Below, piece by piece: positions 1-64,000 of a DNA stretch of 64,000 nt; the first letter of the stretch is position 1; each line of letters starts with the position of its first letter. Made by a program: the position numbers and the translations under genes. Source of the stretch: Prevotella sp. (GTDB taxonomy: Bacteria > Bacteroidota > Bacteroidia > Bacteroidales > Bacteroidaceae); NCBI GenBank assembly GCA_017458005.1, contig JAFTGH010000035.1, positions 20,825 through 84,824 on the forward strand. Reading direction: 5' to 3'. The notes beneath the pieces were generated by a model. The model was not told the origin of the DNA. It saw only the letters and a list, made by a program, of their open reading frames with translations, and searched no databases.

Positions 1-2
1 TG

Positions 3-845
3 GAGCAAGTGAAGCAATATGCCGCTGACGGCAAGACATTCTTCAATCCAGCCTATGACTATTTGGATTTCAAGGATGCGCTGCCTTTTACCCATGGCAG
101 TACGTCTGGGAATGTGGATGAGAATGCCTATTATTATATAGGTAATACACCTTCTGACAAGACCAGGTTTACCTTGGCAAAGACAGACGGTTCACTTGCC
201 ATTAAGAAGATTTCCGCCTATTCACAGCCTGTTCAGACAATTACGGTGATAGAGGAAGAGGGTACCTACACGAATGGAAAGAAGCAATACACCTATACTT
301 TCAATGCGCTGCCTCGAAACATCGAGGAACTGAAGACCTTGGAGGTTGACAACCGCAAGTATTTTGAGTCGCAGTATTTTGTGACAGCATTGTTTATATG
401 TTGCCTGAATCGTATGGCGGATAACAGTAGCGATGCCTGGGAGATGATCAACTATCTTCGCACCCATACCGCTACAGTAGGTATGAATGGTATCTCACTG
501 GTCTCTAACCTCAATATGCAGCAGATTGTGCAGAGCGACCTTGTCGGCAACGACACCAATGGCTATCCTGTTGTCAATGGACTGCGTAGTTTCTTCGCAG
601 GTTCTTCTCCTGAGAATCTCTATACACCAACGACCCCCTATAAGGTGACCGTGGTAGAAGCACATGCAGAGCCCCTCTATGTGAGTGACGGTATCACTTA
701 TGCTCGTCTGCATGTCATCAGTACAGGTGCTGATAGTCCTCAGGGATGGCTTACCCTGCGCAAGACCAACAATCATGGTTGGCTGATCACTGATGGCGAG
801 CGTTCCTTCACGATGAAGAAAAAAGACCAGAAAGAAGAACTGTAG
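3..845 (+). CDS. Hypothetical protein, 5' end cut by window
   Basis: I do not recognise this protein. The reading frame is open from the first bases of the window, so the GTG at 9 is not necessarily the start and the N-terminus is missing. About 278 residues are visible and end in a charged tail. There are no membrane segments and no cysteine or catalytic motif I can name. The stop at 843-845 lies 5 nt before a lipoprotein gene, which is followed after 13 nt by a YARHG-domain gene, so the three probably share a transcript that ends at 2401-2446. The secreted or lipoprotein nature of both neighbours makes an envelope role plausible, but that is inference. Confidence 0.75.
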   Translation, partial: EQVKQYAADGKTFFNPAYDYLDFKDALPFTHGSTSGNVDENAYYYIGNTPSDKTRFTLAKTDGSLAIKKISAYSQPVQTITVIEEEGTYTNGKKQYTYTFNALPRNIEELKTLEVDNRKYFESQYFVTALFICCLNRMADNSSDAWEMINYLRTHTATVGMNGISLVSNLNMQQIVQSDLVGNDTNGYPVVNGLRSFFAGSSPENLYTPTTPYKVTVVEAHAEPLYVSDGITYARLHVISTGADSPQGWLTLRKTNNHGWLITDGERSFTMKKKDQKEEL

Positions 846-850
846 CCGAT

Positions 851-1657
851 ATGAGAAAAATTACATTTTTTACCATAGGTTTCTGTTTCCTGTTGGTGAC
901 CATGCTGATGGGATGCAAGCAAAGCAATGCTGTACAGACAAGCGAGGAAGAGACAGCATGGTATGAGAATGATTCTGCGCTATTGGCACAACTCGATGCA
1001 GCCATCGCTGACGCCAAGCAGTTGGATGCCTCGAAGGTGTCTAATGACCTGATGCCTGTGAAGAAAGGTTATCCTGGTCAGGAGTGGGCAACCATCGACG
1101 GCAAGGATATGGTGTTGTTGGTAACCCTTGTTGACTCCAGTCGCCTGCAGCGTTTCTTCGGGCAGGAAGGTGTCTATCGAATTGATCGTGAGTTGGGTAC
1201 ATGGGTCACCCTGCCTGCTGACTGGTTGCGCAAGAAGGATGCCTACGAGGGACTGGACAGTGTTGCTGCCCACATGCGTATGATACAGATGTATGGTCTC
1301 AGTCCTGACTGCGACTATAATATCATGGTACAGTTCTATGCTGATCCTTCCTATATGTTCCGTCCTGCCCATACCCCTGATATCGCCACCACATCAGCAG
1401 GACTGGAGTTCCCTGCCTATGCTGATACAACATATACGGTGGGAGAGACCAATTTCCGAGAGTGGTATCGCTATAGTTTCGCCTCTGCCTATGAGGACGA
1501 CAGTCCGCTGCCTTGGACTCAGTTGGGCTATACTTATGACTGGCACGAGGGAGCCAACCGTGTGGGTCTCTCAGAGTATATCGTCACCCACCAGTCGCTC
1601 ATCAAAGTGAAATCCTATGAGAGTGAGTGGTCGTTCATCCAAAGTTTGTTTAAATAA
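851..1657 (+). CDS. Hypothetical lipoprotein
   Basis: A 268-residue protein with a clear lipoprotein signal: basic start MRKI, hydrophobic stretch, and lipobox LMGC with the acceptor Cys at residue 22, followed by a polar, acidic linker. The mature part is rich in Tyr, Trp and Asp and has no family motif that I recognise. It starts 5 nt after the preceding stop and is followed 13 nt later by a YARHG-domain gene, so it is the middle gene of a three-gene run. Expected location is a membrane leaflet facing the periplasm or the cell surface. Function unknown. Confidence 0.8.
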   Translation: MRKITFFTIGFCFLLVTMLMGCKQSNAVQTSEEETAWYENDSALLAQLDAAIADAKQLDASKVSNDLMPVKKGYPGQEWATIDGKDMVLLVTLVDSSRLQRFFGQEGVYRIDRELGTWVTLPADWLRKKDAYEGLDSVAAHMRMIQMYGLSPDCDYNIMVQFYADPSYMFRPAHTPDIATTSAGLEFPAYADTTYTVGETNFREWYRYSFASAYEDDSPLPWTQLGYTYDWHEGANRVGLSEYIVTHQSLIKVKSYESEWSFIQSLFK

Positions 1658-1670
1658 AAGTGTAAATGAT

Positions 1671-2378
1671 ATGAGAAGAGTGTTTTTTACCCTGATAGTC
1701 ACCTTGTTGGCTGCTCTTGGCATGCAGGCACAGACGATTAAGAAAGGTGATAAGTTCTTTGATGGTGCCAGTTTGTATACCGTCCAAGAGGTGAGAATGG
1801 GTACCTATGTCTATATGACAACTTCCCAAGATGATGAGATGACCCTTGAGAAGGTGGCAGGCAAGACAGGGGAATACAAGATTATTCCCAGTCGACAGGC
1901 AGAGGAGTGTCCTGTCCGTTTTGCGGAGTTTGGTTGGCGAGTACAGTATGTCCGTAAGGACGGCATGAACTTCCTCGCTGTGCGCAAACCCAATGGCGAT
2001 GCCATGTGGACGATGGTGCTCACACCAGATAATGAGGCGAACTGTGAGGCACAGCAGGCTGCGTTGGTGAATGCCAACTGGGAGGATGAGGTTAGCGACA
2101 GACTGTTGAACACACCTTATCTGATGAATATTCCCAGAGAGCAGTTGCGCCTGATGCGTAATGAGATCCTTGCCCGCCATGGCTATACGTTCAATTCGAA
2201 GGACCTGAGAGACTATTTCAGTAGCAAGTGGTGGTATAAGCCAGGTGCGAATAACGCTGCCATCAAACTCAACGTCATCGAACAGACCAATATCGAACTG
2301 ATCAAGAGTGAGGAGGCTGTGGAGCCGGGCCTTCATCCCGCCGATGTCGCTGGTGATGTAGACCAGTCAGACTTCTAA
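1671..2378 (+). CDS. Secreted YARHG domain-containing protein
   Basis: A 235-residue exported protein. I start it at ATG 1671 because this gives a proper signal peptide (MRRVFFTLIVTLLAALGMQAQ, cleavage after the last Ala or Gln) just after the upstream stop; the longer frame from 1617 would overlap the upstream lipoprotein gene. In the C-terminal third the segment LMRNEILARHGYTF followed by a Trp-Trp-Tyr-Lys-Pro motif matches the YARHG domain, an extracellular domain of unknown function in bacterial secreted proteins. It is the last gene of the run and is followed by an intrinsic terminator. No catalytic residues are recognisable. Confidence 0.8.
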   Translation: MRRVFFTLIVTLLAALGMQAQTIKKGDKFFDGASLYTVQEVRMGTYVYMTTSQDDEMTLEKVAGKTGEYKIIPSRQAEECPVRFAEFGWRVQYVRKDGMNFLAVRKPNGDAMWTMVLTPDNEANCEAQQAALVNANWEDEVSDRLLNTPYLMNIPREQLRLMRNEILARHGYTFNSKDLRDYFSSKWWYKPGANNAAIKLNVIEQTNIELIKSEEAVEPGLHPADVAGDVDQSDF

Positions 2379-2400
2379 TATTCAAGGAAAGAACGAATAA

Positions 2401-2446
2401 AAATGCAGTTTTCGTCTTGATTTTAGGCGGGAACTGCATTTTTATT
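2401..2446 (+). terminator. Intrinsic terminator after YARHG gene
   Basis: Arms 2401-2414 and 2428-2441 pair over 14 positions (two G-T wobbles) around a 13-nt loop, and the 3' arm runs into TTTTTATT. The hairpin sits 22 nt after the stop codon and ends the first three-gene run. Confidence 0.7.
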
Positions 2447-2454
2447 GCAAAATG

Positions 2455-2486
2455 TTTGGCTATTAGGTGAATATTTACGAACTTTG
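2455..2486 (+). promoter_or_regulatory. Promoter of korAB
   Basis: TTTG at 2455-2458, a 20-bp spacer, then GAACTTTG at 2479-2486. The -7 box differs from the Bacteroidota consensus TAnnTTTG only at the first base. ATG of korA is 38 nt downstream. Confidence 0.6.
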
Positions 2487-2524
2487 CAGTCGTTTTAACG
2501 GAAAAGAACACATTATATATAATT

Positions 2525-4369
2525 ATGGCTGAATTAGAAGTAAAAGAACTCGACCAAGTGGTTGTACGCTTCTCAGGTGATTCTGGTGATGGTATGCAAC
2601 TCGCTGGTAACATCTTCTCAACGGTGAGTGCCACCGTGGGTAATGGTATTTCTACGTTTCCAGACTATCCCGCTGATATCCGTGCCCCGCAAGGCTCACT
2701 GACTGGTGTCAGTGGCTTCCAGGTGCATATCGGTGCAGGTCAGGTGTATACCCCTGGTGACAAGTGTGATGTCTTGGTGGCAATGAATGCGGCTGCCCTG
2801 AAGACCCAGTTGAAGTATGCGAAGTCGCAGGCTACGATTATTATCGACACGGACTCCTTTGGTCCTAATGATTTGAAGAAGGCACAGTTCCAGACAGACG
2901 ATTATCTCGGTGAGTTGGGTGTTGACCCCGACCGTGTCATTCAGTGTCCGTTGACGACGATGGTGAAAGATTGTCTTGCTGATACTGGCATGGAGAATAA
3001 GGCGATTCTGAAATGTCGTAATATGTTTGCCCTCGGACTGGTCTGCTGGCTCTTCGACCGTGACCTGAGTCTGGTGAACAACTACCTGCGGGATAAGTTT
3101 GCTAAGAAACCCGCTATTGCGGAGAACAATATCAAGGTAGTGCAGGCAGGATATGACTATGGACATAACACGCACTCCTCGGCAGTCAATGTCTATCGCA
3201 TTGAGTCAAAAGAGAAGGTGCCTGGACGCTATATGGATATCACAGGTAACAAGGCGACGGCATACGGATTTATCGCTGCCGCGGAGAAGGCTGGGCTAAG
3301 ACTCTATCTGGGCTCTTATCCTATCACTCCCGCTACTGACGTGCTCCATGAGTTGTCAAAGCATAAGTCATTAGGTGTGACCACCGTGCAGTGTGAGGAC
3401 GAGATCAGTGGATGTGCCTCTGCGTTAGGAGCCTCTTTCGCAGGAGCCTTAGGTGTAACCTCTACCTCTGGTCCTGGTATCTGCTTGAAGAGCGAGGCGA
3501 TGAACCTTGCCGTTATCATGGAGTTGCCACTGGTGGTGCTTGACGTACAGCGTGGAGGTCCTGCCACGGGTCTTCCTACGAAGTCAGAGCAGACGGACCT
3601 GTTGCAGGTACTCTTCGGACGTAATGGTGAGAGTCCTATGCCTGTGCTTGCCGCTACCAGTCCTGCCGACTGCTTCGACGCTGCCTATCAGGCTTGCAAG
3701 ATTGCCTTGGAGCACATGACTCCAGTCGTGTTGTTGACTGACGCTTATGTCGCCAACGGCTCTGGTGCTTTTAAACTGCCTGAGATAGCAAAACTGGACG
3801 CTATCAATCCCCCTTATGTTCCAGAGGAACTGAAAGGCAAGTGGACTCCCTATATGCGTGCGGAGAATGGTACTCGCTATTGGGCTGTGCCTGGTCGTGA
3901 GGGCTTTACCCATATCCTCGGTGGTTTGGAGAAAGACTCAGAGACTGGCGCTATCTCTACCAATCCAGAGAACCATGACCTGATGACCCGTCTGCGTCAG
4001 CAGAAGATTGCCAATATCCAAGTTCCTGACTTGGAGGTAGAAGGCGATGTGGATGATGCAGACCTGTTGGTCGTAGGCTTTGGCTCAACCTACGGACATC
4101 TGCACTCCGCAATGGAGGAACTCCGCGCCAAGGGCTATAAGGTGGCACAGACTCATTTTAAATACCTGAATCCTCTGCCTCAGAATACTGCAGAGGTCCT
4201 CTCTAAATATAAGAAGGTAGTAGTAGCAGAGCAGAACATGGGGCAACTTGCCGCCTATCTGCGTATGAAGGTCGACAACTTCACGCCTGCCCAGTTTAAT
4301 CAGGTCAAGGGTCAGCCTTTCGTAGTAGAAGAGTTAGTCAACGCATTTGAGGATATCTTGAAAAAGTAA
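2525..4369 (+). CDS. korA: 2-oxoglutarate (2-oxoacid):ferredoxin oxidoreductase, fused gamma-alpha subunit
   Basis: A 614-residue subunit of 2-oxoglutarate:ferredoxin oxidoreductase, which makes succinyl-CoA and reduced ferredoxin or works in reverse. The N-terminal third (about residues 10-190, VVVRFSGDSGDGMQLAG) is the gamma domain. The remainder is the alpha (pyrimidine-binding and transketolase-C-like) part, with GSYPITPATDVLHEL and the conserved TSTSGPG segment. This fused architecture is usual for Bacteroidota KorA. The beta subunit korB follows 28 nt later, and that gap is built entirely of GTAAAAAG-type octamers. The pair acts in the cytoplasm as a complex. Exact 2-oxoacid preference cannot be read from the sequence; 2-oxoglutarate is the most likely. 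Confidence 0.93.
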   Translation: MAELEVKELDQVVVRFSGDSGDGMQLAGNIFSTVSATVGNGISTFPDYPADIRAPQGSLTGVSGFQVHIGAGQVYTPGDKCDVLVAMNAAALKTQLKYAKSQATIIIDTDSFGPNDLKKAQFQTDDYLGELGVDPDRVIQCPLTTMVKDCLADTGMENKAILKCRNMFALGLVCWLFDRDLSLVNNYLRDKFAKKPAIAENNIKVVQAGYDYGHNTHSSAVNVYRIESKEKVPGRYMDITGNKATAYGFIAAAEKAGLRLYLGSYPITPATDVLHELSKHKSLGVTTVQCEDEISGCASALGASFAGALGVTSTSGPGICLKSEAMNLAVIMELPLVVLDVQRGGPATGLPTKSEQTDLLQVLFGRNGESPMPVLAATSPADCFDAAYQACKIALEHMTPVVLLTDAYVANGSGAFKLPEIAKLDAINPPYVPEELKGKWTPYMRAENGTRYWAVPGREGFTHILGGLEKDSETGAISTNPENHDLMTRLRQQKIANIQVPDLEVEGDVDDADLLVVGFGSTYGHLHSAMEELRAKGYKVAQTHFKYLNPLPQNTAEVLSKYKKVVVAEQNMGQLAAYLRMKVDNFTPAQFNQVKGQPFVVEELVNAFEDILKK

Positions 4370-4397
4370 AAGGGTAAAAAGGTAAAAAAGTAAAGTT
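4366..4397 (+). repeat. Octamer repeat array filling the korA-korB gap
   Basis: Four consecutive 8-bp units of the GTAAAAAG family (4366-4373, 4374-4381, 4382-4389, 4390-4397; the last degenerate). The first unit contains the korA stop codon and the last ends at the base before the korB ATG, so the whole spacer is repeat. Confidence 0.85.
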
Positions 4398-5405
4398 ATG
4401 AGTACATATACAGCACAAGATTATAAAAAAGGACAACCACGTTGGTGTCCAGGATGTGGCGACCATTTCTTTCTTGCCTCGCTGCATAAGGCTTTGGCAG
4501 AGATTGGTGTTGCTCCTTATGATACTGCTGTTATCAGTGGTATCGGTTGCTCCAGCCGTCTGCCTCACTATATGGCGACCTACGGTATGAATACCATCCA
4601 TGGTCGTGCCGCTGCGATTGCCACAGGTGCTAAGGTTGCTAATCCCAATCTGACGGTCTGGCAGGTGTCAGGTGATGGTGACGGACTTGCCATTGGTGGC
4701 AACCATTTCATCCATGCCAATCGTCGTAACATCAATTTGAATATGATCCTGCTCAACAACCGCATCTACGGATTGACGAAAGGACAGTATTCTCCGACGA
4801 GTCCCCGTGGCTTCGTCTCTAAGTCGAGTCCTTACGGAACTGTAGAGGATCCTTTCCGTCCTGCGGAACTCTGTTTTGGAGCACGTGGACATTTCTTCGC
4901 CCGTGCCGTCGCTACGGATTCCCAAGGTACTGTAGAGATACTAAAAGCAGCCTATGAGCATAAAGGTGCTGCTGTCTGTGAGATTCTGCAGAACTGTGTT
5001 ATCTTTAATGATGGAACACATGAGAGTGTCTACAACAAGGAAGGTCGTAAGAAGAATGCCATTTATGTACGCCATGGCGAGAAACTCGTCTTTGGTGAGA
5101 ACGATGAGTTCGGACTCGTACAGCAGGGTTTTGGACTGAAGGTGGTGGAGATTGGTAAGGATGGCTATACCTTGGATGATGTCCTCGTTCATGATGCCCA
5201 TTGTGAGGACAACACCTTGCAGTTGAAACTCGCCCTCATGGGTAATGGTGACGGTTTCCCCATAGCCCTTGGTGTCATCCGTGACGTGGATGCTCCGACC
5301 TATGATGAGGCAGTACATGCACAGATTCAGGAGGTGAGCAACCAGAAGAAATACCATAACTTCACAGAGTTGCTGGAGACCAACGATATCTGGGAAGTAA
5401 AGTAA
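4398..5405 (+). CDS. korB: 2-oxoglutarate (2-oxoacid):ferredoxin oxidoreductase, beta subunit
   Basis: A 335-residue thiamine-diphosphate-binding subunit that partners KorA. Visible features: RWCPGCGDHF near the N-terminus (two cysteines, possible Fe-S ligands with a later Cys in SGIGCSSR), and the TPP/Mg motif VSGDGDGLAIGGNH followed by NNRIYGLTKGQYSPTS. Length is normal for the family. It is the second gene of a two-gene operon; a hairpin just after its stop separates it from the convergent upp gene. Supplies or uses low-potential ferredoxin, consistent with an anaerobic or fermentative lifestyle, as is also suggested by the class III nucleotide reductase in this window. Confidence 0.93.
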   Translation: MSTYTAQDYKKGQPRWCPGCGDHFFLASLHKALAEIGVAPYDTAVISGIGCSSRLPHYMATYGMNTIHGRAAAIATGAKVANPNLTVWQVSGDGDGLAIGGNHFIHANRRNINLNMILLNNRIYGLTKGQYSPTSPRGFVSKSSPYGTVEDPFRPAELCFGARGHFFARAVATDSQGTVEILKAAYEHKGAAVCEILQNCVIFNDGTHESVYNKEGRKKNAIYVRHGEKLVFGENDEFGLVQQGFGLKVVEIGKDGYTLDDVLVHDAHCEDNTLQLKLALMGNGDGFPIALGVIRDVDAPTYDEAVHAQIQEVSNQKKYHNFTELLETNDIWEVK

Positions 5406-5422
5406 CGTTTAAACTATAAAGA

Positions 5423-5462
5423 GAAGGCACCACCCCAAATTGGGAGGGTGCCTTTCCTTTTT
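5423..5462. terminator. Bidirectional terminator between korB and upp
   Basis: Arms around 5423-5438 and 5440-5455 (GAAGGCACC...GGTGCCTT) form a long imperfect stem. The plus side continues into CCTTTTTA and the minus side has a short T-rich stretch (TTTATAGTTT). It lies between two convergent genes and probably serves both. Confidence 0.7.
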
Positions 5463-6150
5463 ATTTCTTGTCTGCTATTTTACGGAAGGATTGTAGTTTC
5501 TCTCCATAGCAGAGGTCACCACAGTCACCAAAGCCAGGTACGATATATTTCTGCTCATTCATGCCCTCGTCGATAGCGGCACACCAGATAGTAGAACCCT
5601 CTGGCAACGCAGCCTTCACCACCTCAATACCCTCTGGGGCGGCAATGACGCAGCATAAGTGTATCTTCTTGGGTTTGCCAGCCTGTAACAGCGAGTCGAT
5701 AGCAGCAGCAAGACTGCCACCCGTAGCAAGCATCGGATCCACAATCAGTAATGTCTTGCCCTTCACACTGGGTGTGGCAATATACTCAGTATGCACGCCT
5801 ACTTCTGTATGCTCACGGTTGAGGTACATGCGGAAGGCAGAGACAAAGGCATTGTCAGCATTGTCGAACACATTGAGGAACCCCTGATGGAAAGGCAGTC
5901 CTGCACGTAGCACTGTGGCGATGACCATATCCTCTTCTTTCAGCAAAGGGATGTCAAGGGTACCTAATGGTGTCTTGATGGTCTTAGGCTTATACTCCAA
6001 GGTCTTTGAGATCTCATATGCCATCATCTCACCAATACGCTCGATGTTACGACGGAATAGCATACGATTTTTCTGATAGTTCTTGTCGCGTAGTTCAGCC
6101 ATATACTGGTTGATGACGCTGTTCTGTTCTGCGAAATTAATTACTTCCAT
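5461..6150 (-). CDS. upp: Uracil phosphoribosyltransferase
   Basis: Makes UMP from uracil and PRPP in pyrimidine salvage. 229 residues when started at the Met in MEVINFAEQNS (6150); the frame runs nine codons further upstream, but those would lie across the promoter region. The PRPP-binding segment LLIVDPMLATGGSLAAAID is intact, as is the C-terminal GFGDCGDLCYG uracil-site loop. It is monocistronic, convergent with korB, and has a -7 box (TATCTTTG on the minus strand at 6175-6182) about 25 nt before the start. Confidence 0.94.
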   Translation of the reverse strand: MEVINFAEQNSVINQYMAELRDKNYQKNRMLFRRNIERIGEMMAYEISKTLEYKPKTIKTPLGTLDIPLLKEEDMVIATVLRAGLPFHQGFLNVFDNADNAFVSAFRMYLNREHTEVGVHTEYIATPSVKGKTLLIVDPMLATGGSLAAAIDSLLQAGKPKKIHLCCVIAAPEGIEVVKAALPEGSTIWCAAIDEGMNEQKYIVPGFGDCGDLCYGEKLQSFRKIADKK

Positions 6151-6174
6151 TGTTTTTAGGTTTTGTATTGGATG

Positions 6175-6182
6175 CAAAGATA
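6175..6182 (-). promoter_or_regulatory. -7 box of upp promoter
   Basis: TATCTTTG on the minus strand, 24 nt before the chosen upp start; matches TAnnTTTG. No perfect -33 TTTG is seen at the usual distance. Confidence 0.6.
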
Positions 6183-6310
6183 AACATTTTTGTCAACTCT
6201 GCGTTACAAAAGTATTGGACGCATACCGTTTTTTAAATACTTTAACTCAAAAACGACCGTGGGAAAGCAAATAATTCTTAATTGCGGACGAATAATTCTC
6301 ATTTTCTTCG

Positions 6311-6318
6311 TAACTTTG
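6311..6318 (+). promoter_or_regulatory. -7 box of pckA promoter
   Basis: TAACTTTG followed by CA, 51 nt before the pckA ATG. Matches the TAnnTTTG consensus; the -33 region is not a perfect TTTG. Confidence 0.6.
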
Positions 6319-6369
6319 CATCCGGTTTTGAATAGGTAATAGTAAATTCACAATTAAATAGTAAAAATT

Positions 6370-7983
6370 ATGGCAAACTTAGATTTGACAAAGTATGGCA
6401 TCACTGGTTCAAAGGTGATTGCACACAACCCATCTTATGAGTACCTCTTCGAGGAGGAGACAAAAGCAGGTCTCGAGGGTTACGATAAGGGCGTGAACAC
6501 TGAGTTGAACGCTGTTAACGTAATGACAGGTATCTATACTGGTCGTTCTCCTAAGGACAAGTACATCGTGAAGGATGCACAGAGCGAGGACAAAGTATGG
6601 TGGACTACTGAGGAGTATAAGAACGACAACCATCCCATGAGTGAGGATGTTTGGGCAAAGGTAAAGGACATTGCCATCAAGGAACTCTCTAACAAGGAAC
6701 TCTATGTTGTTGACGCTTTCTGTGGTGCCAATGAGGCTACCCGTCTTGCTGTCCGCTTCATCGTGGAGGTTGCATGGCAGGCTCACTTTGTGAAGAACAT
6801 GTTCATCCAGCCTACCGCTGAGGAACTGGAGAAGTTCGAGCCTAACTTCGTCATCTACAACGCTTCTAAGGCAAAGGTAGAGAACTACAAGGAACTGGGT
6901 CTGAACTCAGAGACATGTGTAGCCTTCAATACCACTTCTCGTGAGCAGGTGATTATCAACACATGGTATGGTGGTGAGATGAAGAAGGGTATGTTCTCTA
7001 TGCAGAACTACTATCTGCCACTGCAGGGTATCGCTTCTATGCACTGCTCTGCCAATACCGATATGGAGGGTAAGAACACCGCTATCTTCTTCGGTCTGTC
7101 TGGTACAGGTAAGACTACTCTTTCTACCGATCCTAAGCGTCTGCTGATTGGTGATGATGAGCATGGATGGGATGACGAGGGCGTCTTCAACCTTGAGGGC
7201 GGTTGCTATGCGAAGGTGATCAACCTTGACAAAGAGAGCGAGCCCGACATCTATAACGCTATCCGTCGTGATGCCTTGTTGGAGAATGTGACTGTTGCTG
7301 CTGATGGTAAGATTGACTTCGCAGACAAGAGCGTTACAGAGAACACACGTGTATCTTATCCTATCGAGCATATCGAGAAGATTGCCAAGAAGGTGAACGG
7401 CAAGAGCGCAGGTCCTGACGCACAGAACGTTATCTTCCTTTCTGCTGATGCTTTCGGCGTACTGCCTCCAGTATCTATCCTGACTCCCGAGCAGACCAAG
7501 TACTACTTCTTGAGTGGATTCACTGCTAAGTTGGCAGGTACAGAGCGTGGTATCACAGAGCCAACTCCAACCTTCAGTGCTTGTTTCGGACAGGCTTTCC
7601 TCGAGTTGCATCCTACCAAGTATGCTGAGGAACTCGTGAAGAAGATGGAGAAGAGCGGTGCTAAGGCATATCTCGTCAATACAGGTTGGAACGGAACAGG
7701 TAAGCGTATCTCTATCAAGGATACTCGTGGTATCATCGACGCTATCCTCGGTGGTGCTATCCTGAAGGCTCCTACGAAGAAGATTCCTTACTTCGACTTC
7801 GAGGTTCCTACAGAGTTGGAGGGTGTAGACACCAATATCCTCGATCCTCGTGACACCTATGCTGATGCTGCTGAGTGGAACAAGAAGGCAGAGGATCTGG
7901 CTGGTCGCTTCATCAAGAATTTCAAGAAGTACGAGGGCAACGAGGCAGGTAAGGCACTCGTCGCTGCAGGTCCAAAATTGTAA
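6370..7983 (+). CDS. pckA: Phosphoenolpyruvate carboxykinase (ATP)
   Basis: Interconverts oxaloacetate plus ATP with phosphoenolpyruvate, CO2 and ADP. In Bacteroidales it usually works in the carboxylating direction on the route to succinate. 537 residues, full length. The kinase P-loop [11 protein letters not shown] is at about residues 240-250, with the following IGDDEHGW metal-binding segment; the substrate site [10 protein letters not shown] is near residue 60, and [10 protein letters not shown] in the C-terminal part. It has its own promoter and an intrinsic terminator at 8005-8038, so it is monocistronic. Codon use is strongly biased (few rare codons), in line with high expression. Confidence 0.96.
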
Positions 7984-8004
7984 TTTGACTTACATCAAAA
8001 ATAG

Positions 8005-8038
8005 AGGGCGGTTTCAGAAGAAATCGCCCTTGTTTTTT
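8005..8038 (+). terminator. pckA terminator
   Basis: Stem of 11 positions (8005-8015 with 8020-8030, one G-T wobble), 4-nt loop, then TGTTTTTT. 21 nt after the stop codon. Confidence 0.85.
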
Positions 8039-8058
8039 AGTTGGTGAGAGAAAATTCG

Positions 8059-8066
8059 TACCTTTG
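8059..8066 (+). promoter_or_regulatory. -7 box of the 31-aa peptide unit
   Basis: TACCTTTG, a match to TAnnTTTG, 69 nt before the small ORF at 8136 and 20 nt after the pckA terminator T-run. It would give a transcript of roughly 200 nt ending at 8273. Confidence 0.6.
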
Positions 8067-8135
8067 TATTTGTAATCGAGACGATTACTTTAAGTTATTC
8101 ATTAGGTTAGTAGTTAATAGATTAAGGTAAAGATT

Positions 8136-8231
8136 ATGTTATTAGATTTTCAAACGACGGTTGTGTTGGTGTCGGTTGCTATTGCGACAGTTTTGAGTGT
8201 TATCACACTCATGAATACCAACATCCGTTAG
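8136..8231 (+). CDS. 31-residue single-span membrane peptide
   Basis: A short frame, ATG 8136 to TAG 8231, encoding MLLDFQTTVV then a Val/Ala/Ile/Leu-rich core of about 18 residues (9-26), ending MNTNIR. That is a short polar N-terminus, one transmembrane helix and a polar tail with one Arg. It stands alone between a -7 box (8059-8066) and a strong terminator (8233-8273), which argues that this is a genuine transcription unit and not leftover sequence. Families it could belong to include regulatory membrane microproteins or type I toxin peptides. The RNA itself could be the functional product. I do not recognise the sequence. Confidence 0.5.
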   Translation: MLLDFQTTVVLVSVAIATVLSVITLMNTNIR

Positions 8232-8232
8232 G

Positions 8233-8273
8233 AAAGAGCGCGGAGTGAGTGATTCATACCGCGCTCTTTTTTT
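8233..8273 (+). terminator. Strong terminator after 31-aa peptide
   Basis: A perfect 11-bp stem (AAAGAGCGCGG at 8233-8243 with 8259-8269), a 15-nt loop and a run of seven T. It begins 1 nt after the stop codon. Confidence 0.9.
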
Positions 8274-8358
8274 GTTTACAAAATCTAAAATATGGCTTTT
8301 TATCATATAATTAACTTAATAAAAGGTAGAAAAATGTCGCTATTTGCAGAATTGTGAG

Positions 8359-8366
8359 TAAATTTG
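8359..8366 (+). promoter_or_regulatory. -7 box of the DUF6242/PorG/uppS/bamA cluster
   Basis: TAAATTTG then CACCC, 24 nt before the ATG at 8391. It overlaps the extended reading frame from 8364, which supports the later start. Confidence 0.55.
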
Positions 8367-8390
8367 CACCCAAAAATTGAAAATAACCAA

Positions 8391-9755
8391 ATGACAAAGA
8401 TAGTTAAGGTCATGTGTGGGCTGCTGGCAGCCATGACATTACTGGCTTCGTGTATGAAAGACGACGACAGTTCCAGTACTCTTTATAATGATACGGCAAT
8501 CACAGCATTCTCCCTAGGAACGCTGAACAGATATCTGCATACCACCTCCTCTACAGGGACGGACTCTATCTATAAGGTTACGGTTACAGGCAGCGACTAT
8601 AAGTTCAGTATCGACCAGGCTACGCATCGTATCTTTAACGCAGACTCCCTACCTGTAGGAACAGACATGGAGCATGTCGTTACCTATGTCACGGCATTGA
8701 ATAACGGCAGTGTGTTTGTCAAGAGCGCGAAAAGTGATTCAGTCATGTATCATAGTTCCGCAGACAGTCTCGACTTCTCTGTACCTCGTGTTTTCCTTGT
8801 GACAGCCAGTGACGGCTCTGGTTATGAGGAATATACTGTTCAGATCAATGTCCATCAGGAGGAAGGAGAGCAGTTTGTGTGGATGCGTCATGCTGATAGC
8901 GATGACATCGCCGCATTAGAGGCTGCCAAGGCTGTCATGATTGACGAGGAACTCTTCGTCTTTGGTGTAAAGGCAGGGAAGACAGTTGGCTATAAGACCA
9001 CAGACGGGGAGAGTTGGACAACGCTTTCAGAGATAGATGACGAGACGGCATATCGGAATATCATGGTCTTTGATGGGAGCCTTTATACACTCGTGAATGG
9101 CTCTCTGCAAAGTTCTGCCGATGGTGAGACGTGGAGCGTTGTGAAGGCGGATGTGGAGGTCAGTCAGTTGGTGGCATCCAATAGCGGAGAGTTGTATGGT
9201 CTTTCTACTGCTGGTGTCATCCTGTTCTCTGAAGACGGTGGCGTGACATGGAACGAGGATATGTTCGATGAGGATGTCACTTGGTTGCCCCAGGAGGAAA
9301 TCGCTTACGCCTGTCTTCCTGTTCAGATGACCTATGGCGCAGAGCAGATTGTCTTGGCTGGTATTTCCTCAGCGATTCCCTCTATTGAGTCGGTTTGGAG
9401 AAAGATATCAGAGCATGACGTCCAGAGCCAGGAAGATAAATGGATATATATAGACCGCTCCGACAACAACCGTTTCGCTTTGCCACAGTTGAAGAATCTG
9501 GTGATGATGCCCTATGATGATGGTATCCTTGCGTGGGGTGTTGAGGATGGCGAGTTCTCTTCCATCTATCAGAGTCGCGACAATGGCATTATCTGGAAAA
9601 AGAACACGAACTATCAACTGCCAGAGAATTTCAAAGGCAGTACGACCTCTTTTGCCGCAACTACTGATGGCAAGGAGATATGGTTGGTAAGTGGGGATAC
9701 AGGAGAGATTTGGCAGGGACACCTTAATAAGGTTGCCTGGGAAAAGTCAGAATAG
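8391..9755 (+). CDS. DUF6242-like lipoprotein
   Basis: A 454-residue lipoprotein. ATG 8391 is chosen because it gives a clean signal and lipobox (TLLASC, Cys 21) followed by an acidic DDDSSS linker of the kind linked to surface export in Bacteroidota. The N-terminal part looks like a small beta domain; the rest has repeated short motifs (GESWTTLSE, GETWSVV, GVTWNED, GIIWKKN) with the Asp-box/sialidase-like pattern of a beta-propeller. I assign it to DUF6242 from memory of Bacteroides and Prevotella annotations, so the family name is less certain than the topology. It starts the envelope cluster, 5 nt before the PorG-like gene. Role unknown. Confidence 0.7.
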   Translation: MTKIVKVMCGLLAAMTLLASCMKDDDSSSTLYNDTAITAFSLGTLNRYLHTTSSTGTDSIYKVTVTGSDYKFSIDQATHRIFNADSLPVGTDMEHVVTYVTALNNGSVFVKSAKSDSVMYHSSADSLDFSVPRVFLVTASDGSGYEEYTVQINVHQEEGEQFVWMRHADSDDIAALEAAKAVMIDEELFVFGVKAGKTVGYKTTDGESWTTLSEIDDETAYRNIMVFDGSLYTLVNGSLQSSADGETWSVVKADVEVSQLVASNSGELYGLSTAGVILFSEDGGVTWNEDMFDEDVTWLPQEEIAYACLPVQMTYGAEQIVLAGISSAIPSIESVWRKISEHDVQSQEDKWIYIDRSDNNRFALPQLKNLVMMPYDDGILAWGVEDGEFSSIYQSRDNGIIWKKNTNYQLPENFKGSTTSFAATTDGKEIWLVSGDTGEIWQGHLNKVAWEKSE

Positions 9756-9760
9756 GATAG

Positions 9761-10438
9761 ATGTTGAAGAAGACGCTATTATCCATCTTGCTGCTGACCA
9801 TGACGGTTGCCCTCAGCGCTCAGGACGCTCCTGAATATCGTGCTGAGATAGGAGGAGGAATAGGTCTTGTCGCCTACGAAGGTGACTTCAATGGAAACCT
9901 GTTTAAGAATATGCAGCCGATGTTCACTTTGCTGGGACGCTATAAGTTCAACCCACGTATGGCATTGGCACTGAATGTGAGTTATGGGAAGATCAAAGGG
10001 TCATCGAAGGATGCGAAGACCTATTACCCCGATATCCCTGTCACGGATTTCAGCCATGGACTGTTGGATGTGGGGGTAAGATACGAGTATAACTTCTGGC
10101 CCTATGGCACAGGAAGAGAGTATCGTGGAGCGAAATGCCTTACACCTTATTTATATATAGGGATGGGCGCAACGATGGTGAAGCCTGAGAAGACAGAGAT
10201 AGCCTTTAACCTGCCAATAGGAGCGGGTGTGAAATATAAAGTAGGAGAGCGTGTGAATCTCGCACTGGAATGGGCAATGCATTTCACGTCGAGTGATATG
10301 CTTGATGGTGTGAAGGACCCTTATGGCATTCAGAGCAGCGGACTTTTCAAGAATACCGACTGCTATAGCCATTTGCGCATGTCCTTGACCTATGATATAT
10401 GGGCTAAATGTAAAACTTGTCATAATGATAGAGACTGA
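9761..10438 (+). CDS. PorG-like outer membrane beta-barrel protein (DUF6089)
   Basis: A 225-residue exported protein: signal peptide MLKKTLLSILLLTMTVALSAQ, then alternating-hydrophobicity strands typical of an 8-stranded outer membrane barrel (GGGIGLVAYEGDFNG, ARYKFN-type and VRYEYNF strands). The C-terminal tail CKTCHNDRD carries a CxxC pair, a feature I associate with DUF6089/PorG proteins. In type IX secretion bacteria PorG is an outer membrane part of the secretion machine; many Bacteroidota without a full system also keep this gene next to uppS and bamA, as here. I see no other por/gld genes in the window, so a secretion role is not shown. Confidence 0.75.
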   Translation: MLKKTLLSILLLTMTVALSAQDAPEYRAEIGGGIGLVAYEGDFNGNLFKNMQPMFTLLGRYKFNPRMALALNVSYGKIKGSSKDAKTYYPDIPVTDFSHGLLDVGVRYEYNFWPYGTGREYRGAKCLTPYLYIGMGATMVKPEKTEIAFNLPIGAGVKYKVGERVNLALEWAMHFTSSDMLDGVKDPYGIQSSGLFKNTDCYSHLRMSLTYDIWAKCKTCHNDRD

Positions 10439-10445
10439 AAACGAT

Positions 10446-11183
10446 ATGGAGCAACAATTAGATATGACACGTATTCCCAAGCATATTGCCATCATTATGG
10501 ATGGTAATGGACGATGGGCTATGGATCGTGGACTGGATCGTACGTTTGGGCACAAGGCTGGGCTTGACAACCTGGAGACTATAACCACCCTATGTTCTAA
10601 CTTAGGTGTGAAGTATCTGACAGTTTATGCCTTCTCCATAGAGAACTTCAACAGACCTGCATACGAGGTGGAGGCGTTGATGGGATTGGTCCTCAGTTTC
10701 ATCAAGATGGACCTCTTCCATAATAATAATGTGAGTTTCCACGTAGTAGGTGATCGTGAACGCCTTCCAAAGAGCGTGCAAGACAAACTGCGCTCGATGG
10801 AGGAGGAGACAGCGATGTACGATGGTATGGCGATGACGATTGCCATGGGCTATTCCTCTAAACAGGAGTTGGTGAGTGCCACAAAGAGGATTGCCCGTAA
10901 GGTTCAAAGCGGTGAGATAAGTGCTGATGACATCAGTGAGGAAACGATTAGCGAGCATCTGTGGACGGCATGGATGCCAGATCCCGACTTGCTTATCCGC
11001 ACGGGTGGCGAGATACGTATTTCCAACTACCTGCTCTGGCAGTGTGCCTATTCAGAGTTCTACTTCTGTGACACCTACTGGCCGGACTTCGGTGAGGAGG
11101 ATCTCCACAAGGCAATAGCCAGTTTCCAGAGTCGTCAGCGTCGCTTTGGTAAGACAGAGGCACAAGTGGAAGAAGAAAAGTAA
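10446..11183 (+). CDS. uppS: Isoprenyl transferase (undecaprenyl diphosphate synthase)
   Basis: Cis-prenyltransferase that condenses isopentenyl diphosphate onto farnesyl diphosphate to give the C55 lipid carrier for peptidoglycan and polysaccharides. 245 residues from ATG 10446; ATG codons at 10392 and 10425 in the same frame would overlap the PorG-like gene. The signature IAIIMDGNGRWA (catalytic Asp 19) and the downstream RTGGEIRISNYLLWQCAYSE segment are intact. Sits between the PorG-like gene and bamA. Its stop codon at 11181-11183 is inside an octamer repeat array. Confidence 0.93.
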   Translation: MEQQLDMTRIPKHIAIIMDGNGRWAMDRGLDRTFGHKAGLDNLETITTLCSNLGVKYLTVYAFSIENFNRPAYEVEALMGLVLSFIKMDLFHNNNVSFHVVGDRERLPKSVQDKLRSMEEETAMYDGMAMTIAMGYSSKQELVSATKRIARKVQSGEISADDISEETISEHLWTAWMPDPDLLIRTGGEIRISNYLLWQCAYSEFYFCDTYWPDFGEEDLHKAIASFQSRQRRFGKTEAQVEEEK

Positions 11184-11203
11184 AAAGGTAAAAAAGTAAA
11201 GAA
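11180..11203 (+). repeat. GTAAAAAG octamer array between uppS and bamA
   Basis: Three 8-bp units (11180-11187, 11188-11195, 11196-11203, the last degenerate), beginning with the base before the uppS stop codon. An inverted set of the same octamer lies at 11253-11284 in the bamA signal sequence, so the mRNA could fold back across the bamA start codon. Confidence 0.8.
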
Positions 11204-11207
11204 ATAA

Positions 11208-13895
11208 ATGAATATAAATATGACACATAAGGTTAAAGGGATGGTAAAATGGTTTTTACCTTTTTACCTTCTTACCTTTTTACCTTTAAGCGTTAACGCA
11301 CAGGATGTGATCGTTCATCCAGATATCTCGTATGCGGGAACACCCAGAACCTGCGAGATAGGTGGCATCGCTGTCAAGGGCGTAGAGGGCTATGAGGATT
11401 ATGTGCTGACAGGTTTGTCGGGTCTTACGGTAGGTCAGGAGATTACTGTTCCTGGCTCAGAGATTACGGATGCGGTGAAACGCTACTGGCGTCATGGTCT
11501 GTTCTCTCGCGTGTCAATTACGGCGGATTCTATTGTCGGCTCCAAGATATACTTGTGTATCCATCTTGCTACACGCCCTCGTGTCAGTCGCATCAACTAT
11601 AATGGCATTAAGAAGTCAGAGCGTGAGGATATGGAGGCGAAACTGGGTATTATGCGAGGCAGTCAGATTACGCCGAACATGATAGACCGTGCCAAGATTC
11701 TCGCGAAACGCTATTTTGACGACAAGGGCTTCAAGAACGCAGAGATAGAGATTGTACAGCGTGATGATGTGACAGACAATAATATGGTCATCTTGGATGT
11801 GAATATCGACAAGAAAGACAAGATGAAAGTCCGTAACATCATCTTTGAGGGCAACGAGAAACTCTCCTCCAGAAAGATCAAGGGAACGATTTTCAAGAAG
11901 GGAGCCTTTGGTAAGATCAATGAGGCTGGTAAGTTTGGTAATATCTTCAAGGCAAAGAAGTTTACCCAAGAGCGTTATGATGAGGCTAAAAAGGCACTGA
12001 TTGACAAATATAATGAGTTGGGCTATCGTGATGCCGTCATCTTGGAAGACTCCGTATGGAACAATGACGAGAAGCATGTCAACGTCTATGTGAAAGTTGA
12101 GGAGGGTCAACGTTATTATATCCGTAATATCACATGGGTTGGTAATACCGTGGTGACCACCGACTATCTGAATGCGGTGTTAGGCATGAAGAAGGGCGAT
12201 ATCTATAATCAGAAGCAGATGAACAAGCGTCTGTCGGAAGATGAGGATGCCGTGGGCAATTACTATTGGAACAATGGTTATCTCTTCTATAACCTCCAGC
12301 CCACTGAGGTGAACATCGTAGGCGACTCTATCGACTTGGAGATGCGAATCCAGGAGGGTACTCAGGCTCATATCAGCCATGTGCGTATCTATGGTAACGA
12401 CCGTCTCTATGAGGAGGTGGTTCGTCGTGAACTCCGCACCAAGCCTGGTGACCTGTTCTCTAAGGATGCCCTCCAGCGTTCTGCACGTGAGATTGCCTCT
12501 ATGGGTTATTTCGATCCAGAGAAGGTGAACCCCGATATCAAACCGAACTATGAGGATGGTACGGTGGATATCAACTGGGAGTTGGAGCAGAAGTCTAACG
12601 ACCAGTTGGAGTTCTCGCTTGGTTGGGGACAGACGGGTGTCATCGGACGTGTGGGTGTGAAGTTGAATAACTTCTCTATGCGCAACCTCTTTGGCAAGAA
12701 CAAGATGCACCGTGGTATTATGCCGATTGGTGATGGAGAGCAGTTGTCATTGTCCCTGCAGACCAATGGTCGCTATTATAGTTCTATCTCTACGGGCTAT
12801 AGCACGGGATGGTTCGGTGGTAAGCGTCCGAATGCCTTGAATGTCAGTGCTTTCTACTCAAAGCAAAGTGATATCTCCAGCAGTTATCGTAATAATGCAC
12901 TTTATAATAACTACAGTTATTATTACGGTGGTTATGGCATGTATAATAATGCCTATTACAACTATGACTCCATGCTGGACGACGATAAATATATCAAGAT
13001 GTTTGGTGCCTCTATCGGATGGGGTAAGCGCCTGCGTTGGCCTGACGACTATTTCCAGTTGTCCGTCCAGTTGTCATATACTCGTTATATGTTGCGTGAC
13101 TGGAACTACTTCATTATCTCGAACGGTAACTGTAACAACATCAACCTGGGTGTGACTCTCTCACGTACCTCTACTGATAACCAACTCTTCCCACGTCGTG
13201 GATCAGAGTTCATGGCTTCTGTCACACTCACACCGCCCTGGTCATCCTTTGACAATAAGGACTATGAGCATCTTGCCACCGACCGCACCTCCGCTACTTT
13301 CGAGAGTGAGCAGCAGGACAAGTACCGTTGGATTGAGTATCACAAGTGGAAGTTTAAGTCACGTACCTTCACCTCTCTGACCAATGGGCAGAAGTGTCTG
13401 GTGCTGATGACTCGTGTGGAACTTGGTTTGCTGGGTTCTTACAATAAATATAAGAAGTCGCCCTTCGAGACTTTCTATGTAGGTGGTGACGGTATGAGTG
13501 GCTATTCCTCTGGCTATGCGGAGGAGACGATAGGTCTGCGTGGTTACGATAACGGCTCTATCTCTAACACGGCAGCCTATGAGGCTGGAACCAGTGCTTA
13601 CTATAATGCCTATGCCTACGACCGCTTTACGCTGGAGTTGCGCTATCCGTTTATGTTGGGTAACACCACCATCTACGGACTGGGCTTCCTCGAGGGTGGT
13701 AACGCATGGGTTGATACGAAGAAGTTCAATCCGTTCGACATGAAGCGTTCTGCTGGTGTCGGTGTCCGTATCTTCCTGCCAATGGTTGGTCTGATGGGTA
13801 TCGACTGGGCTTACGGTTTCGACAAGGTATATAGTGGCAGTTCTTACTCCAAGGGAGGAAGCCAGTTCCACTTTATCTTAGGACAGGAGTTCTAG
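11208..13895 (+). CDS. bamA: Outer membrane protein assembly factor BamA
   Basis: Central, normally essential component that inserts beta-barrel proteins into the outer membrane. 895 residues: signal peptide (about 1-33, with core LPFYLLTFLPL), POTRA repeats through about residue 440, and a C-terminal 16-strand barrel ending in the aromatic FHFILGQEF, the usual C-terminal barrel signal. Family motif VGVRIFLP is present near the end. ATG codons at 11221 and 11241 are alternative starts in frame. The signal sequence is built from TTTTTACC octamers and is 87% identical over 63 bp to that of the downstream ompH gene (55 of 63 bases). Part of the uppS-bamA-skp-murI cluster. Confidence 0.95.
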   Translation: MNINMTHKVKGMVKWFLPFYLLTFLPLSVNAQDVIVHPDISYAGTPRTCEIGGIAVKGVEGYEDYVLTGLSGLTVGQEITVPGSEITDAVKRYWRHGLFSRVSITADSIVGSKIYLCIHLATRPRVSRINYNGIKKSEREDMEAKLGIMRGSQITPNMIDRAKILAKRYFDDKGFKNAEIEIVQRDDVTDNNMVILDVNIDKKDKMKVRNIIFEGNEKLSSRKIKGTIFKKGAFGKINEAGKFGNIFKAKKFTQERYDEAKKALIDKYNELGYRDAVILEDSVWNNDEKHVNVYVKVEEGQRYYIRNITWVGNTVVTTDYLNAVLGMKKGDIYNQKQMNKRLSEDEDAVGNYYWNNGYLFYNLQPTEVNIVGDSIDLEMRIQEGTQAHISHVRIYGNDRLYEEVVRRELRTKPGDLFSKDALQRSAREIASMGYFDPEKVNPDIKPNYEDGTVDINWELEQKSNDQLEFSLGWGQTGVIGRVGVKLNNFSMRNLFGKNKMHRGIMPIGDGEQLSLSLQTNGRYYSSISTGYSTGWFGGKRPNALNVSAFYSKQSDISSSYRNNALYNNYSYYYGGYGMYNNAYYNYDSMLDDDKYIKMFGASIGWGKRLRWPDDYFQLSVQLSYTRYMLRDWNYFIISNGNCNNINLGVTLSRTSTDNQLFPRRGSEFMASVTLTPPWSSFDNKDYEHLATDRTSATFESEQQDKYRWIEYHKWKFKSRTFTSLTNGQKCLVLMTRVELGLLGSYNKYKKSPFETFYVGGDGMSGYSSGYAEETIGLRGYDNGSISNTAAYEAGTSAYYNAYAYDRFTLELRYPFMLGNTTIYGLGFLEGGNAWVDTKKFNPFDMKRSAGVGVRIFLPMVGLMGIDWAYGFDKVYSGSSYSKGGSQFHFILGQEF
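11253..11284 (+). repeat. TTTTTACC octamers encoding BamA signal-peptide core
   Basis: Four 8-bp units of TTTTTACC (the third is TTCTTACC), coding part of FLPFYLLTFLP. This is the reverse complement of the intergenic octamer. Because 8 is not a multiple of 3, three units cover all three phases and every phase reads as hydrophobic residues without stops. Confidence 0.85.
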
Positions 13896-13900
13896 TAAAG

Positions 13901-13964
13901 GTAAAAAAGTAAAAAGGTAAAAAAGTAAAAAGGTAAAAAAGTAAAAAGGTAAAAAGGTAAAAAT
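13901..13964 (+). repeat. GTAAAAAG octamer array upstream of ompH
   Basis: Eight uninterrupted 8-bp units alternating GTAAAAAA and GTAAAAAG, the longest and purest array in the window, starting 5 nt after the bamA stop codon. Inverted copies lie at 14087-14117 in the next gene. Copy number is a good candidate for strain variation. Confidence 0.9.
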
Positions 13965-14037
13965 AGAAAAGCGAAAACCTTTAAACCTTGCTGAAGTTTT
14001 TACGTCATAGAGATGTAACATAAAAAAGAGTACGATT

Positions 14038-14589
14038 ATGAAAAGTCAGAGTATTAAAAATAAGGTAATGGGTATGGTGAAATGGGTTTTACCTTTTTAC
14101 CTCTTTACCTTTTTACCTTTAAACGCTTCCGCACAGAAGTTCGCCTTGTTGGATATGGACTATATCTTGAAGAATGTTCCTGCCTATGAGCGTGCTAATG
14201 AGCAGTTGGCACAGGTGTCCAAGAAGTGGCAGGCAGAGGTGGAGGCACTTCAGACAGAGGCGCAGACGATGTACAAGGACTACCAGAAGGAAGTTGTATT
14301 TCTCTCTCAGGAGCAGAAGAAGGCTCGCCAGGACGCTATCATGGAGAAAGAGCGTGAGGCTTCTGAGTTGAAGAAGAAATACTTTGGTCCTGAGGGTGAG
14401 TTGTTCAAGAAGCGCACTGCATTGATGTCTCCCATCCAGGAGGAGATCTATAATGCGGTGAGTGAGATAGCGGACCTTCGTGGCTATCAACTGGTGCTTG
14501 ATCGTGCCAGTGACAGTGGTATCATCTTTGGCTCCCCCAAAGTAGATATCTCCAGTGAGGTATTGAGTAGATTAGGATATTCAAATTAA
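14038..14589 (+). CDS. OmpH/Skp family periplasmic chaperone (copy 1)
   Basis: 183-residue OmpH-family chaperone that escorts unfolded outer membrane proteins to BamA. Long signal region (about 1-32) with core LPFYLFTFLPL encoded by octamer repeats, then FALLDMDYILKNVPAYERA and a charged coiled-coil hairpin (about 50-125) rich in Glu, Gln and Lys, closing with a short hydrophobic tail. First of three tandem Skp-like genes after bamA, 22 nt before the second. The Skp trimer architecture (tentacle-like helices) fits the predicted coiled coil. Confidence 0.9.
   Translation: MKSQSIKNKVMGMVKWVLPFYLFTFLPLNASAQKFALLDMDYILKNVPAYERANEQLAQVSKKWQAEVEALQTEAQTMYKDYQKEVVFLSQEQKKARQDAIMEKEREASELKKKYFGPEGELFKKRTALMSPIQEEIYNAVSEIADLRGYQLVLDRASDSGIIFGSPKVDISSEVLSRLGYSN
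14074..14136 (+). repeat. Signal-sequence duplicate of bamA 11241-11303
   Basis: Sixty-three bases matching the bamA signal region at 55 positions with no gaps, from the internal ATG through the Ala-Gln cleavage site. The two mature proteins are unrelated, so the export signal has been copied or both grew from the same octamer element (14087-14117 here). Confidence 0.8.
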
Positions 14590-14611
14590 TAACAATAAAT
14601 CGAACAAGAAA

Positions 14612-15106
14612 ATGAAGAAAGTACTTTTAATGTTGTTTATGTTTGCCCCTTTGGCAACATTTGCACAGAAGTTTGGTCATGTTAACTCTCAGGAGATCAT
14701 CCAGGCTATGCCTGAGTTCACCAAGGCTCGTACCGATATCGAGGCATTGACCAAGACCTATGAGGCAGACCTGAAGAGTATGCAGGATGAGTTGCAGAAG
14801 AAGGCTGAGGCTTATGAGAAGGAGCAGGCTACCCTGCCCGCTAACATCAAGGAGCGTCGTGAGAAGGAACTGCAGGATATGTACCAGAAGATTCAGCAGA
14901 CCTATCAGGATAACCAGCAGGCTCTTGCCAAAGAGCAGTCGGAGAGAATGCAGGCTATCCAGACCAAGGTACTTGACGCTATCAAGCAGGTAGGTCAGTC
15001 TGGCAACTACGTGTATATCATGGATCTCGCAGGTGGTGTTCCTTATATCAGTTCCACCCTCTCTACGGATGTTACCGCAGAGGTCAAGAAGAAACTTGGT
15101 TTGTAA
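14612..15106 (+). CDS. OmpH/Skp family periplasmic chaperone (copy 2)
   Basis: 164-residue Skp-like chaperone. Signal peptide MKKVLLMLFMFAPLATFAQ, then KFGHVNSQEIIQAMPEFTKA, which is the OmpH N-terminal motif, and a coiled-coil region about residues 45-115 with many Gln, Glu and Lys. C-terminal VYIMDLAGGVPYISSTLSTDVT resembles the strand that closes the Skp body. Unlike copy 1, its signal peptide contains no octamer repeats. 20 nt before copy 3. Confidence 0.92.
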   Translation: MKKVLLMLFMFAPLATFAQKFGHVNSQEIIQAMPEFTKARTDIEALTKTYEADLKSMQDELQKKAEAYEKEQATLPANIKERREKELQDMYQKIQQTYQDNQQALAKEQSERMQAIQTKVLDAIKQVGQSGNYVYIMDLAGGVPYISSTLSTDVTAEVKKKLGL

Positions 15107-15126
15107 TTAATTAATAAACATACGAT

Positions 15127-15639
15127 ATGAAACGGTTTTTATTACTATTATTAACCGTCATCTCTCTTTCAGCATCGGCACAGTCTACTGAGCCGTTGCT
15201 GAAATTTGGTTTTCTGAGTTATGAGGGAGTACTGCAGTCGATGAGTGACTATGCCCTTGTCGAGGCGAATATGCAGCAACTTCAGGATCAGTATGCCGCA
15301 GAGCAGAAACGAGTAGAGGACGAGTTTAACAAGAAGTATGAGGAGTTCCTTGACGGACAGCGCGAATTCCCACAGACCATCTTGCAGAAGCGCCAGAGTG
15401 AGTTGCAGGAGTTGATGGAGAAGAACATCGCCTTCAAGAAAGAGTGTCAGCGTCAACTTGCCGAGGCAAGAGAGCAGGCATTGGCTCCTTTGAAGCAGCG
15501 TCTTGCTGACGCCTTGGTGAAGGTGGGCGGTGAGCAGGCTCTTGCCTTTATCCTCAACACCGACCAGAATGTAGCCCCTTGGATCAATACCGCTATGGGT
15601 GTTGACGTGACAGAGGCTGTGAAGGTGTTGCTGAAATAA
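15127..15639 (+). CDS. OmpH/Skp family periplasmic chaperone (copy 3)
   Basis: 170-residue Skp-like protein: signal peptide MKRFLLLLLTVISLSASAQ, motif LKFGFLSYEGVLQSMSDYALV, a coiled coil at about 50-120, and a C-terminal FILNTDQNVAPWINTAMGVDVT strand. More diverged than copy 2 but with the same layout. Its stop codon TAATG overlaps the murI start, so it is translationally coupled to murI. Confidence 0.9.
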   Translation: MKRFLLLLLTVISLSASAQSTEPLLKFGFLSYEGVLQSMSDYALVEANMQQLQDQYAAEQKRVEDEFNKKYEEFLDGQREFPQTILQKRQSELQELMEKNIAFKKECQRQLAEAREQALAPLKQRLADALVKVGGEQALAFILNTDQNVAPWINTAMGVDVTEAVKVLLK

Positions 15640-16505
15640 TGACTAACAGCCAACAGCCAATAGCCAATAGCCAACTGCCCAAGATACCCGGACCTATCGG
15701 TATCTTTGACAGTGGATATGGCGGACTGACCATCCTGCATGGCATCCGCCAATTGTTGCCCCAGTATGACTACCTCTACTTGGGCGATAATGCCCGCGCA
15801 CCTTACGGTACTCGCTCCTTCGATGTGGTCTATGAGTTCACCCGTCAGGCGGTCATCCGTCTCTTCGAGATGGGCTGCCATCTGGTGGTCTTGGGGTGTA
15901 ACACGGCTTCGGCAAAGGCGTTACGCACCATTCAGCAGAACGACCTCCCCAACCTTGACCCGCAGCGTCGTGTCTTGGGTATCATACGTCCTACAGCAGA
16001 GGTGATTGGGTCATTGACCCATTCACGTCATGTGGGTATCTTTGCTACCGAGGGTACTATCAAGAGCGAGAGTTATAACTTAGAGATTCATAAGTTTTTT
16101 CCAGACATTCAGGTCAGCGGTGTCGCCTGTCCGTTCTGGGTCCCCTTGGTGGAGTATAATGAGGCTGACTCCCCGGGCGCGGACTATTTCGTGAAGAAGC
16201 GCATCGACCAGATCCTGCGCATGGACCCAGAGATAGACACCATCATCTTAGGCTGTACCCATTATCCTATCCTATTGCCTAAGATTCATAAGTACATCCC
16301 CCGTGGCATCCGTATTATCTCACAAGGGGAGTATGTCGCAGAGGCATTGCAAAAGTATTTCCTGCGCCATCCCGACGTGGAGCAGCGTTGCACACAAGGC
16401 GGTCAGGTGCATTACCTGACGACCGAGAATCCTGAGAAGTTCAAGGAACAGGCACAGTTGTTCCTCCACGAGCCAGTGGAAGTGGAGAATATCACGCTTG
16501 GCTAG
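15639..16505 (+). CDS. murI: Glutamate racemase
   Basis: Makes D-glutamate for peptidoglycan. 288 residues; both catalytic cysteines are present (LGCNTASAKA and LGCTHYPIL), with the N-terminal IGIFDSGYGGLTIL. The ATG overlaps the last base of the preceding ompH stop. The first 17 residues (TNSQQPIANSQLP...) are an added low-complexity tail encoded by 7-bp repeats (15644-15678); the conserved domain begins near residue 19. It closes the envelope cluster, and its stop overlaps by 4 bp the stop of the opposite-strand permease gene. Confidence 0.93.
   Translation: MTNSQQPIANSQLPKIPGPIGIFDSGYGGLTILHGIRQLLPQYDYLYLGDNARAPYGTRSFDVVYEFTRQAVIRLFEMGCHLVVLGCNTASAKALRTIQQNDLPNLDPQRRVLGIIRPTAEVIGSLTHSRHVGIFATEGTIKSESYNLEIHKFFPDIQVSGVACPFWVPLVEYNEADSPGADYFVKKRIDQILRMDPEIDTIILGCTHYPILLPKIHKYIPRGIRIISQGEYVAEALQKYFLRHPDVEQRCTQGGQVHYLTTENPEKFKEQAQLFLHEPVEVENITLG
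15644..15678 (+). repeat. Heptamer repeats in murI N-terminus
   Basis: Five 7-bp units close to ACAGCCA/ATAGCCA/ACTGCCC in succession. They encode an Asn/Ser/Gln/Pro-rich extension that is not part of the racemase fold. Confidence 0.65.
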
Positions 16506-17731
16506 TTCAACAATTGCTTGGCGAAATAGCGGACAGGGTACCAGACACTGAGGAAGCCGACGGCAAGGACGGTGACGAAAATCAGTACGATGTCCCAAGG
16601 GTGGACGCTGACGGGATAGGCATCAATGATGAACGAGCCCTCCGACTCCCCTAAGCGCACGATACCGTATTGCTGTTGCAGCCAACAGAGCAATAGTCCG
16701 ATGGCAATGCCGATCACTGCTCCCATGGCGGAAATCATACGACCCTCAAAGAGGAAGATATGAATGATCTGTTTGTCGGAAGCCCCGAGGTTCCGCAGGG
16801 TCACCACGTCGTTCTTCTTGTCGATCATCAGCATGGAGAGGCTTCCGATGATGTTAAAGCAGGCGATGACGAGGATAAACGTGAGGAAGATATAAGCCAT
16901 CAGTTTCTCTATCTTCATGATGCGGAAGGTGTCGTCCTGCTGCTCATAACGGTCACGCACCAGGAAACGGTCGCCCGCTATTGCCTGCATCTCCTCCTTC
17001 ACCTTATCGAAATTACTGCCAGGTTTCAGGCGCAACTCCAGCGACGAGAGCATGCCCTGCTGGTCGAACAACTGACGGGTAAAGGCGATAGAGGTGATGA
17101 TATACCGCTTGTCGTATTTCCCTTGCTGGATGCTGAACAGGACTCCTGGCGAATATAACTCATCCTCCACGAACCCTTCCTGTAGGTTGGCAAGGTTCAA
17201 CTGTCCCTCCCTTCGTGGCGCATAGATCTTCAAGGGGCGTTCGTAGACATAGCCAGTGCCCAACTGGTAGGCGACTCCCATGCCCAAGATGCCGTAGTTC
17301 ATGTCGGCGGCATGCAGCGCAAAGTCACCATCACCCTCCAAGACCTCTCGGATATGTGTCAGTTTGTCGAAGTTGTCCTCCACTCCTTTTAGTATCACCA
17401 TCGCCTGTCGCTCCCCATAGACGGCAAGAGCCTGATCCTCCATTACCTCCGTCGCCACGTCGACCTGTGGTAATTGGCGTATCTGGGTCAGCAGGGAGTC
17501 GTCGGCAGCCACCGTCTTACCCTTTACAGGGGTGATCTTGATTTGCGGATCGAGTTGGGTGAAGAGTGAGGCGACCATATCGTGGAAACCATTAAACACG
17601 CTGAGTGTCACCACCAGTGCCATAGCGGCAATAGCGACACCTACGACAGAGATACCGCTAATCACGTTGATAGCGTTGGTGCTCTTCTTGGAGAAGAGGT
17701 AGCGGCGGGCGATATAGAATGGGAAGTTCAC
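16502..17731 (-). CDS. LolC/E-type ABC transporter permease (FtsX-like)
   Basis: 409-residue membrane protein of the MacB/FtsX permease superfamily, closest in layout to LolE/LolC, which extract lipoproteins from the inner membrane. N-terminal FYIARRYLFSKKSTNAINVISGISVVGVAIA begins the first transmembrane helix (about 20-50), then a large periplasmic domain, and three further helices (about 285-310, 325-350, 375-400). The ATPase partner is not in the window. The gene follows rbfA on the minus strand by 12 nt. Lipoprotein release is the likely role, but other FtsX-like functions cannot be excluded. Confidence 0.82.
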   Translation of the reverse strand: MNFPFYIARRYLFSKKSTNAINVISGISVVGVAIAAMALVVTLSVFNGFHDMVASLFTQLDPQIKITPVKGKTVAADDSLLTQIRQLPQVDVATEVMEDQALAVYGERQAMVILKGVEDNFDKLTHIREVLEGDGDFALHAADMNYGILGMGVAYQLGTGYVYERPLKIYAPRREGQLNLANLQEGFVEDELYSPGVLFSIQQGKYDKRYIITSIAFTRQLFDQQGMLSSLELRLKPGSNFDKVKEEMQAIAGDRFLVRDRYEQQDDTFRIMKIEKLMAYIFLTFILVIACFNIIGSLSMLMIDKKNDVVTLRNLGASDKQIIHIFLFEGRMISAMGAVIGIAIGLLLCWLQQQYGIVRLGESEGSFIIDAYPVSVHPWDIVLIFVTVLAVGFLSVWYPVRYFAKQLLN

Positions 17732-17743
17732 CTCTTCAAATTC

Positions 17744-18079
17744 TCAACTCTTCAGCAGTTCGTCAATATGGTCGATATAGTCGAGCGAGTCGTCAATGAA
17801 GAAGCGCAACTCGGGGACGATGCGCAGTTGATGGCGCACCCTCGTGCCCAACTCATAGCGTATCTGTTTCTCGCTCTTACGGATATTCTCCATGATCTCC
17901 TCGCCACGCTCTGACGGGAAGATGCTCAGATGGGCGGTGCAGATACTTAAGTCGGGGCTGACACGCACCCTCGTCACACTGACCATCACTCCGCGCATAC
18001 TGCGTGTCTGCTCTTGGAAGATGACACTCAACTCCTTCTGTAGCAGGCGTGCTATCTTATTCTGTCTTGTTTCTTGCAT
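17744..18079 (-). CDS. rbfA: 30S ribosome-binding factor RbfA
   Basis: 111 residues, standard length. Small KH-fold protein that helps mature the 16S rRNA 5' end. Typical N-terminus ETRQNKIARLLQKELS and central VSVTRVRVSPDLSICTAHLSIF, then RYELGTRVRHQLRIVPELRFFIDDS. It leads a two-gene unit with the LolE-like permease. The -7 box is 24 nt upstream. Confidence 0.93.
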   Translation of the reverse strand: MQETRQNKIARLLQKELSVIFQEQTRSMRGVMVSVTRVRVSPDLSICTAHLSIFPSERGEEIMENIRKSEKQIRYELGTRVRHQLRIVPELRFFIDDSLDYIDHIDELLKS

Positions 18080-18088
18080 AGTCTTTCA

Positions 18089-18110
18089 TACCTTTGTCGC
18101 GGCAAAGGTA
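18089..18110. promoter_or_regulatory. Palindromic -7 box upstream of rbfA
   Basis: TACCTTTG at 18089-18096 (plus) and its exact reverse complement at 18103-18110 with a 6-bp spacer. The minus-strand copy is the plausible rbfA -7 box, 24 nt before the start. The plus-strand copy faces the 3' end of the regulator gene and may only make a hairpin. Confidence 0.5.
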
Positions 18111-18136
18111 CGAAAAATTTCTTAATAATCCATTAT

Positions 18137-18895
18137 CTATAGCGAATAAAAGGCGGTCATAAGGTCGTGACGGTAATTCTTGCTTATCTTCAGTTCTGTC
18201 ATTTCCTCAAGGGGCTCTGCTAAAATACAAGTATTATCCTGAATCATCTTGATGTGATTAATATTGACGATATATCGTTTGTGTATCTGAACAAAGTCAG
18301 GTGTATAGTTGAGGATCACATCTGATGTCGTGCGATGGCGTAGAACATAATTAATACCGTCCATGCAAACGACCTCCCACAGTTTACGTTCCTTATTATA
18401 TCTGAAGAAGGCGATATTCTCTGACAGTAAGGTTATATGCTCATTTTTAGGATTGACGACAAGGATGATGGGCAGGTGCTGTTGTGCATGAGGTTGTGAG
18501 AACGGGTATTCTGCCAGTTTGTTCTCGTAATAGCGTGTCATGATTTGCCCTAACTCCTGTTCTGTGGCAGGCTTCATGAGATAATCGAAAGCCTCCCGGC
18601 GGATAGCCTCCAACAGATATTTGTCATGACCTGTATAGAAGACGACCTTCGTCTCAGGCTTCACCTCGTTACGAATCAGCGTACAGAATTCCAACCCAGA
18701 CATCGAAGGCAGTTCCACATCGACGAAGATAAGATCGGGCTCTGTGTCTATCACCCCTTTGATACCCGTCTCCGCATCTATCGCTTTCCCCACAACCCTT
18801 ACGGAATAGTTGTCCTCCAGCATACGTGCCAGTACCTCAATAGCATCACGATTGTCATCTATGATATAGACGCTCACTAATTTCTCCCTGTTCAT
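18137..18895 (-). CDS. LytTR-family response regulator
   Basis: 252-residue DNA-binding response regulator. Receiver domain 7-120: acidic pair DD 13-14, phosphoacceptor Asp 59 in LIFVDVELPSMSG, conserved Lys 108 in LMKPA. LytTR domain about 150-250, with ENIAFFRYNKERKLWEVV and VQIHKRYIVNINHI, the usual pattern. The gene lies 2 nt after the histidine kinase (18898-20832) and is certainly its partner. Targets are unknown; AlgR/LytR-type regulators often control envelope or secreted-protein genes, and the divergent gene at 21069 is one candidate. Confidence 0.9.
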   Translation of the reverse strand: MNREKLVSVYIIDDNRDAIEVLARMLEDNYSVRVVGKAIDAETGIKGVIDTEPDLIFVDVELPSMSGLEFCTLIRNEVKPETKVVFYTGHDKYLLEAIRREAFDYLMKPATEQELGQIMTRYYENKLAEYPFSQPHAQQHLPIILVVNPKNEHITLLSENIAFFRYNKERKLWEVVCMDGINYVLRHRTTSDVILNYTPDFVQIHKRYIVNINHIKMIQDNTCILAEPLEEMTELKISKNYRHDLMTAFYSL

Positions 18896-18897
18896 TG

Positions 18898-20832
18898 TTA
18901 TGTCGTTGTTAATGTGTAGTTATAACTATCGGGCAAGAGAATCCAAGAGCGGCAGCCCGTGACCCCATCTCTTTCATAGTTACCGACTCCAAACTGGATA
19001 GGCACCTCGTTCTTCTCGTTGAGCATTTGGATGGTTTGTCTGACCACCTTCATGCCCGTATGTCCCTTCCCACTCGTTGCCTTCTTCAAACCCTCACCGT
19101 TGTCAAGCACCTCCACCAGCGTGGCATCACCCTGTCTGCTGACGTGGATGGTCAGCAGTCGTTGCTGCCCTTTCTGAGGTCGCATCGGGCGTAGTCCGTG
19201 CTTGATGGCATTCTCTGCGAATATCTGTATCGTCATGGCAGGCAATATGACCTGACGCATGTCGATACCTTCGTCGACTTGTCGCTCATACTTGAATTCT
19301 TCACCCATCTGCTGTCCTTCGATGGTGGCGTAATAGTCTACGAAGGCAAGTTCCTCTTCGAGGGTGGTCGTCAGCGTATCGGCAATGGCGAGTCCTCTGC
19401 GCAACAGTTGGGTGAGCGTGTTGAAATTGACCGTCTTACCATCTTGTTGGGCAAGCATCTCATGGGTCAGCGCATTATAGATAAAGTGAGGTGAGAGGCG
19501 ATTACGGGTGTTACGCAATCGGGTCTCTATCAGTTGCTGCCTCAGTTCCAATGCCTGCATACTGGCTTTCCTACGGCGCATCATATAGAGGACGAAGAGC
19601 AAGATAACGGTCATCAGAGCCGTAGCGAATAAAGCCCACGCCAGTCTGCTGGTCATGCGACTGTGGTCTATCTGTTGCTGCTGCTCCAACAGTCGTTTGT
19701 CATGCTCATACTCCAAGAGACGAGTGCTCATCTGCATTCTCATATTCGCTGTTTTGATAGAGTCGTTGATGGCATGCAAGGCAAGGTGTGCCTGATAGGC
19801 TTTCGCCGCGTTACCAGTCTGCAGCCAGGCCTGTTCCTCAGTTTTCAGTCGCATCACCTTGGCGGCAGGAATCATCTCCTCGGGAGTATTCTCTTGTTGT
19901 ATCATTCGGACAGCGTCCTGTGTCTTTCCGTTGAGCAAGGCAAGTTTCATCTTCTCTGTCTCGACATAGTAAATCAGGATGCCGAAGTTGACATGGTGGA
20001 AGAAAGAGTCAACCTCTGCGACTATGGGACGAGCCTCTTCAGCCTTCTTGAGGTTGATGAGAATCTCCGCGATATTGGTGCGCGCCGTATAATAGTCCCA
20101 TGTCTTGTCGGGATTGTCCTTCACCAATGCCGCCGCCTTCTCGAAACAGGGCAATGCCTCTTGATATCGCTCTTGGAAATAATAGTCATTACCACGATTG
20201 TTGTAGTAGATAAACTGGTCTGGCTTGCTCATCTTGGGTAACAGTTGCTCACAACGTTGGTACCATTCGGCACTATGGGTGAAGTCGTCCATGAAGGTAT
20301 ATACCGTACTAATGCCTAAATAGATGGCGATACGACTGTCCTCACTGGTCTGAAATGAGTCAGCGACAGCCATCGCCCGCAAATAACTGTCGGCACTCAT
20401 GTCAAACCGTCCTGCCTGCCGATAGAAGTCGCCCCTGTTCAGCATGGTGATGACACGCAACTCCGGATCCATCCGTTCCTGCTCCATCATTCGGAGCGCC
20501 TCTTCTGTGTAGATAATTCCAGAGTCTGGTTTGCTGGCAAGGGCAGCGTAATAGACTCCCTGCGCTTTCAGCCAGTGTGCATGTAACTGTTTGATGGCAT
20601 GGTCATTGCGTCCTTCGTTACGTAACAGGTATTGGTGAATTTGCTGATTGGTCTGCACAAACGAATCGACAGCATACGCCTGATAGTACTTCACACCACG
20701 GTCAACCAGTTGCATATAGTAGTCATCGCTATCCTTGAGGGCACTTCCGTGTGAACTGCCCTTCCCTTGTTGTTGACAACTAATAAGGACACCAACAACC
20801 CCTACCAACATCAAATATGTCAACTTTCTCAT
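18898..20832 (-). CDS. LytS/YehU-type histidine kinase with lipoprotein signal and TPR-like sensor
   Basis: 644 residues. N-terminal signal with lipobox (VLISC, Cys 19), then about 370 residues of TPR-like helical repeats, one transmembrane helix at 397-417, a short coiled coil, and the His_kinase (LytS) domain with LSPHFIYNAL (phospho-His 449), an N-box FAENAIKHGL and a VEVLDNGEG ATP-lid motif. If Cys 19 is lipidated, the sensor is tethered to the outer leaflet of the inner membrane at one end and to its own transmembrane helix at the other. Operon with the LytTR regulator. The ligand is unknown. This layout is common among Bacteroidota LytS-like kinases. Confidence 0.88.
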   Translation of the reverse strand: MRKLTYLMLVGVVGVLISCQQQGKGSSHGSALKDSDDYYMQLVDRGVKYYQAYAVDSFVQTNQQIHQYLLRNEGRNDHAIKQLHAHWLKAQGVYYAALASKPDSGIIYTEEALRMMEQERMDPELRVITMLNRGDFYRQAGRFDMSADSYLRAMAVADSFQTSEDSRIAIYLGISTVYTFMDDFTHSAEWYQRCEQLLPKMSKPDQFIYYNNRGNDYYFQERYQEALPCFEKAAALVKDNPDKTWDYYTARTNIAEILINLKKAEEARPIVAEVDSFFHHVNFGILIYYVETEKMKLALLNGKTQDAVRMIQQENTPEEMIPAAKVMRLKTEEQAWLQTGNAAKAYQAHLALHAINDSIKTANMRMQMSTRLLEYEHDKRLLEQQQQIDHSRMTSRLAWALFATALMTVILLFVLYMMRRRKASMQALELRQQLIETRLRNTRNRLSPHFIYNALTHEMLAQQDGKTVNFNTLTQLLRRGLAIADTLTTTLEEELAFVDYYATIEGQQMGEEFKYERQVDEGIDMRQVILPAMTIQIFAENAIKHGLRPMRPQKGQQRLLTIHVSRQGDATLVEVLDNGEGLKKATSGKGHTGMKVVRQTIQMLNEKNEVPIQFGVGNYERDGVTGCRSWILLPDSYNYTLTTT

Positions 20833-20853
20833 CTCTTATCAATTAGCCAAGGG

Positions 20854-20861
20854 CAAAGTTA
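20854..20861 (-). promoter_or_regulatory. -7 box of the kinase-regulator operon
   Basis: TAACTTTG on the minus strand, 21 nt before the kinase start; matches TAnnTTTG. A -33 TTTG is not evident. Confidence 0.5.
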
Positions 20862-20978
20862 CGATAAAATCTGTAAAATACACCTTTTACACCCATAAAT
20901 ATTTTTGCCCTCTTACCTTGTAATTTTCTCTTCTTGCCTGCGGTTTTTCCCTCTTGCCGATTTTCAGCGTTTTCCCCG

Positions 20979-21010
20979 TTTGTTTAGAAAGCCCAAAAAA
21001 CCTATCTTTG
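20979..21010 (+). promoter_or_regulatory. Promoter of the 21-24 kb secreted-protein operon
   Basis: TTTG at 20979-20982, a 20-bp spacer, TATCTTTG at 21003-21010: a full Bacteroidota consensus promoter, 58 nt before the ATG at 21069. Confidence 0.8.
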
Positions 21011-21068
21011 TGGAGCAAAACTAACATGTTTTTCGTGAAATTCATAAATAATTAAAAACAGTAAGACT

Positions 21069-21968
21069 ATGAAAAAAGTAATGCTCTTAGCCCTGGTGTC
21101 AATGATGATTGGCATGGGGAATCTAACAGCCCTCGCACAGAACACCTTCGAGGGTGAGATGGTGTCTAAGTGCCACTCCGTACAGAAGGCGAAGTCGCAG
21201 GTAACCACCAAGAATGTTTTGGCGAAGATGATCGTCAAGAATATTATGAAAAAGAACTTTGACAATAATCCGGGTTTCTATACGGGAACGTATACTGCTA
21301 CAACTGTTGTCAAGGGTGAGAAGACACGTGTCCATAACTCTTATAACAATTGTTATACTCTGATAGAGAAAGAGGGCGACAAGATGAAGACCACCACGTA
21401 TTTCCCATATATCAAGAAGGGGTATACTCAAATTACCGATATGACAGAGAACCAGAAACAGGTAGAGGAGATGCGTAAAGGTGAGGTAGAGAAGACGGGT
21501 GAGACCATGACAATTCTTGGTCATAAGTGTGATGTCTATAAGGTGAAGTACGAGGTGAAGACCGACTCCGCAGGAACAACTTCAGCAACCAACCTGCATA
21601 ATGAGTTCGCAGTATACGATGACCCCTCGATGCCAGGTGCCGACCAAGAGTGCCTTCCTGGTGTAAAGGGTGTCCCTCTGAAGGTGACAGTAAATACAGC
21701 CTCTCAGATCACCAATGAGATGATGAACATTGATTTTCTGATGTCCGTCGCAACTATTGTCACTGCAATTACCCCAAGGACGGTGGACGATGCAGAGTTT
21801 GAGGTTCCTGCTGACATCAAGATGATTGATATTGAGAAGAAGCCCAAGGAACTCATCAAGATGCTTGAGGACAATAAGAAATATATGATAAAGAAGAACT
21901 TGTGGACTGAGGAGTCTCCTGATGAGGCTAAGATATACGATGATCTCTCCGAGGATTGGGATTACTAG
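21069..21968 (+). CDS. Exported DUF4412-like hypothetical protein
   Basis: 299-residue protein with a signal peptide ending LTALAQN. The pattern FEGEMVSKCHSV..., DKMKTTTYFPYIKKGYTQITDM and GETMTILGHKCDVYKVKYEV resembles DUF4412-type periplasmic proteins, which are lipocalin-like in prediction; assignment is from pattern and not certain. No catalytic motif is visible. It is the first of three genes read from the consensus promoter at 20979-21010, and is followed 12 nt later by the second. Divergent from the kinase-regulator operon. Confidence 0.72.
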   Translation: MKKVMLLALVSMMIGMGNLTALAQNTFEGEMVSKCHSVQKAKSQVTTKNVLAKMIVKNIMKKNFDNNPGFYTGTYTATTVVKGEKTRVHNSYNNCYTLIEKEGDKMKTTTYFPYIKKGYTQITDMTENQKQVEEMRKGEVEKTGETMTILGHKCDVYKVKYEVKTDSAGTTSATNLHNEFAVYDDPSMPGADQECLPGVKGVPLKVTVNTASQITNEMMNIDFLMSVATIVTAITPRTVDDAEFEVPADIKMIDIEKKPKELIKMLEDNKKYMIKKNLWTEESPDEAKIYDDLSEDWDY

Positions 21969-21980
21969 AAAAACGCTGCT

Positions 21981-23237
21981 ATGAGAACAAGTCTTATAGC
22001 CATATTATTGATGGTGTCTCCTGCCGGGTTTGCTCGGTCGGGGGACTCCCTCTTTCTCTATCGGCGAGGCTCTATCTACTCTATGATGATAGGGCACCGC
22101 AACTTGCAATATGAGCAGGAGATAGAGAAAGCCTTTGATGCTATGCCTGTCCCAGACAAATACAACGACCATGGGTTGGGAAAGAAAGTGTTTTATTCCT
22201 CTGACAAGAAAATCAAGGTAAAAGATCTTGGGAACCATGGTGGCTTCGTCGTCAACGAGTCGTCCAACCCTAAGGAGATGAACGATTTCGATGCCTTCCT
22301 CCAGAGACAGTTTGTGGCGAGCCGATTGATTGCGAAATGGTTCCAGCGCAAGAGACAGGATGGTGTCTGTAACATGGAACTGATACAACAGCGCGGCTAT
22401 CAGAACGCCTCAGAGGTCGACAAGCGTATGGCGGCGCTCTCCGTCCGTAAGGATGCGCTGCTGATGGATGCGGGTGAGGAACTCATAGGTAGCACTTTCG
22501 TCCTGGTCAACGACATCCGTTATATTGATAAGAGTAGGGGAACCTCTGTGGTAGGCGGCATTGTCAGCGGTGCCATTCAGGTGGGTACAGCCCTACAGGG
22601 ACAGAATACCACCGACCAAAAGAACCTTGGCGACCTTATTGCCAGTTACAAGGGATTCAATGTAAAGATAGTTACCTACCTGTATCAACTGGTATGGGAT
22701 GAGGAGATGTCGTCCTTCTTTTATAATAAGGTGTACACGGAGCAACCTGACGACTCCAAGAAAGAGAACTTTGAGAACAACAGGGGTAAGTTCTCTTTGG
22801 TCTATTTGGGAAAACAGGAAAGCAGTGGAAAGGATGTATCCTTCGCTGGAGTCAACGAGTCTGAACCGCAGCAGATGGTACGTAAAGCATGCCAAAGGGC
22901 TTTCGATGAGAATATCGCCAATTTGCAAAAGAACTTTGAGGCGTTTAAGGTCAAGGCTCCCCTATTGAGTACGGAACCTTTGAGATGCGAGATAGGACTC
23001 AAGGAGGGCATTACGGAAGACAGCCGTTATGAGGTTCTAGAGGTCGTCGAGGATGAGAACGGGCATGTCGAGTATAAGCGTGTCGGGGTCATCCGACCTG
23101 TCAAGGATAAGATATGGGACAATCGCTTCATGGCTGTGGAGGAAAAGGCGGAGAACGCCACCTTGGGATTTACCACCTTTGAGAAGGTGAGAGGCGGGGA
23201 CTTCTATCCTGGAATGCTGGTTCGAGAGATGAAATAG
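21981..23237 (+). CDS. Hypothetical exported protein
   Basis: 418 residues. The N-terminus has a weak signal peptide (MRTSLIAILLMVSPAGFARSGDS, likely cleaved after the Ala-Arg region or not at all by standard rules). I do not recognise the domain. The middle is charged with a Gly-rich stretch (VVGGIVSGAIQVGTALQGQ at about 190-215) that could be a membrane-active segment. It sits 12 nt after the DUF4412-like gene and 30 nt before the Cys-rich lipoprotein, so it belongs to the same operon. Function unknown. Confidence 0.7.
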   Translation: MRTSLIAILLMVSPAGFARSGDSLFLYRRGSIYSMMIGHRNLQYEQEIEKAFDAMPVPDKYNDHGLGKKVFYSSDKKIKVKDLGNHGGFVVNESSNPKEMNDFDAFLQRQFVASRLIAKWFQRKRQDGVCNMELIQQRGYQNASEVDKRMAALSVRKDALLMDAGEELIGSTFVLVNDIRYIDKSRGTSVVGGIVSGAIQVGTALQGQNTTDQKNLGDLIASYKGFNVKIVTYLYQLVWDEEMSSFFYNKVYTEQPDDSKKENFENNRGKFSLVYLGKQESSGKDVSFAGVNESEPQQMVRKACQRAFDENIANLQKNFEAFKVKAPLLSTEPLRCEIGLKEGITEDSRYEVLEVVEDENGHVEYKRVGVIRPVKDKIWDNRFMAVEEKAENATLGFTTFEKVRGGDFYPGMLVREMK

Positions 23238-23267
23238 AAAGTTACACTGAACAAATTATTTTGTGCT

Positions 23268-24179
23268 ATGAAAAAGTCTGTAAGATTAACGATGAAGAAA
23301 ATTTGTTTGTTTTTTATGATGACCATCACAATGGTTGCATTGGTTGGTTGTAGTGGTGGCGGAACTTCTGCTGGTGGTAATGATGACAATGGCGGTGGTA
23401 ACGATTCTCCTGGTCAAGGCTATGTAAAGCAGGACTGCAATTTATGCAGTGCTAGCGGCAATTGCTACATTTGTCTAGGGACAGGAAAACACTGCACCCT
23501 CTGCGAGAACTCAGGTTTGTGCTATCAGTGCGAAGGTGATGGCATATGCACTCTTTGTAATGGCTCTCCTAATACTATATGTCCCCAATGTGAGGGTAGT
23601 ACATATTGTAAGAGTTGTGGAGGTAGTGGTCAATATGTCTTACAAAGTGGTGGAAAGATCTTGTATATTGATGATTGCCTTTCTTGTTTTGGCACAGGAA
23701 AATGTAGCAAATGTAATGGTGCAGGTGAACTGGTTTGCAATTGGTGCAATGGCAATGGAATGTGCTATGTTTGTGATGGAATGAAAAAGTGCAAGGATTG
23801 TGGTGGTGATGCTCACTGTACTACTTGCAAAAACAGTGACGGAAAGTGTATGCTTTGTGAGGGGAAGGGATACATATGGATACAGCCCAGTTCTGGTGGC
23901 AACTCTAGTAGCGGTAGTTCCGGAAGTGGCAATCGTTGCACATACTGTAATGGCACGGGCGATTGTAAGTATTGCGATGGTACGGGCGATTGTGAATACT
24001 GCGATGGTAATGGTTATTATGTAGTGGGTCACATGTATTTTGGTTGCTATCACTGTTGGCATAGAGGCAGTGGCGCTGAGGGATATTATCTTGATAATAT
24101 AAAAATAGGTGACGGCAATTGTTCGGATTGTTGGGGGACTGGAAAATGCTCAGCCTGCGACGGTAAAGGTTCTCTATAG
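23268..24179 (+). CDS. Cys-rich lipoprotein with about 20 CxxC zinc-finger-like repeats
   Basis: 303 residues (an in-frame ATG at 23292 would give 295). Signal and lipobox ALVGC, then a Gly/Asn/Asp linker. From about residue 50 to the end I count 20 CxxC pairs spaced roughly 8-14 residues apart, many followed by a Gly-x-Gly turn as in the DnaJ Cys-rich domain (CxxCxGxG). A Ser/Gly linker at about 208-222 splits the array into a long and a short block. Members of this layout are normally cytoplasmic; here it is secreted. Zinc binding or disulfide bonding are both possible. Last gene of the operon. Confidence 0.78.
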   Translation: MKKSVRLTMKKICLFFMMTITMVALVGCSGGGTSAGGNDDNGGGNDSPGQGYVKQDCNLCSASGNCYICLGTGKHCTLCENSGLCYQCEGDGICTLCNGSPNTICPQCEGSTYCKSCGGSGQYVLQSGGKILYIDDCLSCFGTGKCSKCNGAGELVCNWCNGNGMCYVCDGMKKCKDCGGDAHCTTCKNSDGKCMLCEGKGYIWIQPSSGGNSSSGSSGSGNRCTYCNGTGDCKYCDGTGDCEYCDGNGYYVVGHMYFGCYHCWHRGSGAEGYYLDNIKIGDGNCSDCWGTGKCSACDGKGSL

Positions 24180-24254
24180 TTATTAATTACATGCGAGTGC
24201 CTGCCTATTTGAGTGGATGTGCAGTTGTAATCAGTTGTTGGAAGTATCCTAATC

Positions 24255-24345
24255 GGTTGTCGACTCCAGTCGACAGGGTTGCTGACTCCAGTCGACAAGG
24301 TTGCTGACTCTAAGTCAACCGATTGGTTGACTCTAAGTCGGCAGG
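24255..24345 (+). repeat. Tandem 22-bp palindromic repeats
   Basis: Four diverged copies starting at 24255, 24277, 24299 and 24325 (spacing 22, 22, 26), each beginning GGTTG and containing a GACTCCAGTC or GACTCTAAGTC core that is largely self-complementary; the first contains a perfect 8-bp stem with a 2-nt loop (24258-24275). They fill the gap between convergent genes and may act as a transcription or processing barrier. Confidence 0.75.
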
Positions 24346-24366
24346 TGGCAACCTATGCCTCACTGA

Positions 24367-24993
24367 CTACAATTTCCTAATCAGAGTAAGACCGTCGCGT
24401 AGGGGAAGGATGACCTGCTCCACGCGGCGGTCGTTTTGCAGGTAGTCGTTGAAGGCGACGATGCCATGGGTCTGCTGGTCTTTCTCGTAGGAGGGGTCTA
24501 TGACATGCCCGTCCCACAAGGTGTTGTCGGCAAGGATGAAGCCGCCAGGACGGAGAATGGAGAGTGCCATCTCGTAGGTGTCATGATAGGTGCGCTTGTC
24601 GCCGTCGATGAAGGCGAGGTCAAACTCAATTCCCAGTTTAGGAGCCTCTGTGATGGCATCGCCGATGATAAAGGTAATCTTATCGCTGACGGGAGAGTTC
24701 TCTATCCACGGACGGGTGAAGTCCTCCTGCTCGTCGTTGATCTCAAAAGTATAGAGGTGTCCGTCGTCCTCCAGACCCTCCGCCATGCACAAGGCACTGT
24801 ATCCGCTGAAGGTGCCCACCTCTAATATATTATGCGGACGAATCATCTGCACGAGCATCTTCAGCAACCGCCCTTGCAGATGCCCAGATGCCATTCGTCC
24901 GTGCAGCATGTGGATATTCGTGGCTCGCCAGAGCCGGTAGAGATAGTCTGGCTCTGGTGAGGTATGGCACGCTATGTATTCGTCGATGGTCAT
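24367..24993 (-). CDS. SAM-dependent O-methyltransferase (family 3)
   Basis: 208-residue class I methyltransferase. SAM motif EVGTFSGYSALCMAEG is near residue 60, then the acidic FEINDEQ, and FDLAFIDGDKRTYHDTYE with the metal-site Asp characteristic of the caffeoyl-CoA/catechol O-methyltransferase-like family. Bacterial members include the tRNA 5-hydroxyuridine methyltransferase TrmR; the true substrate is not shown. The ATG overlaps the aroQ stop by 4 bp, so the two are coupled. Confidence 0.85.
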   Translation of the reverse strand: MTIDEYIACHTSPEPDYLYRLWRATNIHMLHGRMASGHLQGRLLKMLVQMIRPHNILEVGTFSGYSALCMAEGLEDDGHLYTFEINDEQEDFTRPWIENSPVSDKITFIIGDAITEAPKLGIEFDLAFIDGDKRTYHDTYEMALSILRPGGFILADNTLWDGHVIDPSYEKDQQTHGIVAFNDYLQNDRRVEQVILPLRDGLTLIRKL

Positions 24994-25406
24994 GCCTTCA
25001 AGGCCTCGATGGCAAGGCGGTAGGAGTCGAGTCCGAAGCCGCAGATGACACCCTTGCAGGCAGCGGAGATAAAGGAATGGTGGCGGAACTCCTCTCGCTG
25101 GTGGACATTAGAGATATGTACCTCGATGACTGGTGCCTTCAGCGAGCGGATGCAGTCATGCAGTGCCACAGAGGTATGGGTATAGGCTCCTGCGTTCAGC
25201 ACGATGCCGTCGTAGGAGAAACCAACCTCCTGCATCTTGTTGATGAGTTCTCCCTCCACATTACTCTGGAAATACACAATCTCCACGTCAGGGAATCTTG
25301 CCTGTAACTGTGGCAGATATTGCTCAAACGACGAGGATCCGTAGATGCCTGGCTCACGAGTGCCCAGCAGGTTGAGGTTGGGACCATTCACGATAAGAAT
25401 TTTCAT
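24990..25406 (-). CDS. aroQ: 3-dehydroquinate dehydratase, type II
   Basis: Third step of the shikimate pathway: 3-dehydroquinate to 3-dehydroshikimate. 138 residues from the Met of MKILIVNGPNLNLLG (25406), the conserved start; the 20 codons upstream are not part of the family. Motifs: catalytic Tyr in REPGIYG, NAGAYTHTSVAL, and VEVHISNVHQREEFR with the conserved His. ATGA overlap with the O-methyltransferase gene downstream. Confidence 0.94.
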   Translation of the reverse strand: MKILIVNGPNLNLLGTREPGIYGSSSFEQYLPQLQARFPDVEIVYFQSNVEGELINKMQEVGFSYDGIVLNAGAYTHTSVALHDCIRSLKAPVIEVHISNVHQREEFRHHSFISAACKGVICGFGLDSYRLAIEALKA

Positions 25407-25423
25407 ATTTCGGAAATATTTTG

Positions 25424-25431
25424 TACTTTTG
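25424..25431 (+). promoter_or_regulatory. -7 box of xerD
   Basis: TACTTTTG, matching TAnnTTTG, 21 nt before the xerD ATG and inside the divergent spacer with aroQ. Confidence 0.5.
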
Positions 25432-25452
25432 TCTGCAAAAATAATCATTTTT

Positions 25453-26370
25453 ATGGAAACAGGCAAGAATTCGCAGACAAATATTGTAAGGAGTTACCAG
25501 CGTTACCTGAAACTGCAACGTGGTTTCTCCGCGAACACACTGGATGCTTACCAGCGTGACTTGCGTAAGTTGCTGGACTATCTGGAGCATGAGGGGAAGA
25601 GCGTCTATGAGGTGGAACTTGCCGACTTGCAGCATTTCGCCGCCACGCTTCATGACATCGGTATCCATCCTCGCTCACAGTGTCGTATTCTGAGTGGGGT
25701 GCGTAGTTTCTTTCGTTTCATGCAGATGGATGGATGGCGTGAGGACGACCCTTCGGAATTGCTGGAGAGCCCAGTCTTGGGTGAGCATCTGCCTGAGGTG
25801 TTGTCGGCAGAGGAGGTGGATGCTTTGGAGGAGTCCATCGACCTCTCGAAATGGGAGGGGCATCGTAACAAGGCGATTATCGAGGTGTTGTTCTCCTGTG
25901 GGCTGCGTGTCAGCGAGTTAGTCAATCTGAAACTCTCCAGTCTTTATGTGGAAGAGCAGTATGTGAAGGTGTTAGGAAAAGGCTCGAAAGAGCGGTTGGT
26001 GCCTATCTCGCCCAAGGCGTTGAAGGAGTTGGACAACTGGTTCGTTGATCGTAATCTCATGAAAATCAAACCAGGCGAGGAGGACTATGTGTTTCTGAAT
26101 CGTCGGGGAGCCCATCTGACCCGTACCATGATATTAATCATGATTAAGCGACAGGCGGTAGAGGCTGGTATTACCAAGACCATCTCCCCCCACACGCTGC
26201 GCCATTCGTTTGCCACTGCCTTGTTGGAGGGCGGTGCCGACCTTCGTGCCATTCAGGCGATGCTGGGTCATGAGTCCATCGGCACAACGGAGATCTATAC
26301 CCATATCGATATGTCGACGCTTCGGCAGGAGATCCTGGAGCACCATCCGCGTAATATGAGAAGAGAATAG
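25453..26370 (+). CDS. xerD: Site-specific tyrosine recombinase XerD
   Basis: Resolves chromosome dimers at dif with XerC. 305 residues from ATG 25453; the longer frame overlaps aroQ. N-terminal SAM-like domain (about 5-95), catalytic domain after about 110 with the Arg of SCGLRVSELVNL, Lys in GKGSKERLVPI, HTLRHSFATALLEGG (His and Arg), GHESIGTTEIYTHI with the nucleophile Tyr 285 or so. This is the housekeeping enzyme and not a transposon integrase: it is embedded in housekeeping genes and no attachment repeats flank it. Confidence 0.92.
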   Translation: METGKNSQTNIVRSYQRYLKLQRGFSANTLDAYQRDLRKLLDYLEHEGKSVYEVELADLQHFAATLHDIGIHPRSQCRILSGVRSFFRFMQMDGWREDDPSELLESPVLGEHLPEVLSAEEVDALEESIDLSKWEGHRNKAIIEVLFSCGLRVSELVNLKLSSLYVEEQYVKVLGKGSKERLVPISPKALKELDNWFVDRNLMKIKPGEEDYVFLNRRGAHLTRTMILIMIKRQAVEAGITKTISPHTLRHSFATALLEGGADLRAIQAMLGHESIGTTEIYTHIDMSTLRQEILEHHPRNMRRE

Positions 26371-26424
26371 TATAAAAAACTTTAATAATCCTAACATTCG
26401 TATTTAAGGAACACCTTTTTTATA

Positions 26425-26432
26425 TACCTTTG
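26425..26432 (+). promoter_or_regulatory. -7 box of the M16 peptidase gene
   Basis: TACCTTTG followed by CA, 39 nt before the ATG at 26472; matches TAnnTTTG. Confidence 0.6.
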
Positions 26433-26471
26433 CACGGAATTAATCATTTAACTATCATAATAAAGTAAACA

Positions 26472-29300
26472 ATGAGACTTAGAAAACTATGGGTTGCCGT
26501 ACTGATGGTAGTCAGTTCCGCAACAATGGTGGCACAGGAGATGCAGTTGCCCCCGATTCCCGTTGATCCTGCCGTGCGTATCGGTAAACTGGACAACGGA
26601 CTAACTTATTACATTCGTCACAACGAATACCCGGAGCATGTAGCAAACTTCTACATCGCCCAGCGTGTGGGCTCCATCAATGAGGACGACTCACAGCGTG
26701 GTCTTGCCCATTTCCTGGAGCACATGGCATTCAATGGCTCTGAGCACTTTAAGGGCAATGGTATCATCGAGTTCACCCGCTCACTCGGCGTGGAGTTCGG
26801 TAGTGATCTGAATGCCTATACCAGTATCGACCAGACCGTCTATCGTGTCTGCGACGTGCCCACCAAGCGAGCCACAGCCGTAGACTCCTGTCTGCTTATC
26901 CTGAAAGACTGGTCGAACGGTCTTTCGCTGGAGCCAGACGAGATTGACAAGGAGCGCGATGTCGTGCATAATGAGTGGCGACTGGGCGAGGGACCGTCAC
27001 AGCGTATGATCACCCGTGCCCTGCCGAAGATGTATCCAGGGTCCAAGTACGGTGAGCGTATGCCTATTGGTCTGATGAGTGTGATTGACAGTTTCAAGCC
27101 ACAGACGCTTCGTGCTTATTACCAGAAGTGGTATCGTCCAGACAATCAGGCAATCATCGTTGTGGGTGATGTCGATGTCGATCATATCGAGGCACAGATA
27201 AAGACGCTCTTTGGTGGTATCAAGGTTGACCCCAATGCGCCAAAGGTTGTTGCGGAGCAAGTGCCAGACAATAAGGAGGCGATCTATATCTTCGAGAAAG
27301 ACAAGGAGATGCAGATGAGCCAGATCATCATGATGATGAAGCATGACGCAACGGCGCCAGAGGAGAAGACAAATATGGGCTATCTCATCCAAGACTATGC
27401 CGTCAACGTGATCTCTCAGATGATGAACCAGCGTTTGTCGGAGATGACACAGGAGGAGAGTTGTCCTTTCTTCCAGGCTTTTGCGGATGACGACACCTAC
27501 ATGCTCTCCAGGACGAAAGACTGCTTTGAGGTGATTGGCGTGCCCAAGGAGGGCAAGGATATGGAGACGCTACAGACACTCTACCGTGAGGTGCGCCGTG
27601 CCCGTGAGTTCGGTTTTACTGCTACAGAGTATGAGCGTGCTAAAGCAGACTACCTGAGTGGACTGGAGAAACGTTATACCAACCGTGACAAGCGCAAGAA
27701 CGCTGAGTATGGCAATGATTATCGTGACCATTATCTGGACAATGAGCCGATTCCCCCATTGGATGTGCTCTACCAGACCATGCAGATGATAGTCCCCAAT
27801 ATCCCTGTACAGGTGATAAACCAGATGGTGCCTGAACTGATTTCCGCTACCGATAGTAACCTTGTTGTCATGGAGTGGGCACAGGAGAAAGAGGGTAAGG
27901 TTTATCCTACTGAGCAAGACATGGCAGCAGCCATTGCCGCTGCCCGTGCAGACCAGATTGAGGCATATGTGGATAATGTAAAGGACGAGCCTCTGGTTGA
28001 TGTCGCTACAATCAAGGCAGGTAAGATTGTCAAAGAGACGGAGAACAAGACCTTTGGCTATAAGGAACTGACCCTCTCCAATGGTGCCACCGTCATTCTG
28101 AAGAAGACAGACTTCAAAGACGATGAGGTACAGATGCAAGCGTTTGCCAAAGGCGGTAAGTCTTTCTACGGTGCTGCCGACTATACCAATCTGAAGGTGT
28201 ACGACGAGGTGATAGGTATCAGTGGACTGGGTAATTTCTCCAGCAACGAGTTACAGAAAGCACTCGCTGGTAAGGAGTGTAATGCCGATGCTACGATGGG
28301 CAATACCCGTCAGTACGTGACAGCCCACTCAACACCGAAAGATCTGGAGACGATGATGCAGATGCAATACCTGTATTTCACAGGCATCAATAAGGACGAC
28401 AAGCAATTCCAGAACCTGATGACCCAACTTGACATGGCACTGAAGAATAAGGGTCTGTCACCTGATGCCGTCTTCTCTGACTCCCTTGCTGCCACACTGT
28501 ATGCTCACAACCCCCGATTCACACAGATTGACGTGAAGGACTTGAAGGACATCAACTATGACCGTATCCTTCAGATCGCCAAGGAGCGTCTCCAGAATGC
28601 GGGACAGTTTACCTTCATCTTCTGTGGTAACTTCGACGAGGCGACCATCCGCCCATTGATAGAGCAGTATATCGCCTCATTGCCAGCCACCAAGGCAAAG
28701 GCAGAGGACTTCAACGAGATACTGACTCTTGCCAAGGGTGAGGTCGTCAACCAGTTCAAGGTGAAGACAGAGTCCCCCAAGGCAACAGCCTTTGAGATTT
28801 GGCATGCTGACGTGCCTTACACTTTGGAGAATATGGTGAAGATTGACGCCATCGGACAGGTGCTCTCTATGATTTACCTGAAGACAATCCGTGAGGATGA
28901 GAGTGCTGCCTATTCTTGTGGCGCTTATGGTACCTTCAACCTGTCGAGCCACCAGCCAAAGGCATTGTTACAGGCCTATTGCCCGATGAACCCTGACAAG
29001 TCGGAGATTGCTGTCCGCCTGTTGCATGAGGGTATTGCCAATATGGCGAAGGCTGTGGATGCCGACCAACTTGCCAAGGCGAAGGAGTATATGCTGAAGC
29101 AGATTGACGTGGATGCGAAGAAGAACAGTTATTGGGTGAATACCATCACTACCTTCAAGGACTATGGACTGGATGTCTATACTGACTATAAGAAAGTTGT
29201 AGAGGCACTGACGACGGACAGTGTGCGTGACTTCTTGAACAATGTCATCCTGAAGAGTGGTAATCACGTGGAGGTAATCATGACTCCAGAGACAAAATAA
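26472..29300 (+). CDS. M16 family zinc metallopeptidase (PqqL/insulinase-like), exported
   Basis: 942 residues with a signal peptide (MRLRKLWVAVLMVVSSATMVAQ). Two M16 halves. In the first the inverted zinc motif HFLEH is at 80-84, with the second Glu 161 in ERDVVHNE, at the family spacing. The second half (about 510 onward) has the non-catalytic M16 fold. It acts in the periplasm or outer membrane on oligopeptides or misfolded protein. Has its own promoter and an intrinsic terminator at 29321-29354, so it is monocistronic. Confidence 0.92.
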   Translation: MRLRKLWVAVLMVVSSATMVAQEMQLPPIPVDPAVRIGKLDNGLTYYIRHNEYPEHVANFYIAQRVGSINEDDSQRGLAHFLEHMAFNGSEHFKGNGIIEFTRSLGVEFGSDLNAYTSIDQTVYRVCDVPTKRATAVDSCLLILKDWSNGLSLEPDEIDKERDVVHNEWRLGEGPSQRMITRALPKMYPGSKYGERMPIGLMSVIDSFKPQTLRAYYQKWYRPDNQAIIVVGDVDVDHIEAQIKTLFGGIKVDPNAPKVVAEQVPDNKEAIYIFEKDKEMQMSQIIMMMKHDATAPEEKTNMGYLIQDYAVNVISQMMNQRLSEMTQEESCPFFQAFADDDTYMLSRTKDCFEVIGVPKEGKDMETLQTLYREVRRAREFGFTATEYERAKADYLSGLEKRYTNRDKRKNAEYGNDYRDHYLDNEPIPPLDVLYQTMQMIVPNIPVQVINQMVPELISATDSNLVVMEWAQEKEGKVYPTEQDMAAAIAAARADQIEAYVDNVKDEPLVDVATIKAGKIVKETENKTFGYKELTLSNGATVILKKTDFKDDEVQMQAFAKGGKSFYGAADYTNLKVYDEVIGISGLGNFSSNELQKALAGKECNADATMGNTRQYVTAHSTPKDLETMMQMQYLYFTGINKDDKQFQNLMTQLDMALKNKGLSPDAVFSDSLAATLYAHNPRFTQIDVKDLKDINYDRILQIAKERLQNAGQFTFIFCGNFDEATIRPLIEQYIASLPATKAKAEDFNEILTLAKGEVVNQFKVKTESPKATAFEIWHADVPYTLENMVKIDAIGQVLSMIYLKTIREDESAAYSCGAYGTFNLSSHQPKALLQAYCPMNPDKSEIAVRLLHEGIANMAKAVDADQLAKAKEYMLKQIDVDAKKNSYWVNTITTFKDYGLDVYTDYKKVVEALTTDSVRDFLNNVILKSGNHVEVIMTPETK

Positions 29301-29320
29301 CCAACCTCGTTTCATAATGA

Positions 29321-29360
29321 AAACGGCTTGTTTCGTAAAAGAAGCAAGCCGTTTATTTTG
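29321..29360 (+). terminator. Terminator of M16 peptidase, overlapping metK promoter
   Basis: Stem of 14 positions (29321-29334 with 29341-29354, one G-T wobble), 6-nt loop, followed by ATTTTG. The TTTG at 29357-29360 is also the -33 box of metK. Confidence 0.8.
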
Positions 29361-29387
29361 TCATGTCGTAAAAACTCCGTAACTTTG
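29357..29387 (+). promoter_or_regulatory. metK promoter
   Basis: TTTG at 29357-29360, a 19-bp spacer, TAACTTTG at 29380-29387. The leader is about 25 nt, so no SAM riboswitch can be accommodated here. Confidence 0.8.
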
Positions 29388-29414
29388 CCGACTGAAATAA
29401 TAAATAAAGGAAAT

Positions 29415-30674
29415 ATGTCATATTTGTTCTCATCAGAATCCGTATCAGAAGGGCATCCTGATAAGGTTGCCGACCAGATAAGTGACGCCTTGCTCGACCA
29501 GTTTCTGGCGTATGACGAGCATGCCCGTTGTGCCATCGAGACCTTTGTTACCACAGGTCAGGTGGTCATCATGGGTGAGGTGCGTAGTGAGGAGTATATC
29601 GACTTGCAGACGATAGCCCGCAATACGATTAAGAGGATTGGTTACACGAAGGCAGAGTACCAGTTTGATGGCAACTCCTGCGGAATCCTGACCGCCATCC
29701 ATGAGCAGAGTGAGGACATCAACCGTGGTGTAGACCGTGAGGATGACGAGGACCAGGGGGCTGGCGACCAGGGTATGATGTTCGGCTATGCCACCAATGA
29801 GACGGAGAGCCTGATGCCTGTATCTCTCGACCTTGCCCATCTGCTGATGCGTACGCTTGCTGAGATTCGGAAAGAGGGTAAGGTGATGACTTACCTGCGC
29901 CCTGATGCCAAGAGTCAGGTAACTATCCAGTATAGCGATGGGGGTATCCCTGAGCGTATCGACACCATCGTCGTCTCAACGCAGCACGATGAGTTTGACA
30001 CGGATGACGAGCGCATGCTCCAGCAGATCAAGGAGGATGTGGTGAACATCCTCATCCCTCGTGTGAAATCGAAGATACATTCTCCTCAGGTGCTAGCCCT
30101 CTTTGGAGAGGATATCAAATACTATGTCAATCCTACGGGAAAGTTTGTCATTGGAGGACCTCATGGTGACACGGGTCTGACAGGTCGTAAGATCATCGTG
30201 GATACTTACGGCGGTAAGGGTGCCCATGGTGGCGGTGCTTTCTCTGGCAAGGACTCCTCGAAGGTCGACCGTTCCGCAGCCTATGCGGCACGTCATATAG
30301 CCAAGAACATGGTGGCTGCAGGTGTCGCTGACGAGATGCTGGTGCAGATCAGTTATGCCATTGGCGTGGCAACCCCCATGAACATCTACGTGAATACCTA
30401 TGGACGTTCTAATGTGAAGATGACAGATGGGGAGATAGCCCAGAAGATAGAGCAACTTTTCGACCTGCGTCCGAAGGCGATAGAGCGTACGCTGAAGTTG
30501 CGCCAGCCAATGTATCTGGAGACTGCTGCATACGGACATATGGGGCGGCAACCAGAGGTGGTCAAGAAGACGTTCACGAGTCGTTATCATGAGACAAAGA
30601 CGATGGACGTGGAACTGTTCACATGGGAGAAACTGGATAGGGTAGAGGATATCAAAAGAGAATTTGGTTTGTAA
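29415..30674 (+). CDS. metK: S-adenosylmethionine synthase
   Basis: Makes SAM from methionine and ATP. 419 residues from [17 protein letters not shown]; upstream in-frame codons are excluded because they run through the promoter. Motifs: [30 protein letters not shown], and [19 protein letters not shown] (the P-loop-like loop). Family-normal except for the gap between [14 protein letters not shown], usual in Bacteroidota. Followed directly by the DUF4271 gene. Confidence 0.96.
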
Positions 30675-31691
30675 TTGTTACAGCAAGACTCGATAGCACA
30701 ACAGCCGGTCGTACAGGGAACCGACACCGTGGTGGTGCAACACCGACCGCTAACTCCTGCTCAAGTGTTGAGTTGGTTGCCTCGTGATGCGACACCCGCC
30801 CAACAAGACTCGGCAATCCAGTCACGCTTTAAGCCCTCTGAGGTTCATTGGAGTGAGCATCCTGACACACTTCATCAGCCAGGTCATGATGCGGGTGTCG
30901 ACCTCATGAACGCAGACCTTCCCCAATACTACAAGGAGAGTTTCTTCTCGAGAGACACGCTGTTTCATCCTGAATTGCAGGGAGGACGTTATGGCGTGGC
31001 GGGAGACCCTGTGCCATATAGTGTGCACAACGACAATATTATCACATCGCTCTTGCTCGCCTGTTTTATCTTCTCCGTGATTGCCTTTACGAACGCACGG
31101 CGTTTTATCTTCCGTCAGGCAAAGACCTTTTTCTATATGCCTCATGAAGGTACGACAGAATTCTCAGAGACAGCCAACGAGGCGCGCTTCCAGATAGCAC
31201 TGGTCTTAATCGCTTGCCTGCAAGTGTCCTTGCTCTTTTATTTCTATACTTTGGATCATATCGGCGAGACCTTTGTACTGCGCTCACAGTATACACTGAT
31301 TGCGATTTTTTTAGGCTTGACGATAGGCTATTTCCTGTTGAAAGCAGGACTTTATTCTGCCATTAACCTTGTCTTCTTTGATAGTAAAAGAAATCAACAA
31401 TGGATTAAATCCATGTTGTTTATCATTGCGGCAGAGGGTATGCTGTTTTTTCCTGCGGTATTGTTGGGAGCCTATTTTGATTTAGGTATCAAAGAGGTAA
31501 CGTTTTATGTCATTATAGCACTTGTTTGTATTAAAATGCTGACGATTTATAAGTGTTATGTTATCTTTTTCCGTCGAAATGTCGTTCGTTTGCAAATTAT
31601 TTTGTACTTTTGCACCCTCGAAATAGTGCCATTGCTCGTCTTCTGGGGCGTGCTTGTCATGACAGCGAATAGTTTAAAAATCAATTTTTAG
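30675..31691 (+). CDS. DUF4271 domain integral membrane protein
   Basis: 338 residues if the TTG immediately after the metK stop is the start; no ATG is near enough. A soluble N-terminal part (about 1-110) is followed by about six to seven hydrophobic helices from residue 115 on. The DUF4271 family has no established function but its gene is conserved next to hemD in Bacteroidota, which is the order seen here (7 nt gap). I infer a role linked to the envelope or to haem, without evidence beyond synteny. Confidence 0.82.
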   Translation: MLQQDSIAQQPVVQGTDTVVVQHRPLTPAQVLSWLPRDATPAQQDSAIQSRFKPSEVHWSEHPDTLHQPGHDAGVDLMNADLPQYYKESFFSRDTLFHPELQGGRYGVAGDPVPYSVHNDNIITSLLLACFIFSVIAFTNARRFIFRQAKTFFYMPHEGTTEFSETANEARFQIALVLIACLQVSLLFYFYTLDHIGETFVLRSQYTLIAIFLGLTIGYFLLKAGLYSAINLVFFDSKRNQQWIKSMLFIIAAEGMLFFPAVLLGAYFDLGIKEVTFYVIIALVCIKMLTIYKCYVIFFRRNVVRLQIILYFCTLEIVPLLVFWGVLVMTANSLKINF

Positions 31692-31698
31692 GACACCA

Positions 31699-32448
31699 AT
31701 GATAAAGAAGATTCTGGTTTCTCAACCAAAACCATCTAGCGAGAAGTCACCATATTATGACATCGCTGAGAAGTTCGGAGTGGAATTGATTTTCCGTCCG
31801 TTCATCAAGGTGGAAGGAATAACCGCCAAAGAGTTTCGTGCACAAAAGGTGAATATCCTGGACTATACAGCCATCGTATTCACGTCACGTCATGCTATTG
31901 ACCATTTCTTCACGTTGGCAAAAGAGTTGCGTGTCGCCATCCCTGAGGATATGAAGTATTTCTGCGTGACTGAGACCATCTCACTCTATATCCAGAAATA
32001 TGTGCAGTATCGCAAGCGTAAGGTGTTCTTTGGTGTTACGGGAAAAATTGACGATCTGATTCCGACTATGGTGAAGCACAAGCAGGAGAAATACCTGGTT
32101 CCCATGAGTGATGTCCACAATGACAGTGTCACGAAAATGTTGGACGATAAGAAACTACAGCATCAGGAGTGCGTGATGTACCGGACGGTAAGTAATGACT
32201 TCACGGCAGAGGAGGTGAAGACCTTCGATTATGACATGCTGATTTTCTTTAGTCCCTCAGGAATAGAGTCGCTGACTAAGAACTTCCCTGATTTTAAGCA
32301 AGGTGATATTGCTATTGCCACCTTTGGTCCCTCTACGGCAAAAGCGGTAAGGGATGCAGGACTTCGCCTTGACTTAGAGGCTCCATCGGAGAAATATCCC
32401 TCGATGACGGGCGCTTTACAAGATTTCTTGCAAAAGAAGCAAAAGTAA
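31699..32448 (+). CDS. hemD: Uroporphyrinogen-III synthase
   Basis: 249 residues. Closes hydroxymethylbilane to uroporphyrinogen III in haem synthesis. Two-lobed Rossmann-like protein with VFTSRHAIDHFFTLAKEL in the first lobe and IFFSPSGIESLTKNFPDF, IATFGPSTAKAVRDAGL in the second, the usual HemD pattern. The family is poorly conserved, so identification rests on these motifs, on length and on conserved synteny with DUF4271. No other haem genes are in the window. Confidence 0.86.
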   Translation: MIKKILVSQPKPSSEKSPYYDIAEKFGVELIFRPFIKVEGITAKEFRAQKVNILDYTAIVFTSRHAIDHFFTLAKELRVAIPEDMKYFCVTETISLYIQKYVQYRKRKVFFGVTGKIDDLIPTMVKHKQEKYLVPMSDVHNDSVTKMLDDKKLQHQECVMYRTVSNDFTAEEVKTFDYDMLIFFSPSGIESLTKNFPDFKQGDIAIATFGPSTAKAVRDAGLRLDLEAPSEKYPSMTGALQDFLQKKQK

Positions 32449-32458
32449 GGAGAGAGCC

Positions 32459-32851
32459 ATGGTAGCCAATACGCTCAAAAAGCGAGAGCGGCTATGTAGT
32501 ATGAAACTCATAGATCGTCTCTTCAATGGAGCAGGCAGTCACTCCATGGCGGTTTTCCCGATACGAGTTGTGTGGATGGAGAAAGAGCGTGACGAGCACG
32601 AGTCTCCTGTCCAGATATTGGTGAGTGTCTCAAAACGACATTTTAAGCAAGCGGTTAAGCGTAATCGTGTGAAGCGTCAGGTGCGTGAGGCATACCGGCA
32701 GGCAAAGTCACCATTGTACACTCAATTGGAGCAGACTCCCCAACGTGCAGTCTTGATAGCCTTTATTTGGTTGTCGGATGAGTTGTACAGTTCTGCGGAA
32801 GTCACTGGTCGTATGGAGAAATTGATACAGCGTATAACGGAAAGATTATGA
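32459..32851 (+). CDS. rnpA: Ribonuclease P protein component
   Basis: 130 residues. Protein subunit of RNase P, which matures tRNA 5' ends. [17 protein letters not shown] near the start and the [14 protein letters not shown] signature at about 60-75 are typical. Stop overlaps the yidD start by 4 bp (ATGA), the order rnpA-yidD being conserved across bacteria. Confidence 0.92.
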
Positions 32852-33090
32852 GGAATCTCTGGCATCTTATCTCCCGTGCTTTGGTGTGGATCCTGTTACT
32901 TCCTATCCGTTTCTATCAAGTTGCGATCACGCCTTATACGCCACCTTCTTGCCGTTTTACCCCTACCTGCAGCGAATATGCTCGGCAGGCACTCATTAAA
33001 CACGGTCCTTTCAAAGGACTCTATCTCGCCATTAGGCGGATTTTAAGATGTCATCCGTGGGGTGGGAGCGGCTATGACCCAGTACCGTGA
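32848..33090 (+). CDS. yidD: Membrane protein insertion efficiency factor YidD
   Basis: 80 residues, amphipathic. Contains [15 protein letters not shown] and [14 protein letters not shown], the YidD family signature. Assists YidC-dependent membrane protein insertion. Coupled to rnpA. The stop is followed by an octamer array ahead of tyrS. Confidence 0.94.
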
Positions 33091-33123
33091 CTCTCGTCTC
33101 CCCCATATCGAATATCGGAAACT

Positions 33124-33155
33124 CGATATATCGATATAACGATATAACGACATAA
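33124..33155 (+). repeat. CGATATAT octamer array upstream of tyrS
   Basis: Four 8-bp units beginning CGA (CGATATAT, two CGATATAA, CGACATAA), 13 nt before the tyrS ATG. Degenerate units appear to extend upstream to about 33105. Confidence 0.85.
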
Positions 33156-33168
33156 AATAATAATAAGA

Positions 33169-34464
33169 ATGAAAAATTTTGTTGAAGAACTTCGTTGGCG
33201 TGGCATGCTTGCTCAGATGATGCCTGGTACAGAGGAACTGCTCCAGAAGGAAATGGTTACTGCCTATCTGGGAACAGACCCCACCGCAGACTCTTTGCAT
33301 ATTGGTCACTTATGTGGTATTATGATGTTGCGTCATTTGCAGCGTTGTGGTCATAAGCCCATTATTCTTGTGGGTGGTGCTACAGGTATGATTGGCGACC
33401 CCTCTGGTAAGAGTCAGGAGCGTAATCTGCTGAACAACGAGACGCTTTATCACAACCAGGAGTGTATCAAGAAGCAAGTGGCAAAATTCCTTGATTTTGA
33501 GTCCAAGGAGCCTAATGCCGCTGAGATGGTGAATAACTACGACTGGATGAAGGACTTTACCTTCCTCGACTTTGCTCGTGAGGTGGGTAAGCATATCACC
33601 GTCAACTATATGATGGCGAAGGAGAGCGTACAACAGCGTCTGAACGGTACGGCACGTGACGGCTTGTCATTTACGGAGTTCACCTATCAGTTGCTGCAAG
33701 GCTATGACTTCTTGTATCTCTATCAGCATAAGGGTGTGAAACTCCAGTTGGGTGGTAACGACCAATGGGGTAATATGACTACAGGTACGGAACTGATACG
33801 TCGTACATTAGGAAACGATGTGGAGACCTTCGCCTTGACTTGTCCATTGATTACCAAGAGTGATGGTAAGAAGTTCGGTAAGACAGAGAGTGGAAATATC
33901 TGGCTTGATCCAGCACGTACCACACCTTATAAGTTCTATCAGTTCTGGCTTAATGTCAGTGATGAGGACGCCGAGCGTTACATCAAGATATTCACCTCTT
34001 TGGAGAAAGAGGTGATTGACGCGCTGGTTGAGGAGCACAAGCAGGACCCGGGTCGTCGTGTGTTGCAAAAGCGTCTTGCAGAGGAAGTGACGGTGATGGT
34101 ACACTCGCAGGAGGCACTGGATACTGCTATTGAGGCTTCCAGCATCTTGTTTGGTAAGTCGACCAAGGAGGGATTGGAGAAACTTGACGAGCAGACCTTC
34201 CTCGATGTCTTTGATGGTGTTCCTCAGTATGAGATTTCCAAGGATCAGTTAGGACAGCCCGCTATTGAGTTGTTGACAACGGTGGCTCCTGTATTCCCCT
34301 CTAAAGGTGAGATGCGCAAGATGGTACAGGGTGGCGGAGTCAGTCTTAACAAGGAGAAACTGACAGACCAGAACCGTCCTGTCACGACAGAGGATCTGAT
34401 AGACGGGAAGTATCTCCTTGCGCAGAAAGGAAAGAAGAATTATTATCTTCTGATAGTGAAATAA
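33169..34464 (+). CDS. tyrS: Tyrosyl-tRNA synthetase
   Basis: 431 residues, charges tRNA-Tyr. Class I synthetase: HIGH-like HIGHLCGIM at about residues 44-52, the KMSKS-type loop KFGKTESG at about 223-230, plus GGNDQWGN and [11 protein letters not shown] of the tyrosine pocket, and an S4-like RNA-binding domain (about 360-430). Downstream comes a hairpin-promoter overlap and tRNA-Gln. Confidence 0.96.
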
Positions 34465-34475
34465 TTCGGGAAAAA

Positions 34476-34507
34476 TTTGGTAGTGGCATGAAAAACCACT
34501 ACCTTTG
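34476..34507 (+). promoter_or_regulatory. tRNA-Gln promoter embedded in a hairpin
   Basis: TTTG at 34476-34479, a 20-bp spacer, TACCTTTG at 34500-34507. The spacer also holds an 8-bp inverted repeat, GGTAGTGG 34479-34486 with CCACTACC 34496-34503, which overlaps both boxes and may terminate tyrS. Confidence 0.75.
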
Positions 34508-34529
34508 CACCCGCTAACGAGCATCAGGG

Positions 34530-34600
34530 TGTCCAATGGTGTAATGGTAGCACAACAGGTTTTGGTTCTGTTTGTGGTGGTTCGAATCCGCCTTGGACAA
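34530..34600 (+). tRNA. tRNA-Gln (anticodon TTG)
   Basis: Acceptor stem TGTCCAA with TTGGACA, D arm with GGTGTAATGGTAGC, anticodon stem ACAGG/TCTGT with a 7-nt loop and anticodon TTG at 34562-34564, T arm GGTGG-TTCGAAT-CCGCC. Discriminator is A; CCA is not encoded. 71 nt, no intron. Confidence 0.95.
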
Positions 34601-34610
34601 CAAAATAGCG

Positions 34611-34638
34611 AATCATCCACATCCCCATGTGGATGATT
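34611..34638 (+). terminator. Perfect 12-bp hairpin between tRNA-Gln and argS
   Basis: Arms 34611-34622 and 34627-34638 are perfect complements around a CCCC loop; the flank is TAACG and not a long T-run. It may end or process the tRNA transcript, or be part of an argS leader. Confidence 0.5.
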
Positions 34639-34663
34639 TAACGATTAAATAGGTATACCAAAG

Positions 34664-36499
34664 ATGAATATTGAATCGCAAATCATGAATGCTGCCATTG
34701 AGGCAGTGAAGGCATTGTATGGGCAGGACGTACCCGAGAAGATGGTACAACTGCAGAAGACCCGTAGTGAGTTTGAGGGTCATCTGACACTGGTTGTTTT
34801 CCCTTTCTTGAAGATTTCCAAGAAGAATCCGGAACAGACAGCACAGGAGATTGGTCAGTATCTCGCAGATCATTGTGAGGCTGTTGCCTCTTTCAATGTG
34901 GTGAAGGGATTCTTGAACTTGGTGGTTGCTCCTGCGGCTTGGCTCTCCTTGCTTGCCGACATTGAGGCCGATGAGTGCTATGGTCATAAGCAGGCTACCG
35001 ATGAAAGTCCTTTAGTAATGATAGAGTATTCATCTCCGAATACTAACAAACCCCTCCATTTGGGGCATGTCCGTAATAACCTCCTTGGCTGGTCACTTGC
35101 CCAGATTATGCAGGCGAATGGCAATAAGGTGGTGAAGACGAATATCGTCAACGACCGTGGTATTCATATCTGTAAGTCGATGCTCGCCTGGTTGAAGTGG
35201 GGCAACGGAGAGACACCAGAGACCAGTGGAAAGAAGGGCGACCATCTCATAGGTGACTATTATGTGGCCTTCGATAAGCACTATCGCGAGGAGGTCAAAG
35301 AACTGATGGCGCAAGGTATGGACGAGGAAAAGGCGAAACAAGAGGCTCCGCTGATCAAGGAGGCTCATGACATGCTTGTGAAATGGGAACAGAACGACCC
35401 AGAGGTGCGTGCTCTATGGGAGAAGATGAACAACTGGGTATATGCAGGCTTCGATGAGACCTACCAGAAGATGGGTGTCTCGTTCGACAAAATATATTAT
35501 GAGAGCCAGACCTATCTGAAAGGTAAGGCAAAAGTGGAGGAGGGACTCGCCAAAGGACTTTTCGAGCGCCATGACGACAACTCCGTATGGGCAGACCTTA
35601 CCAGCGAGGGACTCGATCAGAAGTTGCTGTTGCGCTCAGATGGTACCAGCGTCTATATGACACAGGATATCGGAACGGCAGAGATGCGCTTCCAAGACTA
35701 TCCTATCGATAAGATGATTTATGTGGTTGGTAACGAGCAGAACTATCATTTCCAGGTGCTTTCCATCCTACTTGACCGTCTTGGTTTCAAGTGGGGTAAG
35801 GAACTTGTCCATTTCTCTTATGGAATGGTGGAATTGCCCAATGGTAAGATGAAGTCCCGCGAGGGTACGGTAGTCGATGCCGACGATTTGATGGAACTGA
35901 TGGTCAGCGATGCGCTAAAGGCTGCTGATGAGGCAGGAAAGAATGCCGATCTCAGTGATGCCGAGAAGCGGGAGATAGCCCGAATCGTGGGAATGGGCGC
36001 TTTGAAATACTTCATCCTCAAGGTGGATGCCCGCAAGAACATGCTTTTCAACCCAGAGGAGTCGATAGATTTCAATGGCAATACAGGACCATTCATTCAG
36101 TATACTTATGCGAGAATACGCAGTATTCTTCGGAGGTACGAAGGTTCGGGAGCACGGGGGGACGAGAATAGTACCAACGCAGAAAGTAGTCTCGCCCCCA
36201 CGTCCCTCCGTATCCTCGTCTCCTCGACTTTGAACGACAAGGAAATCGAACTCATTCAGAAGATGAGCGAATATCCTGCTGCTGTCGAACAGGCAGGTAA
36301 GGATTATTCACCCAGTGGTATCGCCAACTATTGCTATGAGTTGACGAAAATCTTCAATCAGTTCTATCATGACTATAGCATCCTCAACGAAGAGGATGAT
36401 CAGAAGCGTCAGACTCGTCTGGTACTTGCCCGTAATGTGGCTAAGGTCATTAAGAACGGTATGGCATTGCTGGGTATTGAGGTGCCAGAGAGAATGTGA
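34664..36499 (+). CDS. argS: Arginyl-tRNA synthetase
   Basis: 611 residues, class I. HLGH-type SSPNTNKPLHLGHVRNN near residue 125, KMSK-type KMKSREGTVV at about 390, and the DALR-type anticodon-binding domain at the C-terminus. A stretch of 32 codons (about 490-521, after YARIRSILRRYE) is encoded by octamer repeats and looks like an insertion between the catalytic and anticodon domains. The stop overlaps the next start by 4 bp. Confidence 0.96.
   Translation: MNIESQIMNAAIEAVKALYGQDVPEKMVQLQKTRSEFEGHLTLVVFPFLKISKKNPEQTAQEIGQYLADHCEAVASFNVVKGFLNLVVAPAAWLSLLADIEADECYGHKQATDESPLVMIEYSSPNTNKPLHLGHVRNNLLGWSLAQIMQANGNKVVKTNIVNDRGIHICKSMLAWLKWGNGETPETSGKKGDHLIGDYYVAFDKHYREEVKELMAQGMDEEKAKQEAPLIKEAHDMLVKWEQNDPEVRALWEKMNNWVYAGFDETYQKMGVSFDKIYYESQTYLKGKAKVEEGLAKGLFERHDDNSVWADLTSEGLDQKLLLRSDGTSVYMTQDIGTAEMRFQDYPIDKMIYVVGNEQNYHFQVLSILLDRLGFKWGKELVHFSYGMVELPNGKMKSREGTVVDADDLMELMVSDALKAADEAGKNADLSDAEKREIARIVGMGALKYFILKVDARKNMLFNPEESIDFNGNTGPFIQYTYARIRSILRRYEGSGARGDENSTNAESSLAPTSLRILVSSTLNDKEIELIQKMSEYPAAVEQAGKDYSPSGIANYCYELTKIFNQFYHDYSILNEEDDQKRQTRLVLARNVAKVIKNGMALLGIEVPERM
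36131..36226 (+). repeat. 96-bp palindromic octamer element in argS
   Basis: Twelve 8-bp units in phase. The first five start with CG (positions 36131, 36139, 36147, 36155, 36163) and the last five end with CG (up to 36226), giving an inverted repeat whose arms pair imperfectly. Length 96 is divisible by 3 and begins at a codon boundary, so the frame is kept. It encodes a Gly/Ser/Asn/Thr-rich linker. Confidence 0.8.
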
Positions 36500-36957
36500 T
36501 GCAGAACCCTCCAGATTATAGACACGACACAGTGTTGCCTTTACCCTTAGAGGTGATGGCTGACGCATGGGCTGTCGATGCGGCATGTAGTGGCAATCCT
36601 GGGCCAATGGAGTATCAGGCGATTGACCTGCAGACTGGTTATCGGGTGTTCCATTTCGGTCCGATGAAGGGTACGAATAATATTGGGGAGTTCCTTGCTA
36701 TTGTCCATGCCCTTGCGCTGATGCAGCAACAGGGATTGCGGGACAAGGTAATCTATAGCGATTCCTATAATGCGATTCTCTGGGTCAACAAGCGTAAGTG
36801 TAAGACGAAGTTAGAGCGTACGCCTGAGACTGAGCCCCTCTTTCAGATTATCCTCCGTGCTGAACGATGGCTGAATACTCATACGTGGCGCAATCCCATC
36901 ATCAAGTGGGAGACTCAGAAGTGGGGAGAGATTCCTGCGGATTTCGGACGTAAGTAA
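36496..36957 (+). CDS. RNase H family protein (type I-like)
   Basis: 153 residues. The RNase H fold motifs are visible: DAACSGNPGP (first Asp), NIGEFLAIVHAL (Glu), IYSDSYNAI (Asp) and a final PADFGRK (Asp). Removes RNA from RNA-DNA hybrids. The ATG overlaps the argS stop by 4 bp. The last 56 bp overlap, on the opposite strand, the 3' end of ribD. Confidence 0.86.
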   Translation: MMQNPPDYRHDTVLPLPLEVMADAWAVDAACSGNPGPMEYQAIDLQTGYRVFHFGPMKGTNNIGEFLAIVHALALMQQQGLRDKVIYSDSYNAILWVNKRKCKTKLERTPETEPLFQIILRAERWLNTHTWRNPIIKWETQKWGEIPADFGRK

Positions 36958-37855
36958 TTGTGTTATCTCCATATCTTTCTTGACGAATCACAACAGCCTC
37001 ACAGGGTAGTTGGGGGGCTTTGGTACCATCCGTAACGGTCATAGGGGCGACCTCCATTCGTATCTCGTCCCATAGACCTGCCTCAAGGAATGCCTCATGC
37101 GTCTGTCTTCCTCCTTCTACGATGAGTGACTGGATACCATGTTGATAGAGATCGTCAAGAAGTAAAGATAAGGGGCGGTCGTGAGTCAGCACAATACGCT
37201 TAGGGTCTGGTCCGTGCCAGTGGCGGACATTCAGTGAGGGATGGTCACGGTCGAAGGTGGTATGTCCCACCAGAATAGCATCCTCCTCTGCACGCAGTTT
37301 GTGCGAGAGCATCTGTGTCTGCTCATTGCTAATCATTGTTGGTTGGAAATGGTCATCGATGAAACCATTAGCCGTCTGTGCCCATTTTAAAATGATGTAT
37401 GGACGATGCTTGGCGTGATAGGTGAAGAAACGGCGGTTAAGCCATTGACACTCCTTCTCAAGTACCCCTACAGTCACCTCGATACCTGCTTTTTGGATTC
37501 TGTCAATACCCTTGCCTTGTACTTCTGCAAAAGGGTCGATACAACCTACAACTACCCTTTTCACACCCTTGTGAATAATCAAATCGGCACAAGGGGGTGT
37601 CTTACCATAGTGGGCACATGGTTCTAGCGACACGTAGATGGTAGCGTCTTTCAGCAACGGCTCGTCAGCAGGTTTCACACTTGCAAAGGCATTTACTTCG
37701 GCATGCCCCTCCCCACAGCGCACATGATAGCCCTCGCCGATAATACGGTCGTCCACCACAATCACAGCACCCACCATCGGATTAGGACGTGCTCCCTGTA
37801 TGCCGTTTGCTGCCAGTTGTAGACAACGTCGCATGTATTTCTCGTCTGTAGTCAT
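36902..37855 (-). CDS. ribD: Bifunctional diaminohydroxyphosphoribosylaminopyrimidine deaminase / 5-amino-6-(5-phosphoribosylamino)uracil reductase
   Basis: 317 residues, riboflavin pathway. N-terminal deaminase (1-145) with the zinc motif HAEVNAF and EPCAHYGKTPPCAD; C-terminal reductase (about 150-310), with ILKWAQTANGFI and LIVEGGRQTHEAF. Its last 56 bp are antisense to the RNase H-like gene. No riboswitch is seen upstream; the region before it is made of TTTTTACC octamers. Confidence 0.94.
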   Translation of the reverse strand: MTTDEKYMRRCLQLAANGIQGARPNPMVGAVIVVDDRIIGEGYHVRCGEGHAEVNAFASVKPADEPLLKDATIYVSLEPCAHYGKTPPCADLIIHKGVKRVVVGCIDPFAEVQGKGIDRIQKAGIEVTVGVLEKECQWLNRRFFTYHAKHRPYIILKWAQTANGFIDDHFQPTMISNEQTQMLSHKLRAEEDAILVGHTTFDRDHPSLNVRHWHGPDPKRIVLTHDRPLSLLLDDLYQHGIQSLIVEGGRQTHEAFLEAGLWDEIRMEVAPMTVTDGTKAPQLPCEAVVIRQERYGDNTITYVRNPQESLPTSESPT

Positions 37856-37863
37856 TTATTTAT

Positions 37864-37912
37864 TTTTTACCTTTTTACTTTTTTTACCTATTTACCCTTT
37901 CGCCTTTTTACT
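37864..37912 (+). repeat. Degenerate TTTTTACC octamer array before prmC
   Basis: About six 8-bp units (TTTTTACC, TTTTTACT, TATTTACC and similar), the reverse complement of the intergenic GTAAAAAG family, between ribD and the prmC promoter. Confidence 0.7.
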
Positions 37913-37928
37913 TTTATGTGTACCTTTG
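37898..37928 (+). promoter_or_regulatory. prmC promoter, almost leaderless
   Basis: TTTC at 37898-37901 (near-match to TTTG), a 19-bp spacer, and TACCTTTG at 37921-37928, leaving only 4 nt before the ATG at 37933. Confidence 0.55.
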
Positions 37929-37932
37929 CAGT

Positions 37933-38787
37933 ATGACTTATCATGAGTTGTGGCACCGATTGGCGCATGTCTATGAAGAAGGTGAGGCGAAAGCCATTGC
38001 CCGCATGGTGTATGAGGTACGCTATGGGCTCTCGTTGTCAGACCTATACATCGGCAAAGATACACAATTATCCGCAGACGACCAAGCAGAACTGGAAGAA
38101 ATTGCAGGTCGACTGCAACGGCAGGAGCCTGTTCAGTATGTCTTGGGACAGGAGGATTTCTGCGGACGTACTTTTCTAGTCAATGAGTATGTGCTTATCC
38201 CGCGTCCAGAGACTGCCGTATTGTGTCAATGGATTCTGTCTTCGCTAACCGCTAATCGCTCCACGCTAACCGCCCCAGCCCTTCTCGACATCGGGACAGG
38301 CTCTGGTTGTATCGCCATCACTCTTGCCGCTGAATTGCCTGAAGCACAAGTGACAGCATGGGATATCTCTGCAGAGGCATTGGCGATGGCTTGTGAGAAT
38401 GCCAAACGTACCCATGTTCATGTGTCTTTTGAGCAGGTGGACGTATTGACCGTTAACCGCTCAACACAAATTACTAACCGCTACGACCTTATCGTTAGCA
38501 ATCCCCCCTATATATTAAATAAGGAACGCGCGAAGATGGAACAGAATGTGCTTGACTATGAACCTCATACAGCACTCTTTGTTCCTGACGAAGACCCTTT
38601 GCTGTTCTATCGTGCCATTGCCCAATACGGGCAGACGGCACTCCAGAAGGGCGGTTGGCTCTATTTCGAGATCAACCCTCTCTACGCTAACGAGTTAACG
38701 GACCTGTTGTGTATAATGTCGTATCACGACATCGAACTCAACGCCGATCAATACGGTAAACAACGATTTATCCGAGCGCAACGATGA
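37933..38787 (+). CDS. prmC: Release factor N5-glutamine methyltransferase
   Basis: Methylates the GGQ glutamine of RF1/RF2. 284 residues from ATG 37933 (an in-frame GTG-less upstream ATG at 37918 would run through the promoter). N-terminal helical domain, then SAM motif LLDIGTGSGCIAITLA and the catalytic NPPY in DLIVSNPPYI. Two inserts encoded by 7-bp repeats are seen: at 38243-38277 just before motif I and at 38451-38485 just before the NPPY strand. The stop overlaps the recX start by 4 bp. Confidence 0.92.
   Translation: MTYHELWHRLAHVYEEGEAKAIARMVYEVRYGLSLSDLYIGKDTQLSADDQAELEEIAGRLQRQEPVQYVLGQEDFCGRTFLVNEYVLIPRPETAVLCQWILSSLTANRSTLTAPALLDIGTGSGCIAITLAAELPEAQVTAWDISAEALAMACENAKRTHVHVSFEQVDVLTVNRSTQITNRYDLIVSNPPYILNKERAKMEQNVLDYEPHTALFVPDEDPLLFYRAIAQYGQTALQKGGWLYFEINPLYANELTDLLCIMSYHDIELNADQYGKQRFIRAQR
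38243..38277 (+). repeat. Heptamer repeat in prmC (first)
   Basis: Five 7-bp units: CGCTAAC, CGCTAAT, CGCTCCA, CGCTAAC, CGCCCCA. They encode a Thr/Ser/Ala/Asn-rich linker before SAM motif I. Confidence 0.8.
38451..38485 (+). repeat. Heptamer repeat in prmC (second)
   Basis: Five 7-bp units related to the first set (CGTTAAC, CGCTCAA, CACAAAT, TACTAAC, CGCTACG). They encode the loop before DLIVSNPPYI. Confidence 0.7.
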
Positions 38788-39263
38788 AACAGAAAACAGA
38801 ACAGGAAGCCTACCTCACTCTTGCCGCCCTGTGTGCCCAGTCAGAGCATTGTCAATGGGAGATGACAGAGAAGATGCTCCGTTGGGAAATCCCCGACGAG
38901 GCACAGACCCGCATCATGGATAGACTTATTAAAGAACGTTATGTAGATGACGAACGTTTTGCACGTGCCTTCGTAAAAGATAAGGTACGCTATAATAAAT
39001 GGGGTCGACGGAAAGTAGAGCAGGCTCTTTGGGTAAAACATATTGATGAGACCATCCGCCAACAAGTGCTTGATGAAGTAGATGATGAGGAGTATTTGCG
39101 CATCCTACGTCCGTTACTCCAACAAAAGCGGAAATCGACCAAGGCTACTAGTGATTATGAGTTGAAAGGTAAACTCGTCAAGTTTGCCATCAGCCGTGGC
39201 TTTACCATGGATATCATTCGACAATGTATCAACGTGACAGATGAGGACGAGTTTTTGGAGTAG
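38784..39263 (+). CDS. recX: Regulatory protein RecX
   Basis: 159 residues, three-helix-repeat protein that modulates RecA. Pattern CEWEMTEKMLRWEIP-like first repeat, ERYVDDERFARAFVKDKVRYNKWGRRKVEQAL in the second, and a conserved third. ATGA overlap with prmC. Overlaps the comF start by 23 bp. RecA itself is not in this window. Confidence 0.88.
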   Translation: MKQKTEQEAYLTLAALCAQSEHCQWEMTEKMLRWEIPDEAQTRIMDRLIKERYVDDERFARAFVKDKVRYNKWGRRKVEQALWVKHIDETIRQQVLDEVDDEEYLRILRPLLQQKRKSTKATSDYELKGKLVKFAISRGFTMDIIRQCINVTDEDEFLE

Positions 39264-39939
39264 GTTTCTCGACTTGATATCACCACGTCAATGTGTTGCC
39301 TGTGGCAATCGTCTGAGCATTACCGAGCATGCGCTCTGTTCCTCCTGTTATCTCCATCTGCCTCGCACCACTTTTCAGTTCACACCTTATGATAATCCGA
39401 TGACACAACTCTTCTGGGGACTTGCCCCAGTAGACCGTGCCGCAGCCCTGTTCTTTTATGAGCCGCATGGTGAGCCTGCCCAACTGCTCTACGATCTGAA
39501 ATACGCTAATCGTCCAGATATTGGAGAGACCCTTGGGCGTATGATGGCGGAGGAGATGCGGATGGCAGGTTTCTTCGATGGTATTGATGTTATTATTCCT
39601 GTTCCCTTGTCTTCTCGCAGGATGCGCCAGCGAGGTTATAACCAGAGTGAGATGCTTGCCCATGGTATCCATGAGGTCACGGGAATTCCTGTCATGGACA
39701 AAGTCATTAGCCGTAGATACTTCAAGAAGAGTCAGACCACCCTGATGCGCCATCAACGGCAAGAGAATGTGACCGATGTGTTTACCTTGCGGGAAACGGA
39801 AAGTTTGGAGGGCAAACACGTCCTGCTGATAGATGATGTCTGTACGACTGGCGCTACTCTCATCTCCTGCGCCAATGCCCTGCAGTCCATTCCTAGTCTT
39901 TGTATCAGTGTCCTTACCCTTGGTTTTACTAAGGGATAG
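39241..39939 (+). CDS. ComF family phosphoribosyltransferase-like protein
   Basis: 232 residues. N-terminal double zinc-finger-like part with CVACGNRL and CSSCYLHL, then a PRTase domain with the PRPP signature VLLIDDVCTTGATLISCA. In naturally competent bacteria ComF takes part in DNA uptake; in Bacteroidota the role is less clear. Starts inside recX (23-bp overlap) and converges on comM with a 5-bp gap. Confidence 0.88.
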   Translation: MRTSFWSRFLDLISPRQCVACGNRLSITEHALCSSCYLHLPRTTFQFTPYDNPMTQLFWGLAPVDRAAALFFYEPHGEPAQLLYDLKYANRPDIGETLGRMMAEEMRMAGFFDGIDVIIPVPLSSRRMRQRGYNQSEMLAHGIHEVTGIPVMDKVISRRYFKKSQTTLMRHQRQENVTDVFTLRETESLEGKHVLLIDDVCTTGATLISCANALQSIPSLCISVLTLGFTKG

Positions 39940-39944
39940 GTATC

Positions 39945-41492
39945 TCAGATTCCTCTCTCTGCCCAGTCGCCTCGATCGAGACTGCGATAGCCGATAGCCT
40001 CGGCGATATGGTGACTCTGCACATTTTCTGAGTTCTCAAGGTCGGCGATGGTTCGTGCCACTTTGAGGATACGGCTATAGGCACGGGCAGAGAGTTTCAG
40101 GCGTTGCATTGCCATACGAAGCATCTCCATCGACTGCTCGTCAGGCTCAGCATATTCATGCAGCATCTTCTCTGTCATCATTGCATTGGAATGGATACCT
40201 GGGTGTCGTCTGAAACGCTCCTCTTGAATCTTACGTGCTCGGATAACTCGCTCACGAATTGCCTCACTATTCTCTCCTGGTTGCATCTTGGAGAGTTCTG
40301 TAAAGGGTACGGCTTGTATCTCACAATGGATATCAATACGATCAAGCAAAGGTCCACTAATTTTGTTCATATACCTTTGTATCTGCCCTGGGGTACAAGC
40401 ACAGTGATGGGTTGGGTCACCATAGTAGCCACAGGGACAAGGATTCATTGAGGCAATAAGCATAAAAGAGCAGGGGTATTCCACATTGTACTTAGCGCGG
40501 CTAATCGTTATCCTACGGTCTTCCAGAGGTTGACGAAGAACCTCAAGGACACTGCGTGACAATTCGGGCATCTCGTCAAGAAAGAGCACACCATTATGTG
40601 CCAACGAGATCTCTCCAGGCTGGGGATTATTGCCCCCTCCCACTAGTGCCACTTGTGAGATGGTATGGTGAGGGGCTCGGAAGGGACGTTGGGATATGAG
40701 ACTTGTATCACGCGACAATTTACCTGCTACGCTATGGATTTGGGTAGTCTCCAGACTCTCACTCAATGATAAGGGAGGCAAGATGCTTGGCAATCTTTTG
40801 GCAAGCATCGACTTTCCAGATCCTGGAGGACCTATCATAATGAGATTGTGTCCACCAGCAGCCGCTACTTCTAAGGCGCGCTTGACACTCTCTTGTCCTC
40901 GCACATCAGAGAAATCCAGTTCAAAGACATCCTGTTGCTCATAGAACTCCTTGCGTGTGTCTATTTTCGTCGGTTCCACTCTAGAACTGCCGTTAAAGAA
41001 ACGGATGACATCCATCAGCGTCTCCATACCATAGACCTCCACATTATTTACTACAGCAGCCTCTCGGATGTTTTGGATGGGAACGATGAGCCCTTTGAAA
41101 TGCTCTGCACGTGCTTTAATGGCAATGGGAAGTGCGCCACGCACAGGTTGCAACCTACCATCCAGTCCAAGTTCTCCTACCATCATATACTCTTTGAGGT
41201 GGTCACTCTCTACTTTGCCATTGGCGGCTAAGATGCCAATGGCAAGTGGGAGATCATAGCCACTTCCTTCTTTTTTGATGTCTGCAGGAGAAAGATTCAC
41301 AGTGATATCCATCACAGGCATCTTTAAACCATTATTCAGAAGAGCCGCCTTGATACGGTCGTAACTCTCCTTCACAGCAGTATCCGCAAGACCTGTCAGA
41401 TGAAACTGAACGCCTCGCGACATACTTATCTCCACTTTTACCGTATTGACTTCCAGTCCATTGACGGCAGCACAAAATGTATTTACCAGCAT
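39945..41492 (-). CDS. ComM/YifB family Mg chelatase-like AAA+ ATPase
   Basis: 515 residues from ATG 41492; the frame runs 85 codons further upstream but that part reads through the promoter and encodes nothing like the family. N-terminal Lon-protease-like domain, AAA+ core with Walker A GPPGSGKSMLAKRLP, Walker B-like VLFLDEMPEL, and C-terminal Mg-chelatase domain ending SEAIGYRSLD. Helicase that helps branch migration in transformation. Neighbour of comF. Consensus promoter at 41541-41572. Confidence 0.92.
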   Translation of the reverse strand: MLVNTFCAAVNGLEVNTVKVEISMSRGVQFHLTGLADTAVKESYDRIKAALLNNGLKMPVMDITVNLSPADIKKEGSGYDLPLAIGILAANGKVESDHLKEYMMVGELGLDGRLQPVRGALPIAIKARAEHFKGLIVPIQNIREAAVVNNVEVYGMETLMDVIRFFNGSSRVEPTKIDTRKEFYEQQDVFELDFSDVRGQESVKRALEVAAAGGHNLIMIGPPGSGKSMLAKRLPSILPPLSLSESLETTQIHSVAGKLSRDTSLISQRPFRAPHHTISQVALVGGGNNPQPGEISLAHNGVLFLDEMPELSRSVLEVLRQPLEDRRITISRAKYNVEYPCSFMLIASMNPCPCGYYGDPTHHCACTPGQIQRYMNKISGPLLDRIDIHCEIQAVPFTELSKMQPGENSEAIRERVIRARKIQEERFRRHPGIHSNAMMTEKMLHEYAEPDEQSMEMLRMAMQRLKLSARAYSRILKVARTIADLENSENVQSHHIAEAIGYRSLDRGDWAERGI

Positions 41493-41540
41493 ATTGCAAT
41501 GAATAATCTTGTTGAATAATTGATTCAAAAGATTCTGGTG

Positions 41541-41572
41541 CAAAGGTAACCAATTAATTACATATTTCCAAA
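41541..41572 (-). promoter_or_regulatory. comM promoter
   Basis: On the minus strand TTTG (41569-41572), 20-bp spacer, TACCTTTG (41541-41548), 48 nt before the start codon. Confidence 0.8.
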
Positions 41573-41835
41573 CAATTAGCCATTTAAAGTAAGTCTTTTT
41601 TCTTTTTGCCCCAACAATCCTCCAGAACCACAAAGACCAATTCACTTTTTGGTTATTTAACGTGAGTTCGACGAATTTTCTATACAGGGAATTTTTATGA
41701 AAAAGGTTGTCAGGTTGACATAACGCCGATAACCACAGACTTTGCAACCTTTTTTGAGGTTGTCAAGGTTGTCACAAGGTTGACACGATGTACTTCCCTA
41801 TAGGGAACCAAGTGGATGTGGCTGGGTAGTAATTG

Positions 41836-41920
41836 AATTCTCTCGAGAATTGGAGCGTTTGTAGGCACCTAACGGGATGAAAGGTGCTTCCTTTCGGATG
41901 AATTCTCTCGAGAATTCATC
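41836..41920. repeat. Pair of AATTCTC hairpins
   Basis: Copy 1: arms 41836-41842 and 41845-41851 around TC. Copy 2: 11-bp perfect arms 41897-41907 and 41910-41920 around TC. Both share the core AATTCTCTCGAGAATT. Confidence 0.8.
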
Positions 41921-42189
41921 AAAGAGTTGCACAATAAAGACTCCAAACTCCCTAGCAAAAGTACAGTCATGCCCTATGAAAACGTTACACCCTTGTTACA
42001 CCCGTTACACCCTGCTCAATAGGTTGCACATGCCGATAACCAGAGGGTTGTAACACCCGTACACCCTAACCTCTCTGTTCTGTGTCCACCGACTGGGCTA
42101 CTTGCGTAAGTAAAAATGGATCATGAGTCGTCGACGAAGTCATTTGCCGGCGCAAAAACCGCATGATCCTTTATCCTCCGTCATCCTCA

Positions 42190-42216
42190 ATAAAGCACCA
42201 ACTTCACAGTTGGTGC
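42190..42216 (-). terminator. Terminator of the MBG-peptide operon
   Basis: On the minus strand a perfect 9-bp stem (GCACCAACT 42195-42203 with 42208-42216, 4-nt loop) followed by TTTATT. 171 nt after the 45-aa peptide stop. Confidence 0.65.
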
Positions 42217-42326
42217 AATACTTGGATGTTATAGTTCACTAATACTAATATGATAGTATTCATAAGGTGGAACAAGGACTCAACAATAGTGTAATAGTAC
42301 CCTTCATTCTCACTTTCGTTTATGAA

Positions 42327-42359
42327 GTGCAGCGATATGGCTCACGCCATACGCCGCAC
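42327..42359 (-). other. Strong hairpin after the 45-aa peptide
   Basis: Arms 42327-42341 and 42346-42359 pair over 14 positions with one bulged A and one wobble, 4-nt loop. No T-run follows; probably an mRNA 3' stability structure. Confidence 0.5.
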
Positions 42360-42386
42360 CTGGCTACTTATAAGAGATAAACCAAT

Positions 42387-42524
42387 TTAGATTTCCTCAT
42401 CCAGTTCGCGAGAGAAACCAGTACCACTACCAGGAGCCTCTTCACCACTACCTGCAAGCAGTGCAACTTGATGTTTCATCTCAACAACCTCCATCTCTGG
42501 AGTCTTGTACGCTTTCATTTCCAT
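42387..42524 (-). CDS. 45-residue small peptide (LLAGSG type)
   Basis: ATG 42524 to TAA 42387. MEMKAYKTPEMEVVEMKHQV, then ALLAGSGEEAPGSGTG, then a charged end SRELDEEI. This pattern (Lys/Tyr-x-x-Pro start, a hydrophobic strand, LLAGSG) is one I associate with short peptides next to surface-protein genes in Prevotella and Bacteroides, often left unannotated. It lies 77 nt after the 1092-aa MBG gene, separated by a hairpin (42561-42593). Leader peptide, secreted peptide, or regulator are all possible. Confidence 0.65.
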   Translation of the reverse strand: MEMKAYKTPEMEVVEMKHQVALLAGSGEEAPGSGTGFSRELDEEI

Positions 42525-42560
42525 TTCTTTTCGTATTTAATTTGTTATACTTATAACTCT

Positions 42561-42593
42561 GAGCCTGCTCTCCTTTTAGGGAGAGACAGACTC
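42561..42593 (-). other. Intra-operon hairpin between MBG gene and 45-aa peptide
   Basis: 13 paired positions (42561-42573 with 42580-42593), one wobble and one bulged base, 6-nt loop. No T-run after it. Could set the ratio of the two messages or block 3' decay of the first. Confidence 0.5.
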
Positions 42594-42601
42594 AAAAGTA
42601 G

Positions 42602-45600
42602 TTATTTAATCACAATCTTCTTACCATCCTTGATGTAAACACCCTTCTCGGTAGGAGCACCCTGCAGTTTCATACCACGCAGGTTGAACCAACCCTCTGG
42701 ACTCATCTTGATACCGAGATTGTCAACGTTCACGCTCTTAATGGCAGTAACAGAGCCGTCGATTTCCTCCATCAAGAAGGTAGCGTCTTCTGTTCTTGAA
42801 AGATTAGCAGTCTGATCAATGAAGCCCTCGAACGGAACAATGTTCCATTGGTTGGGAGAGGTTGATGTGATATAAGCCCACTCTTTGTAGTTACCCAACA
42901 AGAACCATATCTTACCATTATCAGCACTGGTGACAGTCTTCGTAGCATAGGTAGGCTTGAACATAGAGTTACCACCTGCTGCTACACCTGAGAGATCGTC
43001 CTCTGTAGGAGCGACAATTGCCTGCACACCAAAGTTTACATATCCGTTTTCGTCAATAAGATCTGCAAGGGCTTCTGTCGTCTTAACTACAAACGGCTTA
43101 TTGGCCTTCAGTTTCTCTTCATTACCATTGCCACCCTTCATCGTCAAGTTGAACTTGTATACAGGAGCGCCTGAAGCGTCGCTGTAACCCTCCTCATTTA
43201 CAACGTTCACAATGGCATAACCAAGTATCTGAGAGAGTTCTGCAACAGAGATGTCAAACGGCAGGGTCAAAGTGTTCCACTGCTCTGCAGCCCACTTACG
43301 TTCACCACCAAGGGTACGTGTGTCACGTGAGCCAAGTTTGATCTTCACTGTAGCATTCTGACCTGCGAACGCATTAATCTTATCAACTACATCTGCATCT
43401 GTATCATCGAGTACAAGCGTTGTGTTGTTGATAACGATCAGAGTTCCAATATTTGTACCAGCCTTCAAAGTATAGTTGTCATTGTCAATGGCCAAAGTGA
43501 TAGTACCTGTTGTGGTTTCAGCATCGGTTGAACTGATGGAAAGTTCTCCGTTAAGATCATCCTTTGTATCGTCAAACTCAAGACCTGACACACTCCATGC
43601 ATCTGCATCGATATCATCTACAGTACCACCTATACGGACAACCTGCTGATTTACCGTTGCAACCAGTTCCTTTGGAGTAATCTCGAAGGTAGAGTTGTTA
43701 TAATCAATTCCGTCCGCATAGTAGTCGGGATGATTTACGGTAGCAGTCGCGCTCAAAGCATATACACCAACATTCTCATCTCCTGTACGGGTGAAGGTAA
43801 TAGTTGCAATGGCGTCACCCTCAGCCAGACCTGTTACATAATAGTCTGTACCTGCTACCCAAGAAGAATAGTCGGGATCATTTGATCCATAAACCTTCTC
43901 ATGAGGAGCAACAGTAATGATAACCTTAGAGCCTGCGGCAGCAGTAACAACGAAGTTTGCACCTACAGGAATAACATAAGGATTCTCTGCACGCATCTTA
44001 TAGTTACCGTTTGTCTTCAGTGTACCCTCTGTAAATGACAGCGTAAAAGTTCCAGGAACAAGAGGATCTGGAGCGTTTGATGTCAGGACAGGAGCACCTT
44101 CTTCTGCCCAAGGCTCATCCTCACCAACGATACCAGTAACAACGTACGAGTTGCTAATATCAAGAGGAGTATCCATATCAGTGGTCAATCCCATATTAGC
44201 AGTAACATACAACTCTTTCTCGGTAATAATCAAGTTACCGGGAATGACTGTAACCTCAAAGTTCGGATTGTCATTGGCAAAGGCATCAGTGATGGTTACA
44301 ACACCTTCATGCGTACCAGCATTCTTGTTGGCAGCGTCAATAGCAGCATATGCGATGTTAGCGGCATTATATCCAGCAACCGAAGTCAGAATGTTATAAT
44401 CTGATGCGGTAATATCAGAAATTGTTGTATTCCCATCGTACTCCTTTGTCACATTATTAACCGTAACGGTCAAGAGGGCACCAGAAATCTTGACGTTGGC
44501 AATATTGGTCGCTTCTATTGCTACATAGTTAGCATCCTCAACCTTATATTGAACGGTATAGTTTGCAGCGTTAGTTCCTGTTATCGTAGAAGCGTCTGTG
44601 GTCCACTCACCTTCACCTAACTTGTACTGTACAATACCTGCCTCACCGGCGCTAATCAGTTGCTGTGCTGCACCAGTGTATTTAAGACCTGCAATGGCGA
44701 AAGGTGCTGCGGCAGCCTTCTGTGCGATAGTAACATCTACATATGTAGCACTTTCAACCTCATTGAAGTTAGCAGATTCTACAACCTTGGCTACAATGTG
44801 GTAAGTACCGGCATTAGTTGCCTTCACATTAGCATATGCAACAGGATCACCTGGTTCGTCAAATGTTTCTGCACTTGGAGCCTTATAGGCGATGGTGTAT
44901 ACGACAGGCGCATCTAATGTGGCTGAGCCTTCTGCACTTAACAAAGCCCGTTCTGCTGCATTGTAGGTAAGTTCTGTAGCAGCGGTGGGAGCAGTAATCA
45001 CAGGAGAAGCCTTGGCAATACTTACAGCAATTTCTTCAGGTTCGGTAGTTTTGTAACCTGCATCTCCTTCTACCATGTAATAAACAGTGTAGTTATCTGC
45101 ATCAGTTCCTTTTATTTTAGTTGCATCTGTAGTCCACTCACCTGCAGCACCGAGTTTGTACTTCAGTGTACCATGACCTGCAGCAACAGCACCAGCGGTA
45201 ATCAGTTGCTGTGCCGTGCCTTTGTATGTCAACTCGCCAACAGCGGCAGGAACCGTAGTAATCGTTGGGTCAGTTCCAGCGATTGTAACAGTACCCAAGA
45301 GAGTAATAGCAATACCATTGTAGTTGTCTGTGCCTTGAACACGATACCATACTTTGTGGTCTCCAGCACTTGTTGCTGTAGGAATTGAAGTCGACCAACC
45401 TGCGGCATTGGCTGTAGGCTCGTCAGCACTTTCAATATATTCTACGTCACCAAATGAAGCCACACCAGCAGTTCCAACCAGATTGTAGGCATTGCCAGAT
45501 TCCTGAACTGCCGCATAGGTAGTATTGCTGGCAATTACAGGGGTAGTTGTCAATTCACTGTTTGCCTTCAGGATCCAGAACTTTTTGGTCTTAATAGCCA

Positions 45601-45880
45601 AGTCGCCATAAGTATTGGTCATGTTGGGCGTAACAGTCACCGTATAACCGTCTGCATCCACATTGATACGCTCAGCCTTGTCCCAAGAAACATTGAATTT
45701 GCTGGCATTCAATGCTTCTCCTCCTTTCGTCAGAGTAACAACTGGTGTTAAATCTCCACCAGTATAGGAGGCATTCGCTGGAGTAAGCGTAATACTCCAT
45801 CCATCAGAGATGTCCACCTGTGCCCATCCCGCCAGTGGCAAGAGAGCCATCAAAAACAATAAAAGAAAATGTTTTCTCAT
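42602..45880 (-). CDS. Large secreted MBG-domain surface protein
   Basis: 1092 residues. Signal peptide MRKHFLLLFLMALLPLAGWAQ. The bulk is repeated beta-rich modules of the MBG/MBG_2 type: VTVNNVTKEYDGNTTISDI, PHEKVYGSNDPDY, ELTYKGTAQQLITAG and LKYTGAAQQLISAG are internal repeats at roughly 80-residue spacing. The C-terminal 35 residues, including FNLRGMKLQGAPTEKGVYI then KDGKKIVIK, resemble the terminal motif found on many Prevotella surface proteins, similar to type IX sorting signals. Expected on the cell surface or secreted; an adhesive role is inference from MBG modules. Confidence 0.85.
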   Translation of the reverse strand: MRKHFLLLFLMALLPLAGWAQVDISDGWSITLTPANASYTGGDLTPVVTLTKGGEALNASKFNVSWDKAERINVDADGYTVTVTPNMTNTYGDLAIKTKKFWILKANSELTTTPVIASNTTYAAVQESGNAYNLVGTAGVASFGDVEYIESADEPTANAAGWSTSIPTATSAGDHKVWYRVQGTDNYNGIAITLLGTVTIAGTDPTITTVPAAVGELTYKGTAQQLITAGAVAAGHGTLKYKLGAAGEWTTDATKIKGTDADNYTVYYMVEGDAGYKTTEPEEIAVSIAKASPVITAPTAATELTYNAAERALLSAEGSATLDAPVVYTIAYKAPSAETFDEPGDPVAYANVKATNAGTYHIVAKVVESANFNEVESATYVDVTIAQKAAAAPFAIAGLKYTGAAQQLISAGEAGIVQYKLGEGEWTTDASTITGTNAANYTVQYKVEDANYVAIEATNIANVKISGALLTVTVNNVTKEYDGNTTISDITASDYNILTSVAGYNAANIAYAAIDAANKNAGTHEGVVTITDAFANDNPNFEVTVIPGNLIITEKELYVTANMGLTTDMDTPLDISNSYVVTGIVGEDEPWAEEGAPVLTSNAPDPLVPGTFTLSFTEGTLKTNGNYKMRAENPYVIPVGANFVVTAAAGSKVIITVAPHEKVYGSNDPDYSSWVAGTDYYVTGLAEGDAIATITFTRTGDENVGVYALSATATVNHPDYYADGIDYNNSTFEITPKELVATVNQQVVRIGGTVDDIDADAWSVSGLEFDDTKDDLNGELSISSTDAETTTGTITLAIDNDNYTLKAGTNIGTLIVINNTTLVLDDTDADVVDKINAFAGQNATVKIKLGSRDTRTLGGERKWAAEQWNTLTLPFDISVAELSQILGYAIVNVVNEEGYSDASGAPVYKFNLTMKGGNGNEEKLKANKPFVVKTTEALADLIDENGYVNFGVQAIVAPTEDDLSGVAAGGNSMFKPTYATKTVTSADNGKIWFLLGNYKEWAYITSTSPNQWNIVPFEGFIDQTANLSRTEDATFLMEEIDGSVTAIKSVNVDNLGIKMSPEGWFNLRGMKLQGAPTEKGVYIKDGKKIVIK

Positions 45881-46413
45881 AATCTTAAAATTTAATTAAA
45901 CTATTTGTTAATAACACACATTATCGCTTTGACCGACTCTCCCCGGATCGGCTGTGAAATTAACAAAAGTATGGAAACAAAAAAGACGTGGGAGTAAGTT
46001 CCTCTCGCGCTTATCCCTAAGATCAGGCCTTCGCATTGCCCCTTGGTAAGGATAAGCAACTCGAAGCCTGCCCACGCCGTGATGATAAATATATCGACAC
46101 ACCACGGCACACCAAACTTATATATATGCTAAAAGAGTACACCCATTGCTGGGGTATACACCTTATTATATATATAAAGGAAATGTGAACCGTAGGGAGA
46201 TATAAAATCAACCCAACGTAGACGCTCTCTGTTGCATCACCGCTGTACCAAGAATCAAAGTTGCGAAGTTCGATCTTACAGACAGTAACGTTCGAAAACG
46301 TCCTTTCGAGACTGGGCGTACAACTGCCCTGGGGTCTCATTCCATCGATGTTTTTGTGCCCCACCCTCACATGGGCAGGCTGGAAAATGCACTTTGCAGA
46401 ACAATTTCCGCTG
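45881..46413 (-). promoter_or_regulatory. About 530-nt structured leader of the MBG operon
   Basis: From the promoter at 46414 to the ATG at 45880 no good frame is found, but three hairpins are: 46137-46144/46152-46159 (8 bp, one wobble), 46076-46084/46100-46108 (9 bp, one wobble), and 46009-46016/46050-46057 (8 bp, perfect). Several open frames run through it (for example 45908-46105) but share no family features. A leader this long is exceptional in this window, where other leaders are 20-80 nt. Confidence 0.55.
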
Positions 46414-46444
46414 CAAAGATAAACATTATTTTCGAATCACCAAA
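46414..46444 (-). promoter_or_regulatory. Promoter of the MBG operon
   Basis: On the minus strand TTTG (46441-46444), 19-bp spacer, TATCTTTG (46414-46421). It is divergent from the plus-strand -7 box at 46466-46473, only 44 bp away. Confidence 0.75.
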
Positions 46445-46465
46445 GATTTTTTAAAGAAAATTATG

Positions 46466-46473
46466 TATCTTTG
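46466..46473 (+). promoter_or_regulatory. -7 box of the transporter gene
   Basis: TATCTTTG followed by CACC, 21 nt before the ATG at 46495. Back to back with the MBG operon promoter. Confidence 0.6.
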
Positions 46474-46494
46474 CACCAAAATTTGAGAAAAAGC

Positions 46495-47481
46495 ATGGGA
46501 TTGATACGATTTTTGAAAGACTGGACACTGCCTGTGGCAATTGTCGTAGGGACAGTGAGTTACCTGACTTTCTATTATACTCCACAATTGGACGCACTTG
46601 GCGATATGTTGAGCCCCGTGTTCGATGTCATCTTCCCACTCTTCGTCTTCCTGACACTCTTCGTGACCTTCTGTAAGGTGGATTTCCACCAGATGCGACC
46701 GCATCGTTGGCATGTAGGGGTACTGCTGGCACAACTGCTGCTGGTGGGTGTCACGATTCTCGTCATCATCGCAGGACCACTGGTAGGAGGTGACGGTCTG
46801 AACATACAGGGGATGAGCGGCAATAGCGAGAAACTGCTCTGGGAGGCATTGCTGACCTGTATTATTGGTCCTTCGGCATCGGCAGCACCTGTGGTGGTGG
46901 GAAAACTAGGAGGAAACATCTCGACCATGACGACCTACACGCTGATATCATCCCTTGCCTCGGCACTGATGATTCCATTGGTGTTCCCTATGCTGGAGCC
47001 AGCAGCCAACGTGGCTTTTATAGAGGCGTTTCTTTTAATCTTGCAGAAGGTATCAATCGTACTACTATTACCCTTGTTGTTAGGATGGGTGATGCAGCAT
47101 TATGTGAAAGGTGTGTGCCAGCGCATCACCGCCATGCCGAACCTGAGTTTCTACTGCTGGGCAATCTCCCTGTCGATCACCACGGGTATCACAGTGAAGA
47201 ATATCATGCATAGCAATGCCTCGTTATGGTTATTAGCGATGATAGCCTTGACCACCTTGGTGCTATGTTTCGTACAGTTTGCTATTGGCAGACTGATTGG
47301 TAGGCATCTGGGTGAGGAAATCAATAGCGGGCAGGCATTGTTTCAGAAGAATACAGCATTGAGTATCTGGGTGGCGTATATGTATCTGAATCCTGTTGCC
47401 TCGATAGGTGCAGGGTGTTATGTACTCTGGCAGAATATCATCAATTCAATTGAACTATATGAGGTAAAGGTAAGCAATTAG
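46495..47481 (+). CDS. Bile acid:sodium symporter-like (BASS/SBF) transporter
   Basis: 328 residues, about nine to ten transmembrane helices. The pattern GPSASAAPVVVGKLGGNISTMTTYTLISSLASALMIPL resembles the two-repeat BASS/SBF fold. ATG 46495 is chosen because the TTG further upstream lies in the -7 box. Substrate unknown; Bacteroidota members transport various organic anions, so the bile-acid name should not be taken literally. The HAD gene starts on the next base after its stop. Confidence 0.72.
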   Translation: MGLIRFLKDWTLPVAIVVGTVSYLTFYYTPQLDALGDMLSPVFDVIFPLFVFLTLFVTFCKVDFHQMRPHRWHVGVLLAQLLLVGVTILVIIAGPLVGGDGLNIQGMSGNSEKLLWEALLTCIIGPSASAAPVVVGKLGGNISTMTTYTLISSLASALMIPLVFPMLEPAANVAFIEAFLLILQKVSIVLLLPLLLGWVMQHYVKGVCQRITAMPNLSFYCWAISLSITTGITVKNIMHSNASLWLLAMIALTTLVLCFVQFAIGRLIGRHLGEEINSGQALFQKNTALSIWVAYMYLNPVASIGAGCYVLWQNIINSIELYEVKVSN

Positions 47482-48171
47482 ATGGACGAGATAAAAGTTA
47501 TCGTATTTGACGCAGATGATACGCTGTGGGACTGCCAGTCATGGTTTGATGAGGTGGAACAGCGATGCTGTGACTTGTTAAAGCCATGGGCGACAGCACG
47601 AGAGGTAAGTGAAGGATTGTTTGCTACAGAGCACCGAAACTTACCCTTGACAGGTTATGGCACGAAAGCATTCACACTCTCACTCATCGAAAACGCCATA
47701 CGGCTGAGCAAAGGACAACTGACCGGTAATGATGTTATGCGCCTCATCGATATGGGAAAGGAACTGCTGCGATTCCCCACGACACCATTGCCTGAAGTGC
47801 AAGACACCTTGGAGGCACTGTCTGAGTCTCGTCGTTTCCAACTGGTGGTGTTCACGAAAGGAGAACTGATGGATCAAGAGGACAAACTTAGACGGTCGGG
47901 GCTAGAACGGTATTTCTCACACATGGAGACTGTCTCTAACAAAACGGAGCGTGAATACCGACAACTGTGCGAAAACTTGGACGTGGCTCCAGAGCAGACG
48001 CTGATGGTGGGCAACTCTTTTCGCAGTGATATCGCCCCAGCCCTCACTGCGGGAGCATGGGCGGCACATATTCCCTATCATGTGGTGTGGGAACTGGAGA
48101 AGTCGGAGGAATATCCACACGAACGGCTTCACAAGATCGCCCATTTCAACGAGATATTATCTTTGATATAA
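47482..48171 (+). CDS. HAD superfamily hydrolase
   Basis: 229 residues, haloacid-dehalogenase type. Motif I FDADDTLWD (nucleophile Asp), motif II VVFTKGE, and motif IV-like MVGNSFRSDIAPALTAG. Cap domain is helical (about 20-85). Probably a small-molecule phosphatase. Starts immediately after the transporter stop. Confidence 0.86.
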   Translation: MDEIKVIVFDADDTLWDCQSWFDEVEQRCCDLLKPWATAREVSEGLFATEHRNLPLTGYGTKAFTLSLIENAIRLSKGQLTGNDVMRLIDMGKELLRFPTTPLPEVQDTLEALSESRRFQLVVFTKGELMDQEDKLRRSGLERYFSHMETVSNKTEREYRQLCENLDVAPEQTLMVGNSFRSDIAPALTAGAWAAHIPYHVVWELEKSEEYPHERLHKIAHFNEILSLI

Positions 48172-48213
48172 CAACACTATCACAATAATAACAACAACAA
48201 AACACAAAAGACT

Positions 48214-49446
48214 ATGGCACTGATTAATGAACATTTCCTAAAACTGCCAAACAACTACTTGTTTGCAGACATTGCCAAGAAAGTGAACGCTTTCAAGGCG
48301 ACACATGCGAAAGCGGACATCATCTCATTGGGTATTGGTGACGTGACACAACCATTGTGTCCTGCTGTTATCGAGGCACTGCACAAGGCAACTGACGAGA
48401 TGGCGCAGCAGGCAACTTTTCGAGGATACGGTCCGGAACAGGGCTATGACTTTCTTAGGGAAGCCATTTTGAAGAACGACTTTCTACCACGCGGCATTCA
48501 CCTCGACATCAGCGAGATATTCATCAACGACGGAGCGAAGAGCGATACGGGGAATATACAGGAACTGGTACGCTGGGATAATTCCATCGCGGTAGGCGAC
48601 CCAATCTATCCTGTGTATATCGACTCCAATGTGATGATTGGGCGTGCAGGGGTACAAGAGGGTGGACGATGGTCGAACGTGATTTATATGCCCTGTACAG
48701 CAGAGAACAATTTTATCCCGCAAATCCCAGACCGTAGGGTAGATATCATATATCTCTGTTATCCCAACAATCCTACAGGCACTGTCATCTCAAAAGATGA
48801 ACTGAGGAAATGGGTAAGTTACGCATTGAAGAACGACGCATTGATATTCTATGACGCAGCCTACGAGGCATATATACAGAATGACTCGGTGCCTCATTCT
48901 ATCTATGAGATAAGAGGGGCAAGAAAATGTGCTATCGAGTTCCATAGTTATTCTAAAACTGCGGGATTCACGGGTGTACGCTGCGGTTATACTATTGTAC
49001 CGAAAGAGGTGACGGCATCGACGCTGAAAGGGGAACGCATCCCTTTGAATCACCTGTGGAACCGTAGACAATGTACTAAGTTCAATGGTACCAGTTACCT
49101 CAGTCAGCGTGCTGCTGAGGCAATATATACACCAGAAGGTAAAAAACAAGTGAAGGCGACCATTGACTATTATATGAAGAATGCGCATGAGATGAAGCGA
49201 GCCCTGACGAGCCTTGGATTGAAGGTCTATGGTGGAGAACATGCTCCTTATCTCTGGGTGAAGACTCCTCATGAGACTCCCTCATGGCAGTTCTTCGAGG
49301 AGATGCTATATGGTGCACATGTGGTATGTACCCCTGGTGTGGGCTTTGGCCCTAGTGGCGAAGGCTATATCCGACTCACTGCTTTCGGGCAACAGGAAAA
49401 GACGCAGGAGGCATTGCAGCGGATAGAGAATTGGCTAAGCAGATAA
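48214..49446 (+). CDS. dapL: LL-diaminopimelate aminotransferase
   Basis: 410 residues, PLP-dependent class I/II aminotransferase. Makes LL-diaminopimelate directly from tetrahydrodipicolinate, bypassing the acylated route of lysine and peptidoglycan precursor synthesis. IFINDGAKSDTGNIQEL and HSYSKTAGFTGVRCGY with the PLP Lys are typical of DapL. Ends in an intrinsic terminator. Confidence 0.93.
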   Translation: MALINEHFLKLPNNYLFADIAKKVNAFKATHAKADIISLGIGDVTQPLCPAVIEALHKATDEMAQQATFRGYGPEQGYDFLREAILKNDFLPRGIHLDISEIFINDGAKSDTGNIQELVRWDNSIAVGDPIYPVYIDSNVMIGRAGVQEGGRWSNVIYMPCTAENNFIPQIPDRRVDIIYLCYPNNPTGTVISKDELRKWVSYALKNDALIFYDAAYEAYIQNDSVPHSIYEIRGARKCAIEFHSYSKTAGFTGVRCGYTIVPKEVTASTLKGERIPLNHLWNRRQCTKFNGTSYLSQRAAEAIYTPEGKKQVKATIDYYMKNAHEMKRALTSLGLKVYGGEHAPYLWVKTPHETPSWQFFEEMLYGAHVVCTPGVGFGPSGEGYIRLTAFGQQEKTQEALQRIENWLSR

Positions 49447-49466
49447 CTCTTGCTCCCAGATAACAC

Positions 49467-49500
49467 AAAAGAGCCTTAGGCTATTGCCCAAGGCTCTTTT
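49467..49500. terminator. Terminator of dapL and of tRNA-Leu
   Basis: Perfect 11-bp stem (AAAAGAGCCTT 49467-49477 with 49490-49500) with T-runs on both strands, between dapL and the convergent tRNA-Leu. Confidence 0.85.
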
Positions 49501-49507
49501 GCTTCTG

Positions 49508-49592
49508 TGCCGCGAGCGGGACTCGAACCCGCACAGCCATTACTGGCCAAGGGATTTTAAGTCCCTCGTGTCTACCATTCCACCATCGCGGC
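49508..49592 (-). tRNA. tRNA-Leu (anticodon TAA)
   Basis: On the minus strand: acceptor GCCGCGA/TCGCGGC, D arm, anticodon stem AGGGA/TCCCT with loop CTTAAAA (anticodon TAA, reads UUA), long variable arm (TTGGCCAGTAATGGCTG), T arm GCGGG-TTCGAGT-CCCGC, discriminator A. CCA is not encoded. 85 nt. Confidence 0.95.
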
Positions 49593-49617
49593 AGCAGACA
49601 TTTTCAGTTAGCGGGGG

Positions 49618-49649
49618 CAAAATTACGAAAAAACGAAGGAATTGCCAAA
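49618..49649 (-). promoter_or_regulatory. tRNA-Leu promoter
   Basis: TTTG (49646-49649), 20-bp spacer, TAATTTTG (49618-49625) on the minus strand, 25 nt before the mature 5' end. Confidence 0.8.
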
Positions 49650-49671
49650 TATTTTCCTGCTTTTTTAGTCA

Positions 49672-50259
49672 TCACTCTGAGAAAACGGTGACGACACCAT
49701 TAGGACCAGCAGTGTGGGCGTTACGATATTGGGAGAGTCCTTTGTCACCCTCTTGTCCCTCTATCAGCAGTCCTTTATTGTTCAGGTCGTATTTATTACC
49801 ACATTTCGAGCAGGTGACGATACCAGAGCCTTTCTTGTCCAGTATCATGCGGTAGTTGGGACTCGCCATGTTGTTTTCCCTTCGTACACAATTAGGACAT
49901 TGCACGTCGTAAGCGGTAAAAGAGTAATCGCCTAGGTTCTGAACGCCTACAATAATACCATTGTTTAGTCCAAGGCGTAGATTGTTACGCAACTCCTCTG
50001 CAGTCTCTATCTGGCGTGAACTAGCCCCTTGGTTATTCTCAAAAATCAGATACTTAGAACCTCCTCTTGATTCTTCCGTAATCATACAGAAGATGCCATG
50101 AACAACAGGATTGATAGCCACAGCGAGTGTCTGATCAAGATGGATGCTGTTGTCATAGATGAAGCGGCAAGGCCATGACGTATACTCGTTCTCTGCCCCA
50201 CAACTGGTGAGAAGTAAAAGGGAAAAAAGGTAAAAAGGTAAAAGAATGACCTTTCTCAT
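49672..50259 (-). CDS. Hypothetical lipoprotein with zinc-ribbon-like CxxC pairs
   Basis: 195 residues. Signal and lipobox LLLLTSC (Cys 20), encoded partly by the TTTTTACC octamers (50214-50245) as LPFYLFSL. Two CxxC pairs at VQCPNCVRR and VTCSKCGNKY could coordinate one metal. I do not know the family. Start overlaps the argH stop by 4 bp (ATGA), so it is coupled to argH. Confidence 0.75.
   Translation of the reverse strand: MRKVILLPFYLFSLLLLTSCGAENEYTSWPCRFIYDNSIHLDQTLAVAINPVVHGIFCMITEESRGGSKYLIFENNQGASSRQIETAEELRNNLRLGLNNGIIVGVQNLGDYSFTAYDVQCPNCVRRENNMASPNYRMILDKKGSGIVTCSKCGNKYDLNNKGLLIEGQEGDKGLSQYRNAHTAGPNGVVTVFSE
50214..50245 (-). repeat. Octamers encoding a lipoprotein signal core
   Basis: Four 8-bp units of the GTAAAAAG family (plus strand), which read on the minus strand as the hydrophobic signal-peptide core of the lipoprotein. 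Confidence 0.8.
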
Positions 50260-51590
50260 TGGAGTAACTTCTTTTCTGCCTCTTTCACCCGTTCGAAACC
50301 GAAACCATCAAGGACCTGTTGCATCAAGGTCCTAATCTGGTTATTACAGAGATTGCCGATAGAGCCCTCATGGGTATGGTGAATATCCTTATTAGGAGTA
50401 AACGCTCCTGCCTCGATATCCAGTCCTACTTTCTTATAGGCATCACGGAAAGGCATTCCCTCAGCGGCAAGGCGGTTGACCTCCTCAACAGAGAACATCG
50501 GGTCGTACATCGGATTGTCAAGAATGCCCTCACGTACCTCTATCTTATTAATAATATATGCAGCCATCTGCAAGCAGTCTTTGAGTTCGTCAAAGGCGGG
50601 TAAGAACACTTCCTTGATAATCTGCAAGTCGCGAAAATAGCCCACAGGGAGGTTATTCATGATGAGTGTCACCTGTTGAGGCAGTGCCTGTAACTTGTTA
50701 CACTTGGCGCGGATGAGTTCAAAGACATCAGGATTCTTCTTATGCGGCATGATGCTAGACCCCGTGGTACATTCCTTCGGCAATTTGACAAAAGAGAAGT
50801 TCTGGGAGTTAAACAGGCACGCATCGAAGGCTAGTTTGGCAAGGGTTCCAGCAATGGTGGCGATAGCAAAACCAACATTACGCTCCATTTTGCCGCGTCC
50901 CATCTGTGCATATACCACATTATAGTCCATCGAGTCGAACCCTAATAGGTCGGTTGTCATCTGGCGATTCAGGGGGAACGACGAGCCATAGCCTGCAGCA
51001 GAACCTAAAGGATTGCGATTGGTCATCTTATAGGCTGCCTGCAAGAACAACATATCGTCGGCTAGCGACTCGGCATATGCACCAAACCATAAGCCGAACG
51101 ACGAGGGCATGGCGACTTGCAGATGAGTATAGCCAGGCATGAGCACGTGCTTATACTGTTCACTTTTCGCTTGTAACTCATCGAAAAGAACGATGACACT
51201 ATCGGCTATCTCCATCAGTTCGTGACGGGTGAAGAGTTTCAAGTCTACCAGCACTTGATCATTACGGGAGCGACCAGAATGTATTTTCTTACCCATATCG
51301 CCCAGTTTGCGGGTGAGCATGAGTTCTACCTGAGAATGGACATCTTCGGCACCATCCTCGATAACGAACTCGCCACGCTCACAGACGGCATGGATGTTCC
51401 TCAACTCAGCAAGTAATTGTCGCAGTTCATCTGCCTTTAAGAGACCAATGGACTCCAACATGGTGATATGTGCCATTGATCCTAACACGTCATAGGGTGC
51501 GAGATATAGGTCCATCTCACGGTCACGACCCACGGTGAAACGCTCTATCTCCGCATTCACCTCAAAGTTCTTTTCCCAGAGTTTGTTCAT
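50256..51590 (-). CDS. argH: Argininosuccinate lyase
   Basis: Last step of arginine synthesis. 444 residues; signature GSSIMPHKKNPDVFE (the flexible loop with catalytic Ser) and HSGRSRNDQVL are intact. It is coupled to the downstream lipoprotein gene. Upstream, octamers separate it from the SRPBCC gene by 47 nt. Confidence 0.95.
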   Translation of the reverse strand: MNKLWEKNFEVNAEIERFTVGRDREMDLYLAPYDVLGSMAHITMLESIGLLKADELRQLLAELRNIHAVCERGEFVIEDGAEDVHSQVELMLTRKLGDMGKKIHSGRSRNDQVLVDLKLFTRHELMEIADSVIVLFDELQAKSEQYKHVLMPGYTHLQVAMPSSFGLWFGAYAESLADDMLFLQAAYKMTNRNPLGSAAGYGSSFPLNRQMTTDLLGFDSMDYNVVYAQMGRGKMERNVGFAIATIAGTLAKLAFDACLFNSQNFSFVKLPKECTTGSSIMPHKKNPDVFELIRAKCNKLQALPQQVTLIMNNLPVGYFRDLQIIKEVFLPAFDELKDCLQMAAYIINKIEVREGILDNPMYDPMFSVEEVNRLAAEGMPFRDAYKKVGLDIEAGAFTPNKDIHHTHEGSIGNLCNNQIRTLMQQVLDGFGFERVKEAEKKLLQ

Positions 51591-51603
51591 TGCTTTTTCA
51601 TTT

Positions 51604-51643
51604 TGATATTTCGATATATCGATATATCGAGATAACGTTATTT
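51604..51643 (-). repeat. CGATATAT octamer array before argH
   Basis: Five 8-bp units (TGATATTT, two CGATATAT, CGAGATAA, CGTTATTT), running into the stop codon of the SRPBCC gene at 51638-51640 and ending 13 nt before argH. Confidence 0.85.
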
Positions 51644-52051
51644 ATATGGCACCTGTGCCAAGGCATCAGCAATCTTCTCCACACCATCTTGCAAGGGACC
51701 ACTAACCATTCCTTTCAGCATAAAGGGAATGTCTGCTTTCACTGTCACGCGCATCTTACTGGTGGTCTCTGTGACAGGCAATACCTGTATCCAGAGGTTG
51801 AAGGGCATGGGTGACTGCTCGGTCTCGAACTTCACACACTTTCCCTCTTCACGCTCGATGATGCGAAGTTTCAGGAGTCCTACGGGGTCAACCTTCACCT
51901 GTACAGAATCCTCGTCAAAGGCAAAGTCAGATAACTTGTCTTCTGGCACACGGTCACGCACCTTGTCGAGGTTACGCAGGTCGCTGATATTACGATATAC
52001 GTCCTCTACCGCATAGGGTATCTGCTTGACGCTACTCTCGAATTTTGTCAT
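51638..52051 (-). CDS. SRPBCC family protein
   Basis: 137 residues from the Met in MTKFESSVKQIPYA. Pattern of the START/Bet v 1 fold: PYAVEDVYRNISDLRNLD, a central beta region and a closing helix LQDGVEKIADALA. Function unknown; the fold binds small hydrophobic ligands or lipids. Starts with ATGA overlap on the pyrE stop. Confidence 0.78.
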   Translation of the reverse strand: MTKFESSVKQIPYAVEDVYRNISDLRNLDKVRDRVPEDKLSDFAFDEDSVQVKVDPVGLLKLRIIEREEGKCVKFETEQSPMPFNLWIQVLPVTETTSKMRVTVKADIPFMLKGMVSGPLQDGVEKIADALAQVPYK

Positions 52052-52680
52052 GCTTTCCAAGCGGCGGGGTCCTTACGCCATTCTTTTAGGATTTCTATCT
52101 CTTCCTCTTTGATGTAGCCCGTCTCGGCAGCCTGCTCTAAGACGGCAGCATAGTCACTCAACGTGATCAACTGCACACCAGCATCCTTGAAAGCCTGTTC
52201 TGCAACAGGGAAGCCATAGGTGAAGGATGCCACCATGCCGATGACCTCCACTCCATACTGTCGCAAAGCCTCTACGGCCTTCAGACTACTACCCCCCGTT
52301 GAGATGAGATCTTCCACGACAATGACCTTTGCACCCTTTTTTAACTCACCTTCCACTTGATTACCCATACCATGGTCTTTTGGCTTCGGACGGACATAAG
52401 CGTAGGGGAGTCCCAGTTCGTCAGCCACCAATGCTCCCTGTGCAATGGCACCCGTAGCGACACCAGCCACAGCCTCTGCCTCAGGGAAATACTTCTGGAT
52501 GGCATGACAGAGTTCCAGTTTTACAAAAGAGCGCACATCGGCAAAGCCTAATGTCTTGCGGTTGTCTGTATAAATGGGTGACTTCCAGCCCGAAGCCCAT
52601 GTAAATGGCTCGTTTGGCTGTAACTTGATGGCTTTGATATCCATCAGTTTCTGGGCAAATAGTTTCTTTATAACGTCCAT
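52048..52680 (-). CDS. pyrE: Orotate phosphoribosyltransferase
   Basis: 210 residues. Converts orotate and PRPP to OMP in pyrimidine synthesis. Start at the Met of MDVIKKLFAQKLMDIKAI (52680), 26 nt after the -7 box. PRPP motif VIVVEDLISTGGSSLKAVEAL is present. First gene of pyrE-SRPBCC(-argH), all close or overlapping. Confidence 0.95.
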   Translation of the reverse strand: MDVIKKLFAQKLMDIKAIKLQPNEPFTWASGWKSPIYTDNRKTLGFADVRSFVKLELCHAIQKYFPEAEAVAGVATGAIAQGALVADELGLPYAYVRPKPKDHGMGNQVEGELKKGAKVIVVEDLISTGGSSLKAVEALRQYGVEVIGMVASFTYGFPVAEQAFKDAGVQLITLSDYAAVLEQAAETGYIKEEEIEILKEWRKDPAAWKA

Positions 52681-52706
52681 AATAATCTTTTTGTCTTTTA
52701 CGACTG

Positions 52707-52738
52707 CAAAGATAATGCAAATCGAGAGAAATACCAAA
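52707..52738 (-). promoter_or_regulatory. pyrE promoter
   Basis: On the minus strand TTTG (52735-52738), 20-bp spacer, TATCTTTG (52707-52714). The -33 box is inside the T-run of the LOG terminator. Confidence 0.75.
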
Positions 52739-52762
52739 TAAAAAACCTACTTTTCAGTAGGT
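52736..52762 (-). terminator. Terminator of the nrdD-nrdG-LOG unit
   Basis: 7-bp stem (ACCTACT 52745-52751 with 52756-52762, 4-nt loop) followed on the minus strand by TTTTTTATTT, next to the LOG stop codon. Confidence 0.75.
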
Positions 52763-52770
52763 GCGCGACT

Positions 52771-53301
52771 TTATATTAGGAGTTGGCGGAGGTCATCCAG
52801 TGAGTTCGCTATCTGGATTTGGTGATGCCAGTCTTTTCTGGTGAAACCTTTTGACTGGAGGTCGTCAAGGAGGGTTTGCAGGGAGTTCCAAAACCCTTTC
52901 ATGTTATAAAGGATGATTTTCTTGCTATGGTAGCCGATGGTAGCGGAGGCGGCAATGGTGAAAACCTCGTCAAGGGTGCCGATGCCACCTGGCAGGGCGA
53001 TGAATACATCTGCCTGATCTTGCATCAGTTGCTTGCGGTCGCTTAGGTTGTCGCAGAACATCTCGACATCCACATAGGGGCTGATGCGCCCCGACTGTTC
53101 AATAATGGTGGGTATGACACCGATGACTTGTCCACCAGCCTCATGGGTAGCCTTCGCCACGCACTCCATCAAGCCTTGGTTGACACCTCCGTACACCAGG
53201 GAGTGCCCGTTTTCTCCTATCCAACGCCCCAGTTCCTCCGTCATCCGGAAGAAATCGGAGTCAATATCGGCATTCGCGGAGCAGAAGACACAAATTCTCA
53301 T
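52771..53301 (-). CDS. LOG family nucleoside 5'-monophosphate phosphoribohydrolase
   Basis: 176 residues. Motifs: VYGGVNQGLMECVA, and PGGIGTLDEVF, the LOG signature. Cleaves AMP- or cytokinin-type nucleotides to base and ribose 5-phosphate in relatives, possibly nucleotide salvage here. 9 nt after nrdG, so probably co-transcribed with the anaerobic reductase. Confidence 0.88.
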   Translation of the reverse strand: MRICVFCSANADIDSDFFRMTEELGRWIGENGHSLVYGGVNQGLMECVAKATHEAGGQVIGVIPTIIEQSGRISPYVDVEMFCDNLSDRKQLMQDQADVFIALPGGIGTLDEVFTIAASATIGYHSKKIILYNMKGFWNSLQTLLDDLQSKGFTRKDWHHQIQIANSLDDLRQLLI

Positions 53302-53310
53302 GATGATAGT

Positions 53311-53778
53311 TTATTTTTTCCAGAAACGACTGGTGATATCCTCAAACTCCCCGTTCTCCGTCTGGCGGTAGAGACGTTGGTTGGTAGTGGGCTGCTTGAG
53401 TGGTCCCAGATGCTTGATGAAAGGACCGATCTTGATATAATCGAAATCGGTCTTACAAATAGAGGAAGAGATGCGGATGCGCCCACTATACCATGCGACC
53501 TTGAACATAGGATGAGCCTCATGAATATACTGCGCCAGTTGGTTGACACTTTTCGGATCGGCGTCACCTCCCATGAAGGCGATACAAGTGATGTCACTAC
53601 CGAACTTTTTGACAAAGCCATCAATGGCATCGGTATCCAAGGGGAGCCCGATGTCCTCCCAGAGATAGTGGCTGTGGCAGCCAGGACAGCGACAGGGGCA
53701 ATTCGAGATGTTGATTGCCAGAGTCACCTCATCGGGTATCTCTTGGAATACGATGCCAGTGTTGACGTATTTCAGCAT
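53311..53778 (-). CDS. nrdG: Anaerobic ribonucleoside-triphosphate reductase activating protein
   Basis: 155 residues. Radical-SAM enzyme that installs the glycyl radical on NrdD. CRCPGCHSHYLW holds the CxxxCxxC-type cluster ligands (short variant). 15 nt after nrdD. Requires anoxic conditions. Confidence 0.92.
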   Translation of the reverse strand: MLKYVNTGIVFQEIPDEVTLAINISNCPCRCPGCHSHYLWEDIGLPLDTDAIDGFVKKFGSDITCIAFMGGDADPKSVNQLAQYIHEAHPMFKVAWYSGRIRISSSICKTDFDYIKIGPFIKHLGPLKQPTTNQRLYRQTENGEFEDITSRFWKK

Positions 53779-53793
53779 GTCTGCTGTCAGTGA

Positions 53794-55902
53794 TTAACTC
53801 ATTTTGCCTTCCGCATGTGCATAGAAGCGACGAGCGGCCTCCTCCTGACGTGGCTGTGAGAAGTTGCTGACACGTTTCAGGTAACCGATGATACGTGTCA
53901 TGTAGTCCACATTCTTAGAATGGCAGTGGGGGCACTCCTTCAGATAGCGCTTGTCGATATGTCCGCAGTCGTTGCAAACGGTGTTGGGGATATTGAAAGT
54001 GAAGTAGTTACAGCCTTCCTGCGCAGCGACCTTCAGCAGGTGGGCATACTGCTGTTTGCTGAGGTGCTCGTCAAGATTCATGTGAAGGGCAGAGCCACCC
54101 GTAAGGTGCTCGATATAAGGTGCGCCATGAAGTTTGAACTTGTCGATGACACTAAGTGAGTCATCCTCCACGACATAGAAGTAACTGTTGTAGCAGTCGC
54201 GTGGTACGAAATAGCCGTCCTCACGGTCCCATTTGGCATGCTTCACACCTACGTTCTCTGCGGGAATCATCTCACAGTTGAACATCACGTCCTTGGTACG
54301 ATATTGCTTGTTGTATTTCTCGATCAGTCCGAGGATACCCTGTACGAAGTGCAGATAGTCGTCATTAGGCGTAATCTTCAGTCCCATGAACTCAGCAGCC
54401 TCTACGAGTCCGTTGATACCGATGGTGAGATACTGTCGTCCGATGTTGATATAACCAGCGTCGAAGAGTGGCAACATACCATGCTCCTGCAGTTCCTTCA
54501 GGTTCTCGTTATATGCCATCTGTACTTTGTGGCAAAGGTCGATGACGCCACCCAGATACTCCAGATAGTCTATCTTATGGTTGACGGCGTACTGGACACA
54601 ACGGTTCAGGTTGATGGTGAGCACACTCTTTGAACCGGTAGAGACACCACCAGCGCCCAAGGTGTAACTGAAGCCATTGTCTGTGATCTCATTACGCAGG
54701 CGGCAGCAAGAACTCAGAGAGTCGGCATTGTCACTCATATAGGTGAAGAACGAATGTCCTTCCGCATACATCTCTGCCGTGAAATCGCCCCACTCCTTAT
54801 CCAGACATTCTCCATTCTTGTCGGTCAACAATGCCATGGTCTCTACAGGGAAGGTCAGCAGGGTCTTGGTGCGCTCTTGGTTGAACCACTTCATGAAACG
54901 CTTCTGCAACCATGACAGACCATTCCAGTCGGGCTTGGCGCCATCGGGGAAGTAGAACTCACCGAAGATACTCTCGAAATAGTATTTGTCGTAATAGGCG
55001 ACATTCCAGAACACAGCCTGGTAGTTGCGGGCACCTGTGGGCTGGTTGAGGGTATAGACAATCTGCTCGAAGCAGTCGGTGATGATCTTGTCGATGGTGC
55101 GCTTCTTCAGACTCATATCTGCCTGTTGGTCAGCACGCTGGTAGTAGTCCTCGCCATACTCCTTCCCCAGGAAGTAGTTCATGTACATCAGGAACTCCGG
55201 GGTGGCACAAGCACCGCTCAGCATACTAGACACCATGAACACCATATTCACGAAACCACCACAGAAACTCTTCAGGTTAGTTGGTGCTGTGGAGTTACCA
55301 CCAATGGAAATGGTACCACCAATCAGCCAAGGATACATCGTGATAGAGGCGCAGTAGTTGGCAAGACTCGTCTCGTCGTTCTTATATATAAAATGGTGTG
55401 TCAACTTGTCGATATACTCATCGGCGAGTTGCTTGCCATACATCTTTTTAATACGGTCTGTCAACAGACGGCGGTTCAAGCGGATGAAGTTGGATTTAGG
55501 CAACTCACCAATCAGTGTGGCAATATTTTTGTGCTCCACGTTGGCATTTGCGTCATACTTTGAGCCTGTCGCTGCGTTCACTGACTCGCAATATTCTGAC
55601 AAGAATTGCAACTTGGCAAGTGTCTCGCGATCCTCAGAGTGAGCCTGACGATACAGCATAAATGATTTTGCCACTTTGTAGTAGCCCTCACTCATCAGTG
55701 CCTCCTCTACCTGATTTTGGATATCCTCAACAGTAATATCGTTCTTGATATCTAAACGGCTGAGAATCTTAGAGATAGCACCAAGGTCAGTAGGTTGGTC
55801 AACACTCTCAAATGCCTTTAGGATGGCATTCATAATTTTGTCTAATGAGAACTGGTCTTTCGATCCGTCTCGTTTTGTGATGGTAAAGTTTTTAATTTCC
55901 AT
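53794..55902 (-). CDS. nrdD: Anaerobic ribonucleoside-triphosphate reductase (class III)
   Basis: 702 residues from MEIKNFTITKRDG. N-terminal ATP-cone (about 5-95), catalytic body, and C-terminal part with the zinc-binding CNDCGHIDKRYLKECPHC and the glycyl-radical region RIIGYLKRVSNFS. Makes dNTPs without oxygen. First gene of nrdD-nrdG-LOG. Two inverted repeats lie between promoter and start. Confidence 0.95.
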   Translation of the reverse strand: MEIKNFTITKRDGSKDQFSLDKIMNAILKAFESVDQPTDLGAISKILSRLDIKNDITVEDIQNQVEEALMSEGYYKVAKSFMLYRQAHSEDRETLAKLQFLSEYCESVNAATGSKYDANANVEHKNIATLIGELPKSNFIRLNRRLLTDRIKKMYGKQLADEYIDKLTHHFIYKNDETSLANYCASITMYPWLIGGTISIGGNSTAPTNLKSFCGGFVNMVFMVSSMLSGACATPEFLMYMNYFLGKEYGEDYYQRADQQADMSLKKRTIDKIITDCFEQIVYTLNQPTGARNYQAVFWNVAYYDKYYFESIFGEFYFPDGAKPDWNGLSWLQKRFMKWFNQERTKTLLTFPVETMALLTDKNGECLDKEWGDFTAEMYAEGHSFFTYMSDNADSLSSCCRLRNEITDNGFSYTLGAGGVSTGSKSVLTINLNRCVQYAVNHKIDYLEYLGGVIDLCHKVQMAYNENLKELQEHGMLPLFDAGYINIGRQYLTIGINGLVEAAEFMGLKITPNDDYLHFVQGILGLIEKYNKQYRTKDVMFNCEMIPAENVGVKHAKWDREDGYFVPRDCYNSYFYVVEDDSLSVIDKFKLHGAPYIEHLTGGSALHMNLDEHLSKQQYAHLLKVAAQEGCNYFTFNIPNTVCNDCGHIDKRYLKECPHCHSKNVDYMTRIIGYLKRVSNFSQPRQEEAARRFYAHAEGKMS

Positions 55903-55945
55903 TGTTCTATATATTATCAAGTTTTTAATTACTTCAGTTTACAGA

Positions 55946-56008
55946 AAGTTTTCCGTTTTGGACAACTTTTTTATTTTTTGAATCCAAAAAGTTTTCCATT
56001 TCGGAAAA
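55946..56008. promoter_or_regulatory. Two dyad sites upstream of nrdD
   Basis: Site 1 55946-55968: AAGTTTTCC-N5-GGACAACTT (one mismatch). Site 2 55991-56009: GTTTTCC-N5-GGAAAAC (perfect 7-bp arms). Centres are about 43 bp apart, close to four helical turns. The minus-strand -7 box for nrdD is at 56022-56029, so the sites lie just downstream of it, where a repressor could act. Confidence 0.55.
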
Positions 56009-56021
56009 CCGAATTCGGTTG

Positions 56022-56029
56022 CAAAGATA
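56022..56029 (-). promoter_or_regulatory. -7 box of nrdD
   Basis: TATCTTTG on the minus strand, 119 nt before the nrdD start; the -33 is not consensus. Confidence 0.5.
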
Positions 56030-56089
56030 ATAAATTTCCCGAATACCATCACTATATAATATCTAAAAAAATGTAAATATCCAAATAAA

Positions 56090-56121
56090 TTTGGTACTTC
56101 CCTTAAATTGCACTATCTTTG
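56090..56121 (+). promoter_or_regulatory. DEAD-box helicase promoter
   Basis: TTTG (56090-56093), 20-bp spacer, TATCTTTG (56114-56121), 24 nt before the TTG start at 56146. Confidence 0.8.
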
Positions 56122-56145
56122 CACCCAAATAATACAGTATTAGAT

Positions 56146-58047
56146 TTGAAGACATTTGAAGAGTTAGGCGTTTGCGAAGAGATTCGCCGCGCTATTGAGG
56201 AGTTGGGTTTCGTACAGCCCATGCCCGTACAGGAGGAGGTAATCCCTTATTTGCTTGGTAATCAGAATGATGTTATCGCACTTGCCCAGACAGGAACAGG
56301 TAAGACGGCAGCATTTGGTATTCCCGTATTGCAGCGAATTGCAGAGACACCGCATCCCCAGTTCGGGGAGGTAGGAAGAGGTCTTCCTCATGCCCTGATA
56401 CTTGCTCCTACCCGTGAACTTTGTTTGCAGATCACCGATGATCTGCGTGATTTCTCGAAGTATATGGAGGGAATCCATATCGAGGCGGTCTATGGAGGTG
56501 CCTCTATCGAGCAGCAGATACGTGCTTTGCGAAAGGGGGTACAGGTCATTGTCGCTACTCCAGGTCGATTGATAGACCTGATGAAGCGTGGGGTGGCAAA
56601 GTTGGATGATGTGTATAATGTGGTGCTTGACGAGGCGGACGAGATGTTGAACATGGGTTTCTCCGAGAGTATCGACGCTATTTTGGAGGGAGTCCCTGCC
56701 GAGCGTAACACTTTGTTGTTCTCCGCCACGATGAGTAAGGAGATAGAGCGTATCGCCAAGGGATATCTGCATGACTACAAAGAGATTGTGGTGGGAAGCC
56801 GTAATGAGGGTGCCGAGCATGTGAACCATATTTATTATATGGTGAATGCCAAGGACAAGTATCTTGCCCTGAAGCGTTTGGTCGACTATTATCCTCGTAT
56901 CTTCGCCATCATCTTCTGTCGCACGAAGATGGAGACACAGGAGGTTGCCGATAAACTGATCCGTGACGGCTATAACGCGGAGAGCCTGCATGGCGATCTC
57001 TCCCAGCAGCAACGTGACCTGACGATGCAGAAGTTCCGCCAACATACCGTTCAGTTGCTGGTGGCAACGGATGTAGCGGCACGTGGATTGGATGTCGACG
57101 ACCTGACACACGTCATCAACTACGGTCTACCAGATGATATTGAGAACTACACCCATCGTTCTGGTCGTACAGGACGTGCGGGAAAGAAAGGCACCTCCTT
57201 GAGTATTGTGCACTCTCGCGAGAAACATAAGATCCGTAATATCGAGAAGGAGATAGGCAAGGCTTTCGAGCAGGGAACGATTCCTACTGCCGAGGAGATC
57301 TGCAAGAAACAATTATATAAGGTGATGGACCAGATCGTCAAGGCTGACGTGGACGAGGAGCAGATCGCTCCGTTTATGTCGGATATCGACCGTTTCTTCG
57401 AGTATGTCGACAAGGAGGACCTGATCAAGAAGATTGTATCCTTGGAGTTCGGACGTTTCCTTGCCTATTATGCTGACGCCCCAGAGATCACACCAGTATC
57501 CTCTGGTCGTGAGAAGGGTCAGAAGCGGGAGAAGGGAGAGCGTGGTGCCAAGGACAAACGGTCGAGAGGTAATGGTCCCCGCAAGGCGGAGGAAGGCTAT
57601 CGTCGTCTGTTCATCAATCTTGGTAAGAGAGACGGTTTCTATCCTGGCGAGTTGATGCAGTTCCTGAACAAGCATGTGAAAGGTCATGTGGAGGTAGGGC
57701 ATATTGATCTGTTGACGATGATGTCGTATTTCGACGTGCCAGAGGAGGATGCCCCCCGTGTGATGAAGTTTGTGAACGGTCAGAAATACAAGGGTAGGGA
57801 AGTTCGCTGTAACGATGCCGACGAGGGTGGAATGGCTAGGGAGCCCAGGAGTTTTAGGAATCCTAGAGAAACTAGGTCAACTAGATCCCCTAGAGAAACT
57901 AGGCCCCCTAGGGAAACTAAGAAGACCTATACCAAGAACGAGTGGATGCAGTTCTTGAATCCAGATGGTATGAAACTGAAAGGCGAGATGCCGGACTTCA
58001 GTGAGGAAGGCTGGGCAATACGAAAGCCAAGAAAGAAAAAAGGTTGA
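56146..58047 (+). CDS. DEAD-box RNA helicase (DbpA-like RNA-binding C-terminus)
   Basis: 633 residues from TTG 56146 (MKTFEELGVCEEIRR); no ATG is available near the Q-motif. Walker A AQTGTGKTAAFGIP, DEADEML, SATMS and HRSGRTGRAG are all present. A DbpA-type RRM-like domain is at about 480-560. The last about 90 residues are basic and include a 9-bp-repeat-encoded tail. Likely in ribosome assembly or RNA turnover. Confidence 0.94.
   Translation: MKTFEELGVCEEIRRAIEELGFVQPMPVQEEVIPYLLGNQNDVIALAQTGTGKTAAFGIPVLQRIAETPHPQFGEVGRGLPHALILAPTRELCLQITDDLRDFSKYMEGIHIEAVYGGASIEQQIRALRKGVQVIVATPGRLIDLMKRGVAKLDDVYNVVLDEADEMLNMGFSESIDAILEGVPAERNTLLFSATMSKEIERIAKGYLHDYKEIVVGSRNEGAEHVNHIYYMVNAKDKYLALKRLVDYYPRIFAIIFCRTKMETQEVADKLIRDGYNAESLHGDLSQQQRDLTMQKFRQHTVQLLVATDVAARGLDVDDLTHVINYGLPDDIENYTHRSGRTGRAGKKGTSLSIVHSREKHKIRNIEKEIGKAFEQGTIPTAEEICKKQLYKVMDQIVKADVDEEQIAPFMSDIDRFFEYVDKEDLIKKIVSLEFGRFLAYYADAPEITPVSSGREKGQKREKGERGAKDKRSRGNGPRKAEEGYRRLFINLGKRDGFYPGELMQFLNKHVKGHVEVGHIDLLTMMSYFDVPEEDAPRVMKFVNGQKYKGREVRCNDADEGGMAREPRSFRNPRETRSTRSPRETRPPRETKKTYTKNEWMQFLNPDGMKLKGEMPDFSEEGWAIRKPRKKKG
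57836..57925 (+). repeat. Ten nonamer CTAG repeats in helicase tail
   Basis: Ten 9-bp units, most starting CTAG (exact in 57836, 57863, 57872, 57881, 57890, 57899, 57908; variant in the others). As 9 is a multiple of 3 they encode tripeptide-phased Arg-Glu/Ser/Pro-rich residues, for example SPRETRPPRET. Confidence 0.85.
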
Positions 58048-58067
58048 GATCACTCTCAACCTTTTTA
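58041..58067 (+). terminator. Helicase terminator overlapping the stop codon
   Basis: 8-bp stem AGGTTGAG (58041-58048) with CTCAACCT (58055-58062), 6-nt loop, then TTTTTAT. The TGA stop at 58045-58047 is in the 5' arm. Confidence 0.8.
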
Positions 58068-58084
58068 TATATCCATACCTTATC

Positions 58085-60205
58085 TTATTGGATGCCTATC
58101 TCTTTGAGCAGGCGGTCGGCATGTCCCCAACGGTCCATCATATAGAGCATGTAGCGAATGTCCACGTTGATGGTGCGTGCCAGTTGACGGTCGAAGAAGA
58201 TATCGCTGGAGAGACTGTCCCAGTTGCCGTCGAAGGCAAGACCAAGCAGTTCTCCCTTATTATTAAATATAGGTGAGCCGGAGTTACCACCTGTGATGTC
58301 ATTGTTCGACAGGAAACAGAGTTGGAGGGTACCGGTCAAAGGGTCAGCATATTTGCCGAAGTCCTTGGCAGAGAGCAGTTCATGCATCACAGGCTCGGCG
58401 AAATACTCGAAGTTCTCGTCAGCCTTCTGCATCTTCTCCCAGAGACTGCGTGCCGTCGTGTAGTAGCCCGAGGGTCGTCCGCCCAGTGTGTACTCACCAA
58501 TCTGTCCGTAGGTCATACGCATGGTGAAGTTAGCGTCTGAGTAGTTGGGCATATCCTGTTCCATGCGCAGTTTGGCGGCACAGAGATACTTCTCCTGTTC
58601 TGCGATTTTGATACTGAGTTGTTTTCGGTCCGCATTGATCTTTGCCAACAACTCGTTAAGTGCCAGTCCGTACTGGATACCTAAGTCATTGTAAAAACCT
58701 TTCTTGTTGAAATAGATGGGCTTGTCGCTCATCAGCACAGATTTCCTATAGAGTGCGTTGGCATAGGCGGTATAGTCGCCATGGAACTTTTGGTCGATGG
58801 TCTCATAGAACTCAGGCAGATAGTACTCATCCGTCATCTGCTCACGGTAGTTCTTCAACAGTGCCGCCAGTATCTCGATGTCGGTAGCCTCATCCCATTC
58901 GTTGCTGTTGTCATCAAACTGGTGGTATTGTTTCTTGGGCTTATCCTCAGGACCTTTGACGGGCATGCCCCAGTTCATACGCCAGGCGCGGCTGCTCAGT
59001 TCGTCCTGCGCGAAGAAGGTCTCGATAAACAGCATACGGGCACGGGTGATGGCAAGGCGTTTTCCGTAGAGTTCAGCCATCTTGTCGAAGTCGAGCAGTC
59101 CTTTCAGGTATTCCGTAGAGTCCTGCCAATGCTTCAGTCTCACCTCGAAGTCACGCTTCTGCTGGACGAGTCCGATGGAGTCGATGCACTTATTCATACC
59201 GATGGAGTTCTTCCAGTAGTTGGAGGAGTGGGCGTATTTGGAGTCGTACTTGATTCGGATAGCCTCGTCGGCACGCATGTGACGTAGCATGATCTCCTGC
59301 TTGACACCACGCACCTGTGCACGTGGGGCGTTGATGGCATCATGACGCTCTTGGATGCCATAACTGCTGAGGTAACGACTGGTAGAGCCAGGATATCCTA
59401 ATATCATGGCGAAGTCACCAGGCTTATAGCCCTCCATAGAGACAGGTGCCCATGATTTGGGGTGGTAGGGCACATTGTCCTTGGAGTATTTCGCAGGACC
59501 GTTCGTCTTGGCATCCGCATAGATGCGGAACACACTGTAGTCACAGGTCTGGCGGGGCCACATCCAGTTATCGGTCTCCCCACCGAACTTACCCATCGAC
59601 TTGGGTACGGCGAATACCAGGCGTACATCCTCGAAGTCACGATAGGTGGTCAGATAGTATTTGTTACCCTCATAGAAAGGCAGGATCTCCACACGCAGGG
59701 TGGAGTCTTGTTGACGGATGCTCTTCTGCCATGCGTTCTGCACGGAGTCCACAAACGCCTCTACCTTCGTGATGGGCAACGCGTCCAGTCCGAGTGCGTT
59801 GAGGCTGTCTGTCACGTCCTTCTGGTCCACCATAAAACTGACGAAGAGGTCCTCGTTAGGCAGTTCCTCCTCATACGAGTTGGCGATGAAACCGTTGAGC
59901 ATATAGTCGTGCTCTACGGTAGAATGGCTGCGAATAGCCTCAAAGCCACAGTGGTGGTTGGTGAATACCAGTCCGTCGGGTGACACCACGACTCCCGAGC
60001 AGTAGCCACCGAAGTTGACGACAGCGTTCTTCACGGCATTGTCACTTTGGTACAGTTGCTCCTGTGGTAACTGGAAACCATACTGTTTCATCTGTTCATA
60101 CACTGCCGTAGGCAGGTTGTAGAGTGTCCACATGCCCTCGTCGGCTTTTAAAGGTAAAAAGGTGAACAGGTAAAAAGGTAAAATAAATAAAAGTGCTTTT
60201 TTCAT
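58085..60205 (-). CDS. S46 family dipeptidyl peptidase (DPP7-like)
   Basis: 706 residues. Signal peptide MKKALLFILPFYLFTFLPLKA, whose core is octamer-encoded. His 85 (TNHHCGF) and Ser 642 (GGNSGSP) match the catalytic His and Ser of S46. The residue 18 after the Ser is Gly, as in DPP7 (hydrophobic P1), where DPP11 (Asp/Glu P1) has Arg; this assignment is inference. Releases dipeptides from oligopeptides in the periplasm, supporting amino-acid feeding. Confidence 0.9.
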   Translation of the reverse strand: MKKALLFILPFYLFTFLPLKADEGMWTLYNLPTAVYEQMKQYGFQLPQEQLYQSDNAVKNAVVNFGGYCSGVVVSPDGLVFTNHHCGFEAIRSHSTVEHDYMLNGFIANSYEEELPNEDLFVSFMVDQKDVTDSLNALGLDALPITKVEAFVDSVQNAWQKSIRQQDSTLRVEILPFYEGNKYYLTTYRDFEDVRLVFAVPKSMGKFGGETDNWMWPRQTCDYSVFRIYADAKTNGPAKYSKDNVPYHPKSWAPVSMEGYKPGDFAMILGYPGSTSRYLSSYGIQERHDAINAPRAQVRGVKQEIMLRHMRADEAIRIKYDSKYAHSSNYWKNSIGMNKCIDSIGLVQQKRDFEVRLKHWQDSTEYLKGLLDFDKMAELYGKRLAITRARMLFIETFFAQDELSSRAWRMNWGMPVKGPEDKPKKQYHQFDDNSNEWDEATDIEILAALLKNYREQMTDEYYLPEFYETIDQKFHGDYTAYANALYRKSVLMSDKPIYFNKKGFYNDLGIQYGLALNELLAKINADRKQLSIKIAEQEKYLCAAKLRMEQDMPNYSDANFTMRMTYGQIGEYTLGGRPSGYYTTARSLWEKMQKADENFEYFAEPVMHELLSAKDFGKYADPLTGTLQLCFLSNNDITGGNSGSPIFNNKGELLGLAFDGNWDSLSSDIFFDRQLARTINVDIRYMLYMMDRWGHADRLLKEIGIQ
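60154..60185 (-). repeat. Octamers encoding S46 peptidase signal core
   Basis: Four 8-bp units of the GTAAAAAG type on the plus strand (second one degenerate, GTGAACAG), read on the minus strand as the FILPFYLFTFLP part of the signal peptide. Confidence 0.8.
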
Positions 60206-60211
60206 ATTATT

Positions 60212-61657
60212 TTATTTTTTGAAATATTTTCCGATGACAGGGAGACTGCCCAAAGGCAGGTCGCGCTTGATGATGACAGCGACAAAAAGGATAATCAGTA
60301 GCGTGTTGAAGGCAAGTGAAGCCAGCGCAGACCAGTCGCTGGCGGTCTTCATAAAGCCATAGAGCACGAAGGTCAGTACGACATAGAGCGAGATGTCCTT
60401 CATGGGATAGGGGATAGGATTCTTCCGCTGTCCTACGATGTAACTCAGCACCATTGCCGTGCCATAGCCTGCCACACCACCCCAGGCGCAAGCCCAGTAG
60501 CCATACTTGGGGATGAACAGGATGTTGACGGCAAGAAGTACCGCACAGCCTGCCAGTGAGAACCAGGCGCCATAGATGGTCTTGTCGATGAGTTTATACC
60601 AGAACGACAGGTTGAAGTAGACACCCATCATGATCTCTGCAGCCATGACGATAGGTACCACGCCCAATCCCTCACGGTAGTCTGCGCCAATGATATACTG
60701 CAACAGAGGCATCCAGCCGACCACACACAGGAAGGCGAGCAGGGTGAAGATCAGGAAGAACTTCATCGCCGAGGCATAGTATTCCGTCTTGTCCGAGTCC
60801 TTGCTCTTGGCGAAGACGATAGGCTCATAGGCATAGCGGAACGCCTGTGTGATCATCGCCATAATCATCGCTATCTTAACGCACGAGCCATAGATGCCCA
60901 GTTGCACGTTGGCATCAGCCTGGTCGGGATAGACCAGTGGGAAGATGATCTTGTCGGCTACTTGGTTCAGGATACCTGCGATGCCCAGTATCAGGATAGG
61001 CCATGAATAACTAAGCATGCGTCGTAGCAGTTGTCCGTCAAAGCACCACTGGATGCGTAGCAGGTCGGGTAGGAAGAACAGCGTGATGAATGCCGTACAT
61101 AGCAGGTTGATGAAGAACACATAGAATACGGAGGTCTTGCCCAGCACCACGAAGTAGAACACGTTGAGCGTGATGTTCAATGCGATGAACAGCAGTTTCA
61201 GCGAGGCAAAGCGGATGGCGCGTTTCTGGAAGCGCAGATAACTGAACGGAATCGCCTGCAGGGCATCGAGTGCCACCACGACAGCCATCATCTGCAGGTA
61301 TTCGGGATGTTCCGTATAGCCTAATGCTCCACTGATGGGGGTGATGAAGCCGAACACCAATAGCAGGAAGAGGGCTGTCAGTGAGCCCACAACAGCCATG
61401 GTCGTCGAGAATACCGTATCAGGTTTGGTCCGTTCATCGTTGGCATAGCGGAACAGCGTGGTCTCCATGCCAAAGGTCAGTAGCACGAGGATAAGCGCTG
61501 TGTAGGCATAGACATTAGTACTGATGCCGTAGTCGCCCGAATCCTTGGGCATATAGTGTGTGTAGAGCGGGACGAGCATATAGTTGAGGAAACGCCCCAC
61601 GATGCTCGAGAGTCCATATATGGCGGTATCTTTCGCCAGTGATTTCATGTTTGCCAT
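60212..61657 (-). CDS. Polysaccharide flippase (oligosaccharide/lipid-linked exporter)
   Basis: 481 residues, about 12-14 transmembrane helices, MOP superfamily. N-terminal LAKDTAIYGLSSIVGRFLNYMLVPLYTHYM is typical of Wzx/flippase-like proteins. No glycosyltransferase cluster is here, so it may serve a general envelope glycan or a lipid intermediate. 6 nt before the S46 gene. Confidence 0.85.
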   Translation of the reverse strand: MANMKSLAKDTAIYGLSSIVGRFLNYMLVPLYTHYMPKDSGDYGISTNVYAYTALILVLLTFGMETTLFRYANDERTKPDTVFSTTMAVVGSLTALFLLLVFGFITPISGALGYTEHPEYLQMMAVVVALDALQAIPFSYLRFQKRAIRFASLKLLFIALNITLNVFYFVVLGKTSVFYVFFINLLCTAFITLFFLPDLLRIQWCFDGQLLRRMLSYSWPILILGIAGILNQVADKIIFPLVYPDQADANVQLGIYGSCVKIAMIMAMITQAFRYAYEPIVFAKSKDSDKTEYYASAMKFFLIFTLLAFLCVVGWMPLLQYIIGADYREGLGVVPIVMAAEIMMGVYFNLSFWYKLIDKTIYGAWFSLAGCAVLLAVNILFIPKYGYWACAWGGVAGYGTAMVLSYIVGQRKNPIPYPMKDISLYVVLTFVLYGFMKTASDWSALASLAFNTLLIILFVAVIIKRDLPLGSLPVIGKYFKK

Positions 61658-61661
61658 AATT

Positions 61662-61709
61662 CGTTATCTCATTATTTCGTTATCTCGATATATCGATATA
61701 TCGTTATCT
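61662..61709 (-). repeat. CGATATAT/CGTTATCT octamer array
   Basis: Six 8-bp units with CG (once CA) at every eighth base (61662, 61670, 61678, 61686, 61694, 61702) filling the gap between the SpmAB and flippase genes. Confidence 0.85.
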
Positions 61710-61714
61710 CGCCC

Positions 61715-62947
61715 CTACCCAAAGAATAAATAGCAGATCGCGATTGCCGCAATGATTCCCGCCAAGTCGGCAAGCAAGCCACAGGCGACGGCATGGCGGG
61801 TCTTGGCGATGCCCACCGAGCCGAAGTAGACGGCAAGGATATAGAAAGTGGTGTCTGTAGAGCCTTGGAAGACACACGACAGTCTGCCCACGAACGAGTC
61901 GGCTCCATAGGTTGTCATCGCATCCACCATCATCCCTCGTGCGCCACTGCCCGACAATGGTTTCATCATTGCCGTAGGCATGGCGTCTACCCACTGGGCA
62001 TTCATGCCCGTCAGTTCCACACACCAGCGCATGCCGCCGATGAGCATATCCATTGCCCCTGAGGCACGGAACACACCGATGCCCACGAGGATGGCGACGA
62101 GATAGGGGATGATGCGCACGGCTGTCTGAAAACCGTCTTTCGCTCCCTCGATGAAAGCGTCATAGACATTGATCTTCTTCCTCACACCTGCTGCGATGAA
62201 ACTCACGATAATGGTCATCAACAGGATATTCGCCACGGTGGTGCTCACACGGTTCATCGTCTCTCCGTCCATCCGCGAGAAGCCCCAGATGATACCAGCC
62301 ACCACTGCACAGGCACCGCCAAGGGTCAACAGCAAGGTGCGGTTCAGCAGGTTGATATGTTGGAAGAGGGAAGTCACGATGATTCCCACCAGTGTCGAGA
62401 AGAACGTGGCAAGCAGGATGGGGATGAAGATGTCCGTAGGCTGCGCTGCTCCCATCTGCACACGGTATACCATGATAGAGACGGGGATGAGGGTCAGCCC
62501 ACTGGTGTTCAGCACGAGGAACATGATCATCGGGTTCCATGCCGTGTCTTTCTTGGGATTCAGTTCTTGCATCTGCTCCATCGCCTTCAGTCCGAGTGGG
62601 GTAGCGGCATTGTCGAGTCCCAGCATGTTGGCGGCGATATTCATGAAGATAGAGCCAGTGACGGGATGTCCCTTGGGGATGTCTGGGAACAGTTTGGTGA
62701 ACACAGGCGACAGCAGACGAGCCAGTACGTTCACCACGCCTCCTTTCTCACCCACTTTCATCACACCCAACCAGAGCGACAGCACCCCAGTCAGTCCTAA
62801 AGAAATCTCAAATGCCGTCTTCGATGACGCAAACGTAGAGTCCATCATCGCAGGGAAGACGTCGTAGTCTCCCCAGAACACCAACTTCACCACCGCTATC
62901 ACGAAGGCGAGCAGGAAAAAAGCCACCCAAATATAATTCAGTACCAT
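61715..62947 (-). CDS. SpmA-SpmB fused nucleoside-recognition (spore maturation-like) membrane protein
   Basis: 410 residues from MVLNYIWVAFF (62947); the longer frame from 63040 would run through the S23 gene end. Two Gate/nucleoside-recognition domains (SpmA about 1-200, SpmB 230-410) fused in one chain, with about ten helices. In sporulating Firmicutes these are separate genes; here the fusion occurs in a non-sporulating organism, so spore function is not implied. Role unknown. Confidence 0.85.
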   Translation of the reverse strand: MVLNYIWVAFFLLAFVIAVVKLVFWGDYDVFPAMMDSTFASSKTAFEISLGLTGVLSLWLGVMKVGEKGGVVNVLARLLSPVFTKLFPDIPKGHPVTGSIFMNIAANMLGLDNAATPLGLKAMEQMQELNPKKDTAWNPMIMFLVLNTSGLTLIPVSIMVYRVQMGAAQPTDIFIPILLATFFSTLVGIIVTSLFQHINLLNRTLLLTLGGACAVVAGIIWGFSRMDGETMNRVSTTVANILLMTIIVSFIAAGVRKKINVYDAFIEGAKDGFQTAVRIIPYLVAILVGIGVFRASGAMDMLIGGMRWCVELTGMNAQWVDAMPTAMMKPLSGSGARGMMVDAMTTYGADSFVGRLSCVFQGSTDTTFYILAVYFGSVGIAKTRHAVACGLLADLAGIIAAIAICYLFFG

Positions 62948-62951
62948 AGTT

Positions 62952-63590
62952 CTATTTTTTTGTAGGTGTGGTAGGTGGTGTAGGGTTATTAGGTGTGGTA
63001 GGTGTGGCATCGCCCCTTCCAAACCTACCATCCCTTCCAAACCTACCTTCCCTATATTGAACTCTCTTCCAATAACGTTGCTCCTTCACACCGCCTTGTT
63101 CCAAGAATTTCCGATTGATGTATTTGATATATCCATAGAGCATCGCAAGCGTTTGATAGATGACTATCAGTGCGATGTTGGCGATATCTTCAGCACTCCT
63201 GTCTTTTATCTGCCTCATATAATAGGCAGTATCGTTATGACGTTTGAATAGGGGGACACATGCCTTATACTTCTCATGATTCTGGTCCCAGATTGTCATA
63301 CCGTGTGTGCGCAGAAAATCTTGGAAATCTTCTTTCAATTCCTCCAGACTTCCCTTGGCTATGACGGTCAGTTTGTGTTCGCTGTCAGTAGAACCTTCTG
63401 CATCGCTATAACCTTCCACGATGTTTTGTTTACCTGAGCGTGCTGCCTGTTGCATTTGATCAGCAGTTCGATCATGCCCACGATCCAAGAAATGGTCGAC
63501 GAAATAGCAAGTGATATCAAAAACGCAAATAGCCTTTTGATAGACTTTCAACGTTTTATAACTATCTATTTTCTTTTCATCGTCTTGCAT
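62952..63590 (-). CDS. Four-helix bundle protein (23S rRNA intervening sequence S23-like)
   Basis: 212 residues. Residues 8-120 have the S23/four-helix pattern YKTLKVYQKAICVFDITCYFV and QMQQAARSGKQNIVEGY. The family was named for proteins encoded in 23S rRNA intervening sequences but is also found elsewhere; no rRNA is near. The last about 35 residues are a Gly/Arg/Pro/Thr tail encoded by nonamers. ATG follows the -7 box by only 4 nt, so the message is probably leaderless. Confidence 0.85.
   Translation of the reverse strand: MQDDEKKIDSYKTLKVYQKAICVFDITCYFVDHFLDRGHDRTADQMQQAARSGKQNIVEGYSDAEGSTDSEHKLTVIAKGSLEELKEDFQDFLRTHGMTIWDQNHEKYKACVPLFKRHNDTAYYMRQIKDRSAEDIANIALIVIYQTLAMLYGYIKYINRKFLEQGGVKEQRYWKRVQYREGRFGRDGRFGRGDATPTTPNNPTPPTTPTKK
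62962..63051 (-). repeat. Ten nonamers encoding the S23 protein tail
   Basis: Ten 9-bp units (GTAGGTGTG, TTAGGTGTG, CTTCCAAAC, CTACCATCC and variants). The last four include a perfect CTTCCAAAC duplicate. They encode tripeptide-phased Thr-Pro-Thr and Gly-Arg-Phe-Gly-Arg-Asp repeats. Confidence 0.8.
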
Positions 63591-63594
63591 TCTG

Positions 63595-63626
63595 CAAAGT
63601 TACGAAAAAACGAGAGAAAAGCCAAA
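63595..63626 (-). promoter_or_regulatory. S23 gene promoter, nearly leaderless
   Basis: On the minus strand TTTG (63623-63626), 20-bp spacer, TAACTTTG (63595-63602), 4 nt before the ATG at 63590. Confidence 0.8.
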
Positions 63627-64000
63627 TATATTTGGAATTTTCCGAGTGCCGAGTAACTTATCTAAAGTTACGAAAAAATCGATGAAGTGCGAACAGAATA
63701 AATGAATTTCTTTTGTTGAAAGAGAGAAATCCCATCATTGTGCAAATATTCCCAACGTGGGAAAGTAAGATTCCCAGCGTGGGAAAGTAAGATTCCCAGC
63801 GTGGAAACATAATAAGAGAACAAAAAATGGAGAGATGGGGAATTTGAATTGAGAATCAAGGAGTTATGAAAACGCTGTGAAGCGGATGAATTCTGAAGGA
63901 AGCAAGATAGATGCAGATAGAAGAAGGAGTTGAGTTGCTAATTCGTACCCCTTTTCTGAAATTAAGCAAATCGAGGAAAAACGGTAACTTTTGTGACAAG
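63627..64000. other. Intergenic tail of the window, no gene seen
   Basis: About 370 bp with no supported frame. It contains three 22-bp tandem repeats (63748-63813). The remainder is A-rich without a clear promoter; the stretch ending TAACTTTTGTGAC at the window edge has one base too many for a -7 box. Confidence 0.6.
63748..63813. repeat. Three 22-bp tandem repeats with TTCCCA-CGTGGGAA cores
   Basis: Copies at 63748-63769, 63770-63791 and 63792-63813 (the third diverges at its end). Each core TTCCCARCGTGGGAA is an inverted repeat. The period equals that of the 24255-24345 array although the sequences differ. Confidence 0.85.

What the first reader, a model, noticed from the sequence alone, without database searches (positions are those of the whole stretch)
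11241..14136. Four signal peptides built from the same octamer repeat
The hydrophobic cores of BamA, OmpH copy 1, S46 peptidase and a lipoprotein (50259) are all encoded by TTTTTACC units and contain LPFYLFTFLPL or close variants. BamA and OmpH share 55 of 63 bases across the signal (11241-11303 and 14074-14136) though the mature proteins are unrelated. All three phases of this octamer read as hydrophobic residues without stops, so the repeat is a ready-made source of export signals. New genes could acquire secretion by insertion of such DNA.
Basis: partly seen in the sequence, partly recalled or inferred. Interest (0 to 1): 0.8.

Follow-up and report, generated by a model that had tools for sequence, protein, structure and literature searches.

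The report
Swappable repeat-built signal peptide cassettes
In a group of rumen bacteria, the short export tags of important outer-membrane proteins are built from small DNA repeats that mirror repeats just upstream of the gene, and the whole upstream-plus-tag segment appears to be swapped between species while the rest of the protein stays put.

Summary
In detail: four signal peptides (SPs) in the window have cores encoded by TTTTTACC units, and BamA and OmpH share 55/63 bases. The genome holds 43 exact 16-mers (reversed control 0) and at least 25 octamer-built SPs on proteins of many families. In codirectional spacers the coding strand reads A-rich (GGTAAAAA) in 38 of 38 arrays classified; in SPs it reads TTTTTACC. 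Of 19 octamer-SP genes with an upstream spacer, 17 carry the inverse array before the start codon, against 4 of 198 other genes. Across 126 BamA loci the SP repeat family changed 37 times by parsimony; where both arms carry a recognised repeat, leader and SP match in 36 of 41. The leader+SP block is replaced as a unit and was exchanged between species: G000/L180 ompH block 97.5% against 83-85% flanks; L183/L105 bamA block 93% against 72%. So the repeat does build export signals, but by swapping tags on proteins already exported, not by recruiting new ones. How an inverted pair first arises is unresolved; template switching is my lead.

The parts
11176..11200 (+). A-rich leader array (GGTAAAAA orientation) overlapping the uppS stop codon, upstream of bamA
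   Evidence: array scan score 19; sequence
11208..11303 (+). bamA signal peptide coding region MNINMTHKVKGMVKWFLPFYLLTFLPLSVNAQ
11253..11287 (+). TTTTTACC array (4.4 units) encoding the hydrophobic core of the BamA signal peptide
   Evidence: TRF, array scan
11304..13895 (+). mature BamA (POTRA domains); 92% identical in G461, whose signal peptide looks like a decayed octamer form
13897..13963 (+). A-rich intergenic array (8.4 units, GGTAAAAA/AAGTAAAA alternating) right after the bamA stop codon, in the leader of ompH; absent in G461
13964..14037 (+). rest of the ompH leader, partly conserved in relatives (GAAGTTTTnACGTC); part of the exchanged block
14038..14136 (+). ompH signal peptide coding region; G461 has MKKVILMMIMCVATVSLHAQ in its place
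14087..14120 (+). TTTTTACC array encoding the hydrophobic core of the OmpH signal peptide
13896..14136 (+). exchanged cassette: 196 of 201 aligned bases identical to L180 while flanking coding DNA is 83-85% identical
14137..14589 (+). mature OmpH
50214..50243 (-). TTTTTACC array in the signal peptide of the lipoprotein 49672-50259 (LPFYLFSLLLLTSC); no leader array, start overlaps the upstream gene
60150..60183 (-). TTTTTACC array in the signal peptide of the S46 peptidase 58085-60205; no leader array (6-nt spacer)
4361..4394 (+). intergenic A-rich array between codirectional genes 2525-4369 and 4398-5405
37864..37915 (.). octamer array in a divergent spacer (T-rich on +)

Best explanation
In this genus the segment from the stop codon of the upstream gene to the SP cleavage site behaves as an exchangeable cassette. 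It is often built as an imperfect inverted repeat: an A-rich short tandem repeat array in the leader (which may supply the upstream stop codon) and the complementary T-rich array inside the SP coding region. T-rich arrays of these families read as Phe, Leu, Tyr, Thr, Ser, Ile in the frames used, so they are tolerated where a hydrophobic core is wanted. SHOWN by sequence: the arrays, their polarity, the leader/SP pairing, matching families across genes and species, replacement of most of the block between sister species, and near-identity of whole cassettes between species whose flanking genes are far more diverged. INFERRED: that the exchanges are short-tract recombination of transferred DNA; that cassettes also move between genes of one genome (shared n-regions of unrelated genes); and that an inverted pair is first made by DNA-level copying such as template switching, the T-rich arm being a reverse-complement copy of the leader array. 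The octamer is the repeat family that expanded in the window's species.
For: Polarity: 38 of 38 arrays in codirectional spacers of 43 own-genome loci plus the window read A-rich on the coding strand; all 25 SP arrays read T-rich (24 in those loci and the window, one in the C52 sample; one further array, L074:876, lies in a doubtful ORF and is left out). Pairing: leader array (score >=14) in 17 of 19 octamer-SP genes with a spacer of 18 nt or more, 0 of 6 without (hand tally), against 4 of 198 other sampled genes with a spacer; Fisher p about 1e-19. Matching: leader/SP complementarity >=14 in 27% of 126 BamA loci (permuted 4.6%) and 8.8% of 125 OmpH loci (0.75%); family concordant in 36 of 41 rows with both arms (permuted mean 11.6, max 21 in 2000); without octamer/octamer rows 17 of 22 (mean 3.4, max 10). 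Within one genome: G306 BamA, BatD and S9 use three families, own scores 22, 17.5, 20, best score with another gene's SP 10, 8, 8. Turnover: 37 family changes by parsimony on a 126-row BamA tree; three sister pairs with 90-94% mature DNA identity do not align over most of the block. Transfer: G000/L180 ompH block 196/201, mature ompH 85.4%, mature bamA 83.4%, uppS 81.4%; L183/L105 bamA block 93%, mature 72%; L195/L201 88% against 71%. Shared n-regions: 25 of 231 pairs among 22 octamer SPs of the genome score >=14, against 42 of 3741 pairs of ordinary SPs.
Against: Clear transfers are few: G000/L180, a cluster of four BamA loci (L183, L105, L195, L201), perhaps L207/L108. Of 15 pairs listed as more alike in leader and n-region than in the mature part, 6 have no recognised array, so this is not special to arrays, and some (L133-L135) may be conservation by descent. 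Six of 25 octamer SPs, and S46 in all five genomes where it is octamer-type, have no leader array. In one search another gene's SP in the same genome matched a leader at >=12 and better than its own SP in 11 of 80 cases (own best in 15 of 80), mostly within the octamer family. 29 of 299 rows have an SP family without leader family, 14 the reverse. In 200-kb samples of G559 and G515 the pairing is rare (own score >=15 in 0 of 43 and 1 of 38 SP genes). Permutations ignore relatedness and the families were defined after looking. Many genomes are metagenome assemblies. Export was not tested.
Confidence: 0.6

Rival explanations
1. Template switching alone: each SP core is overwritten in place by a reverse-complement copy of its own leader array, without transfer of cassettes.
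For: Gene-specific matching of several families within one genome; GC-rich inverted pairs too (OmpH L223, BamA L237), so hydrophobicity is not what makes the match; template switching is a known way to make reverse-complement copies and keep stems paired (PMC8794818, abstract read).
Against: n-regions go with the core; whole blocks including unpaired parts are 88-98% alike across species with diverged flanks; in the octamer family a leader often matches another gene's SP as well as its own; octamer SPs without leader arrays exist.
Confidence: 0.2
2. RNA hairpin: leader and SP arms are kept complementary by selection because the mRNA hairpin enclosing the start codon controls translation or export.
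For: The ompH block folds at -57.7 kcal/mol, z -4.76, start codon between the arms; the bamA block at z -2.2, with 6 of 200 shuffles folding as well; families change in both arms. The outline of PMC3155529 lists a section saying that strong structure 20 bp upstream of the start does not inhibit translation in P. bryantii, so such a hairpin need not be harmful.
Against: Mismatches show no preference for G-U over A-C: 50 to 123 in 82 own pairs, 272 to 655 in 366 cross pairs (two genes enter twice). The abstract of PMC3155529 reports five-fold lower protein when structure of -5.2 kcal/mol covers the SD region in Prevotella bryantii. Leader arrays without SP partner and the reverse both exist.
Confidence: 0.1
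3. Independent settlement: genomes carry their own dispersed short repeats, which independently land or expand in the two places that tolerate them, after stop codons (A-rich) and in SPs (T-rich).
For: The repeat is genome-wide, and arrays lie before non-exported genes too; S46 has SP arrays alone.
Against: 17 of 19 against 4 of 198 co-occurrence; matching per gene, not per genome, in G306, G377 and G512.
Confidence: 0.1

Closest known systems
Neisseria opa CTCTT repeats in the leader-peptide coding region (PMC3960869, one passage read)
   Same: Short tandem repeats, unit not a multiple of three, encode part of a leader (signal) peptide
   Different: opa repeats switch expression by frameshift; here the arrays are about four imperfect units, sit also in genes such as bamA (essential elsewhere, recalled), pair with an inverse leader array and occur in at least 25 genes of one genome
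Template-switch mutations making or repairing hairpins (PMC8794818, abstract and opening read)
   Same: Reverse-complement copies at short range, both arms changing together
   Different: There studied in RNA genes; here one arm is protein-coding and the block as a whole is shared between species
Coding palindromes in nematomorph mitochondrial genes (PMC6649704, abstract read)
   Same: Inverted repeats overlapping coding sequence
   Different: There both arms encode conserved protein; here one arm is leader, the other a fast-changing SP
Rickettsia palindromic elements in protein genes (recalled; in my one search, none of the 8 papers listed held the term)
   Same: Repeat DNA tolerated inside genes at permissive sites
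   Different: Here at the SP, in one orientation, usually with a partner array in the leader

Membership tests
Phase-variable coding repeat (opa type) | Tandem repeat inside the SP coding region with unit length not divisible by three | tested here: met
   octamer arrays in 25 SPs
Phase-variable coding repeat (opa type) | Repeat number varies and shifts the reading frame | not tested
   No strain-level data; most SP arrays in the genome are 29-37 bases and in frame, which argues against it
Template-switch mutation | Derived arm is the reverse complement of a nearby segment | tested here: met
Template-switch mutation | A close relative shows the unconverted state with the same leader (single-event reconstruction) | tested here: inconclusive
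   In the sister pairs and clades aligned both arms differ
Conserved RNA structure | Both arms change together | tested here: met
Conserved RNA structure | Wobble pairs tolerated over other mismatches | tested here: not met
   G-U 50 to A-C 123, same ratio as control pairs
Horizontally exchanged short tract | Segment much more similar between two species than both flanks | tested here: met
   G000/L180, L183/L105, L195/L201
Horizontally exchanged short tract | Homology arms at the boundaries | tested here: inconclusive
   right edge near the cleavage site in G000/L180 and L183/L105, near the array end in L195/L201; flanks about 70-85% identical

The most novel reading that the evidence does not exclude
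Rumen Prevotella keep a shared pool of leader plus signal-peptide cassettes, each an inverted pair of one short repeat family, that circulate between species and between unrelated genes, so that export tags evolve by cassette exchange instead of by point mutation; the antisense of an A-rich leader repeat is, by the genetic code, a hydrophobic export signal.
Probability: 0.45. Interest if true: 0.85.

Novelty: new variant of a known kind. Interest (0 to 1): 0.72.

Why it matters
Signal peptides are usually thought to drift by point mutation under loose constraint (recalled). Here even the SP of BamA changes as a block between species whose mature BamA DNA is 90% or more identical, using DNA that often mirrors the gene's own leader. 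This makes testable how SPs originate and whether DNA-level copying or gene flow, not selection on sequence, sets them. It also warns that SP similarity is no sign of common descent of the proteins, and it offers a natural set of interchangeable export tags for Prevotella.

Tried and rejected
Palindrome centre at the n/h junction: only weakly above controls (mean 5.26 against 3.93, 4.29 and 4.37, two genes entered twice); dropped. RNA-selection reading weakened by the mismatch test. Acquisition of secretion by a non-exported protein: no case seen in the five genes compared. A purely octamer-specific story: rejected, eight families have at least one concordant leader/SP row. Spread of the octamer: 123 of 299 in the genus draw, the window's genome included, up to 53 copies; 13 of 301 in the family draw, of which 5 belong to other genera (1 to 5 copies) and 8 to the genus, the window's genome included; in the order draw 10 of 198 other genomes, one copy each, against 16 genomes with a match to the reversed control by my count. 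So amplification is mainly, not strictly, a feature of the genus. Papers: no report of the phenomenon in the listings; these cover open PMC papers only and were title/abstract listings. PMC10920655 appeared and was not read.
Full report
OBSERVATION. The four SPs are as described. BamA 11241-11303 and OmpH 14074-14136 share 55 of 63 bases. A scan for TTTTTACC periodicity places arrays at 11253-11287, 14087-14120, 50214-50243 (minus) and 60150-60183 (minus), and further arrays between genes at 4361-4394, 11176-11200, 13897-13963 and 37864-37915 (TRF lists five of the eight). Every frame of the array reads the cycle FLPFYLFT; the other strand has TAA once per 24 bases.

GENOME-WIDE. The window lies in a 3.05-Mb genome (G000). 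The exact 16-mer occurs 43 times, its reversed control 0 times; a 75-base query over the BamA SP gives 74 matches. I read loci around these (one of the 44 lies in the window) and a sample of 464 kb including the window. There are 25 octamer SPs: 24 in the 43 loci plus window and one in the sample near C52:113,800; a further array in L074 lies in a doubtful ORF and is not counted. Of these 25, 24 proteins were scanned against Pfam (several cut at the locus end): GH106, apiosidase-like, GH2, GH97, GH5, S41, S46, M16, S9-like, trypsin-like/TPR, TPR, FKBP, redoxin, DUF1573, metallophosphatase, outer membrane efflux, SusD, BatD, OmpH, BamA; 3 had no match. In codirectional spacers 38 of 38 arrays read A-rich on the coding strand; 4 arrays were called convergent, 2 divergent, 2 inside ORFs away from the N-terminus, one in each orientation, the T-rich one probably in a false ORF.

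PAIRING. Of the 25, 19 have a spacer of 18 nt or more; 17 of these carry an A-rich array (score >=14) before the start codon. The two without are L010 (a short one, below threshold) and L032. The six with overlapping or abutting upstream genes have none (hand tally). Of 198 other sampled genes with a spacer of 20 nt or more, 4 have such an array. One search printed 5; one of them is the L027 gene with a misplaced start, moved by hand. Fisher p about 1e-19 (one search used the uncorrected 5).

ORTHOLOGUES. BamA and OmpH starts were read in 50 genus genomes, then in the best 80 of more than 595 loci from one BamA scan, labelled Prevotella, Xylanibacter, Prevotellaceae, Bacteroidales or bacterium, many from ruminants. 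G461 has 0 copies of the 16-mer; its OmpH is 96% identical to the window's yet starts MKKVILMMIMCVATVSLHAQ, and its BamA SP looks like a decayed octamer form. S46, BatD and an S9-type peptidase were read in 15 genomes each: SP type flips repeatedly while the mature part is conserved. Start choice was mechanical and a few starts could not be placed (for example G233 BamA, G550 OmpH).

OTHER REPEATS. In other species, and in other genes of one genome, the pair is made of other repeats: GGTGAAAA, AGTGAAAA, AGTGAATA, AGTGATAA, ATGATAAA, ATGAGAAA, ATGAAGA and GC-rich ones, with SP cores such as LFTIHCSLFTS or LSFIISPLSFS. Complementarity >=14: BamA own 27%, permuted 4.6%; OmpH 8.8%, 0.75%. In 16 genomes and five genes, score >=12: own 24 of 80, other gene same genome 31 of 320, same gene other genome 91 of 1200; own SP was the best match in 15 of 80, another gene's SP in 11 of 80. 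Family concordance 36 of 41; of 299 rows 215 have no family in either arm, 29 only in the SP, 14 only in the leader. In samples taken without regard to arrays, own scores >=15 were found in 3 of 82 SP genes of G000, 0 of 43 of G559, 1 of 38 of G515, and 1 of 122, 0 of 49, 0 of 62 non-SP genes, the single non-SP hit being an octamer SP that my simple detector missed.

TURNOVER AND TRANSFER. On a FastTree of 126 mature BamA sequences SP family changed 37 times by parsimony, array presence 24 times, OmpH array presence 14 times (unrooted, 33 of 123 inner branches weakly supported, all ordinary SPs counted as one state). Sister pairs L208/L210, L193/L197, L089/L184 (mature DNA 90.3, 94.3, 92.4%) align up to the end of uppS and from about the cleavage site on, and poorly between; in L208/L210 the last 20 or so bases before the cleavage site are also alike. 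Conversely G000 and L180 share the ompH spacer plus SP at 196/201 while uppS is 81.4, mature bamA 83.4, the bamA leader+SP 68, mature ompH 85.4%. Four other relatives (L088, L177, L179, L181) lack its array and SP, L088 keeping part of the leader. L183 and L105 share the bamA block at about 93% with mature 72%, and L105's sister L104 has another, degenerate block; L195/L201 likewise 88% against 71%. Among BamA pairs with mature identity 0.70-0.78, block identity >=0.75 occurs in 22 of 140 octamer pairs and 5 of 2832 ordinary pairs; the shared array inflates this, and without the last 62 bases it is 9 of 140 against 10 of 2832.

MECHANISM. Leader and SP are exchanged together in these cases, so matching families are explained by cassette integrity once a pair exists. 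What first makes the pair is open. RNA selection is not favoured: G-U to A-C mismatches are 50:123 in own pairs and 272:655 in cross pairs, though the ompH block folds well (bamA weaker). Template switching fits gene-specific and GC-rich pairs and is an established process (PMC8794818, abstract), but I found no single-event reconstruction. Export was not tested; all statements on SPs rest on sequence features.

NOVELTY. Repeats in a leader-peptide coding region are known from opa (PMC3960869, passage). I found no report of leader-matched, exchangeable SP cassettes in my paper searches, which cover open PMC papers only. On re-checking the calls I corrected 5 of 198 to 4 of 198, nine families to eight with a concordant row, and the claim of isolated matches outside the genus; none changes the odds.

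Noticed in passing
window 61661-61711 and 33124-33155: Two other octamer arrays (TCGTTATC; CGATATAA) in or near intergenic spaces, possibly further repeat families of the same kind.
   Followed up: no
L016:695-730: An octamer array inside a long ORF in the A-rich orientation, read as KVKGLKGKKVK without a stop; the only internal coding array of that orientation seen.
   Followed up: no
L039:1482-1547: Octamer array between what look like two tRNA genes (recognised by eye, tRNA search not run).
   Followed up: no
bamA leaders of L090, L100 and L184 (and L197 in part): Small GC-rich hairpins such as GAGGCTTCGCCTC directly before the A-rich leader array in several species.
   Followed up: no
window 13964-14037: Leader motif GAAGTTTTnACGTC before ompH is kept in some relatives with different signal peptides; perhaps a regulatory site.
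   Followed up: no
L223 (ompH), L237, L254, L233 (bamA): GC-rich inverted pairs between leader and SP, clear in L223 and L237 and fainter in L254 and L233, giving odd SPs with GRGWGWV or LPSGRLGGGLVG.
   Followed up: partly
G000 and G461: Close relatives differ from 43 to 0 copies of the 16-mer, so the repeat family expands or vanishes quickly.
   Followed up: partly
G060 and G166 (another genus of the family): Two genomes of genus g10 hold 4 and 5 copies of the 16-mer, so the octamer may also have expanded there.
   Followed up: no
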